A DNA stretch of 40,737 nt, taken from assembly GCA_903789665.1 (NCBI GenBank), contig CAIFEX010000027.1, positions 1 through 40,737 of the forward strand, given 5' to 3'. The position numbers and the translations under genes are program-made. The notes beneath the pieces are model-generated. The model searched no databases. It worked only from the letters and a program-made list of their open reading frames with translations, and was not told the DNA's origin. Of this stretch, positions 1 to 40,737 are shown piece after piece. The DNA comes from an uncultured Clostridium sp. (lineage in GTDB: Bacteria > Bacillota > Clostridia > Clostridiales > Clostridiaceae). Positions within the stretch are counted from its first letter, which is position 1. Each line of letters begins with the position of its first letter.

Positions 1-82
1 ATCTGGGACATAATCAAATGCGGTATACTAAGACATTATCACAATTAAATCATAAGGGAAATCAATCTTGTTAAAAAATTTC

Positions 83-110
83 TTGACAGCGGGAGAATTA
101 ACGTTATAAT
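83..110 (+). promoter_or_regulatory. Sigma-A promoter of the valS T-box leader
   Basis: TTGACA at 83-88 and TATAAT at 105-110 are both perfect consensus hexamers with a 16-bp spacer. Transcription should start near 117, just ahead of the T-box leader. The bases before 83 hold no gene or clear signal that I can see. Confidence 0.9.
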
Positions 111-137
111 AAAAAGTATATTGAATTAGTTTATTAG

Positions 138-360
138 CTGTGAAGAAAAGAGTAAGGATGGCATTGTATAAAGAGAGAGGAACTTATTGGCTGAGAAGTC
201 CTTCATAAGTGGTGTCCCGAAGGTAGTTTCGGAGCTTCTTTACTGAAATATAAAGTAGGTAAAGACGGTTTTCATGCCGTTATTTTTTTGAGAGCCTGTG
301 GTTTCAGGAAAAAAGGTGGTAACGCGGATCTTCGTCCTTTAATGGATGAGGATTTTTTTA
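138..360 (+). promoter_or_regulatory. T-box riboswitch controlling valS
   Basis: This is a tRNA-sensing antitermination leader. The stem I base pairs GTGAAGAA (140-147) with TTCTTTAC (236-243). An AGTA specifier-loop motif lies at 151-154, and the AGAGAGAGG/GGCTG distal region spans 172-195. The hallmark T-box AGGTGGTAACGCGG is at 314-327. It is followed by a terminator, ATCTTCGTCC (328-337) pairing with GGATGAGGAT (344-353), then a T run. The most likely specifier is the Val codon GTA at 223-225, on the 3' side of stem I; GTC at 214-216 is an alternative. Uncharged tRNA-Val would stabilise the antiterminator and allow transcription into valS and probably folC. Confidence 0.95.
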
Positions 361-400
361 TATATAAGATTATTTTGAATTTATCATAGGAGGAGATTTA

Positions 401-3049
401 ATGTCGAAGAAGAGAGATATAGCAACTACTTATAATCCAAAGACATTTGAAGAAAAACTTTATAATAATTGGCAGAAAAAGGGATATTTTACACCCAAAG
501 CGGAAGGAAATAGGAAAACCTATTCCATGGTGATACCGCCTCCAAATATTACTGGAAAATTACATCTAGGCCATGCTTTAGATGATACAATTCAAGATGT
601 AATAATAAGAACTAAAAGAATGCAGGGTTATAATACGCTGTGGGTGCCGGGAGAAGATCATGCCAGCATAGCTACTGAAGTAAAAGTAGAAAAAGAGCTT
701 TTAAAAAAGGGAATTTTGAAAAAGAAAATAGGACGTGAGGAATTTTTAAAGAGGACCTGGGACTGGAGTGATGAATACAGGGAGAGAATAAGGAATCAGG
801 TAAAAAAAATTGGATGTTCTGTAGATTTTACAAGAGAAAGATTTACTATGGATGCAGGGCTTAATAAAGCTGTGAAAAAGTTCTTTGTAAAATTGTACAA
901 TGATGGTCTTATATATCAGGGTAATAGAATAATAAATTGGTGTCCGAAATGTCAGACTGCCATATCTGATGCGGAAATTGAGTACAGTGAACAACAGGGA
1001 CATTTGTGGTATGTAAGATATAAGATAGTTGGCAGAGACAAATATTTGGAAATAGCCACTACAAGACCTGAGACGATGTTTGGTGATACGGCTATTGCGG
1101 TTAATCCCAAGGATGAAAGATATAAGGATCTAGTCGGCGGGACTGCCATACTTCCCATTATGAACAGGGAAATACCAATAGTTGCAGATGATTATGTTGA
1201 TATGGAATTTGGTACAGGAGCAGTTAAAATAACACCTGCCCATGATCCAAATGATTACAATGTGGGCAAAAGACACAATTTGCCTGAAATTGTAATTATG
1301 AATGAAGATGGGACCATAAAACTTCCAGGAACTAAGTATGATGGAATGGATAGATATGAGGCCCGAAAAGTAGTGGTAGAGGACTTGAAAAAACAGGGGT
1401 TCCTAGTAAAAATAGAGAAACTTGTACATAATGTAGGATGTCATGACAGGTGTGGAACTACTGTGGAACCAATGCTTTCCAAACAATGGTTTGTGAAGAT
1501 GAAGTCACTGGCTAAACCAGCTATTGATGCAGTTAAAAACAAGAAAATAAAATTTATACCGGAAAGATTTGAAAAAATCTACTTTAACTGGATGGAAAAT
1601 ATTCGTGACTGGTGTATTTCGAGGCAGTTGTGGTGGGGCCATAGGATTCCTGTATGGTACTGCAGAGACTGCGGTCAGGTTATAGTAAGTGATACGACTC
1701 CTGCAAAATGCAGCAAATGTGGTTCGACTAATCTGGAGCAGGATAAAGATGTACTGGATACCTGGTTCAGCTCTGCACTGTGGCCTTTTTCAACTTTGGG
1801 GTGGCCGGATCATACAGAGGACTTGAAATATTTTTATCCTAACAATACATTGGTTACGGGGTATGACATAATATTTTTCTGGGTAGCTCGGATGATATTT
1901 TCAGGCATATACTGCATGAAAGATATTCCTTTTGAAAATGTACTTATACATGGTATTGTAAGAGATTCTCAAGGGAGAAAAATGTCGAAATCTCTTGGAA
2001 ATGGTGTTGACCCCATAGAAGTAATAGATCAATATGGGGCAGATGCGCTGAGGTTTACACTAATTAGCGGAAATGCACCGGGAAATGATACTAGATATTA
2101 CCCCGAGAAGGTAGAGGCTTCTAGAAATTTTGCTAATAAAATATGGAATGCCTCCAGATTTGTACTTATGAATTTAGATGAAGATATAATGAAAAAGTAT
2201 AAAGATTGCAGGGATTATACTGTTGCCGACAGGTGGATATTATCCAGGGTAAATACACTGGTTAAAGAAGTTACGTATAATATAGAAAAGTTTGAAATCG
2301 GAATAGCCGCCCAGAAGATATATGATTTTATCTGGGGTGAATTTTGTGACTGGTATATAGAACTGGTTAAGCCTGTTATGTATGGCGATGATGAAAAATC
2401 CAAGGGTGTAGTCTTTAATGTATTAAATGAGGTACTTTCGGTAAGCTTGCAGCTGCTTCATCCAATAATGCCTTTTATAACGGAGGAGATATATACCCAT
2501 CTCTATACGGAATATGAGTCCATAACCATATCAAAATGGCCTGAATATGATGACAGACTAAGTGACTTGAAGGCGGAAAAGGATATGGAATATATCATAG
2601 AAGCTATTAAGGCTGTCAGAAATATAAGGGCCGAAATGAATGTTCCATTTTCAAAGAAAGCTCAAATAATTATATTGCCTACCGAGAAAGATGCATTGAA
2701 ATCTTTGAAAAACGGAGAGGAATACTTTAAAAAATTAGCTTCGGCAAGTAAATTGAAGTTTTTGGCAGATAAGGATGATGTACCAGAGAATGTAGTATCG
2801 GCAGTTACTAAGGGGGCAGAATTGTTTATGCCGCTTTCGGAACTTGTGGATAAAGACAGGGAAATTGAAAGGCTGAATAAAAAGAAAGAAAAACTGGAAG
2901 ACGGGATAAAGAGATCGGAGAGCAAACTTTTAAATGATAAATTTGTTTCTAAAGCTCCTGAAGATGTGGTTAACAAGGAAAGGGAAAAAGCTCGTAAGTA
3001 CAGGGAAATGCTTGATACTGTGCTGGAGAGAATAAAAAGCTTAAAATAA
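401..3049 (+). CDS. valS: Valine--tRNA ligase
   Basis: Class I aminoacyl-tRNA synthetase that charges tRNA-Val with valine in the cytoplasm. Its 882 residues are normal for bacterial ValRS. The HIGH-type motif HLGH is at residues 55-58, after PPPNITGKL, and KMSKS starts near residue 527. The connective (editing) domain lies between them. Two CxxC pairs in the middle (CPKC near 184 and CRDC/CSKC near 420-435) suggest zinc knuckles. The C-terminal 60 residues are a charged coiled coil ([14 protein letters not shown]) typical of ValRS tRNA-binding arms. AGGAGG at 388-393 sets the start. The T-box leader just upstream independently supports the identity. folC follows 22 nt after the stop and is probably cotranscribed. 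Confidence 0.98.
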
Positions 3050-3071
3050 AGAACACGGGGATGTGCTGCTT

Positions 3072-4424
3072 ATGAATTATGAAGAAACATTGAATTATAT
3101 AGAAAGTATAGCTAGGTTTGGAAGCAATCTGGGACTTGACAGAACTGAAAAAATGCTGGAAATATTGGGAAACCCGCATAAGAGGATAAAGGCCGTACAT
3201 GTGGCGGGTACCAACGGGAAAGGTTCCATTGCGGCTATGATAAGTAAGATCTTGATGGAAGACGGCCTTAAAGTGGGAATGTATACTTCCCCCTATCTGG
3301 AGGTATTTGAAGAGAGAATACAGATTAATGGAGTCAATATACCAAGAGATGATTTAAGCAGAGTAGTTACAAAAGTATCTGAGGTCGTAAAAAAAGTTAT
3401 TGAAATGGGATACGATAATCCTACTGAATTTGAGATAATCACATGTGCTATGTTTTATTATTTTGCTGAGCAGAATGTTGATATAGCCGTTGTTGAAGTT
3501 GGATTAGGTGGAAGGCTGGATTCCACGAATGTAATGCCGCCTTTTTCTGAAAAGCAAGGTGGAGGAGTCATGCTTAGCATAATTTCGTCTATAAGTTATG
3601 ATCACATGAAGATATTGGGCAATACACTGGGGAAAATAGCCTACGAAAAAGCTGGAATAATCAAACCCGGCATTCCTGTAATAATGTATCCTGAAAAAGA
3701 AGAAGCCGGTGAAGTTATAGAGCAGGTGTGCAGACAGAGGGGGAGCCAGCTCATAAAGGTTCCGGAGAATTCGGTAAGGCGTGTTGGAGAAGATAAAATT
3801 AATAACTGCAGCGAAAAATATACGCAGCATATAAATTTAAATACACAGAGGAACAGTTATGATATTGAACTGTCTCTTTTGGGCAAACATCAGCTTTTAA
3901 ATTGTGCCGTGTCTGTTTTTGCCGTAGAACAATTATCCAGGTATGGAATTGAAATAAATAAATCCATAATATCAAAAGCACTTAAAAAGGTAAAGTGGAT
4001 GGGAAGGCTCGAAGTAATGGCAAAAAATCCACTTGTGGTCATAGACGGGGCTCACAACAGAGAGGGTATTTCCATGCTTAAGGACAACATGGAAAGCTAT
4101 TTTAGCTATAACCGCATAGTACTTGTATTGGGTATACTGGCTGATAAAGAAGTGGATATTATGGTAAGGACAATAGTGCCGCTGGCATGGAGAGTTATAG
4201 CTGTTACTCCCAATAATTCCAGAGCGGAGGATTCAAAAAAGTTGAAATCTGTGGTGGAAAAATATAATCTAAATTGTGAAGCCTTTGAGGATTATGAAAG
4301 TGCCTACAGTAGGGCTCTTTCATATTGCAAAAAAGATGATTTGCTTTTGGTGTCAGGATCGCTTTATATGATAGGCGGTATGAGAAAAATAATAAGGGAG
4401 TACAGTGTTAAAATGCGCCTGTAA
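3072..4424 (+). CDS. folC: Bifunctional folylpolyglutamate synthase/dihydrofolate synthase
   Basis: Mur-ligase-superfamily enzyme that adds glutamate to folates (and to dihydropteroate in bifunctional forms), retaining one-carbon cofactors in the cell. The ATP-binding P-loop AGTNGKGS is at about residues 45-52, the family motif VVEVGLGGRLDSTN at about 141-154, and the C-terminal Mur-ligase domain contains VIDGAHN. The length (450 aa) is normal. A GTG at 3063 is in frame, but the only purine-rich site (GGGG, 3057-3060) would sit too close to it, so I prefer ATG 3072, which also gives the usual MNYEE start. The stop codon lies inside the loop of the terminator that ends this valS-folC unit. Confidence 0.95.
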   Translation: MNYEETLNYIESIARFGSNLGLDRTEKMLEILGNPHKRIKAVHVAGTNGKGSIAAMISKILMEDGLKVGMYTSPYLEVFEERIQINGVNIPRDDLSRVVTKVSEVVKKVIEMGYDNPTEFEIITCAMFYYFAEQNVDIAVVEVGLGGRLDSTNVMPPFSEKQGGGVMLSIISSISYDHMKILGNTLGKIAYEKAGIIKPGIPVIMYPEKEEAGEVIEQVCRQRGSQLIKVPENSVRRVGEDKINNCSEKYTQHINLNTQRNSYDIELSLLGKHQLLNCAVSVFAVEQLSRYGIEINKSIISKALKKVKWMGRLEVMAKNPLVVIDGAHNREGISMLKDNMESYFSYNRIVLVLGILADKEVDIMVRTIVPLAWRVIAVTPNNSRAEDSKKLKSVVEKYNLNCEAFEDYESAYSRALSYCKKDDLLLVSGSLYMIGGMRKIIREYSVKMRL

Positions 4425-4446
4425 AGAGGCGCATTTTATTTTTTAT
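4410..4446. terminator. Bidirectional terminator between folC and the TSCPD gene
   Basis: AAAATGCGCCT (4410-4420) pairs perfectly with AGGCGCATTTT (4427-4437): an 11-bp stem with a 6-nt loop. A/T runs on both sides let it serve the convergent folC and TSCPD genes. The folC stop codon lies in the structure. Confidence 0.93.
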
Positions 4447-4687
4447 TTAAAACCAATTTTTTAAGGGCTGTTGCAAATTGATCAGGGCATGAAGTACCTT
4501 TCCCGCTGCAGGAAATTCCCTGCAGTTTCTTTACGGCTTCTTTTACATCCATTCCATTTACAAGCCTGGATACGGCCTGGAGGTTTCCATCACATCCACC
4601 TGTAAAATTCACATTTGAAATTTTATTCCCAACTATATCAAAAGTTATTTTACTTGAGCAAACTCCCTTAGGAGTATAAGTGTACAT
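4436..4687 (-). CDS. TSCPD domain-containing protein (TIGR03905 type)
   Basis: Protein of 83 residues made almost entirely of a TSCPD domain. It keeps the GGCDGNLQA motif at about 31-39, which follows a VNF strand, and a Cys-rich CSGKGTSCPDQ near the C-terminus at about 60-70. The TSCPD domain also occurs at the C-terminus of some ribonucleotide reductases, where a nucleic-acid or metal role has been suggested. The stand-alone version has no established function. An AGGTGA-type ribosome binding site precedes the ATG on the minus strand. It is convergent with folC and shares its terminator. Confidence 0.85.
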   Translation of the reverse strand: MYTYTPKGVCSSKITFDIVGNKISNVNFTGGCDGNLQAVSRLVNGMDVKEAVKKLQGISCSGKGTSCPDQFATALKKLVLNKK

Positions 4688-4829
4688 TTTATCACCTGAT
4701 TCCCTTATGGATAATATATTGAACAGAATAATTATATAACATGAACATTGTATAATGCAATGAAATAAATTTTCAATTGCTATTACCTATTTTAGCGGAT
4801 ATTCATATTATATTTGTAAGGGGGTGATA

Positions 4830-5720
4830 GTGTTGGATTATATTTATGTGTGCAGCACTTCTTCTGATCTTGTATTAAAAATTAATTTAAACTATTTTCG
4901 TGAAGAAAAGAGAATATATCTTAAATCCAATGATATAGTCTATAATGTAGGCCCTCATGGAATATATGTCAATGACAATAAACTTATAACTGCAAACAAA
5001 TATAACAATACCATATCTATAATTGACATAAAAAAGGAAATACAGGAAGAAAGCTATTATGTAGGGGCATGCTGCAATGACGTTGTGGTTTATGGAAATA
5101 ATGCGTATATAATATGCGGTGATTTGAACAGTCTGTTGGTGTTTGATCTCAAAGAAAAGCAGGTAGTTGAAGAAATACCCTGCGGAAGTCTCCCCTGCAG
5201 CATATGCCTGAACAAAGAGAGAAAACTATTGCTTATATCTAATATGGAAGATGATAGTATAACCTTGATAAATTGTATAAACAACGAATGTATTAAAAAC
5301 ATAAGGGTGGGTTCTTATCCTACCAAAGCAGTGTTTACTTTAGATGGACAGCATGTATTGGTGTGTGAAAGTAATATAGGCTCTGAATTTAGGGGAAGTG
5401 TGGCTATTTTATCTTTAAAAAATTATAAGGTAATAAATAGAATTATTGTCGGAAATTCGCCTATAGATATCTATTGCAGCAGTGGACACTGTTTTGTATC
5501 TAACTTTGGAGACGGAACAGTAAGTATTTTAGATATAAACAATTACAGAGAAGAGAAAAAAATAATTGTGGGTGGAATGCCTAGAAACATAATAAAATAC
5601 AAGGGGAACCTATATATAGGAGACAACTACAATAATCTGTTGATAAAGGTTAATATAAAAAATAATGATAAAAAATATATACCCATAGGCGGAGAACCTA
5701 CAGGTATGGTTTTGAGCTAA
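4830..5720 (+). CDS. YncE-like beta-propeller repeat protein
   Basis: About 297 residues made of repeated ~40-residue blades of the type G-x-x-P-x-x-(I/V)...(V)-S-N-x-x-D-x-(S/T)-(I/V), for example PCSICLNKERKLLLISNMED and PIDIYCSSGHCFVSNFGDGT. This is the pattern of YncE/YVTN seven-bladed propellers. I see no signal peptide, so it is probably cytoplasmic, unlike many secreted homologues. Propellers of this type usually act as binding scaffolds; the ligand here is unknown. The Shine-Dalgarno AAGGGGGTGAT (4818-4828) overlaps an in-frame GTG at 4824, so that GTG cannot be the start. GTG 4830 or TTG 4833 fit. It converges on the DUF4364 gene with only 2 nt between the stops. Confidence 0.8.
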   Translation: MLDYIYVCSTSSDLVLKINLNYFREEKRIYLKSNDIVYNVGPHGIYVNDNKLITANKYNNTISIIDIKKEIQEESYYVGACCNDVVVYGNNAYIICGDLNSLLVFDLKEKQVVEEIPCGSLPCSICLNKERKLLLISNMEDDSITLINCINNECIKNIRVGSYPTKAVFTLDGQHVLVCESNIGSEFRGSVAILSLKNYKVINRIIVGNSPIDIYCSSGHCFVSNFGDGTVSILDINNYREEKKIIVGGMPRNIIKYKGNLYIGDNYNNLLIKVNIKNNDKKYIPIGGEPTGMVLS

Positions 5721-5722
5721 TT

Positions 5723-6250
5723 TTAATTGTTCATAAGCAGCTCGACAATATTGTAGTATAGATCCAAATAATCTTTTTTCCATTTTTTGCATAAACTTTT
5801 GGCTTTTTTATTGGAATCCACATTTAATTTTATATTTATCAATGTAGAATTGTTTTCAAGTATTTTTAAATTCACAATGAAATTATTCTTGCGTTCCATG
5901 GTGTAATCGGCATTTATGGAAAGATCCTTTTTTATAGTTTTAATTTTTGTATCCAGATATTTGTCTATTATATCTATTTTATTTTTTGAAATTCTATTTC
6001 CAAATAAAAGTAACACTTTAAGGCCTTTTTTAGTGATTATAAGTTTATGGTTGTTTGAGCACGAAGCTCTTTTAATAAAATTTGAAGATAAGAGTTCATT
6101 TAAGTACTGCTGGAGAATAAAATAATTTATAAAGCCATTTTCCAGTATAATCTGGGTTATTTCATTATTGGAAATAGGAAATTTAATTTTTTTAAATATA
6201 TAAAGCAGTAAAAGTTTATTTTCTGCTAGTTCCAAAGTGTCTTCAAACAT
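5723..6250 (-). CDS. DUF4364 family winged-helix protein
   Basis: 175 residues starting MFEDTLELAENKLLLLYIFK, the typical N-terminus of the DUF4364 family found widely in clostridia. Residues about 10-75 look like a winged helix-turn-helix (helix NNEITQIILENGFINYFILQ, then YLNELLSSNFIKR), suggesting a DNA-binding role. The C-terminal half is a mixed alpha/beta dimerisation-like region without a recognised motif. The family's regulatory target is not established. It is transcribed divergently from the polysaccharide deacetylase gene, with 164 bp of A/T-rich DNA between them. Confidence 0.85.
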   Translation of the reverse strand: MFEDTLELAENKLLLLYIFKKIKFPISNNEITQIILENGFINYFILQQYLNELLSSNFIKRASCSNNHKLIITKKGLKVLLLFGNRISKNKIDIIDKYLDTKIKTIKKDLSINADYTMERKNNFIVNLKILENNSTLINIKLNVDSNKKAKSLCKKWKKDYLDLYYNIVELLMNN

Positions 6251-6414
6251 TTAAAATCCTCTCCGTTGAATTAAAAATACACCTATATTATAACATAAAT
6301 GTTTGTACTTATATTTTGAAATTACTTTATATAAGTAAATTTTTTAATTTATGTAATATTTATCAATATAGGATACTATAAAATTATAAAAGCAAATATT
6401 TTGGAGGAGAAGAA

Positions 6415-7170
6415 TTGGAAAAAAGACTTATAAAAAAAATATTTATGGTATCCGTATTGCTGCTTATAGCTATTGGAATATCTTTATTTACTAATTACGG
6501 GTATAAGGGTGCCTTTACGGTATTGAACAGGAAACTGCCCATATATTCTGTTGATACGAAAGAGAAAAAACTGGCTATAACTTTTGATGTAAGCTTAGGT
6601 GAAAATGATTATACTGAAAAAATATTGGATTTGCTGGATAAATATAACGTTAAAGCCACTTTCTTTGTAGTTGGCGATTGGGTCGACAGAAATCCCGATA
6701 AGTTGAAGGAGCTATGCAGGAGAGGGCATGAAATAGGGAACCACTCTAACAGGCATCCTGACATGACTAAAATATCCAGAGAAAAAATTATTGAAGATAT
6801 AAATATAAATGAAGCTAAGATAAGGAGTATAACGGGGTCAGGTACTAAACTGTTCAGGTGTCCGGGTGGGGCTTATGATGACAATGTAATAAATACTGTG
6901 GAAAAATCGGGATATTATTGTATTCAGTGGAATGTGGACAGCGTGGATTGGAAGGAACAGGGAGCGGATATTGAATACAGAAGAATAATTAAGAATATTA
7001 AACCTGGTTCCATATTGTTGTTTCACAATAGTGCCAAATACACTCCGGAGAATTTGCCCAGTATAATAAAGAATTTGCAGAGCAGAGGATATAAGTTTGT
7101 CAAGGTAGGTGATCTTATTCATAAAGATAATTACAGATTAAATTATGAGGGTAAACAGATGGCAAATTAA
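6415..7170 (+). CDS. Polysaccharide deacetylase, PdaB type
   Basis: Carbohydrate esterase family 4 protein, 251 aa, with an N-terminal membrane anchor (about residues 8-25) and an extracytoplasmic catalytic domain. Motif 1 is TFDVSLGEND (56-65): the base Asp is kept, but the second Asp of the usual TFDDG is replaced, as in Bacillus PdaB. Motif 2 is HSNRH (110-114, zinc-binding His pair). Motif 3 is RCPGG, motif 4 WNVDSVDW, motif 5 ILLFHN. PdaB homologues act on spore cortex peptidoglycan in the mother cell, which suggests a sporulation role here (inference). The start is TTG at 6415, set by GGAGGAG immediately upstream. Confidence 0.9.
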   Translation: MEKRLIKKIFMVSVLLLIAIGISLFTNYGYKGAFTVLNRKLPIYSVDTKEKKLAITFDVSLGENDYTEKILDLLDKYNVKATFFVVGDWVDRNPDKLKELCRRGHEIGNHSNRHPDMTKISREKIIEDININEAKIRSITGSGTKLFRCPGGAYDDNVINTVEKSGYYCIQWNVDSVDWKEQGADIEYRRIIKNIKPGSILLFHNSAKYTPENLPSIIKNLQSRGYKFVKVGDLIHKDNYRLNYEGKQMAN

Positions 7171-7191
7171 ATATTTATATTATAGCAATTA

Positions 7192-7221
7192 TTGAAAAAT
7201 AGGATAAATATGTATTATAAT
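7192..7221 (+). promoter_or_regulatory. Candidate sigma-A promoter for the 7320 gene
   Basis: TTGAAA (7192-7197) and TATAAT (7216-7221) with an 18-bp spacer, about 100 bp ahead of the start codon at 7320. The perfect -10 hexamer is the stronger part of the evidence. Confidence 0.5.
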
Positions 7222-7319
7222 GGCAGTAAAGATTTTTTGTAAGCGAGAACTGGTATAAAAAAGTTATATCCTGTTTAAAATAATTTTAGATTATATATTT
7301 TTGGGGAGGTAATATTTTT

Positions 7320-7835
7320 ATGAAGTCCATAAAGATCGCAGGAGGCAATGATAATTTTAAGAATTATTTGATAAATTTATTAGAGCTGGCTGATTTGCAT
7401 TACGATGTATACGCCAATAAAAATAATACTGAAATAACAAAATATATAGTACTGAATTCTGTGGATGAGAAACAGGATGTTTCAAATGGACACTATTGTT
7501 TTATAAATATGGATTTAATAAAGAATGTAAGTAATAATTTGAACATAGAGGATTATATTATAACCTATGGACTGGGAAATAAAAATACAGTTACCATATC
7601 GAGCTTAGACTATAACAGCGGTTTTGTATATTGCCTTCAAAGAGATATTGTGCAAAATGGACATAGTATAATTGAATCTCAGGAAATTCCAGTAGATATG
7701 GTATTGAGGGATATAGATGAATTGTATGCCGCTATGATAGTTATAACACTGGGTTTGATGGATGACAAATATACCAAGAAGATGCTGCCTGGAAATAGAG
7801 AATTTAAAATTTTTAGCCGTATATTAAATAATTAA
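7320..7835 (+). CDS. Uncharacterised protein, possible Mur-ligase-like remnant domain
   Basis: 171 residues, with GGGGAGG a few bases before the ATG. I do not recognise a named family. Residues about 80-140 (IITYGLGNKNTVTISSLDY, a strand-rich stretch, then VDMVLRDIDELYAAMIVITLG) resemble the end of a Mur-ligase central domain, where an ITYG strand is followed by an HN/NALAA-like helix. The glycine-rich GTNGKT P-loop and the glutamate ligase domain are absent. It may be a catalytically dead, Mur-ligase-derived fragment or a separate fold. No signal peptide or membrane segment is seen. It sits between the deacetylase and the SSB-like gene, each with its own leader. Confidence 0.65.
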   Translation: MKSIKIAGGNDNFKNYLINLLELADLHYDVYANKNNTEITKYIVLNSVDEKQDVSNGHYCFINMDLIKNVSNNLNIEDYIITYGLGNKNTVTISSLDYNSGFVYCLQRDIVQNGHSIIESQEIPVDMVLRDIDELYAAMIVITLGLMDDKYTKKMLPGNREFKIFSRILNN

Positions 7836-7907
7836 AAGTATATTTTTATCTCTACATGAATAGTTATATGTTAATGATATATTTAAAACTAAGGGAAAGA
7901 GGGGTTT

Positions 7908-8615
7908 ATGATGGACAATTTAATGTTAAATAATAAAATTTATCTTGAAGGTAAAGTAGTGTCCGAATTGAAGTTTAGTCATGAAATGTATGGTGAAGGT
8001 TTTTATAATTTTAATATTGAAGTCCCAAGATTAAGTGAAAGCAAGGATGTGTTGTTTATTACAATCTCAGAAAGACTTATAGGTGGAATGGATATCAGAC
8101 CTGGAATAGAAGTGGTAGTGGAGGGACAACTGAGATCCTATAATAAATTTGTAGACGGTGCAAATAGGCTTATATTGACTGTATTTGTGAGAAATATAAG
8201 TTTGTGCAGAGAAAAAAGTAAAAATCCAAATCAGATTTTCCTCGATGGTTTCATATGCAAGGAACCAATATATAGGACAACTCCTTTTGGAAGAGAAATA
8301 TCCGATATGCTGTTGGCTGTAAATAGGGCCTATAATAAATCCGACTACATACCCACCATTGCCTGGGGAAGAAATTCCAGATTTTGCAAGTCATTAAAAG
8401 TCGGCGACAATATAAGAATTTGGGGGAGATTACAAAGCAGAGAGTATCAAAAGAAAATATCCGATACGGAAGTTGTGAAAAAGGTAGCCTATGAAGTGTC
8501 CATTTCCAAAATGGAGAAAGTAAATAAAGATAATGACGATGAAAAATCCAAAGGAAAAGTTATGGAAGAAGGTGAAAAAAATTTAAAAGATATAAAAGAT
8601 AAACGTATATCTTAA
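7908..8615 (+). CDS. SSB-like single-stranded DNA-binding protein (two OB folds)
   Basis: 235 residues. The N-terminal part (about 8-105: NKIYLEGKVVSELKFSHE, then FNIEVPRLS, then VEGQLRSYN) and a second segment (about 110-205: IFLDGFICKEPIYRTTPFGRE, then IAWGRNSRFC, then WGRLQSREYQ) each look like an SSB OB-fold, with the G-x-(I/V/L)-x-x-x-P start and the (W)GRLQSR(E/D)Y strand. The C-terminal 40 residues are charged and disordered-looking, without the acidic DDDIPF tip of replicative SSB. This suggests an accessory SSB paralogue. It is not next to rpsF/rpsR, the usual ssb neighbours. ATG 7908 or 7911 is served by AAGAGGGG. Confidence 0.82.
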   Translation: MMDNLMLNNKIYLEGKVVSELKFSHEMYGEGFYNFNIEVPRLSESKDVLFITISERLIGGMDIRPGIEVVVEGQLRSYNKFVDGANRLILTVFVRNISLCREKSKNPNQIFLDGFICKEPIYRTTPFGREISDMLLAVNRAYNKSDYIPTIAWGRNSRFCKSLKVGDNIRIWGRLQSREYQKKISDTEVVKKVAYEVSISKMEKVNKDNDDEKSKGKVMEEGEKNLKDIKDKRIS

Positions 8616-8621
8616 ATTATA

Positions 8622-8667
8622 AAGTCAAAAGTTAAAAGTAAGTTTTAAAACTTTTAACTTTTGACTT
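8622..8667. terminator. Perfect 18-bp inverted repeat, bidirectional terminator
   Basis: The arm at 8622-8639 is exactly complementary to the arm at 8650-8667, with a 10-nt loop. Each arm holds two near copies of AAAAGTTAAAAGT-like sequence. It lies between the convergent SSB-like and dapH genes and probably terminates both, though the T runs are short. Confidence 0.75.
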
Positions 8668-8675
8668 CTGAAAAA

Positions 8676-9392
8676 TTATTTTCTTAAATCCTTTAAAATT
8701 TTAGTTTTACCTTTAGTAATACTATCCACTTTTTTTACTATTTTTGCAGGAGCTCCTGCAGCCACTACTCCAGCAGGTATATCCCTTATTACTACCGAGC
8801 CTGCTGCAATAACTGAGCCGTCTCCTATTTTTACACCTTCTAGTATAACTGAATTTGCACCTATCAGTACATTATCACCTATTTCACAAGGAGATTTGCT
8901 GGGAGGTTCCAGCACACCGGCTACAACTGCTCCGGCACCCAGATGAACGTTTTTGCCCAACTTGCCTCTGGCTCCAACTACTGCATTCATGTCAACCATG
9001 CTTCCTTCTCCTATTTCAGCTCCTATATTTATAACCGCCCCCATCATTATAACTGCATTTTTACTTATTTTTACCCTGTCCCGTATTATTGCTCCAGGTT
9101 CAATTCTTGCATCTATGTTCAGTAAATCCATGAGAGGAATAGCCGAGTTTCTTCTATCCTGTTCTATTCTGAAATGTTTAATTTTATCCTTGTTTTCTGT
9201 TAGAAAGTTTAAAACTCTATCACTTTCACCAAAAATAATGTGGAAATCACCATTACCGTATATTTCCAGGGAATCTGAACTGCACTTTGATATATCTCCT
9301 TGCATATATAATTTTACCGGTGTAGATTTTTTGGCTTCCTTTATGTATTTTGCTATTTGATACGGATCTGTAAGATCATATTTTACTTCCAT
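8676..9392 (-). CDS. dapH: 2,3,4,5-tetrahydropyridine-2,6-dicarboxylate N-acetyltransferase
   Basis: Acetyl-CoA-dependent enzyme of the acetylated diaminopimelate/lysine pathway. It converts tetrahydrodipicolinate to N-acetyl-2-amino-6-oxopimelate. Its 238 residues begin with the family start ([22 protein letters not shown]) and an alpha/beta N-terminal domain with IPLMDL. From about residue 95 a left-handed beta-helix of hexapeptide repeats follows ([47 protein letters not shown]). Family members trimerise. hslO ends 2 nt upstream, so the two are cotranscribed. No other dap genes are in the window. Diaminopimelate is also the precursor of spore dipicolinate. Confidence 0.95.
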
Positions 9393-9394
9393 AA

Positions 9395-10291
9395 TTAGAT
9401 CGTCCTTTCTCTTTTGATATTTTTAAGTATTTCACCTATTTGTTCATGGGTGAACAAATAGATTTTATTACAGAAATTGCATCTGATTTCCTCAGTTTTA
9501 CCTTCTTTATAAATTTCTTCTAGATCTTTGCAACCTATGCTCAGGAGGGCTTTTTCAACTCTTTCTCTTGAACAGTCACATCTGTAAGAAGGATATAATT
9601 CATCCAATATTTTTAAATCCATGTCATCAAATATGCTGTCCAGTACTTCATATATACTTTTTTCTGTATCTATCAGCGTAGATATGGGTGTCATTTTTTT
9701 CAATCTGTCCGTGAGTAAGTCTGCTAAACTTTTATCTGCTTCTGGCATCATTTGAACTATAAGTCCGCCTGCAGATTTTATACTGGAATCCGTATCTACC
9801 AGAACTCCAAGTGCAACAGCAGAAGGGGTTTGCTCGGAAACTGTGAAATAATAAGCCAGATCATCGCCTATCTCTCCGGTTTGTATTGGGACCTGACTGG
9901 AGTAGGGTTCCTTTAGCCTCAGATCCCTTGTGACAGTTAAATTTCCATTTGTGCCCACAATACCTCCCACATCCAATTTTCCACTGCTGTTGGGTGCCAA
10001 ATTGGCTTTTGGATTTCCAATATATCCTTTCACATGGCTGTCCGGATAGGAAATTACCAGTATTCCCCTTGCATTTCCACCTCCGGATATTCTTAAAGTT
10101 AGACTTTCACTTTTGGATTTTAACATTGATCCCATAAGACTTCCAGCAGTGAGCATTCTTCCAAAAGCTGCAGCTGCAGTTGGATGACAGCCGTGGATTT
10201 TAACAGCTCTGTTCACCAATTTTGTGGTGGAACAAGCTATTATTCTGATGTTGTTGTTTTTTGCTGTAGCTCTTACCAATTTATCTTCCAT
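9395..10291 (-). CDS. hslO: Hsp33 redox-regulated holding chaperone
   Basis: Cytoplasmic chaperone activated when oxidants release zinc from four cysteines. The 298-residue protein has the expected N-terminal domain ([18 protein letters not shown], then [19 protein letters not shown]) and a C-terminal zinc centre C238-D-C240 with C271-N-F-C274, matching the CxC...CxxC signature with all four cysteines present. It lies between a methyltransferase gene (22 nt upstream) and dapH (2 nt downstream) on the minus strand. Oxidative protection fits an obligate anaerobe that meets air. Confidence 0.96.
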
Positions 10292-10313
10292 AATTTAATT
10301 CATCTCCCCTGTG

Positions 10314-11078
10314 TTAACTTATTGGCAGACTGTCCTGTTTTCCTACTATATACGTTATTCTTTCAGAAATATCAGTTATATTTTTATCCTGATAATTATC
10401 CAGCTTTTTTAGAATTTTCAGCCCGCAGCTTTTTAAGATGTGTTCTATGGTACTGCACTTGTAGGCTCTTTCCCTGTGGTACTCGTCAAAGCGTCTATAT
10501 ATGTCTCTGTCCTTATATTTTATGAAAAATGTAAGAGACATGTCCACAATTTCATTTTCCAAATAATTTTCCCATATATAAGTTATACCTTCCTTGTCAT
10601 ATGTATAAGTGTTATTACCCAGTATGCTGATGAGTTTATAATAGGAATTTATGTCAAATATAAATATCCCGTTGGAATTTAGATGGTTAGATATTCCTTT
10701 AAAATAATTCTGGAGATCTTCTTCTTTTAATAGATAATTTGTAGAGTCAAGACAGCAGGTTATTAAATCAAACCGTCGATTTAAATTTAAATTACACATA
10801 TTTTCACATATCAAATTGATCTTTAATTTTTTGTCCCTTAATTTTTTATCTGCTTCGGAAAGCATGTCACTGGACAAATCAACAGCCCAGCTGTTTTGAA
10901 AATGGGGTGCTATCTTTTCTGTCATATTTCCTGTTCCACAGGCTAAATCCAAGTAATCTTGAAATTTTATGTGGAAGGTACTGCTTAAATCTAATATTTT
11001 TTGAGACCAAATTTTATAACTTATATCTTCATTTATCAATTTATCATATATATATGCAAATTTTTCATAACAATTCAT
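10314..11078 (-). CDS. Class I SAM-dependent methyltransferase
   Basis: 254 residues with a Rossmann methyltransferase core. Motif I is YLDLACGTGNMTEKI (about 42-56), an acidic end of strand 2 is WAVDLSSDML, and a later stretch is FDLITCCLDSTNYL (motif IV region). The start MNCYEKFAYIYDKLINEDI is the usual N-terminus of this clostridial family; the substrate is unknown. It is the first gene of a leftward trio with hslO and dapH. I see no Shine-Dalgarno sequence before the ATG. Instead a perfect 9-bp inverted repeat ends 7 bp upstream, so translation may be leaderless or controlled there. Confidence 0.88.
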   Translation of the reverse strand: MNCYEKFAYIYDKLINEDISYKIWSQKILDLSSTFHIKFQDYLDLACGTGNMTEKIAPHFQNSWAVDLSSDMLSEADKKLRDKKLKINLICENMCNLNLNRRFDLITCCLDSTNYLLKEEDLQNYFKGISNHLNSNGIFIFDINSYYKLISILGNNTYTYDKEGITYIWENYLENEIVDMSLTFFIKYKDRDIYRRFDEYHRERAYKCSTIEHILKSCGLKILKKLDNYQDKNITDISERITYIVGKQDSLPIS

Positions 11079-11085
11079 TTGAATT

Positions 11086-11112
11086 CTGTTATAATAAAAT
11101 CAATTATAACAG
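11086..11112. promoter_or_regulatory. Inverted repeat before the methyltransferase operon
   Basis: CTGTTATAA (11086-11094) and TTATAACAG (11104-11112) form a perfect 9-bp inverted repeat with a 9-nt centre, just upstream of the leftward methyltransferase start. On the minus strand it contains TTATAAT, a plausible -10 element. It may therefore be a repressor operator overlapping the promoter, or an RNA hairpin near the mRNA 5' end. Confidence 0.5.
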
Positions 11113-11203
11113 TTATTTTCTCCTCTTTTCAGTTTTTTTTATATTTATAATGACAAAAACAAAAAAATTTATACGTCCCAGTTTATAGAATGTATTTTCT
11201 GGC

Positions 11204-11470
11204 TTAATTACCTTTGGTTGTTTCACTGTCTAGAAGAATTTCATTTTTTGGTATATTGAGTTCTTTTTTTCTTTTAGTCATCATACCTCCAATTCTTCCG
11301 GTCTCTTCTGCTGTCAGGCTGCTCCATCCATAGCGATCCACTTTCTCTTTTAATTCCAGTTCTTCCGCTATTTCATATTTCAGTTTTTCCCTCAGCTTTT
11401 CTATTTCCGTAAGTTCCCTGTTTGCCTTCAATTTTGCTTTTATTATTTTTTTTAACGGTGTTTTTGCCAT
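11204..11470 (-). CDS. Small acid-soluble spore protein, alpha/beta type (SspF-like)
   Basis: 88 residues: a Lys-rich N-terminus (MAKTPLKKIIKAKLKA), then LKYEIAEELELKEKVDRYGW and SSLTAEETGRIGGMMTKRKK. The YEIAEEL segment corresponds to the germination-protease site region, and the GRIGG-x-M-x-K-(R) segment is the DNA-binding SASP signature. SspF-like members have this longer middle with a GW-x-x-LT-x-x-E motif. Such proteins coat DNA in the forespore and are normally sigma-G dependent; I could not find a convincing sigma-G promoter. The reading frame stays open upstream to 11668, but GGGAGGGTGG directly before the ATG at 11470 fixes the true start. Confidence 0.88.
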   Translation of the reverse strand: MAKTPLKKIIKAKLKANRELTEIEKLREKLKYEIAEELELKEKVDRYGWSSLTAEETGRIGGMMTKRKKELNIPKNEILLDSETTKGN

Positions 11471-11629
11471 TAGTACCACCCTCCCACTTTTACTATAAAT
11501 TATTTTTACCTCAAAAGCGAGATTTATACATAAATGATTTATATAACAATTATAATATATATTTAAAATATTATATATACTTATGAGCATATTTTTATAA
11601 TGCAAATCAAAAAACTGGTGGAGGAAATA

Positions 11630-11658
11630 TTGACCGTCCATTAGTTTATTGCTACAAT
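11630..11658 (+). promoter_or_regulatory. Strong sigma-A promoter for the structured RNA before proA
   Basis: TTGACC (11630-11635) and TACAAT (11653-11658) with an ideal 17-bp spacer, each hexamer one mismatch from consensus. Transcription should start near 11664-11666, about 335 nt before the proA start codon. Confidence 0.75.
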
Positions 11659-11662
11659 TATG

Positions 11663-11681
11663 AATCAAGTGATTCTTAGGT
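11663..11681 (+). repeat. 19-nt copy complementary to 16743-16761
   Basis: AATCAAGTGATTCTTAGGT here is the exact reverse complement of 16743-16761. It lies at the predicted 5' end of the structured RNA. A 19-bp exact match is very unlikely by chance in a 40-kb window. Confidence 0.9.
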
Positions 11682-11995
11682 TCAGGTACTGAACCTTAGA
11701 AGAACTTATCCAGGCGGGCAGCAAAGTGCTTATCTCCCACTTTGAGAAGCTGGGAGTATTAGCAGTGGCAGCGTTAGGATAAATTTAGTCATCATGATGG
11801 GTGAGAATCTAAAAGAGGAAATGCGAGGTGAAAAGGACCTGATTACCAGATGGCAAACGGGAAGATATTATTGGGGGAGTATTTAACCTAAATTAATTGA
11901 ATCCTGTAAAGCCGCCGTTTTGTTAGTCGATGAAATGAAAATATTAGGCACGTGAGATTTTTCTAATATTTAGGAATCAGGTTTGTAAAAATTAG
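11665..11995 (+). ncRNA. Candidate structured RNA or proA leader, about 330 nt
   Basis: The 530 bp between the SASP gene and proA hold no gene, but the part after 11660 is richer in G/C than its surroundings and strongly folded. From 5' to 3': AGGTTCAG/CTGAACCT (11678-11696, 3-nt loop); a long arm closed by TTATCC (about 11705) and GGATAA (about 11777), with a GGCG/CGTT inner helix, an internal loop carrying GGCAGCAAAGT opposite AGTGGCAG, and a GCTTATCTCCCA/TGGGAGTATTAGC apical stem; a purine-rich middle; then AATATTAG/CTAATATT (about 11939-11970). It does not match the T-box, S-box, lysine, glycine or cobalamin consensus as I know them. It may be a long regulatory leader of proA, an independent sRNA, or a remnant of a mobile element. 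Confidence 0.5.
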
Positions 11996-11999
11996 GATC

Positions 12000-13256
12000 A
12001 TGAATGTATATGATTATGTTGTGAAAAAGGCAAGGAAGGCGAATGCAGCAGCAAGAGTAATGTCAGGTAAAGATACTGCAGAAAAGAATAAGGCATTACT
12101 TTCTATGGCAAGGGAGATTAGAAAAAACAAGTATGATATTTTGAAGGCCAATGAGCTGGACCTGGAGAATGCAAAAAAATTGGGGAAAAGCAGTGCCTTC
12201 ATCGATAGGTTGTCTCTAAATGAAAAAAGAATAGATTCTATGGCAGAGGGTCTTGAAAAAGTGGCTTCCCTTCCAGATCCCATAGGTGAAGGCGTAAAAA
12301 TGTGGAAAAGACCTAATGATCTGCGTATTGAAAAAGTGAGAGTACCTCTGGGGACGATAGGAATAATATATGAGGCCAGGCCCAATGTGACGGTTGATGC
12401 TTCGGCGTTATGCCTTAAAAGTGGCAATTCGGTCGTCCTGAGGGGAGGGAAAGAGGCTATTTGTTCTAATTTGGCCATATATAATATCATATATAAGGCA
12501 GCTGTTAATTCTGGCCTTCCGGAGGGAGCTGTGGAATTTATTGATATTACTGAAAGAGAAGCAGTGGAAGTTTTAATGAAACTCAATGGATATATAGATG
12601 TTCTAATACCGCGGGGAGGTAGGGGGCTTATAAGTTCTGTTGTAAAAAATTCTACCGTACCTGTAATTGAGACAGGATCTGGAAACTGTCACATATATGT
12701 GGATGCCGATGCGGATTTAGATATGGCGGAAAAAATAGTTGTAAATGCCAAGACTCAAAGGCCTGCTGTTTGTAATGCAATGGAGACATTGCTTGTTCAT
12801 AAGGATGCAGCTGGAGAATTTCTGCCCCGGTTAGGCAGCACCCTGCACAAATTAAATGTTGAAATAAGGGGGTGCAGCAGGACGCAAAAACTGATCCCGG
12901 ATGTGAAATTGGCCACTGAAAGAGATTACAGCAAGGAATTTCTGGATTTGATCTTGGCTGTAAAGGTAGTTGATTCTATGGATGAAGCCATAGATCACAT
13001 TTATAAATATGGAACAGGGCATTCTGAAGCTATAATAACCAATAACTATGCTTCTTCTCAGAAATTTCTGAGGGAAATTGATGCGGCCGTTGTATATGTA
13101 AATGCCTCTACGAGATTTACAGACGGAGGGGAATTTGGATTCGGTTCGGAGATAGGAATAAGCACCCAAAAGCTTCACGCCAGGGGACCTATGGGCCTAA
13201 ATGAATTGACAACTACCAAATATATGGTATATGGAAATGGCCAGATACGGGAATAG
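12000..13256 (+). CDS. proA: Glutamate-5-semialdehyde dehydrogenase (gamma-glutamyl phosphate reductase)
   Basis: NADPH-dependent second enzyme of proline synthesis, giving glutamate-5-semialdehyde, which cyclises to pyrroline-5-carboxylate. The 418 residues are normal for ProA. Motifs include GTIGIIYEARPNVTVDA (about 118-134), SGNSVVLRGGKEA, the catalytic Cys258 in QRPAVCNAMETLLVH, and the C-terminal FGFGSEIGISTQKLHARGPMG. proB is not adjacent, which is unusual since proB and proA are commonly paired. There is only a weak ribosome binding site (TTAGGATC), so translation may depend on the structured leader upstream. Confidence 0.97.
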   Translation: MNVYDYVVKKARKANAAARVMSGKDTAEKNKALLSMAREIRKNKYDILKANELDLENAKKLGKSSAFIDRLSLNEKRIDSMAEGLEKVASLPDPIGEGVKMWKRPNDLRIEKVRVPLGTIGIIYEARPNVTVDASALCLKSGNSVVLRGGKEAICSNLAIYNIIYKAAVNSGLPEGAVEFIDITEREAVEVLMKLNGYIDVLIPRGGRGLISSVVKNSTVPVIETGSGNCHIYVDADADLDMAEKIVVNAKTQRPAVCNAMETLLVHKDAAGEFLPRLGSTLHKLNVEIRGCSRTQKLIPDVKLATERDYSKEFLDLILAVKVVDSMDEAIDHIYKYGTGHSEAIITNNYASSQKFLREIDAAVVYVNASTRFTDGGEFGFGSEIGISTQKLHARGPMGLNELTTTKYMVYGNGQIRE

Positions 13257-13277
13257 ATATTTTATCTTCATATGATA

Positions 13278-13306
13278 TTGACTTATTTTTTTTATAGCAG
13301 TATATT
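13278..13306 (+). promoter_or_regulatory. Candidate sigma-A promoter of ilvE
   Basis: TTGACT (13278-13283) and TATATT (13301-13306) with a 17-bp spacer. Transcription from here would give an approximately 125-nt leader containing two hairpins before ilvE. Confidence 0.6.
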
Positions 13307-13334
13307 AAAAGTTAAGTATATTAAGTTGTTTTTG

Positions 13335-13400
13335 GTTCAAAAATTTGAACTTTATTTGGGGCATATAAAAGCAAGTAATTATTATGCTTGCTTTTAAAAT
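13335..13400 (+). promoter_or_regulatory. Two hairpins in the ilvE leader
   Basis: GTTCAAA/TTTGAAC at 13335-13350 is a perfect 7-bp palindrome with a 2-nt centre. AAAAGCAAG (13367-13375) pairs perfectly with CTTGCTTTT (13387-13395), followed by TAAAATAATTTTT. The second hairpin could be the proA terminator or, if the promoter at 13278 is used, a leader terminator controlling ilvE. Confidence 0.55.
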
Positions 13401-13436
13401 AATTTTTAAGTTTTAAATTTTGAAGGGGGCTTTTTA

Positions 13437-14354
13437 ATGTCAAAATCGTACGTGTTTTGTGATGGAAAAATTGTGGATGAAAATGAGGTAACGATAAGTA
13501 TAAGATCGAAGGCATTTAACTACGGGCTAGGATGTTTTGAAGGTATAAGGGCTTATTGGAATGAAGACGAAAAACAACTTTATGGATTCAGGTTAAAGGA
13601 CCATTATACTAGATTACTTCAATCCGCAAAGACTTTAAATTTAAATATTCCTTATAGTGTAGATGAATTGAGTAAATTTACAGTTGAACTGCTGAAGAAA
13701 AATCAGTTCAAGCAGACTACTTACATAAGGCCTGTTGTATTTGATGGAGGGACGGATATAAATCCTACTCTTTCCAATGCAGAACCCAAGCTTATCATAT
13801 ATTGTCAACCAATGGGCAAGTTTGCTGGCAAGAATGAATTAAGTGTCTGCATATCATCATGGAGGAGACTGGAAGATACTATGCTTCCTCCCCGAACTAA
13901 GCCGACTGCAGCCTATCTAAATTCTGCACTGGCATCTTTAGAAGCAAAGCAAGCAGGGTATGATGAGGCTATGTTCCTGACTGCAGATGGACATGTTTGT
14001 GAGGGACCAGGTGAAAATATTTTTATCTTTAAAAAAGGACAGCTTATTACACCTCCGCCATCTGACAATATACTGGAAGGTATAACCAGAGATCTTGTTA
14101 TGAGACTTGGCAGGGAGGAACTTGGAATTGAAGTTGTAGAGAGAAGTATTGCGAGAACCGAGCTCTATGCATCGGATGAAATATTTTTCAGCGGAACTGC
14201 TATGGAAGTTACTCCGATAGTAAAAGTGGACAACAGGATTATAGGAACGGGAAAACAGGGAGAACTGTGTAAGAAAATTAAAGAACTCTTTTTTGGACTT
14301 ACTACCGGTAAAAATCCTAAATATTCAGAGTATTGTACACCGGTTTATCGATAG
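13437..14354 (+). CDS. ilvE: Branched-chain amino acid aminotransferase
   Basis: Fold-type IV PLP enzyme that interconverts Val/Leu/Ile with their 2-oxo acids using 2-oxoglutarate/glutamate. 305 residues, normal length. The family start is present (GLGCFEGIRAYW, about 30-41). The PLP Lys is K155 in RTKPTAAYLNSALA, the cofactor Glu lies in GHVCEGPGENIF, and the phosphate-binding GITRDLV and GTAMEVTPI motifs follow. GAAGGGGG precedes the ATG. It is monocistronic by layout, with a strong terminator behind it. The upstream leader hairpins suggest regulation at transcript level. Confidence 0.96.
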   Translation: MSKSYVFCDGKIVDENEVTISIRSKAFNYGLGCFEGIRAYWNEDEKQLYGFRLKDHYTRLLQSAKTLNLNIPYSVDELSKFTVELLKKNQFKQTTYIRPVVFDGGTDINPTLSNAEPKLIIYCQPMGKFAGKNELSVCISSWRRLEDTMLPPRTKPTAAYLNSALASLEAKQAGYDEAMFLTADGHVCEGPGENIFIFKKGQLITPPPSDNILEGITRDLVMRLGREELGIEVVERSIARTELYASDEIFFSGTAMEVTPIVKVDNRIIGTGKQGELCKKIKELFFGLTTGKNPKYSEYCTPVYR

Positions 14355-14381
14355 TTCTGCCGTAAACTGAAAATAGGAAGA

Positions 14382-14430
14382 TTAATGGCAATTTATTGTG
14401 GGGTTCATGATAAATTGCCATTAATTTTAT
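14382..14430 (+). terminator. ilvE terminator
   Basis: A 15-bp perfect stem pairs TTAATGGCAATTTAT (14382-14396) with ATAAATTGCCATTAA (14410-14424), followed by TTTTATTCT. It closes the ilvE unit. Confidence 0.9.
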
Positions 14431-14500
14431 TCTAATATTTTAAGTGCTAAATTGATTTATGTTATAATACGAATTGAATGTTTGTAGGGAAGTGGAAAAA

Positions 14501-15217
14501 ATGGAGACTACTCATAAAATTTCATCACTTGAGTATAAGGTGATTAAGAAAGATAAGAAAGGTATAAGCATAAGTATAGATGAGAAGGGCGAGATAATTG
14601 TAAGGGCTCCTATGAATATGGATTATGGTTCCATAGAGAGGATAATTGAAAATAAAATTGACTGGATATATAAAAGTAAAAATATAATAGAGGATAAAAT
14701 TGAATATTTGAAATCCATGGGTATTTTACAAGGACAGAATATGTTGTGGTTGGGAAAACTTCTTAAAGTGGAAAAACTTCCTTCGAATATAAAAGGGTGT
14801 CATGTGGAGATCCTAGATGATAGGATTGCAGTTTATGGGAATGAAGAATTATTAAGGGATCATGAAGCTGTAAGCAGGAGCATTCGAAAATTTTATAGAG
14901 AAAAATCAAAGATAATTTTTAATAAAAGAGTGGGGCTTTATAGTAAAAAAATAAATTTGTATCCCAACAAGATAAATATAAGGTGTCAAAAAACAAGGTG
15001 GGGAAGCTGTTCTTCAAACAGGAACCTAAGTTTTAATTATAAACTTTTAATGGCACCTATTGATGTGATAGATTATATAGTTGTGCATGAACTCTGTCAT
15101 CTGGCATATATGAATCATTCTAAAGAATACTGGAGTCTTGTTGGATCTATAATTCCCCAATATTTGGAGAGAAGAAATTGGCTTAAAAATAGTGGATACT
15201 TACTTAGGTTTCCATAG
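14501..15217 (+). CDS. YgjP-type (DUF45) zinc metallopeptidase-like protein
   Basis: 238 residues. The C-terminal half carries the YgjP/SprT-like signature: RWGSCSS (about 167-173), SFNYKLLMAP, then the zinc site VVHELCHLAYMNHSKEYW with HELCH and a downstream His in NHS. The N-terminal half (YKVIKKDKKGISISIDEKGE) is the typical beta-rich start of this family. Its physiological substrate is unknown; metal-dependent peptidase activity is inferred from HExxH. The frame opens at 14474, but GGGAAGTGG sits correctly before ATG 14501, so I place the start there. Confidence 0.88.
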   Translation: METTHKISSLEYKVIKKDKKGISISIDEKGEIIVRAPMNMDYGSIERIIENKIDWIYKSKNIIEDKIEYLKSMGILQGQNMLWLGKLLKVEKLPSNIKGCHVEILDDRIAVYGNEELLRDHEAVSRSIRKFYREKSKIIFNKRVGLYSKKINLYPNKINIRCQKTRWGSCSSNRNLSFNYKLLMAPIDVIDYIVVHELCHLAYMNHSKEYWSLVGSIIPQYLERRNWLKNSGYLLRFP

Positions 15218-15297
15218 GATTCCAGGTATATAATGTAGACAATAGAAAAGATATAAAGTAAAATAATAAGTAAAGTAATTTTGAGAGGATAACTAAT

Positions 15298-15849
15298 ATG
15301 GAGTTTTATTCGCTGTTTCTGGTTGCATTGGCACTTTCTCTGGATGCTTTTGGAGTTTCTCTTTGTATAGGATTGAATAAATCAATAGGTAGGAAAAATA
15401 AAATTCAATTTATGAGTTCATTTGGATTTTTTCAATTTTTTTTTGCAATATCCGGTGCATATATAGGGTTCCTATTTAATAAATATGTTGCTTTTGTACC
15501 AAAAGTTGTAGGAGGAGCATTGGTGCTGGCAACCGGGGTATTAATGCTTAGAGATGGTTTGAAGAATAAAAACGAATGCCTGTTTGTCAAACCGGGAATG
15601 GTTACGATAGTTGGAATTTCAGTGAGCATTGATGCTTTTATAATTGGATTTACTGTTTTAAATGACATGGAAAGCAGTGTGAATTTGTTGTACAGTACTT
15701 TATTCATAGGTGCAGTTACATTTTTGATGTCTTTATTTGCCTTCTTGATTTCAAAATATCTTCGTAAAATACATATTGTGAGCAAGTATGCGGATTATAT
15801 AGGTGGTATAATACTTATTGTATTCGGCATTGAAATGATATTTTTTTAA
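15298..15849 (+). CDS. mntP: MntP-family manganese efflux pump
   Basis: 183-residue membrane protein with six predicted transmembrane helices in two similar halves. Each half has a conserved Asp motif: LSLDAFGVSLCIG near residue 15 and VSIDAFIIGFTVL near 105, characteristic of MntP/YebN. The family exports excess Mn(II). GAGAGGATAAC precedes the ATG. A Fur-family regulator starts 20 nt after the stop, suggesting a two-gene metal-homeostasis operon. A related sporulation membrane protein (YtaF) shares the fold, but the length and motifs favour MntP. Confidence 0.88.
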   Translation: MEFYSLFLVALALSLDAFGVSLCIGLNKSIGRKNKIQFMSSFGFFQFFFAISGAYIGFLFNKYVAFVPKVVGGALVLATGVLMLRDGLKNKNECLFVKPGMVTIVGISVSIDAFIIGFTVLNDMESSVNLLYSTLFIGAVTFLMSLFAFLISKYLRKIHIVSKYADYIGGIILIVFGIEMIFF

Positions 15850-15869
15850 GAAAAATTTGGGGTGAATTC

Positions 15870-16304
15870 ATGGATATAGAAAAATGCTTAAGAAAATATA
15901 ATATAAAAGTGACAAGGGCAAGATTGAATATCTTGGATATATTATCCAAAAGTGAAGATGCAATAAATGCGGAGGGTATATTTGAAATATGCAGACAAAA
16001 AAATGTAAATGTGGATTTATCTACGGTCTACAGGTCCCTAGAGCTATTTCAAATCAAAAAAATTGTGAGAAAGATTGACCTGGGACAGGGAGAGTATAGA
16101 TATTCAATAATAAGAAAAAAACACAAGCACATACTGCAGTGTAAAATATGCCATAAACAGATAGAAATAGATTGTCCTATGCAGCAGGTGGAAGAGATAA
16201 TAAAAAGTAAAACAGGTTTTGTATTTGAAGAAGAAAATCTTGATTTTAAAATAAATGGTATATGTAAAGATTGCAGGAAAAAATTAAAGAAAAAGATGGA
16301 TTAA
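15870..16304 (+). CDS. Fur-family metal-responsive transcriptional regulator
   Basis: 144 residues. The N-terminal winged helix (VTRARLNILDILSKSED, then DLSTVYRSLELF recognition region) precedes a metal/dimerisation domain with HKHILQC. It has two structural-zinc CxxC pairs, C91-K-I-C94 and C132-K-D-C135. Members sense Fe, Zn, Mn or peroxide (Fur, Zur, Mur, PerR); the sequence alone does not tell which. Coupling to mntP makes manganese, or peroxide via PerR, plausible. Its stop overlaps the convergent 16301 gene by 4 bp. Confidence 0.92.
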   Translation: MDIEKCLRKYNIKVTRARLNILDILSKSEDAINAEGIFEICRQKNVNVDLSTVYRSLELFQIKKIVRKIDLGQGEYRYSIIRKKHKHILQCKICHKQIEIDCPMQQVEEIIKSKTGFVFEEENLDFKINGICKDCRKKLKKKMD

Positions 16305-16636
16305 AAGCTTTTTTGCTGAAGGGTTACTTGAGCGGGGTACACTTTTTTTATTTTCCACGTGCCGCTGTTGTTTTTCTCCAGAAACACGGTGTATCCTATT
16401 TTTCTGTGGGGGGATTCGCTTGATATTCCCTCAACTTTAATGAATGCAGCTGTACCGTTGGAAAATGATATAGTTGGATTTTCCATTCCGTATATCTTAT
16501 ATTTATTGAAGATTCCCGTAGTAAAATAATGTGTAACTGCGTAATTGATATCTCTGCATCTAATTGACATGTATACATTTTCTGTTATTGTAAGGATTAT
16601 AAAGATTATTATAATTACAGATAGAAATTTTTTCAT
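16301..16636 (-). CDS. Small membrane-anchored or secreted protein of unknown function
   Basis: 111 residues. The N-terminus MKKFLSVIIIIFIILTITENV is a signal/anchor sequence, followed by an extracytoplasmic domain of about 85 residues. This has a strand-rich pattern (ISFSNGTAAFIKVEGISSES, then GYTVFLEKNNSGTWKIKKVYP) resembling NTF2-like or DUF4829-like lipoprotein folds, though no lipobox Cys is present. I do not recognise the family. The frame extends to 16669, but TGGAGG stands at the right distance before the ATG at 16636. The start is divergent from the HD-GYP gene. Confidence 0.72.
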   Translation of the reverse strand: MKKFLSVIIIIFIILTITENVYMSIRCRDINYAVTHYFTTGIFNKYKIYGMENPTISFSNGTAAFIKVEGISSESPHRKIGYTVFLEKNNSGTWKIKKVYPAQVTLQQKSF

Positions 16637-16720
16637 ATTTGCCTCCATATAATGGAAAATTACTTTCAATATTATAATATCCGAAATTTATTCATAAGTA
16701 AATACCAGTTTTATATTTAT

Positions 16721-16726
16721 TATGAT
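16721..16726 (+). promoter_or_regulatory. Candidate -10 element of the HD-GYP gene
   Basis: TATGAT followed by AAAATTTC lies about 17 bp upstream of the 19-nt element. If used, transcription would start near 16733-16741, placing the complementary 19-mer at the mRNA 5' end. No good -35 hexamer is seen, so this is tentative. Confidence 0.35.
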
Positions 16727-16742
16727 AAAATTTCTTTAATGG

Positions 16743-16761
16743 ACCTAAGAATCACTTGATT
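16743..16761 (+). repeat. 19-nt element complementary to the 11663 RNA, abutting the Shine-Dalgarno
   Basis: ACCTAAGAATCACTTGATT ends directly before GGGGTGAAATA-ATG, the ribosome binding site and start of the HD-GYP gene. It is the exact reverse complement of 11663-11681. Both copies are oriented so that two plus-strand transcripts could base-pair. Confidence 0.9.
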
Positions 16762-16772
16762 GGGGTGAAATA

Positions 16773-17837
16773 ATGATGAGATTAGAATTTATAAATAAAG
16801 TCAGAGAAAAAGATATACTAGGGAAAAGCATATTGACCAATGATGGACAAGTTTTGTTGAGGGCAGGAGTCGAGTTGAATGGCAATTATATAAAAAAGTT
16901 AAAAGAACTGGGTGTATTATACATATATGTAGAAGACGAGAGATTGGAAGATGTGGAGGTTGAAGATGAAAAATTGGCTCAATTGAAACAATTTACTATA
17001 AAGAGTATGTCAAATATACTTGCGAATATACATGACTTTAATGGGAAAAAATTAAAAGATTCCCTGTCAGATGTAGAAGATATGATAAATTACATAATTG
17101 AGCTTGGAGATGTCAATAAAAGCCTTTATGATATACAAACCTATGACAATTATACTTTTATTCATTCTATAGATGTATGTATTATGGCTTCTTTTTTAGG
17201 TATTTCTGCAGGATATAATAAATGGGATTTGAAAGAAATCGGAGTGGGAGCGGCACTGCATGATGTAGGAAAGACCAAGGTTCCGGTTTCTATATTGAAC
17301 AAAAAAGATAAATTGACAGGGGATGAATTTCGTGAGATTAAAAAACATCCTATCTATGGCTCAGAACTTCTTAAAAAAAATTTTGCCATCTCGGATAATG
17401 TAATAAAAGTAGTGGAACAACATCATGAAAGAGTGGATGGAAAAGGATATCCCTATGGACTTAACAGCAATCAGATAACAAAATTTGCAAAATTGGTCTG
17501 TATATGTGATGTATATGATGCTGTAAGCAATGATAGATGTTATAGAAAAAAATTCAGGCCAAATGATGCATATGAGCTCATACTTTCAGGGAGTGGAAGC
17601 AGTTTTGATCGGAAGTTGGTATGCTATTTTAAAAATACTTTTGCCATATATCCTCTGGGATGCTGCATTAAACTGTCGAATAAAATTGAAGGTTATGTTG
17701 TAAGGCAAAATAGGGGGTTTCCGGACAGACCGGTGATAAGGGTGCTGTATGATATAAAAACCAGGGAACCTATACCTTTTTTTGAAATAAATTTGCTTAA
17801 AAGGACGGATTTGGTTATAGAGTCAATAGTTGAATGA
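16773..17837 (+). CDS. HD-GYP domain cyclic-di-GMP phosphodiesterase
   Basis: 354 residues. An N-terminal DUF3391-like region (about 1-60) precedes the HD-GYP domain. Conserved residues include H131 in TFIHSIDV, H163-D164 in ALHDVGKTKVP, HPIYG, H217-H218 in EQHHERVDGKGYPYGL (the GYP motif with K in DGKGYP) and D246 in CDVYDA. These are the metal ligands and signature of active c-di-GMP phosphodiesterases. About 80 residues follow (KNTFAIYPLGCCIKLSNKIEG), a PilZ-like or small beta domain often seen in clostridial members. The leader carries a 19-nt sequence complementary to the RNA at 11665. Start at ATG 16773 or 16776; GGGGTGA is the Shine-Dalgarno. Confidence 0.93.
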   Translation: MMRLEFINKVREKDILGKSILTNDGQVLLRAGVELNGNYIKKLKELGVLYIYVEDERLEDVEVEDEKLAQLKQFTIKSMSNILANIHDFNGKKLKDSLSDVEDMINYIIELGDVNKSLYDIQTYDNYTFIHSIDVCIMASFLGISAGYNKWDLKEIGVGAALHDVGKTKVPVSILNKKDKLTGDEFREIKKHPIYGSELLKKNFAISDNVIKVVEQHHERVDGKGYPYGLNSNQITKFAKLVCICDVYDAVSNDRCYRKKFRPNDAYELILSGSGSSFDRKLVCYFKNTFAIYPLGCCIKLSNKIEGYVVRQNRGFPDRPVIRVLYDIKTREPIPFFEINLLKRTDLVIESIVE

Positions 17838-17922
17838 GTGAGTTGTATATAATAATTTATAAAGTGTATAATAAATTCTGAGAGTATCTAAATTATTTAC
17901 TGTTGATTTTTAGGAGATAAAC

Positions 17923-18936
17923 ATGAATTCATATATAAAAAACTTGATCGATAAACTCTATAAATTGTATAATTTCAATATTTTGGAAATAAATCAACAA
18001 GCTGGAGTCTGCAGCAGCTGGGCAGTGTATGGCAGAGATGACGGTTCTTTGAATATAATGTTCTTTTCCGATGTAAAAGATTATAGAAATATAATAGTGG
18101 ATAATATATTTTATGATTTTAAAAAATTATTTCCCGACGAGAATATAAGATTAGTCCAAGTAGTTCTGGATAAAAACGCCGGCATGCTGGAAAATAAAAA
18201 TAATCCACAGCCAGATTATAAAATTTATCCACAATGTGAATTGATCTTGATAAATCCTGTTTTAAACAGGGTATTGGGCTGTACAAATGCTGTGAAGAAT
18301 CTGGCCGTTCAAGTGAACAGGGCAATGCAGTACATTGAGACTGCCAGTTCCCATAGTCATAATATAAATAAAAATAACTTTATTGTTACTTACGTTATTA
18401 TAGCTTTAAATATAATTGTCTACATTATAACGGCATACTTTTCTCAAAATATATTTGACAGCAATTTAAATGTACTTGTATTTATGGGAGCTAAAGTCAA
18501 TTCCCTTATAAGCAGCGGCCAATATTATAGATTGTTTACATGTATGTTCCTGCATGCGGGAATAGTACATCTGGGTGTAAACATGTATTCACTTTACATA
18601 ATGGGTATTTTTATCGAGAAGGTATATGGCAAGGTAAAATATATAATTATATATTTTATATCCGGTATTGCCTCCTCTATTGTCAGCTATATGTTCTCAC
18701 CTTCTATTTCGGTAGGAGCATCCGGTGCAATATTTGGGCTTCTAGGTGCTTCGCTTGTATTTGCCCTTAAGATGAAAAGACAGGTGGGAAGAGGTTTTAT
18801 GATGAATATAATGTCGGTGATTGTACTAAACCTGATAATAGGATTTTCCATTGCGAATGTGGATAATTTTGGACATTTGGGAGGACTTATAGGAGGTATT
18901 TTGACAACCTGGTTTATGGATAAAATGGTCAAATAA
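17923..18936 (+). CDS. Rhomboid-family intramembrane serine protease
   Basis: 337 residues. An N-terminal cytoplasmic domain of about 145 residues (with LINPVLNRVLGCTNAVKN) precedes six or more transmembrane helices. The catalytic dyad is visible: Ser267 in SVGASGAIFGLLG and His318 in NFGHLGGLIGG. The HAGIVHLGVNMYSLYIMG segment carries the conserved HxxxN oxyanion residues. Rhomboids cleave single-pass membrane proteins; the substrate is unknown. It sits 85 nt after the HD-GYP gene with its own ribosome binding site (TAGGAGATAAAC). Confidence 0.93.
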   Translation: MNSYIKNLIDKLYKLYNFNILEINQQAGVCSSWAVYGRDDGSLNIMFFSDVKDYRNIIVDNIFYDFKKLFPDENIRLVQVVLDKNAGMLENKNNPQPDYKIYPQCELILINPVLNRVLGCTNAVKNLAVQVNRAMQYIETASSHSHNINKNNFIVTYVIIALNIIVYIITAYFSQNIFDSNLNVLVFMGAKVNSLISSGQYYRLFTCMFLHAGIVHLGVNMYSLYIMGIFIEKVYGKVKYIIIYFISGIASSIVSYMFSPSISVGASGAIFGLLGASLVFALKMKRQVGRGFMMNIMSVIVLNLIIGFSIANVDNFGHLGGLIGGILTTWFMDKMVK

Positions 18937-18946
18937 TTATTTGGGT

Positions 18947-18968
18947 TGAGGTGGATTTCTCCACCTCA
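18947..18968. terminator. Hairpin between convergent rhomboid and FtsH-like genes
   Basis: TGAGGTGGA (18947-18955) pairs with TCCACCTCA (18960-18968) around a TTTC loop. It lacks a clear T run on either side, so it is a weak bidirectional terminator or a 3' stabilising hairpin. Confidence 0.55.
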
Positions 18969-18977
18969 TGAATTACT

Positions 18978-20735
18978 CTATTTATATACTGTTAAATTCA
19001 AATCATCCAGGTCCTGTGAAAACAATGTTTCTTTTTCCAAAAGCAAATCTGTTATTTTTTTAAGACAGTGTCTGTTTTCAATTATTATATTCTTTACTTC
19101 TCCATATATTGAATCAATTAAATTTTTACATTCCTGAATTATTTTATCCTGATTTATATTCAGGTCATACAACTCCTGCATGTTTAATAGGCCCAGCGTT
19201 TTTCCCATGCCGTATTGGGTTATCATGTTGAAGGCTATATCCGTGCTGCGCTGAAGGTCATTGCGTGCTCCTGTAGTTACGTAGTCATGGCCGAATACCA
19301 CTTCTTCAGCAGCTCGTCCTCCTAAGAGTACCATTATACGTCTTTCCAGATAATCTTTATTCTCATAGAGTTTGTCTTCTGGGATGCTTAGTGTGTATCC
19401 GCCTGCACCTTTAGTGCTGGGAATAATTGTTATCTTTGATATTTTCTCATTGGGCAGTATTTTCATGGACACCAATGCATGTCCTACTTCATGGTATGCA
19501 GTTATTCTTTTATCTATATCTTTTATATAATCCCTGTTCTTCTTTTCGTATCCTGCCAGTACTATGGAAAAAGCCTTGTCCATGTGTGAATTTTCGATTT
19601 TTCTGCTGTTTTCCTTACAGGCAATTATAGCTGCCTCATTTATCAGGTTTTCAATTTTTGCTCCTGAAAAATAAGCAGTTTTTTGAGCCCATTCATGGAT
19701 ATCTATATTGCCAGCTGGTTTATTTTTTAAATGAAGTTCTATAATTTTCTCCCTTGAAGAAATATCCGGAAGAGTTATTTCTATGTGTCTGTCAAACCTT
19801 CCTGGTCTTAGAAGGGCAGGATCAAGCATGTCTAGTCTATTGGTTGCAGCTATAACCACAATTCCCTCTTTTTCATTAAATCCGGACATTTCTGTAAGAA
19901 GGGCATTTAAAGTCTGGTCCCTCTCCTCAGAACCGCCGGAGCTATTTGAAGCACTTCGCTTTTTACCAATGGCATCTATTTCATCTATGAATATTACAGC
20001 TTTCCCACAGGTGTTATTTCGGGCTTTTTTAAACAATTGTCTTATGCGGCTGGCTCCGACACCTACATATACCTGTATGAAATCAGAACCTGAAACTGCA
20101 TAAAAAGGTACATTGGCTTCACCTGCCACAGCTTTTGCAAGAAGGGTTTTACCTGTTCCCGGCTGACCGTAAAGCATAATGCCTTTTGGCATTCGGGCGC
20201 CGTAGGAAGCATATTTTTCCGGGTTTTTCAAAAAATCAACTACATCCTTGACACTTTCCTTTGCCTCCTCGTTGCCGGCTATATTTTTAAAGCTGTAATT
20301 GGAACCCTCAACAGCGGATGTATCAAGAGAATCCAGGGACAACATCCTTTTGGAAACTTTTCTGGAAGATTTGAGAGACATAATTATAATGTATACTGCA
20401 GAAATAGTCATTAAAGCAATGGGATATGCCTCCCTGCTGCTTACGGGATAATTTTCGTCCACATTTATTCCATTTTGCAGAAAAGTTTTTTTGATGTCAG
20501 GCGTCCTGGGATTATCTGTTTCATAAGTCATGCCATTTTTTAATTGCACTCTTATTTTAGGAGAATCTGTCAGATAAATTGTAGAAATATTTTTGGATGA
20601 TAGATCTTTTTCAAATAGGATGTAGGATCTATAACCTATTGAGCTATTGTGATAATTCATAAATATCAGTGAACCCAGGGAAATTACAAATATTAAAATT
20701 GGTATTATGATCAACTTGTTTTTTATTTTTTTCAT
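18978..20735 (-). CDS. FtsH-like ATP-dependent zinc metalloprotease (paralogue)
   Basis: 585-residue membrane AAA protease. TM1 is at about 8-27, an external loop follows, TM2 is at about 104-121, then an AAA domain with Walker A GQPGTGKT (190-197), Walker B VIFIDEID (247-254) and SRH arginines (LLRPGRFDRH). The M41 zinc site HEVGH is at 415-419, followed by GGRAAEEVVFG. It lacks the long C-terminal tail of housekeeping FtsH (usually 600-650 aa). The pore loop reads VYVG where E. coli and B. subtilis FtsH have MFVG. This suggests a second, specialised FtsH rather than the main one, which is usually next to tilS/hpt; neither is here. AGGAAGGTGA precedes the ATG. Confidence 0.9.
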   Translation of the reverse strand: MKKIKNKLIIIPILIFVISLGSLIFMNYHNSSIGYRSYILFEKDLSSKNISTIYLTDSPKIRVQLKNGMTYETDNPRTPDIKKTFLQNGINVDENYPVSSREAYPIALMTISAVYIIIMSLKSSRKVSKRMLSLDSLDTSAVEGSNYSFKNIAGNEEAKESVKDVVDFLKNPEKYASYGARMPKGIMLYGQPGTGKTLLAKAVAGEANVPFYAVSGSDFIQVYVGVGASRIRQLFKKARNNTCGKAVIFIDEIDAIGKKRSASNSSGGSEERDQTLNALLTEMSGFNEKEGIVVIAATNRLDMLDPALLRPGRFDRHIEITLPDISSREKIIELHLKNKPAGNIDIHEWAQKTAYFSGAKIENLINEAAIIACKENSRKIENSHMDKAFSIVLAGYEKKNRDYIKDIDKRITAYHEVGHALVSMKILPNEKISKITIIPSTKGAGGYTLSIPEDKLYENKDYLERRIMVLLGGRAAEEVVFGHDYVTTGARNDLQRSTDIAFNMITQYGMGKTLGLLNMQELYDLNINQDKIIQECKNLIDSIYGEVKNIIIENRHCLKKITDLLLEKETLFSQDLDDLNLTVYK

Positions 20736-21058
20736 TAAATTTTCACCTTCCTGAGATAATAAGTATTCTAGTGATAAAAATTATCTGTGATGAGATTATT
20801 TTACATATAATTAGACATAAATTTAACATGAATTTAATCTATTAAAAAGCGTTTAAATAAGCGCTAATTATAATATTATAATGATAGTATAATATTTTTG
20901 ACTGTTAGTCTAATGAAAATCATAAATATTTCTAATGTAATTTATGGAAAGAGTCCGAATTACTGAGATAACAGGGGTAAACCCCTCCCTGAATTAAATA
21001 ATTTTTAATGTAAAGATAAATTTTAAGAAAAAAATGGATAAATGATTGAGAGCATTTC
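20736..21058. other. Gene-free A/T-rich stretch with one GC-rich hairpin
   Basis: This is the divergent region between the FtsH-like gene and the alcohol dehydrogenase promoter. I see no coding frame with a ribosome binding site. The one distinct item is AGGGGTAAACCCCT (20973-20986), with an overlapping alternative pairing CAGGG/CCCTG (20972-20976 with 20987-20991), isolated in otherwise A/T-rich DNA. Confidence 0.6.
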
Positions 21059-21086
21059 TTGACATGATTGTTAAAAATGATACAAT
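21059..21086 (+). promoter_or_regulatory. Sigma-A promoter of the alcohol dehydrogenase
   Basis: TTGACA (21059-21064) and TACAAT (21081-21086) with a 16-bp spacer. The resulting leader of about 100 nt includes a small hairpin, AAATGA/TCATTT, near 21107-21125. The strong promoter implies high expression. Confidence 0.85.
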
Positions 21087-21195
21087 GTAAATTGTAGAAT
21101 GTCAAATGAAAAGATATCTCATTTAAGGAATATTTTTATTAGCAGCTAGAGTAACACATAGTTTATTTATTAATGTAATTTAGGGGGAATTGAAG

Positions 21196-22362
21196 ATGAA
21201 GAGATTTACAATACCAAGAGATATTTACTTTGGCAAAAATTCTTTGGAGCATTTGAAGAATTTGGAAGGCAGCAAAGCTGTAATTGTCATAGGTGGAGGC
21301 TCTATGAAGAGATTTGGGTTTCTGGATAAGATTGAATCCTATTTGAAAGATGCTGACATCGAGTTTAAACTTATTGAAGGAGTGAAGCCTGATCCATCTG
21401 TCGAATCCGTTATGAAAGGTGCCCAAATTATGAGAGAATATGGACCTGATTGGATAATAGCAGTAGGCGGAGGCTCGGCTATTGATGCGGCAAAAGCCAT
21501 GTGGGTATTTTATGAATATCCCGATTTTACTTTTGAAAAAGCAGTTGTTCCATTTGGAATACCTAAATTGAGACAAAAAGCAAAGTTCATAGCTATACCT
21601 TCTACCAGCGGTACAGCTACTGAAGTAACTTCCTTTGCTGTAATAACTGACTATAAGACTCAGATAAAATATCCTATGGCGGATTTTAATCTAACTCCCG
21701 ATATAGCAATAATAGATCCAACACTGGCAGAAACCATGCCTAAAAAGCTTGTAGCATATACAGGTATGGATGCCTTAACTCATGCTATAGAGGCCTATGT
21801 GGCAAATCTTCACTCGGATTTCTCGGATCCACTGGCGTTACATTCCATAGACATGACTCATAAATATTTGTTGAAATCCTACAAGGGAAATATGGAAGCT
21901 AGAGATCATATGCATATAGCCCAGTGTCTTGCAGGAATGGCATTTTCAAATGCACTTTTGGGAATAACCCATAGTATGGCCCATAAAACTGGTGCTGTAT
22001 TTCACATACCCCATGGCTGTGCGAATGCCATATTCCTACCTTATGTAATAGACTTTAATAAAGGTGCTTGTACTGAAAGATATGCAGAAATAGCAAGATT
22101 TATCAAACTTCCCGGAAATACTGAAGATGAGCTTATAGATTCACTGACCGATATGATTAGATCCATGGATAGGAGTATGAATATTCCTCTTACATTGAAG
22201 GATTATGGAGTAAGTGAAAGTGACTTTAAAAATAATTTGAATAGGATATCTCATAATGCCATGGAAGATGCTTGTACTGGAGCTAATCCCGCTAAGATAA
22301 CTGAAGAAGAAATGAAAAAATTGTTCCAGTATATATATGAAGGTAAAAAAGTTGATTTCTAA
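21196..22362 (+). CDS. Iron-containing (type III) alcohol dehydrogenase
   Basis: 388-residue NAD(P)H-dependent dehydrogenase resembling the clostridial butanol/ethanol dehydrogenases of this length (RFTIPRDIYFGKNSLEHLKNL start). The nucleotide-binding GGGS motifs appear at VIGGGSMKRFG and AVGGGSAIDAAK. The metal ligands are Asp and His in DPTLAETM...GMDALTHAIEAY and ITHSMAHKTGAVFHIPHGCANA. It probably reduces aldehydes to alcohols (or the reverse) in fermentation; exact substrate cannot be told from sequence. A TTG at 21190 is in frame, but GGGGGA (21183-21188) fits ATG 21196. It stands alone with its own promoter and terminator. Confidence 0.93.
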   Translation: MKRFTIPRDIYFGKNSLEHLKNLEGSKAVIVIGGGSMKRFGFLDKIESYLKDADIEFKLIEGVKPDPSVESVMKGAQIMREYGPDWIIAVGGGSAIDAAKAMWVFYEYPDFTFEKAVVPFGIPKLRQKAKFIAIPSTSGTATEVTSFAVITDYKTQIKYPMADFNLTPDIAIIDPTLAETMPKKLVAYTGMDALTHAIEAYVANLHSDFSDPLALHSIDMTHKYLLKSYKGNMEARDHMHIAQCLAGMAFSNALLGITHSMAHKTGAVFHIPHGCANAIFLPYVIDFNKGACTERYAEIARFIKLPGNTEDELIDSLTDMIRSMDRSMNIPLTLKDYGVSESDFKNNLNRISHNAMEDACTGANPAKITEEEMKKLFQYIYEGKKVDF

Positions 22363-22382
22363 ATTAAATATCATTGCCGTAG

Positions 22383-22430
22383 GCTGCTGCAAATTTCACT
22401 TATTTTTGCAGCAGCTTGTTTTTTGTTTTA
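22383..22430 (+). terminator. Alcohol dehydrogenase terminator
   Basis: GCTGCTGCAAA (22383-22393) pairs with TTTGCAGCAGC (22405-22415), an 11-bp stem, followed by TTGTTTTTTGTTTT. Confidence 0.93.
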
Positions 22431-22495
22431 AGTATAGACTAACTGTGTGTAAATTGATATGATGTATATAAATTAGTTAAACTAGGAGTGTACAA

Positions 22496-24187
22496 ATGAT
22501 TGAAGTTGTAGGATATTTTTTGGCAGTGATAGTAATAATTTGCATGCTTTTCATTGTATCGACTTTAAGGGACAATGCCAAAATTAAAAGGAGAATAGAA
22601 AGACAATGGGGCAAAAAATCAGATAAAAAGTATAGTAAAGGAGAAATCAATGATATATCAAAATATTTTAGAAATATAAGTGAACATGAAAAGAAAAAGT
22701 TTTTTATCGACGATACCACATGGAGTGATCTTGATATGGATGAAATATTTAAGAATTTGGATACTACTTACAGTACTCCGGGGGCGGAATACCTTTATGC
22801 CATGTTGAGAGAACCCATATATAATGACGGAGAACTTAAATATAGAAATGAAATTATAGAGTATTTTATGAGAAATCCTGAGAAGAGGAAAGTTGTACAG
22901 TATATACTTGGCAAACTTGGAATAAGAAGAGGAGTTTCGGTAACCGATTATTTTTATAATGTAAATCACTGTGAACACAAATATTCATTATTGAATGTTT
23001 ATAGGATTTTAAGAATTTTGCCTGTGATTTCAATTGCGTCTATGGTTGTAGATTTATATGCAGGGGTATTTTTATTAATTACAAGCTGCTTTATAAACAT
23101 TGCTGTTCATTATTTTTTTAAAAATAAACTGGATTATAGGCTCAGAGATTTTGCATATATAATCAATATAGTGAGATGTGCTAATTCAATATTGAAAATT
23201 CAACTGGAAGATCTGGGACAATGCATTTGCAGATTGAAAAATGCTGCTGCTTCTGTTAGAAAAGTCAAAAAATTTTATTTTAACTTGTTCAATAACGGTA
23301 CGGATATGTCAATGTTAATAGAGTATAAGAATATATTGTTTCTAACTGATTTAATAAACTATGAAAAGATGGGTTCCATGCTTGAACATAAGGATGAAGA
23401 ATTTAAATCCATATATTCGATAGTTGGAAAGATAGACAGCTGCATAGCTATTGCCTCATATAGGGTTATGATAAAAAACTATACTGTTCCAAAACTACAT
23501 ATGTACAGCGACAAGAAAAATTGTAACATTATAATCAGGGATTTGGTTCATCCACTTATAGAAGGTGCAGTACCAAACTCTTTGGAGATCATGGGATCAA
23601 TTTTGATTACAGGCTCCAATGCTTCGGGGAAATCCACTTTTTTAAAAGCGCTGGCCTTGAATATTATATTTGCACAAACTATATATACATGTACTGCCAG
23701 CTATTTTGAAGGTTATTATGTAAAAATATATACCTCCATGGCTCTAAGAGATAATGTATTGGCTGGGGAAAGTTATTATATAGCGGAAATTAGATCTCTT
23801 AAACGGATCATGGACAATGCTGGCGGAAATATGCCCGCTGTGTGTTTTATCGATGAAATACTCAGAGGAACTAATACAGTAGAAAGGATAGCAGCTTCTT
23901 CACAGATACTTAAATATCTTACACTTGACAACTGTATATGTATAGCTGCCACTCATGATATAGAACTTACATACATACTTGAAAATTATTTTAAGAATTA
24001 TCATTTTCAGGAAAACATCGCAGATGATGAAATATCTTTCAATTACAAAATTTACCGAGGGAGATCTACAACTCAGAATGCAATAAAGCTTTTAAGGATT
24101 CTGGGATATGGAGATAATATTGTAAATGAAGCTGAAGGAAAAGCGGCATTGTTTCTTAAAAATGGACTGTGGGGAATTGAAAAATAG
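22496..24187 (+). CDS. Membrane-anchored MutS-like ATPase
   Basis: 563 residues. An N-terminal hydrophobic segment (about 3-22) and a second hydrophobic pair in the middle (about 175-205) surround a MutS clamp/lever-like helical region (LDTTYSTPGAEYLYAMLREP). A MutS-type ABC ATPase follows: Walker A ITGSNASGKST at about 371-381, then Walker B CFIDEILRGTNTVERIAAS and the H-loop ATHDIEL. Mismatch-binding domain I is absent, so it is not a canonical repair MutS. These MutS-related membrane proteins are widespread in Firmicutes with unknown function. AGGAGTGTACAA precedes the ATG. Confidence 0.87.
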   Translation: MIEVVGYFLAVIVIICMLFIVSTLRDNAKIKRRIERQWGKKSDKKYSKGEINDISKYFRNISEHEKKKFFIDDTTWSDLDMDEIFKNLDTTYSTPGAEYLYAMLREPIYNDGELKYRNEIIEYFMRNPEKRKVVQYILGKLGIRRGVSVTDYFYNVNHCEHKYSLLNVYRILRILPVISIASMVVDLYAGVFLLITSCFINIAVHYFFKNKLDYRLRDFAYIINIVRCANSILKIQLEDLGQCICRLKNAAASVRKVKKFYFNLFNNGTDMSMLIEYKNILFLTDLINYEKMGSMLEHKDEEFKSIYSIVGKIDSCIAIASYRVMIKNYTVPKLHMYSDKKNCNIIIRDLVHPLIEGAVPNSLEIMGSILITGSNASGKSTFLKALALNIIFAQTIYTCTASYFEGYYVKIYTSMALRDNVLAGESYYIAEIRSLKRIMDNAGGNMPAVCFIDEILRGTNTVERIAASSQILKYLTLDNCICIAATHDIELTYILENYFKNYHFQENIADDEISFNYKIYRGRSTTQNAIKLLRILGYGDNIVNEAEGKAALFLKNGLWGIEK

Positions 24188-24238
24188 CTGATTTATAATA
24201 TATAATACATAATATAACAGGAGGGAAGGAGAATATAT

Positions 24239-25177
24239 ATGAAAGTGTCTGCAGCAAAGGTTATCCTGACTGAAGAGGATATACTCAGTATAGCCCAGGA
24301 TTACCTTAAAATAGATGGATTACAGATAGAAAACATAGATATACGGGAAATTATTACCGTAGACGGTATTTATAAGAAAAAAATAAGTACTGGTTTTGAG
24401 GTTAAATTGGGATTGGGAAATATCAAAAACAACATTATAAATTTAAAGATATTTGATTTAAAGATTTATAAATTGAAGATACTGAACGGCATTAAGAACA
24501 TAGCGGTAAAAAAGATACTGGAAAATTTCAAATCCTATGGAATAAATGTGGATGGTGATAATATAAACATTGATTTGAATTTAGCTGTGAAACTTATTCC
24601 TTATTTTAATCTCAAATTAACTAGAATTGAAACACTACCCAGTGCACTCGAAATAGAGGCTGAAAATATAAAATACGAGAAGGAAAAGAAATTCCCCCAT
24701 ATAGATAAAAAGAAAAATTCGTTGATTTTAGGGAAATATCATAAATTCAGAGAAAAAATTTTACATAAAATACCATCTAAATATGAGAAAATTGTAGAAT
24801 ATGGAATGCTTGTTCCAGATATAGTAGTGTTTTTAGGAAGATTGCTTAAAGATAAAAGGGTTAATTTGAAAATTAAGATTATGCTGGCGGGACTGATAGC
24901 TTATTTGGCCAGTCCTATAGACGTGCTGCCTGATTTTATACCATTTATAGGCAAAATAGATGATATTTCCATAGTGTTTTTTGCACTCAATGTTATATTG
25001 GATGAAATACCCAAGGAAATCATAATTGATGATTGGCAGGGAAAAGAGAATATAGTCGTAATTACAAAAGAAGCAGTAGATTATATTACGGCAATATTGG
25101 GAGGCAAAAATATATCTAAAATTTTGGATCAAATTAGGAATATATTTAAATTTCACCAAAGCAATTGTGAAAATTAG
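24239..25177 (+). CDS. DUF1232 (YkvA-type) domain protein with novel N-terminal region
   Basis: 312 residues. About 212-252 form the DUF1232 membrane-associated domain with its hallmark SPIDVLPDFIP and a hydrophobic helix on each side. The N-terminal 200 residues (KVSAAKVILTEEDILSIAQDYLKI, then VDGDNINIDLNLAVKLIPYF) look like a lipid-binding or SMP-type alpha/beta domain that I cannot name. Function is unknown; YkvA-type proteins are proposed membrane-associated. GGAGGGAAGGAG precedes the ATG. It lies 51 nt after the MutS-like gene and may be cotranscribed with it. Confidence 0.82.
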   Translation: MKVSAAKVILTEEDILSIAQDYLKIDGLQIENIDIREIITVDGIYKKKISTGFEVKLGLGNIKNNIINLKIFDLKIYKLKILNGIKNIAVKKILENFKSYGINVDGDNINIDLNLAVKLIPYFNLKLTRIETLPSALEIEAENIKYEKEKKFPHIDKKKNSLILGKYHKFREKILHKIPSKYEKIVEYGMLVPDIVVFLGRLLKDKRVNLKIKIMLAGLIAYLASPIDVLPDFIPFIGKIDDISIVFFALNVILDEIPKEIIIDDWQGKENIVVITKEAVDYITAILGGKNISKILDQIRNIFKFHQSNCEN

Positions 25178-25264
25178 CCTGTTTAAAAAGATTAAATTTG
25201 CATATCCTATATATATAATTTAAATTAAATGTTTGATGTAAGTTGAGAAAGGAGTAAGGTATCA

Positions 25265-25417
25265 ATGCGTGGGAAATTTATAGCTGGTGCAATAATCGGT
25301 GCAGCAGTGGGAATGATGGTAATGCCGGAATTGAGGATGTCAAACAGAAGAAAGATGAAAAGAGCTTCCAGACGTCTTAAGGATACTGCAGATGACATGA
25401 TGGATTGGATGAAGTAA
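25265..25417 (+). CDS. Small YtxH-like membrane protein (50 aa)
   Basis: A 50-codon gene, MRGKFIAGAIIGAAVGMMV then a basic tail (MSNRRKMKRASRRLKDTADD) ending DWMK. The glycine/alanine-rich hydrophobic N-terminus followed by a basic helix is the YtxH-like pattern of short clostridial envelope proteins. An AAAGGAG site lies about 11 nt upstream. A long hairpin terminator follows. Its role is unknown; YtxH members are often stress or sporulation associated. Confidence 0.78.
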   Translation: MRGKFIAGAIIGAAVGMMVMPELRMSNRRKMKRASRRLKDTADDMMDWMK

Positions 25418-25447
25418 TAGTTATAATTTAACATAGAATAAATTTTG

Positions 25448-25504
25448 ATGTACATTTTATCATAATATTTTGAATATGATGGTGAAATGTGCATTTTGTT
25501 CTAT
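25448..25504 (+). terminator. Terminator after the YtxH-like gene
   Basis: A 21-bp stem with several G-U pairs and one mismatch joins 25448-25468 to 25474-25494, with a 5-nt loop and TTTTGTTCTATTTT behind it. Confidence 0.85.
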
Positions 25505-25532
25505 TTTAAATTATGGTATTTTTTAAAAAAAT

Positions 25533-25561
25533 TTTATCCTATTATAAAAATATGGTATAAT
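25533..25561 (+). promoter_or_regulatory. Candidate promoter of the first HTH-TPR gene
   Basis: A perfect TATAAT at 25556-25561 has TTTATC at 25533-25538, 17 bp upstream. The -35 is poor, so the call rests on the -10 and its position 75 bp before the start codon. Confidence 0.45.
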
Positions 25562-25635
25562 AAGATAAAAGCTTAGTAAAAATTTTAATTTGGTTAAAAT
25601 TTATGTTCTTATTTAAGGCAAAGGAAGAGTGAATC

Positions 25636-26940
25636 ATGGAAATACTTTCTTTAGGAGAGAAAATAAAAAAGAGAAGGAAAGAATTGAATATGACTTTGAA
25701 GGATTTGGCAGGAGACAGAATTACACCTGGACAAATAAGTCTTGTAGAATCTGGAAAGTCGAATCCAAGTATGGATTTGCTGGAATATTTGGCTTCGGAA
25801 TTGAAAACTTCTGTTGAATATCTAATGGAGTCTGAGGAAACCCAGGCAGAAAAGATTTGTACTTATTTTGAAAATATAACTGAATCCTGTATAATAAGTG
25901 AAAATTTAATTCAAGCAGAACAGTATATTGAAAAAGCCCTGTACTTTGCGGATAAATATGGTTTGGAATATAAAAAAGCAAAAAACCTCTATTTAAAAGG
26001 TGTAGTACACATGACTAAAGGTGACTATCTGGTTTCACAGCAATTTTTTTTGTCGGCCAATGGAATATTTATTAAAAATAATAATTATGAGCAGATTATA
26101 AAGACTTTTATCAATTTGGGGAAGATAACAATGAAATTAAAATCCTACCACTCTTCTTGCAGCTATTTTCAACAGGCTGAAAATGTATATAATGAAAATA
26201 AAATAGAAAATGATTTTTTAGTAGGAGAGATATATTATTGTATAGCATGTGCGAATTTCAAACTGGAAAATATGAAAAAGGCTATAAACTATTCCTATTT
26301 GGCCAAGGAAAAATTTAATCAATTAGATAATAAAAAGGAATATGCCAATACACTTTTTTTACTGGCTGAAGAGTATAGCAAGAAAGAAGATATGGATAAT
26401 GCTATAAAATATTCTAAGAATGCATTGGAAGTGTATAAAAAATTAAATGACTCTATGAATATTGCTAAAATTGAAAATAATTTGGGAAAATTATTTTATC
26501 AGTTCGATAATATTGAAGAATCTTTTATCCATTTGAATAAAGCAAAAGAGTTGAGAATAAAACTAAAAGACAGCGACGTTATAACGACCTTGATAGATAT
26601 ATGTGAAAATTATATAAAGCTAAAGGATGTTAAAAATTCCAAAAAAGTTCTTGAGGAAATAATGGACAGAGTGGATGAGGGAAATGATAAGACTTTGGTG
26701 TATTATTATTTATTGAAGTTTAGAATAGATATGCTGGAATCCAATAAAAAAGAAGCGGAAAATACATTGATCATGGCACTGAATTTTGCCAATAATATGG
26801 ATTATACTGCAGAAGCTGCCAGAATATCAATATTACTGGGTAAATTTTATATAGAAAATAATTTAAATGAACAAGCTGCTAAATATTTGAATGAAGGTGT
26901 TGAAGATTTTAAAAAAATAGGTTTGTTAAGGGATTCTTAA
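25636..26940 (+). CDS. HTH-TPR transcriptional regulator (RRNPP-like), copy 1
   Basis: 434 residues. An N-terminal XRE-type helix-turn-helix (about 6-62: LGEKIKKRRKELNMTLKDLA, then ITPGQISLVESGKSNPSMDLLEYLASEL) is followed by about 350 residues of tetratricopeptide repeats (YLKGVVHMTKGDYLVSQQFF, YFQQAENVYNENKIEND, ALEVYKKLNDSMNIAKIENN). This architecture is that of peptide-sensing regulators such as PlcR, Rgg and PrgX, or of related clostridial regulators with unknown ligand. I found no convincing signalling-peptide gene beside it. The second copy starts 18 nt after its stop. Confidence 0.88.
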   Translation: MEILSLGEKIKKRRKELNMTLKDLAGDRITPGQISLVESGKSNPSMDLLEYLASELKTSVEYLMESEETQAEKICTYFENITESCIISENLIQAEQYIEKALYFADKYGLEYKKAKNLYLKGVVHMTKGDYLVSQQFFLSANGIFIKNNNYEQIIKTFINLGKITMKLKSYHSSCSYFQQAENVYNENKIENDFLVGEIYYCIACANFKLENMKKAINYSYLAKEKFNQLDNKKEYANTLFLLAEEYSKKEDMDNAIKYSKNALEVYKKLNDSMNIAKIENNLGKLFYQFDNIEESFIHLNKAKELRIKLKDSDVITTLIDICENYIKLKDVKNSKKVLEEIMDRVDEGNDKTLVYYYLLKFRIDMLESNKKEAENTLIMALNFANNMDYTAEAARISILLGKFYIENNLNEQAAKYLNEGVEDFKKIGLLRDS

Positions 26941-26958
26941 ATAGAACAGGTGAGAATT

Positions 26959-28227
26959 ATGGAAATACTTTCTACTGGGCAAAAAATTAAAAGAGCCAGA
27001 ATATACAAGGGGTATACCCTAAAAAAATTGTGTGGCGACAAGATTTCTGTTTCAAAAATGAGCTGCATAGAAAATGATAAAATAAAACCGGAACAGTGGG
27101 TTTTAAAATTTGTGTCGAATAAACTTGAAATTGATGTTGAATATTTAAAGCAGGATGTTAAAAGCCAGATAATTAAAAATATAAAAGACATATCTAAAGG
27201 TTCCCCGGGAGAAAATTATGAAAAATTGCTTCAATATAATTTGAAATTTGCGGAGGATTACTCTTATGTAGACTTATGTTTTACCATAATGCATATGCTT
27301 TTTAATTATTATTTAGATAAAAAACAGTTTGGAAAGTTGCAATTTATAATTTCAAATTATTATGATTATTTGCAGAAATGTTTTTCCGATAGAGGAAGTT
27401 CGATTTATTATATGGATATTGCCAGATATTTTTATGTCTACGGAGAATTTTCTCAAGCTTTGAATTATTATGACAAGGTGATTCAAATTTGTCAGGAAAA
27501 GGGATATGGCGAGTGCCTCTTAAAAGCTATGTATTATGAAGCTAACTGTTATATCAAAATGCAGTATTATGATAAAGCATATGAATTGGCAGCGAAAATT
27601 ATGGATTTGATGGATTCAGATTCAATGCAGGAAGATATAGAAAATGTGCGGATCTATCATATGCTTGCCATACTTTCGTTGAAAATGGACATAACCAAAT
27701 TTGGCAGGTATGAAAAAAAAGTATATGAACTTTATGGAGACGATTTAAAAGGCAAATCTGAAGCAATGGTTGATTATGCCCGAATATTATTTAATTTAGG
27801 TAAGAAGGGCAGTGCACTGGATTGTGTAGAAAAATCACTGGAGATATATCCAAGAGACAATGTAAGGGAATTGGACCATTTTATGCTTGTAAATGTAAAT
27901 ATACTGATGAAGAATAAAATTTTAAAGAAGGCACATACTCTATGCAATAAGGCTTTGGATTGTGCTATAAATTTAAATGATATAACTTTTATAGAGAAAG
28001 CATATTATTACAAAGCTCTGATATTATTGAAAGAAGGAGATTTTGCAAAGGGAGAGATGTGTATGAATCTTTCTTTAGACAATCTTCTTAAGTTTGGAAG
28101 CAGCAGAAGGATATATGAAAGATATATGGAAATGGGGAAGATGTATTACAAGTTAAACAATGTGAGAGAATCAATTAAATATTTTACTTTTGCCATAAAT
28201 TTAAAAGAAAAATATGCATTGAGATGA
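26959..28227 (+). CDS. HTH-TPR transcriptional regulator, copy 2
   Basis: 422 residues. The HTH (about 3-60: LSTGQKIKRARIYKGYTLKKL, then SKMSCIENDKIKPEQWVLKFV) matches copy 1 in start (MEIL-S-x-G-x-KIK) and layout, followed by TPR repeats through the C-terminus. The tandem arrangement points to a local duplication followed by divergence. The target and ligand are unknown; the next gene, clpB, has a palindrome in its leader that could be a binding site (inference). A GTG at 26950 is in frame, but ACAGGTGAG precedes ATG 26959 at a normal distance. Confidence 0.86.
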   Translation: MEILSTGQKIKRARIYKGYTLKKLCGDKISVSKMSCIENDKIKPEQWVLKFVSNKLEIDVEYLKQDVKSQIIKNIKDISKGSPGENYEKLLQYNLKFAEDYSYVDLCFTIMHMLFNYYLDKKQFGKLQFIISNYYDYLQKCFSDRGSSIYYMDIARYFYVYGEFSQALNYYDKVIQICQEKGYGECLLKAMYYEANCYIKMQYYDKAYELAAKIMDLMDSDSMQEDIENVRIYHMLAILSLKMDITKFGRYEKKVYELYGDDLKGKSEAMVDYARILFNLGKKGSALDCVEKSLEIYPRDNVRELDHFMLVNVNILMKNKILKKAHTLCNKALDCAINLNDITFIEKAYYYKALILLKEGDFAKGEMCMNLSLDNLLKFGSSRRIYERYMEMGKMYYKLNNVRESIKYFTFAINLKEKYALR

Positions 28228-28251
28228 TTTATGCACCTGCAAAGTGGTATA

Positions 28252-28279
28252 TTGATTTTGTGGGTAATTTTTGTATAAT
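28252..28279 (+). promoter_or_regulatory. Sigma-A promoter of clpB
   Basis: TTGATT (28252-28257) and TATAAT (28274-28279) with a 16-bp spacer. I see neither a CIRCE element (TTAGCACTC-N9-GAGTGCTAA) nor a CtsR heptad repeat nearby. Confidence 0.75.
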
Positions 28280-28316
28280 AAATTAATATATAATAATATT
28301 AAAGTAGAATAAACTG

Positions 28317-28358
28317 GAGAGGAGGATAAGTGTAAACACTTATTTAAGTTTTACACTA
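28317..28358 (+). promoter_or_regulatory. Shine-Dalgarno and hairpin in the clpB leader
   Basis: The only good Shine-Dalgarno sequence, GGAGAGGAGG (about 28316-28325), is more than 40 nt before the clpB ATG at 28369. Between them AGTGTAAA (28329-28336) pairs perfectly with TTTACACT (28351-28358). If folded, the effective spacing falls to about 13 nt. It could be a translational control hairpin or a DNA operator. Confidence 0.6.
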
Positions 28359-28368
28359 AATATTTATT

Positions 28369-30966
28369 ATGGATATAAATAAGCTTACAGTAAAGGCACA
28401 GCAATCGATAAATGAGGCACAGCTTATAGCAGTGAGATATAATCATCAGCAGATAGATGTAATTCATTTGTTTTCAGCATTGGTATTTGAAAAAGATGGT
28501 TTGATTCCGAACATATTCGGGAAAATGTCTGTAGACGTGAAATCACTTGTGGATAATACGAAGAATGTCCTTGATAAAATGCCAAAAGTGCTTGGAGAAA
28601 GTGCACAAAGTAGTTCCCTCTATGCTACGAGGGGATTTGAAGATGTTTTTGTAAGGGCAGAGAGCACGGCTAGGAAATTCAAGGATTCATATGTAAGTGT
28701 AGAACATCTGATGATTGGCATTATGGAAGTTCATTCCCGGGATGTGGATATGATACTGCAAAAATTTAATATAACAAAAAGCAGATTTTTGGAAGCACTG
28801 TCTCAGGTCAGGGGCAATCAAAGAGTTGATAGTCAGGATCCAGAAGGTACTTATGATGCTTTGACCAAATATGGAAGAAATCTGACTGAAGAAGCTAAAA
28901 AGAACAAGCTTGATCCTGTAATAGGCAGAGATGATGATATCAGGAGGGTAATTAGAATTATTTCAAGAAGAACTAAAAATAATCCTGTGCTCATAGGAGA
29001 GCCGGGAGTGGGGAAAACTGCCATAGTGGAAGGACTGGCGGAGAGGATCATAAGAGGAGATATACCTGAAGGACTGAAAAACAAGGTAATATTTTCCCTG
29101 GATATGGGTTCCTTAATTGCCGGGGCTAAATTTAGAGGTGAGTTTGAGGAAAGGTTAAAAGCTGTTTTAAAAGAAGTGGAAAAGAGTGAAGGAAAAATAA
29201 TACTCTTCATAGATGAAATTCACAATATAGTTGGGGCCGGAAAGACGGAAGGATCTATGGATGCGGGAAATATTATAAAGCCAATGCTTGCAAGGGGAGA
29301 ACTTCACTGTATAGGAGCCACTACTTTTGATGAATATAGAAAATATATAGAAAAGGACAAAGCACTTGAGAGAAGATTCCAGCCGGTGGTTATAGATGAA
29401 CCCAGTGTTGAAGATTCCATTTCTATATTGAGAGGCCTTAAAGAAAAATTTGAAATATACCACGGCATAAGAATTCATGATTCTGCCATAGTGGCAGCGG
29501 CAAAGCTTTCCAGCAGATATATAACTGACAGATATCTTCCGGATAAAGCCATAGATTTGATCGACGAGGCATGTGCTATGATAAGGACGGAGATTGACAG
29601 CGTACCTACTGAAATGGATGATGTCAGAAGAAAATTATTTCAGTTGAAAATTGAAAAGAAAGCGCTGTCCAAGGAAAAAGATAAAGCTTCTGTAGAAAGA
29701 CTCAGGACAGTGGAAAAAGAACTAAATGATTTGAAGGATAAAGACAATGAACTTACAGCCAAATATGAAAAGGAAAAGTCAAATATAACCGGTGTCAGGG
29801 ATTTGAAGAAACAGCTGGATGAAGCAAGGGGTCAGATTGAAAAGGCAAAGAGAGAATATGATTTGAATAGAGTTGCGGAATTGAAATATGGAACTATACC
29901 TAAATTGGAGAGAAAGATAGAGAAAGAAGAAAATACAATAAAGGAAAACAATGAGACTGCCATGTTGAAGGAAGAAGTTACGGAACAGGAAATATCTCAG
30001 ATCGTATCTAAATGGACGGGAATTCCGGTGTCTAGATTAGTGGAGGGAGAAAGGCAAAAACTTATTAACCTGGAAGATGAACTTTCAAAAAGAGTCATAG
30101 GACAAAAGGAAGCTGTCAAGGCTGTTTCTGATGCTGTTATAAGGGCAAGATCGGGAATGAAGGATCCAAAGAGTCCCATAGGTTCATTTATATTTTTAGG
30201 TCCTACAGGAGTGGGAAAGACTGAACTAGCCAAAACTCTTGCCAGAGCTTTATTTGATAGTGAGGATAATATGATTAGAATAGACATGTCGGAGTATATG
30301 GAAAAGTATTCCGTCTCCAGACTTATAGGAGCTCCTCCGGGATATGTTGGCTATGAGGAGGGAGGTCAGCTTACAGAGGCAGTCAGGAGAAAGCCTTATA
30401 GTGTAATATTGTTTGATGAAATAGAGAAGGCACACAGCGACGTCTTTAATATATTTCTACAGATACTTGACGATGGAAGACTTACGGATAATCAAGGCAA
30501 GGTAGTTGATTTTAAAAATTGCATTATAATCATGACCTCCAACATAGGGAGCAGCTATTTGCTTGAGAACAAGAGTTCTGCGGGAATAGACGAAGATATA
30601 AAAAATAAAGTGATGAATGACATGAAATTGAAGTTTAAACCAGAATTCTTAAACAGGCTTGACGATATTATAATGTTCAAACCATTGAACACCGTGGAGA
30701 TTAAATCCATAATAGATATATTTTTGAAGGATATAGAAAACAGGTTAAAGGATAAGAATATCTATATAGAAATAACCGATAGAGCTAAAGACGTTATAGC
30801 AAGAGAAGGGTATGATCCGGTTTATGGAGCCAGACCTTTAAAGAGATATATGGAAAATGTGCTTGAAACATCTATTGCCAAGAAGATAATTAAAGGTGAC
30901 ATTTATGAAGGCTGTAAAATAAGAGTAGACTACGATAATGATAAATTTGAGATAGAGAGAATATAG
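28369..30966 (+). CDS. clpB: ATP-dependent disaggregase chaperone ClpB
   Basis: 865-residue Hsp100 protein that, with DnaK, pulls polypeptides out of aggregates. Domain order: Clp N-domain (1-150, starting [18 protein letters not shown] as in other ClpB proteins); NBD1 with Walker A GEPGVGKT (210-217) and [11 protein letters not shown]; the long coiled-coil middle domain (about 400-530) that defines ClpB versus ClpC/A; NBD2 with Walker A GPTGVGKT (611-618) and LFDEIEKAH; a C-terminal D2-small domain with [12 protein letters not shown]. The conserved N-terminus confirms the ATG despite the distant Shine-Dalgarno. Confidence 0.97.
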
Positions 30967-30990
30967 AGAACCACTAAAATTGAATATCTA

Positions 30991-31144
30991 AATTAGGTGT
31001 TATTTAAGAATAAGTAAAAGGAAAAGTCAAATACTGCAGTCCACGCTACTGTATGGAGGATGAAACTTTATTATGTCACTGGATATATAAATCTGGGAAG
31101 ACCAAGGAGTAAGATGAATCTGAGCCAGGAAGCCTGCCTAATAT
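30991..31144 (+). promoter_or_regulatory. Cobalamin riboswitch
   Basis: Adenosylcobalamin/cobalamin aptamer. It starts with TTAGGTGT (30993-31000) and AAAAGGAAAAGTC, and continues with the CGCTACTGTATGGAGGATGAA core and CACTGG...CTGGGAAG. The B12 box region, GAGCCAGGAAGCCTGCC, is at about 31122-31138. TTAGG (30993-30997) pairs with CCTAA (31137-31141) to close P1. A hairpin ATTCCTT-CGGGG-AAAGGAAG follows at about 31155-31172 without a strong T run, so the output may be translational. It precedes the DUF3870 gene. Confidence 0.92.
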
Positions 31145-31243
31145 ATATATGTTGATTCCTTCGGGGAAAGGAAGAGACGTTATGCTTTAAATTCATTAAA
31201 TTGAGTTTTATAGCAGTATATATTTGGGGGGAGGGTATGTTTT

Positions 31244-31567
31244 TTGAAAAAAGATAATGTATTTATTACTGGGTATGCAAAACTTCCGAAGGGGATAACA
31301 GCAGCCGAAATTTACAATGAAATTGTCATAGGGATCATTGTGAACAGGTATTCTGGTGAAATACAGGACATGGAATGCTCTTTTGTGACTGATACTGCGA
31401 AAAAATATGCTAAAGAATTATTGATAGGGAAGAATTTGAATAATATCAAGGAAATTGTATCGGATATAGAAGATAATTATTTTGGAATGGCAAAAAAATC
31501 TTTTATAGCGGTATTGATAAATTGCCACGAAAGGTATAAAATAATATTAAGTAAAAGATGTAAATAA
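31244..31567 (+). CDS. DUF3870 domain-containing protein
   Basis: 107 residues, essentially one DUF3870 domain: VFITGYAKLPKGITAAEIY, then DMECSFVTDTAKKYAKELLIGKNL, and SFIAVLINCHERY. The function of the family is unknown. The start is TTG 31244; GGGGGGAGGG (31226-31235) is about 8 nt upstream, and the nearby ATG at 31237 runs into a stop. Its leader is a cobalamin riboswitch, and downstream lies the B12-dependent mutase operon. A role in B12-dependent acyl-CoA metabolism is therefore plausible (inference). A terminator-like structure separates it from the CoA-transferase gene. Confidence 0.85.
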   Translation: MKKDNVFITGYAKLPKGITAAEIYNEIVIGIIVNRYSGEIQDMECSFVTDTAKKYAKELLIGKNLNNIKEIVSDIEDNYFGMAKKSFIAVLINCHERYKIILSKRCK

Positions 31568-31592
31568 AAAATAAAAATAAAAAAGCCATTTT

Positions 31593-31680
31593 ATTACGAT
31601 ATAAGGGTAAGACCTTTATATGAAAGTAATGAAAGTAACGGCGTGAGTATATTCTTCAATGTACTTGGGCCGTTTTTTGT
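31593..31680 (+). terminator. Tandem hairpins with T run between DUF3870 and CoA-transferase genes
   Basis: The first hairpin is ATATAAGG (31599-31606) with CCTTTATAT (31613-31621), extended by ATTAC/GTAAT. The second is AACGGC (31637-31642) with GCCGTT (31669-31674), containing an inner GAGTA/TACTT helix, followed by TTTTTGTTTTTC. The second is a good intrinsic terminator. The first could be part of a regulatory leader. Confidence 0.8.
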
Positions 31681-31791
31681 TTTTCTATTATACATATCCA
31701 GATCAAAAAGGAAGGGAGGACATAGAGTATAAATTAAAAAATTTAATAAATAATATAATTATGTTAATTATTTAATAGAGAAGGGGATAGT

Positions 31792-33315
31792 ATGATTACG
31801 GATAGGATAAAAAATAAAGAGCTTCTAAAACGTATAGGTACACCTAATGATGCTGCTGAACTTATCAAGGACGGTATGACTGTCGGAACCAGCGGTTTTA
31901 CGTTTTCAGGTTATCCTAAGTCGGTACCTATGGCACTGGCAAAGAGGATAAAAAATGGCGAGAAAATTAAAATCAATTTGTACACAGGTGCCTCTGTAGG
32001 TGATGAGCTGGATGGAGAACTAGCCAGAGTTGGGGCAATCAAAAAAAGGTTTCCATATCAGACGCACAAGGATGTAAGAAATGCTGTCAATGCAGGTAAA
32101 ATAGATTATGTAGACGCCCACCTCAGCATGTCACCTCAAATGGTAGACTATGGATTTATGGGTAAAATCGACGTGGCCATAGTTGAAGCCGTAGGTATAA
32201 CTGAAGAAGGTTATATAATACCAACTACATCTGTGGGAAATTCACCTACATACGTTAAAGATGCAGATATTGTGATTGTGGAGATAAATGAAACTCAGCC
32301 AACTTCGCTTATAGGGACACATGATATATATATCCCTGAGAAACCGCCTTATAGACAGCCCATACCTATAACTCACGTGGCAGACCGAATAGGTACGGAT
32401 TATATAGAAGTCGATCCCGATAAGATAAAATGTATAGTTTTCAGTGATATAAAAGATAATATTAGAAAAGTGGCACCAATAAGTGAAACAAGCAGAAAAA
32501 TGGCTGGAAATTTAATAGATTTTCTTGAAAATGAAGTTAAGCAGGGAAGACTTCCCGAAAATTTGCTGCCGCTCCAGTCAGGAGTTGGCTCTGTTGCAAA
32601 TGCAGTACTTGCAGGGTTGAAAGAATCCAGATTTAATAATTTGGAGATATATACTGAAGTTGCACAGGATTCAGTGTTCAATTTGATGGATGAAGGCAAG
32701 ATTTCAGTGGCTTCTGCTACATCTGTTTCTTTCTCTGAAGAGGGACAGAAAAAATTTTATGACAAAATCGATGAGTACAGAAAGAAACTCATATTGAGAC
32801 CTGAAGAGATAAGCAATAATCCTGAAGTAATCAGAAGACTCGGGGTAATAGCTATGAATACGGCCATAGAAGCTGACATATATGGCAATGTAAATTCAAG
32901 TCAGATAATGGGTTCCAGAATGATGAACGGAATAGGCGGTTCAGGAGATTTTACGAGGAGTTCCTATATATCCATATTCACGACGGAATCAGTTGCTAAA
33001 AATGGTGAAATATCCTCTATAGTTCCAATGGTACCTCATTGTGATCATTCGGAACATGATGTAGATGTAATAGTTACAGAACAGGGTGTAGCCGATTTAA
33101 GAGGGTTGTCTCCAAAAGAAAAGGCTAGAGTCATAATAGAAAATTGCAGCCATCCTTATTACAGACCATTTCTTAAAGATTATTTTAAAAGAGCATGTCA
33201 AGGCAAGAATATTCATACACCAGTTTTGCTCAAGGAAGCGTTATCCTGGCATGAAAGATTCCAGGAAACTGGCAGCATGAAATTTAAAACTGATAAATCA
33301 AGTCCAGAAGAATAA
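31792..33315 (+). CDS. Acetyl-CoA hydrolase/transferase family CoA-transferase (succinyl-CoA/propionyl-CoA:acetate/succinate type)
   Basis: 507 residues of the Cat1/AarC/ScpC family. Features include VGTSGFTFSGYPK (about 31-43), the probable catalytic Glu289 in LEIYTEVAQDSV, the glycine loop GIGGSGDFTRSS, and EQGVADLRGLSP. The enzyme would move CoA between propionyl-CoA (or acetyl-CoA) and succinate. Context makes succinate activation for the downstream mutase the likely role, closing a cycle without ATP cost; clostridial Cat1 is a succinyl-CoA:CoA transferase. AGAAGGGGATAGT precedes the ATG. The mutase gene begins 17 nt after its stop, so they share an operon. Confidence 0.9.
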   Translation: MITDRIKNKELLKRIGTPNDAAELIKDGMTVGTSGFTFSGYPKSVPMALAKRIKNGEKIKINLYTGASVGDELDGELARVGAIKKRFPYQTHKDVRNAVNAGKIDYVDAHLSMSPQMVDYGFMGKIDVAIVEAVGITEEGYIIPTTSVGNSPTYVKDADIVIVEINETQPTSLIGTHDIYIPEKPPYRQPIPITHVADRIGTDYIEVDPDKIKCIVFSDIKDNIRKVAPISETSRKMAGNLIDFLENEVKQGRLPENLLPLQSGVGSVANAVLAGLKESRFNNLEIYTEVAQDSVFNLMDEGKISVASATSVSFSEEGQKKFYDKIDEYRKKLILRPEEISNNPEVIRRLGVIAMNTAIEADIYGNVNSSQIMGSRMMNGIGGSGDFTRSSYISIFTTESVAKNGEISSIVPMVPHCDHSEHDVDVIVTEQGVADLRGLSPKEKARVIIENCSHPYYRPFLKDYFKRACQGKNIHTPVLLKEALSWHERFQETGSMKFKTDKSSPEE

Positions 33316-33332
33316 AGAAAAGGGGTTAGAAA

Positions 33333-34997
33333 ATGTTTAAGGAAGAAAAAGTTAATGAAGTAAAAGCCAAGAAAAAAGAGTGGGAAGAGGGAACTCTTAA
33401 AAAAACAGTTACTAGATTCCCAGAGAGAAAGAAATCCTTTAAAACCACATCGGGTATAGAAGTTAAAAGACTTTATACACCTGAAGATGTACAGAATTTA
33501 GACTATAATGAAAAACTTTCATTTCCAGGAGAATACCCTTATACAAGAGGTGTTCAGCCTACCATGTACAGAGGTAAGCTCTGGACAATGAGGCAGTATG
33601 CAGGTTTTGCTACTGCAGAGGAATCAAACAAGAGATATAAATATCTTTTGTCGCAGGGCCAGACAGGACTTAGTGTAGCTTTTGATCTGCCTACGCAAAT
33701 AGGTTATGATTCCGATCACGAACTTGCAGAAGGTGAAGTTGGAAAAGTTGGAGTTGCCATAGATTCTCTTAAAGATATGGAAACACTTTTTAATGGAATA
33801 CCACTGGATAAAGTAAGTACTTCCATGACAATAAATGCTCCGGCTTCAATATTGCTTGCTATGTATATAGCTGTAGCAGAAAAGCAGGGAGTAGCTCCTG
33901 AAAAATTAAGGGGCACTATTCAGAATGATATTTTGAAAGAGTATGTGGCAAGAGGAACGTATATATTCCCGGTTCAACCATCTATGGGACTTATCACACA
34001 TATATTTGAATACTGCTCGAAGAATCTTCCAAAATGGAATACAATATCCATTTCAGGGTATCACATAAGGGAAGCAGGTTCCACTGCCGTACAGGAAGTT
34101 GCATTTACGATTGCAGATGGAATTGCTTACGTGGAAGCGGCCATAAAAGCAGGTCTTGACGTTGATAAATTTGCCCCTAGGCTGTCATTCTTCTTTAATG
34201 CAAACAATGGGTTATTCCAGGAAATTGCTAAATTCAGGGCAGCAAGAAGAATATGGGCAAAGATCATGAAAGAGAGATTTCATGCTAAGAATCCTAAATC
34301 GTTAAAATTGAGGTTCCATACACAGACAGGAGGATGCACTCTTACAGCACAGCAGCCTGATAATAATATAGTAAGAGTTACTCTGCAGGCGCTTTCAGCT
34401 GTACTTGGAGGTACACAATCCCTTCACACAAATTCAAAAGATGAAGCACTGGCACTTCCTACCCAGGATTCAGTAAGAGTTGCACTTAGAACACAGCAGA
34501 TCATAGCTTATGAAAGTGAAGTACCAGATACCATAGATCCTCTGGCAGGTTCCTATTATGTAGAAGCTCTGACGGATGAGACAGAGAAAAAGGCAATGGA
34601 ATATATAAATAAGATAGATGAGCTGGGCGGAGCAGCAAAGGCAATTGAAAAAGGGTATGTACAAAAAGAAATAGAAGACAGCTCCTATGAATATCAGAAA
34701 CAAGTAGAATCTGGAGAACAGGTTGTTGTCGGAATGAATAAATTCCAGATAAAAGAGGAACCACCAAAGGGACTTCTGAAAGTTGATCCTTCTGTAGGTG
34801 AAAAACAAAAGGAAAAATTGAAACAGTTAAAGGCTGAAAGAGATTCAAAAGCTGTAGGCGAAAAACTTACTTCACTTGAAAATGCAGCTAAAAAAGGAGA
34901 TAACCTGATGCCTTTCATAATTGACGCTGTAAAACAATATGCTACCTTGGGTGAAATATGTGATGTCCTTAGGGGAGTATTTGGAGAATATAAATAA
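33333..34997 (+). CDS. Methylmalonyl-CoA mutase, large (catalytic) subunit
   Basis: Adenosylcobalamin-dependent interconversion of succinyl-CoA and (R)-methylmalonyl-CoA. 554 residues form only the substrate-binding TIM barrel; the B12 domain is a separate gene, as in archaeal-type mutases. The residues that distinguish methylmalonyl-CoA mutase from isobutyryl- and hydroxyisobutyryl-CoA mutases are present: Tyr89 in TMRQYAGF and Arg207 in EYVARGTY, with the conserved His in [11 protein letters not shown]. The [20 protein letters not shown] motif is typical of the split type. These residues argue against a different acyl-CoA substrate. It is followed 27 nt later by the B12-binding subunit. Confidence 0.95.
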
Positions 34998-35024
34998 ATT
35001 AAGAAGTAAGGGGAGATTTTAGAT

Positions 35025-35423
35025 ATGGATAGACCAATAAGAGTTTTAGTGGCAAAACCTGGATTAGACGGACATGACAGGGGAGCTAAAGTAATAGCAA
35101 GGGCACTTAGAGATGCCGGAATGGAAGTTATATATACAGGACTTAGACAGACACCAAATCAGATTGCAGAAGCAGCAGTACAGGAAGACGTGGACTGTGT
35201 TGCAATGAGTATATTATCAGGAGCACATAATACGCTTTTTCCTAAAGTGGTAAAATTGCTCAAGGAAAAAGGAGCAGGCGATGTCCTTGTCATAGGAGGC
35301 GGAGTTATACCTGAAGAGGATATACCAGGATTGGAGAAAGCAGGAGTAAAAGCTATCTTTACACCGGGAACAAAGACCTCTGACACAGTCGACTATATTA
35401 GAAAAAATGTCAAGCTGAACTAA
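35025..35423 (+). CDS. Methylmalonyl-CoA mutase, cobalamin-binding small subunit
   Basis: 132-residue B12-binding domain. The D-x-H-x-x-G signature is LDGHDRG, with His17 as the lower cobalt ligand. It is followed by the expected SILSGAH (S-x-L) and [11 protein letters not shown] (GG) loops of the Rossmann-like fold. It completes the split mutase with the preceding gene. GGGGAGATTTTAG precedes the ATG. MeaB begins shortly after its stop, consistent with stoichiometric coupling. Confidence 0.96.
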
Positions 35424-35437
35424 GTTAAAGGGTGAGT

Positions 35438-36397
35438 ATGATGGATATTGAAGATATTAAAAGAGGTGTTGTGAGCGGTCAAAAAAGAGCCGCTGCAAAA
35501 TTAATAACCATGATGGAAAATGAAGACAGCAGATCTCTTGAACTTATGAAAGATCTATACCATCTGACTGGAAGGGCCAAAGTAATAGGAATAACTGGCC
35601 CTCCAGGAGCTGGTAAAAGTACAGTGACAGATCAGATAGCAAAACTCATCAGAAAACAGGGCAAAAAGGTGGGGATCATAGCGGTTGATCCTACGAGCCC
35701 TTTTTCACATGGAGCAATACTTGGAGATAGGGTCAGAATGAATGATCTCAATACCGATTCGGGGGTATTTATAAGAAGCATGGGTACGAGAGGAGCCCTC
35801 GGAGGACTTTCTGATGCAGTATATGGAACTGTAAATATCCTGGATATTTTTGGCATGGACTATATATTTATTGAAACTGTGGGTGTAGGGCAGTCTGAAG
35901 TGGATATAGTTAAAGTAGCTGATGTTGTAGTTATGATAATGGTTCCAGGTCTTGGCGATGATATACAGACAATGAAAGCAGGAATAATGGAAATAGGAGA
36001 TATATTTGCAGTCAACAAGTCGGATAAGGAAGGTGCCCAGCGTACAGCGGCAGAGATAGAGGCCATGTTGAGCTTCAGCGACAAAGGAGGGAAACTACCT
36101 CCCGTACTGAACATAACTGCAAAGGACAATACTGGAATTGACAAATTGCTTTCAGCTATAGATGAATGCTATGACAGTATGGTGTCGGAGGGAACATTGG
36201 AAGAGAGAAAGAAATCCAAGTTGAAGGAAAAAATAATTTTTATATTGAAAAACAATCTGGTAAAATCTGCCTTAAAACTGGATTATAAAACGGGTATGTT
36301 GAAAAAACTTGTGGAGGATGTGTTTAATAAAAAGATTGATCCTTACACTGCATCCGATACATTATATAAAAATTTTAAAATGGGAGATGAAAAATAA
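35438..36397 (+). CDS. meaB: Methylmalonyl-CoA mutase-associated GTPase MeaB
   Basis: G3E-family GTPase that gates cofactor loading and protects/reactivates the mutase. Walker A is GPPGAGKST (about 54-62). Then follow [18 protein letters not shown], the [12 protein letters not shown] switch region, [13 protein letters not shown], and the NKSD nucleotide-specificity motif. About 319 residues, normal. AAAGGGTGAG overlaps an in-frame GTG at 35432; ATG 35438 or 35441 is the likely start. The epimerase ATG lies 1 nt beyond its stop, so translation is tightly coupled. Confidence 0.95.
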
Positions 36398-36398
36398 C

Positions 36399-36806
36399 AT
36401 GAGTATTGATTTGAAAAAGATAGATCATGTTGGAATTGCTGTAAAGAGCATCAAGGAGTCATTGAAATTTTATGAGGGTGTCTTGGGACTTAAATGCACA
36501 GGGACTGAGGAAGTAAAATCTCAGAAAGTAATAACAGCTTTTGTACCTATTGGAGAGAGTGAGTTTGAGCTTCTAGAACCTACAAGCGACGACAGCCCCA
36601 TAGCAAAATTCATTGCAAAAAAGAGAGAGGGAATACAGCATATTGCAGTTAGAGTGGATGATGTTGCGGCAGCATTGGAAGAACTTAAAAAACAGGGTAT
36701 GAGGCTCATAGATGAAAAACCAAGACCTGGTGCGGGCGGTGCACAGATTGCTTTTGTACATCCAAAGACCACACATGGCGTGCTGCTGGAACTCTGCCAG
36801 AAATAA
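36399..36806 (+). CDS. mce: Methylmalonyl-CoA epimerase
   Basis: 135-residue vicinal-oxygen-chelate protein that converts (R)- to (S)-methylmalonyl-CoA, linking the mutase to the decarboxylase. It has two betaalphabetabetabeta modules. Metal ligands are His in [10 protein letters not shown], His in [10 protein letters not shown] and Glu in GVLLELC, with [17 protein letters not shown] being typical of the family. The frame is open upstream to 36309, but that part lies inside meaB. ATG 36399 gives the standard N-terminus, with GGGAGATG as ribosome binding site within the meaB end. Confidence 0.96.
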
Positions 36807-36834
36807 TAATTTTGTTTATTAAGGAGAGAGGAAT

Positions 36835-38376
36835 ATGAGCAAGATTGACAAACTTATAGAGGACAAGAAGAAAATTGAAAAGGGTGGAGGTCAGGCTAGA
36901 ATCGACAAACAGCACAAAAAGGGAAAGATGTTTGCCAGAGAGAGAATAGACTACCTTCTGGATAAGGGAAGTTTTGTTGAAATTGGAGTATTTGTAAGCC
37001 ATAGATGCACCAATTTTGGCATGGAAAAAGTTGAGATACCAGATGAAGGTGTAGTAACCGGATATGGAACAATTAATGGAAGGCTTGTCTATGTATATGC
37101 CCAGGATTTTACCTCAACAGGTGGAGCTCTTGGAGAAATGCATGCTAAAAAAATGTGCAACGTAATGGATTTAGCTATGAAGGCAGGAGCACCTGTAATT
37201 GGTATAAATGATTCTGGTGGAGCTAGAATCCAAGAAGGTGTAGATGCCCTTTCGGGTTATGGAAATATATTCTACAGGAATACAAAGGCATCCGGAGTGA
37301 TACCTCAGATTTCTATGATAATGGGACCTTGTGCAGGAGGTGCAGTTTATTCGCCGGCACTTACAGATTTCATATTCATGGTGGATAAAACAAGTCAGAT
37401 GTTTATAACAGGGCCTAAAGTTTTAAAAACAGTTACAGGAGAGGACGTAACTGTAGAGGATTTAGGCGGGGCAGCAGCTCACAACACGAAATCGGGAGTT
37501 GCACATTTTGAAGCTGCAGATGAAAAGACTTCATTTGATCAGGTGAAGAAATTATTGTCCTATTTACCATCAAACAATATGGAAAATCCACCGGAAGTTC
37601 AAGTAAATGATGATGTAAACAGGGCAATTCCTGAACTTGACACTATAATCCCTGACAATCCAAATAAGCCTTATGATATGAAAGATATAATAAACAAGGT
37701 AATAGATAAGGACAGTTTCTTTGAAGTGCAGGAAAGATATGCCCAGAACATTATAATAGGTTTTGGAAGGATGAACGGAAGGAGTATAGGCATAATAGCC
37801 AATCAGCCTAAGATGCTTGCAGGGTGCCTTGATATAAATGCTTCAGATAAGGCTGCGAGATTTATAAGGACCTGTGATGCCTTCAATATTCCAATTTTGA
37901 ATATAGTGGATGTACCGGGATTTTTACCTGGCAAGAATCAGGAACATGGAGGAATAATAAGACATGGAGCTAAAATGCTGTATGCATATTCTGAAGCTAC
38001 CGTTCCAAAAGTAACTATGATTGTAAGAAAAGCTTACGGAGGTTCTTATTTGGCAATGTGCAGTAAGGATCTGGGAGCAGATATAGTATATGCTTGGCCA
38101 TCAGCAGAAATAGCTGTAATGGGACCTGATGGGGCGGCAAATATTGTATTTAAGAAACAGATTAGGGCCGCATCTGATCCGGAATCCGAAAGACGTACCA
38201 GGGTAAAAGAATATAAAGACGATTTTGCTAATCCGTATATGGCAGCAAAGAGGGGATATGTGGACGATGTAATAGTACCATCAGAGTCCAGACAAAGATT
38301 GGCAGCGGCTTTTGAGATGTTAAAGGATAAAAGGGAGAGCTGCCCTCCAAAGAAACACGGCAATATACCTGTATAA
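36835..38376 (+). CDS. mmdA: Methylmalonyl-CoA decarboxylase alpha subunit (carboxyltransferase)
   Basis: 513-residue crotonase-fold carboxyltransferase. It moves the carboxyl group of (S)-methylmalonyl-CoA to protein-bound biotin, releasing propionyl-CoA. Motifs include the N-terminal [14 protein letters not shown], the oxyanion [29 protein letters not shown], and in the second half [21 protein letters not shown] with [10 protein letters not shown]. The same fold occurs in propionyl-CoA carboxylase beta and transcarboxylase. The sodium-pump beta subunit downstream and absence of biotin carboxylase make decarboxylase the right call. AAGGAGAGAGG precedes the ATG. Confidence 0.95.
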
Positions 38377-38402
38377 AAAAAGGGTATAAGAGGAGGTTTT
38401 TT

Positions 38403-38765
38403 ATGTCTGATTTATTGATTTTAATAGTTGCAGTTATTTTAATGCTATTGTTGTTTAAGTTTACGCCCCCTCATTACAAGCCGTCGAAGGACAACAATAC
38501 GGAAGTTAGTAATGCAACTAGCGTGAAGAAACAAAATGTAGCAAATGAAAATGTAAGTGGTGAAGAAGAGGGAGAACTGATAGCTGTTATAACGGCTGCA
38601 GTGGCGGCAGCTATGGGAACTTCCACTTCCCACGTATTTATAAGAAATGTAAAAAGAGTAGTACCGGTTGTTTCACCATGGACTACTGCAGGACGTCGAG
38701 AGCAGATGAAACCACTAAATCGTAACAAGAAGACGTGGAGAATAAATGAAGGCATTAATTTGTAA
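38403..38765 (+). CDS. mmdD: Methylmalonyl-CoA decarboxylase delta subunit (OadG-like)
   Basis: 120 residues: one N-terminal transmembrane helix (about 4-20), a polar linker (about 25-60), and a C-terminal region ELIAVITAAVAAAMGTSTSHVFIRNV ending in WTTAGRREQM. This pattern, ending in a conserved (W)-(S/T)-x-AGR motif, is characteristic of the OadG/MmdD subunits that tether the carboxyltransferase to the membrane beta subunit. AGAGGAGG precedes the ATG. It lies 26 nt after mmdA and 12 nt before the biotin carrier gene. Confidence 0.88.
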   Translation: MSDLLILIVAVILMLLLFKFTPPHYKPSKDNNTEVSNATSVKKQNVANENVSGEEEGELIAVITAAVAAAMGTSTSHVFIRNVKRVVPVVSPWTTAGRREQMKPLNRNKKTWRINEGINL

Positions 38766-38777
38766 GGAGAATGAATT

Positions 38778-39179
38778 ATGAGAAAGTTTAATATTACTGT
38801 AAATGGAAAATCATACGAAGTTGAAGTAGATGAAGTAATGGAAACTTCAACAACAGCGGCGTCTGAACCAAAAGCAAAAGCAGCGCCGGCACCTAAACCA
38901 AAAGTAGCACCAGCACCTAAGAAGGCTGAACCTGTAAAGAAACAAGCTCCAGCAGCAAGTGGCGGAGGAGAAACAGTTGCAAGTCCTATGCCCGGGACAG
39001 TGCTGGACATAAAGATAAAAGAAGGAGATACAGTTAAAAAAGATGATGTCCTCTTTATATTGGAAGCCATGAAAATGCAAAATGAAATAAGAGCTTCAAA
39101 AGGTGGAACTGTGGCAAAGATATCAGTTACTAAAGGGGCTTCGGTAAATACAGGAGACACTCTAGCAGTATTAAAATAG
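38778..39179 (+). CDS. mmdC: Biotin carboxyl carrier protein, decarboxylase gamma subunit
   Basis: 133 residues in three parts: a short N-terminal domain (MRKFNITVNGKSYEVEVDEV), an Ala/Pro/Lys-rich flexible linker (about 35-66), and a C-terminal biotinyl domain with GTVLDIKIKEGDTVKK and ILEAMKMQNEIRA. Lys99 in AMKM is the biotin attachment site. The linker lets biotin swing between the alpha subunit and the membrane beta subunit. It would carry carboxyl groups for sodium-coupled decarboxylation. Confidence 0.95.
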   Translation: MRKFNITVNGKSYEVEVDEVMETSTTAASEPKAKAAPAPKPKVAPAPKKAEPVKKQAPAASGGGETVASPMPGTVLDIKIKEGDTVKKDDVLFILEAMKMQNEIRASKGGTVAKISVTKGASVNTGDTLAVLK

Positions 39180-39248
39180 CACCGGTTATTTACAAAACAA
39201 CATACACAGTCTTATGATAGTTTGAATTTGAAATAGGGAGGTAAAAAA

Positions 39249-39410
39249 ATGATATCAGATTCTGTTTCAGGTGCAGTTATTATCTCCATAGTTGATATGA
39301 TACTGCTGCTTTTTTTCCTATATGTTATAGGTTTGATTTTGAAATTACTCCCATTAGTTAATAAATTTCACTTAAAATCTCATGGGAGGGAAAAACATGA
39401 TAATACTTAA
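39249..39410 (+). CDS. 53-residue single-span membrane peptide, possible extra pump subunit
   Basis: A short gene between mmdC and mmdB, with the excellent ribosome binding site GGGAGG seven bases ahead of ATG 39249. It reads MISDSVSGAVIISIVDMILL and continues as a hydrophobic helix (LFFLYVIGLILKLLPLV, about 21-37), then a short basic tail. Its last 14 nt overlap the mmdB start, and the mmdB ribosome binding site lies inside it, implying coupled translation. The helix resembles the N-terminal span of OadG-like subunits. Veillonella methylmalonyl-CoA decarboxylase has a 55-residue epsilon subunit, but I cannot tell whether this is homologous. Confidence 0.75.
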   Translation: MISDSVSGAVIISIVDMILLLFFLYVIGLILKLLPLVNKFHLKSHGREKHDNT

Positions 39411-40518
39411 TGCCCTGCATTCGATGCTTGAAGCTACATCATTAATACATCTGACAGCAGGAAACGTATTTCTTATTATAATAGGTATGGTTATGATTTA
39501 CCTGGCAATAGTTAAAAAATACGAGCCTTTTTTACTGTTGCCAATAGGTTTTGCGTGCATAGTGGCAAATATACCTGGAAATCAGCTTATGAAACCTAAT
39601 GGACTTTTTAGTATATTCTATTTGGGAGTTTCTAAAGTGATTTATCCACCGCTTATATTTCTTGGTGTGGGTGCCATGACAGATTTTGGACCGATGATTG
39701 CAAATCCCGGAATCATGATACTTGGTGCCTTTGCCCATGTGGGAATATTTATAGCACTTATAGGTGCCAAAATACTTCACTTTACATTGGCTGAAGCAGG
39801 TGCCATAGGGATAATAGGTGGAGCAGACGGTCCTATGGCCATATATGTTACACAGACATTGGCTCCCCATTTGATGGCACAGATTTCTGTGGCGGCTTAT
39901 TCTTACATGGCTCTTATGCCGCTTATACAGCCTCCAATTATGAAATGGCTTACCACTCATGATGAAAGAAATATAATGATGAAACAGGTAAGGGTAGTGA
40001 CAAAGAGAGAAAAAATATGTTTCTCTATACTGATAACGACGATAATTGATTTGCTGCTTCCACCTATAGCACCACTTGTAACAATGCTGATGTTTGGTAA
40101 TCTTCTTAAGGAATCGGGAGTTGTAGATAGACTTGCTAAAACTGCCGGTGGTGCATTTATGGATGTAATCACTATATTACTTGCGTTGTCAATAGGTTCA
40201 ACTATGTCAGCAAATACTTTCCTTACAGTAAAGACGCTTGAAATCATAGTACTTGGACTTGTGGCTTTCATGACAGGTACAGCAGGAGGTATCTGGGGAG
40301 GAAAGATTTTATGCAGGTTATCTCATGGAAGGATAAATCCGCTTATTGGATCGGCAGGTATAGCTTCGGTTCCAATTGCAGCCAGGGTTTCACACAGCGT
40401 AGCACTTCAGGAAAACAAATACAATTTCCTTGTAATGCATGCTATGGGACCTAATTTGGCAGGTGTGTTTGGAACTGCAATAGCAGGAGGTATACTCATA
40501 ACTTTAATTCCTCATTAA
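39397..40518 (+). CDS. mmdB: Sodium-translocating methylmalonyl-CoA decarboxylase beta subunit
   Basis: 373-residue integral membrane protein that decarboxylates carboxybiotin and pumps sodium ions outward. Multiple transmembrane helices surround the conserved Asp144 in IIGGADGPMAIYVT, the equivalent of the essential Asp in oxaloacetate decarboxylase beta. LSIGSTMSANTFL and PLIGSAGIASVPIAARVSH are further family motifs. The frame opens at 39382, but GGGAGGG at 39384-39390 requires the later ATG 39397. It is the last gene of the pathway and is followed by a strong terminator. Confidence 0.95.
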   Translation: MIILNALHSMLEATSLIHLTAGNVFLIIIGMVMIYLAIVKKYEPFLLLPIGFACIVANIPGNQLMKPNGLFSIFYLGVSKVIYPPLIFLGVGAMTDFGPMIANPGIMILGAFAHVGIFIALIGAKILHFTLAEAGAIGIIGGADGPMAIYVTQTLAPHLMAQISVAAYSYMALMPLIQPPIMKWLTTHDERNIMMKQVRVVTKREKICFSILITTIIDLLLPPIAPLVTMLMFGNLLKESGVVDRLAKTAGGAFMDVITILLALSIGSTMSANTFLTVKTLEIIVLGLVAFMTGTAGGIWGGKILCRLSHGRINPLIGSAGIASVPIAARVSHSVALQENKYNFLVMHAMGPNLAGVFGTAIAGGILITLIPH

Positions 40519-40523
40519 ACTAA

Positions 40524-40589
40524 TTGGATTCCGTGCTGCACATAGCATAATATCTAGAGATGTAGTGCGGATTCAATTTCTATATTTTT
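40524..40589 (+). terminator. Terminator of the propionate operon
   Basis: TTGGATTCCGTGCTGCA (from 40524) pairs, through several G-U pairs and a bulge, with TGTAGTGCGGATTCAA (40561-40576), followed by TTTCTATATTTTT. Confidence 0.85.
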
Positions 40590-40640
40590 ATGCATTGACA
40601 AGTAGACAAGGGTTATAGAAAAATTTTTAGGTTAAACTGA

Positions 40641-40654
40641 GTTAAAACGTTAAC
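40641..40654. promoter_or_regulatory. Palindrome upstream of the last gene
   Basis: GTTAAAACGTTAAC is an inverted repeat (GTTAA-AACG-TTAAC) about 32 bp before the start codon at 40686. It is a plausible operator for the transporter gene, but no regulator is known. Confidence 0.35.
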
Positions 40655-40685
40655 ACCAATATATATTTTGGGAGGGATTAGGAAA

Positions 40686-40737
40686 GTGAAAAAGGGATAT
40701 ATATTTATTATTTTAACTGCCATTTTATACAGCACGG
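40686..40737 (+). CDS. Start of a membrane protein, probably an EamA/DMT-family transporter (truncated by window end)
   Basis: Only 17 residues are present (MKKGYIFIILTAILYST), beginning at GTG 40686 with GGGAGGGATTAGG upstream. This start, a basic tip then a first helix ending in L-(F/Y)-S-T, is common in EamA drug/metabolite transporters. The fragment is too short to be sure. The gene continues beyond the window. Confidence 0.55.
   Translation, partial: MKKGYIFIILTAILYST

Follow-up and report, generated by a model that had tools for sequence, protein, structure and literature searches.

A 19-nt match between a proA-like leader and an HD-GYP leader in an uncultured Clostridium: very probable ends of a dispersed mobile repeat

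In a contig of an uncultured Clostridium sp., AATCAAGTGATTCTTAGGT occurs at 11663-11681 on the + strand and, with 0 mismatches, at 16743-16761 on the minus strand of the window, which is the whole stretch of 40,737 nt that was analysed. The first-pass annotation had reported this exact reverse complementarity, which our searches reproduced, and had read it as an antisense link in trans between a structured RNA and c-di-GMP turnover; as the alternative, it proposed that the two sites are ends of one and the same mobile element. Does the match connect two RNAs, or does it mark two copies of one element? Of the earlier interpretation, the antisense link was not supported and the stated alternative was, as empty sites and polymorphic insertions in relatives pointed to mobility. 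Very probably, one small non-autonomous dispersed repeat inserted twice, independently and in opposite orientations, and the two 19-mers are homologous ends of these copies; the insertions explain the complementarity.

The 19-nt match and its two loci

Chance is ruled out for the match within the window, where these two sites were the only ones at ≤3 mismatches and dinucleotide shuffles expect 0.02. Genome-wide the match is unremarkable because the search for further copies that had been proposed earlier found 29 sites at ≤3 mismatches in the source genome (3 exact, 8 with one mismatch), with 0 for the reversed control pattern. Besides the window pair there were 27 such sites, nine of them, all outside the window, at 0–1 mismatch. 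The features of the first locus are as follows.

11630..11658, + strand: proA promoter TTGACC-17-TACAAT (consensus scan; same hexamers and spacing upstream of proA in genome G010)
11663..11681, + strand: 19-mer, made up of one flanking base and the 5' terminus of the element, its right end in the IS200/IS605 convention (pattern searches, empty sites)
11664..11778, + strand: dispersed-repeat copy, short-hairpin version, 115 bp, just downstream of the proA promoter (covariance model R1, blastn, G010 empty site)
11667..11707, + strand: hairpin 1, whose 5' arm contains most of the 19-mer (fold; pairing counts in 43 copies)
11706..11782, + strand: domain 2, with TTATCC (11706-11711) and GGATAA (11777-11782) as its closing stem (pairing counts; boundary from empty sites)
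11779..11783, minus strand: target pentamer TTTAT (ATAAA on +) adjoining the insertion (kept in the G010 allele and at five polymorphic sites of G004/G011)
12000..13256, + strand: proA-like gene following the first copy, 418 aa (Pfam Aldedh)

The name proA is presumed from sequence and context. The promoter noted earlier is present in the sequence, although shuffled versions of that region readily produced such promoter-like sites, on average 2.3. R1 matched the first copy at 11663-11783 with 116.8 bits, a match by construction, as this copy is one of the 26 rows used to build the model. Independent blastn copies of the proA-leader repeat were found in the source genome and in relatives. The final bases of domain 2 are target-derived, and a likely IStron 3' remnant also lies within the proA leader. 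The stretch upstream of proA lacked the 19-mer in 12 of 12 congeners (best 6–9 mismatches), a comparable leader being present only in G010 and G008. In the proA allele of G010 the site immediately behind the shared promoter is empty, with TACAATTATGG/ATAAATTAATTCAT in G010 versus TACAATTATGA/element/ATAAATTTAGTCAT in the source genome (slashes mark junctions here and below). Given that G010 lacks the element, the promoter appears to be older than the insertion. The orthologous alleles strongly suggest that the repeat landed just downstream of this pre-existing promoter, and it would seem to begin at +1 because it landed there.

The second locus has the following features.

16741..16760, minus strand: remnant of a second repeat copy, its last ~20 bp, ending TTGAT when read on the + strand (sequence; congener junctions)
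16762..16768, + strand: Shine-Dalgarno-like GGGGTGA of the HD-GYP gene, adjoining the remnant (sequence; same position in orthologues)
16773..17837, + strand: HD-GYP domain gene, 354 aa, ATG at 16773 (Pfam HD_5 and HD; HHERVDGKGYP motif)

The second 19-mer stands directly before the Shine-Dalgarno sequence, as the first-pass annotation had said. Conservation of the pairing in relatives, the check that it had suggested, was found at neither locus: similar to the proA leader, the HD-GYP leader contained the 19-mer in 0 of 12 congeners, and at 7 of these 12 junctions the target TTTAT was found instead, as TTTAT/TGRGGTG. These orthologous alleles strongly suggest that the repeat landed between TTTAT and the Shine-Dalgarno sequence, and we infer that all but about 20 bp of this copy were lost later. 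By comparison with congeners, the insertions at the two window sites appear to be private to the source genome.

Ends, insertion sites and spread of the repeat

The repeat is ~150 bp long, with two structured domains, no coding capacity and hairpins near both ends. Its junctions are N-AT/CAAG...CGG/ATAAA. All 28 copies chosen as full-length start with AT, and at the opposite end 26 of them carry the T of ATAAA. In 43 copies, TTATCC/GGATAA pairs were Watson-Crick in 39–43 copies per position and AAGT/ACTT pairs in 40–43, but most of these end-pairing positions were invariant, which speaks for a possibility of pairing and not for covariation. Changes on both sides were found at 5 of 23 predicted pairs. 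The wobble counts (GT 50, AC 67) singled out neither strand. Copies L040, L043 and L066 have internal deletions with both ends kept.

Clean empty sites were found for 5 of 9 candidate polymorphic sites between G004 and G011, which are ~96% identical. The nine were selected by gap size (28–40 bases) from 42 flank-mapped elements, out of 73; another 15 of the mapped elements had length differences of other kinds. At the clean sites the insertion was 3' of TTTAT, the target duplication was not longer than that and the opposite end was TTGAT. The remaining four comprised one near-exact site, two without an exact fit and one partly deleted copy that was not an empty site. HUH transposition is expected to favor lagging-strand orientation. 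In the G004/G011 segments, 39 of 50 full copies and 29 of 54 partial copies were in lagging-strand orientation, compared with 47 of 93 at other loci, so that the bias was seen for full copies of this genome pair and not elsewhere; a hand tally of matches likewise gave little bias.

Of 13 genomes of the genus, 11 had R1 matches, as had 50 of 116 genomes of the family. The source genome had 25, a count that includes some training rows, and six genomes of the genus had 116–172, the maximum of 172 being in a congener. Exact matches to the repeat core were also found in C. ljungdahlii, C. ragsdalei, C. carboxidivorans and C. drakei, all of which are gas fermenters. Plasmid and phage searches did not match the repeat, viral contigs contained no exact match to its core, and the literature searched contained no description of it, four short pieces of its sequence also being unmatched there. 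At the Rfam gathering score the repeat had no match: the only matches in the window were to a T-box and a cobalamin riboswitch lying outside the repeat, and 11 loci, among which 7 contain element copies, gave no match for it. An Rfam search of the proA leader returned only a chance match to mir-203. The ends, target and structure given here define a high-copy clostridial repeat, and this definition aids the annotation of gene leaders and makes the question of which enzyme mobilises TTTAT-targeting repeats testable.

Regulatory readings of the match

Antisense control in trans, in which the proA leader RNA would use its 5' end to pair beside the HD-GYP ribosome binding site and control translation, has in its favor the perfect 19-nt complementarity, a promoter at the proper distance and a favorable computed cofold of the two leaders (-65.5 kcal/mol versus -50.0 kcal/mol apart). 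On this computation the two leader RNAs may pair incidentally. However, hairpin 1 of the proA leader (-15.3 kcal/mol) sequesters most of the 19-mer, congeners carry no trace of the 19-mer at either place, and the 19-mer is the end of a repeat with 27 further sites in the genome, so that such pairing would be non-specific; we regard this control as extremely unlikely. A selected, riboswitch-like leader in cis upstream of particular genes is likewise very improbable. Several source-genome copies do lie in gene leaders, for instance of LexA-like (L042) and DapA-like (L039) genes named by eye, and the two-sided changes are in keeping with a selected structure, but the repeat sites vary between close genomes, only 7 of 28 full copies (two genomes) have a co-directional downstream gene, and Rfam holds no family for the repeat at its gathering score. 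With the 19-mers most likely being repeat ends, their match offers no sound ground for inferring that one of the RNAs regulates the other gene. A tempting regulatory story is replaced by an insertion history, with empty alleles at both loci.

The mover and comparison with known systems

The hairpins near both ends and the TTTAT/TTGAT junctions resemble non-autonomous IS200/IS605-type transposition. By analogy with IS200/IS605 ends, a Y1 HUH transposase supplied in trans would move the repeat in single-stranded form, and the internal GGATAAGT would serve as a guide, pairing with TTTATCC at one end and, with one bulged base, with ACTTGAT at the other. We slightly favor this combination of mover and guide. 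PMC6006769 describes the end hairpins of IS200/IS605 and the logic of its guides, which the putative pairing of the repeat would follow. Similar to PATE-like, ends-only derivatives of IS200/IS605, as PMC7290912 presents them, the repeat is non-coding, has hairpins near both ends and is flanked at one end by a T-rich pentamer. It inserts 3' of this fixed pentamer without a longer duplication, its end hairpins are imperfect, and its ends can pair with an internal guide, a possibility that does not amount to covariation. Different from the situation of PATE-like elements, the loci scanned contained no full-length IS200/IS605 element sharing these ends: no autonomous partner was among 37 Y1 loci, a number that counts some places twice, in a scan that covered 30 of 54 Y1 matches, with one more added later. 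The scan found one full repeat copy, adjoining the RAYT-like gene of the source genome. Near a Y1 gene of G008 there was a decayed half-copy (L208), with weak matches at L212 and L219, and beside the IS605-like copies of G010 and G008 only short apical-hairpin similarity was found. Neither the 30 TnpB loci scanned nor the RAYT relatives yielded an autonomous element with the ends of the repeat.

For the same mobile repeat, the mover might instead be a recombinase of the serine or tyrosine type that acts at an AT core, or target-primed reverse transcription that starts at a TTTAT-3'OH end. The junctions are equally compatible with AT crossover and with TTTAT priming, and identical ones would be left by a recombinase with a 2-bp AT core. 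The copy-rich genomes G003 and G004 (133 and 160 copies) had no match to PF01797 (Y1). Moreover, the mobility of bcr elements, also with TTTAT, is possibly recombination-like according to PMC6542083. However, the asymmetric hairpin ends, with no terminal inverted repeats obvious by eye, and the potential of the two ends to pair with a single internal heptamer fit IS200/IS605 better, and the end-preserving internal deletions disfavor 5'-truncating reverse transcription. A mover other than Y1 HUH is possible but somewhat doubtful.

Similar to bcr1/group A repeats of the Bacillus cereus group, the repeat is a stem-loop family (PMC2267715) with TTTAT insertion, comparable size and high copy number, the bcr set being given in PMC6542083 as 100–400 bp, with 11–130 copies and TTTAT-linked mobility. 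The likeness is one of description and not of a bcr1 alignment, and the plasmid collection searched for this comparison had no match to the repeat. Different from bcr1, which is restricted to the B. cereus group, its hosts are Clostridiaceae (50 of 116 genomes of the family, as counted above). It is rather unlikely, but conceivable, that it represents an undescribed, large structured mobile-repeat family of Clostridiaceae with one internal guide heptamer for both ends, whose abundance in genomes without detectable Y1 would imply an unrecognised mover, possibly common to bcr1 via the TTTAT target.

Group A IStrons and ISDra2 (IS8301) insert downstream of TTGAT, ATTAT or TTTAT (PMC4227781), and the target of the repeat is among these. 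The repeat differs from them in having no intron, no TnpB and no TCAG 3' terminus. The right end of ISDra2 is also TTGAT.

Similar to REP elements with RAYT, the repeat is small, palindromic and intergenic, and one source copy abuts the RAYT-like gene, but it is larger and has two domains. Identity with REP/RAYT was not supported, as consistent flanking of the RAYT gene across genomes was not found: strong matches were present at only 3 of 30 RAYT loci (source, L274 and L288), the latter two being from repeat-rich genomes. The RAYT of the source genome had no match in copy-rich G009 and G011, and many related RAYT genes were flanked, by eye, by other palindromes. Separately, one repeat copy was found inserted inside a decayed IS607-type tnpB.

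The matching 19-mers and the repeat family

The first-pass annotation proposed that the 5' end of a promoter-proximal RNA, which belongs to the leader of a proA-like gene, could pair with the leader of an HD-GYP gene through 19 complementary nucleotides. The complementarity was exact: the 19-mer was identical at both sites below, the sole window matches with ≤3 mismatches, and shuffles of the window gave 0.02 expected matches. The reported promoter upstream of the first site was present, and the second site adjoined the Shine-Dalgarno-like GGGGTGA of the HD-GYP gene, stopping one base before it. The HD-GYP product contained HD domains and an HHERVDGKGYP motif.

11630-11658, promoter-like TTGACC-17-TACAAT upstream of the first 19-mer site (sequence scan)
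11663-11681 (+), first 19-mer site
11664-11778 (+), window copy of the repeat
11865-11984, sequence downstream of the repeat copy, ahead of the start codon of proA
16743-16761 (-), second 19-mer site
16773-17837 (+), HD-GYP gene

The match is real, with an ordinary explanation: the 19-mers are most likely ends of two separate copies of a mobile repeat. A genome-wide search for the 19-mer gave 29 sites in its own genome at ≤3 mismatches, of which three were exact, and none for the reversed control. The 19-mer is the end of a repeat. The 26 copies aligned over ~150 positions had a mean column identity of 85%. The family had a 5' hairpin, with the 19-mer within its arm, and another domain, in which TTATCC/GGATAA formed the closing stem. 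Some copies were internally deleted and others had additional inserted hairpins. In a diverged copy (L023), TTATCC and GGATAA were replaced by TTATCT and AGATAA, which by eye is a compensatory change. Repeat versions of ~180-200 nt at four loci (L037, L044, L048, and L061) had an extra hairpin between or within the two domains. Another copy lay within a decayed IS607-type tnpB gene (G004:C1:2965476-2965728).

With the proA leader as blastn query, matches were found in 18 of 59 genomes, own genome counted. Most matches listed covered query positions ~100-197, which correspond to the repeat, and those listed for G032, G035, and G017 covered only the downstream part. Sequences resembling window 11865-11984 were found in G064, G017, G032 (six places), and G035 (5/116 genomes including its own). 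In G017 the sequence followed a TnpB-like gene scoring above the cut-off for TIGR01766 and below it for NF040570 (E 1.4e-18). These copies ended in AATCAG close to gene starts, and group A IStrons are described as terminating in TCAG (PMC4227781). Window 11865-11980, which ends in AATCAG, is likely what is left of the 3' end of a decayed group A IStron or TnpB element; for the IStron reading, the intron part was not seen. Given that the proA leader combines a repeat copy with this remnant, the "structured RNA" of the first-pass annotation probably consists of remnants of two mobile elements, unrelated and arranged in tandem. Relatives of this sequence in G017, G035, G032, and G064 preceded various genes, among them RNase J-like and ribosomal protein L25-like ones (named by eye). 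Elsewhere in the window, a T-box leader (131-342) and a cobalamin riboswitch (30978-31155) exceeded the Rfam gathering score.

Insertion sites and the antisense reading

Both genes were located in all 13 genomes. Among the 12 congeners, the best 19-mer match within 400-460 bases upstream of either gene had 6-9 mismatches; proA absence said little in ten of these because coding sequence lay close upstream, leaving G010 and G008 comparable. The G010 proA locus read TACAATTATGG joined to ATAAATTAATTCAT, and that of its own genome TACAATTATGA, element, ATAAATTTAGTCAT; the promoter hexamers and spacing were identical. The G008 leader had neither the element nor ATAAA. At the HD-GYP gene, TTTAT preceded TG(A/G)GGTG in 7 of 12 congeners (G003, G005, G006, G009, G010, G011, and G012), whereas its own genome had CACTTGAT before TGGGGTG. 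Its own genome had no more of this repeat copy and also missed a portion of the older leader, presumably through loss. From these alignments, both window insertions look private to its own genome.

Empty sites were compared between two chromosomes ~96% identical over aligned parts (800 kb of each). Flanks were mapped for 42 of 73 elements or parts: 18 had a counterpart of about equal length, 15 showed other length differences, and 9 faced a gap of 28-40 bases, about what an empty site would leave. Five of the nine were clean empty sites with ATAAA kept once, one was near-exact, two fitted inexactly, and one was a partly deleted copy. On the minus strand, clean sites read TTTAT, then CCG...CACTTGAT, then flank. 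Of the copies selected as full-length, 28 in number with four sites present in both genomes, all started with AT, and each position of ATAAA was kept in 26-28 of them; their flanks beyond AT/ATAAA showed no consensus. The AT at the far end could be element, target, or 2-bp duplication.

Pairing of the two leaders is predicted to be energetically possible, yet the antisense link was neither conserved nor specific. Multiple copies and empty alleles in relatives instead support the alternative in the first-pass annotation, ends of the same mobile element. With simple ORF calling, the downstream gene was co-directional for only 7 of the 28 full copies from two genomes, a total that includes four sites twice. 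On this count the repeat does not resemble a leader retained for a regulatory role. Single copies may affect neighbouring genes.

Distribution and affinity

A covariance model built from the 26 aligned copies (eight from its own genome, including the window copy) matched in 11 of the genus's 13 genomes. The copies used for training necessarily match and form a small share of counts except in its own genome, and large counts may be lower bounds because only 150 first-look candidates were scored per genome.

Table. Covariance-model matches per genome.
Own genome: 25
G001: 1
G002: 0
G003: 133
G004: 160
G005: 140
G006: 116
G007: 0
G008: 72
G009: 172
G010: 67
G011: 139
G012: 1

Family-wide, 50 of 116 sampled genomes matched under stricter filters with 26 candidates scored each. 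An exact 24-base core occurred, among matches listed, in named species that include C. carboxidivorans, C. drakei, C. ragsdalei, C. ljungdahlii, C. muellerianum, C. algidicarnis, and C. tetanomorphum. No description of the family was found in the papers searched; in kind it stands with the bcr1-like and PATE-like elements, as a candidate member of either.

Possible mode of movement

The repeat shares the layout of IS200/IS605 elements: its ends are asymmetric and have hairpins, a pentamer flanks one of them, and the other closes with a similar pentamer. In IS200/IS605 elements, guides located 5' of the hairpins interact with the cleavage sites (PMC6006769). Internal GGATAAGT could pair with TTTATCC at one end and ACTTGAT (one base bulged) at the other, which by analogy would be IS200/IS605-like guide pairing. 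Such transposition is expected to show lagging-strand bias. The outcome was mixed: full copies of a single genome pair showed the bias (39 of 50, shared sites counted twice, with intergenic target sites nearly equal between strands), but partial copies of that pair (29 of 54) and 93 other loci, some from the same regions (47 of 93), did not.

None of the Y1, RAYT, and TnpB loci scanned as candidate partners had the repeat's ends, and the Y1 search of G003 and G004 gave no match. The single Y1 gene found in its own genome (L219:2577-3164, G000:C25) was RAYT-like, scored below the NCBIfam cut-off, and led at its 3' end straight into a repeat copy. In other Clostridiaceae, many related RAYT genes (L266-L287) lay near a different, CACCCCTGGGGTG-like palindrome, as judged by eye.
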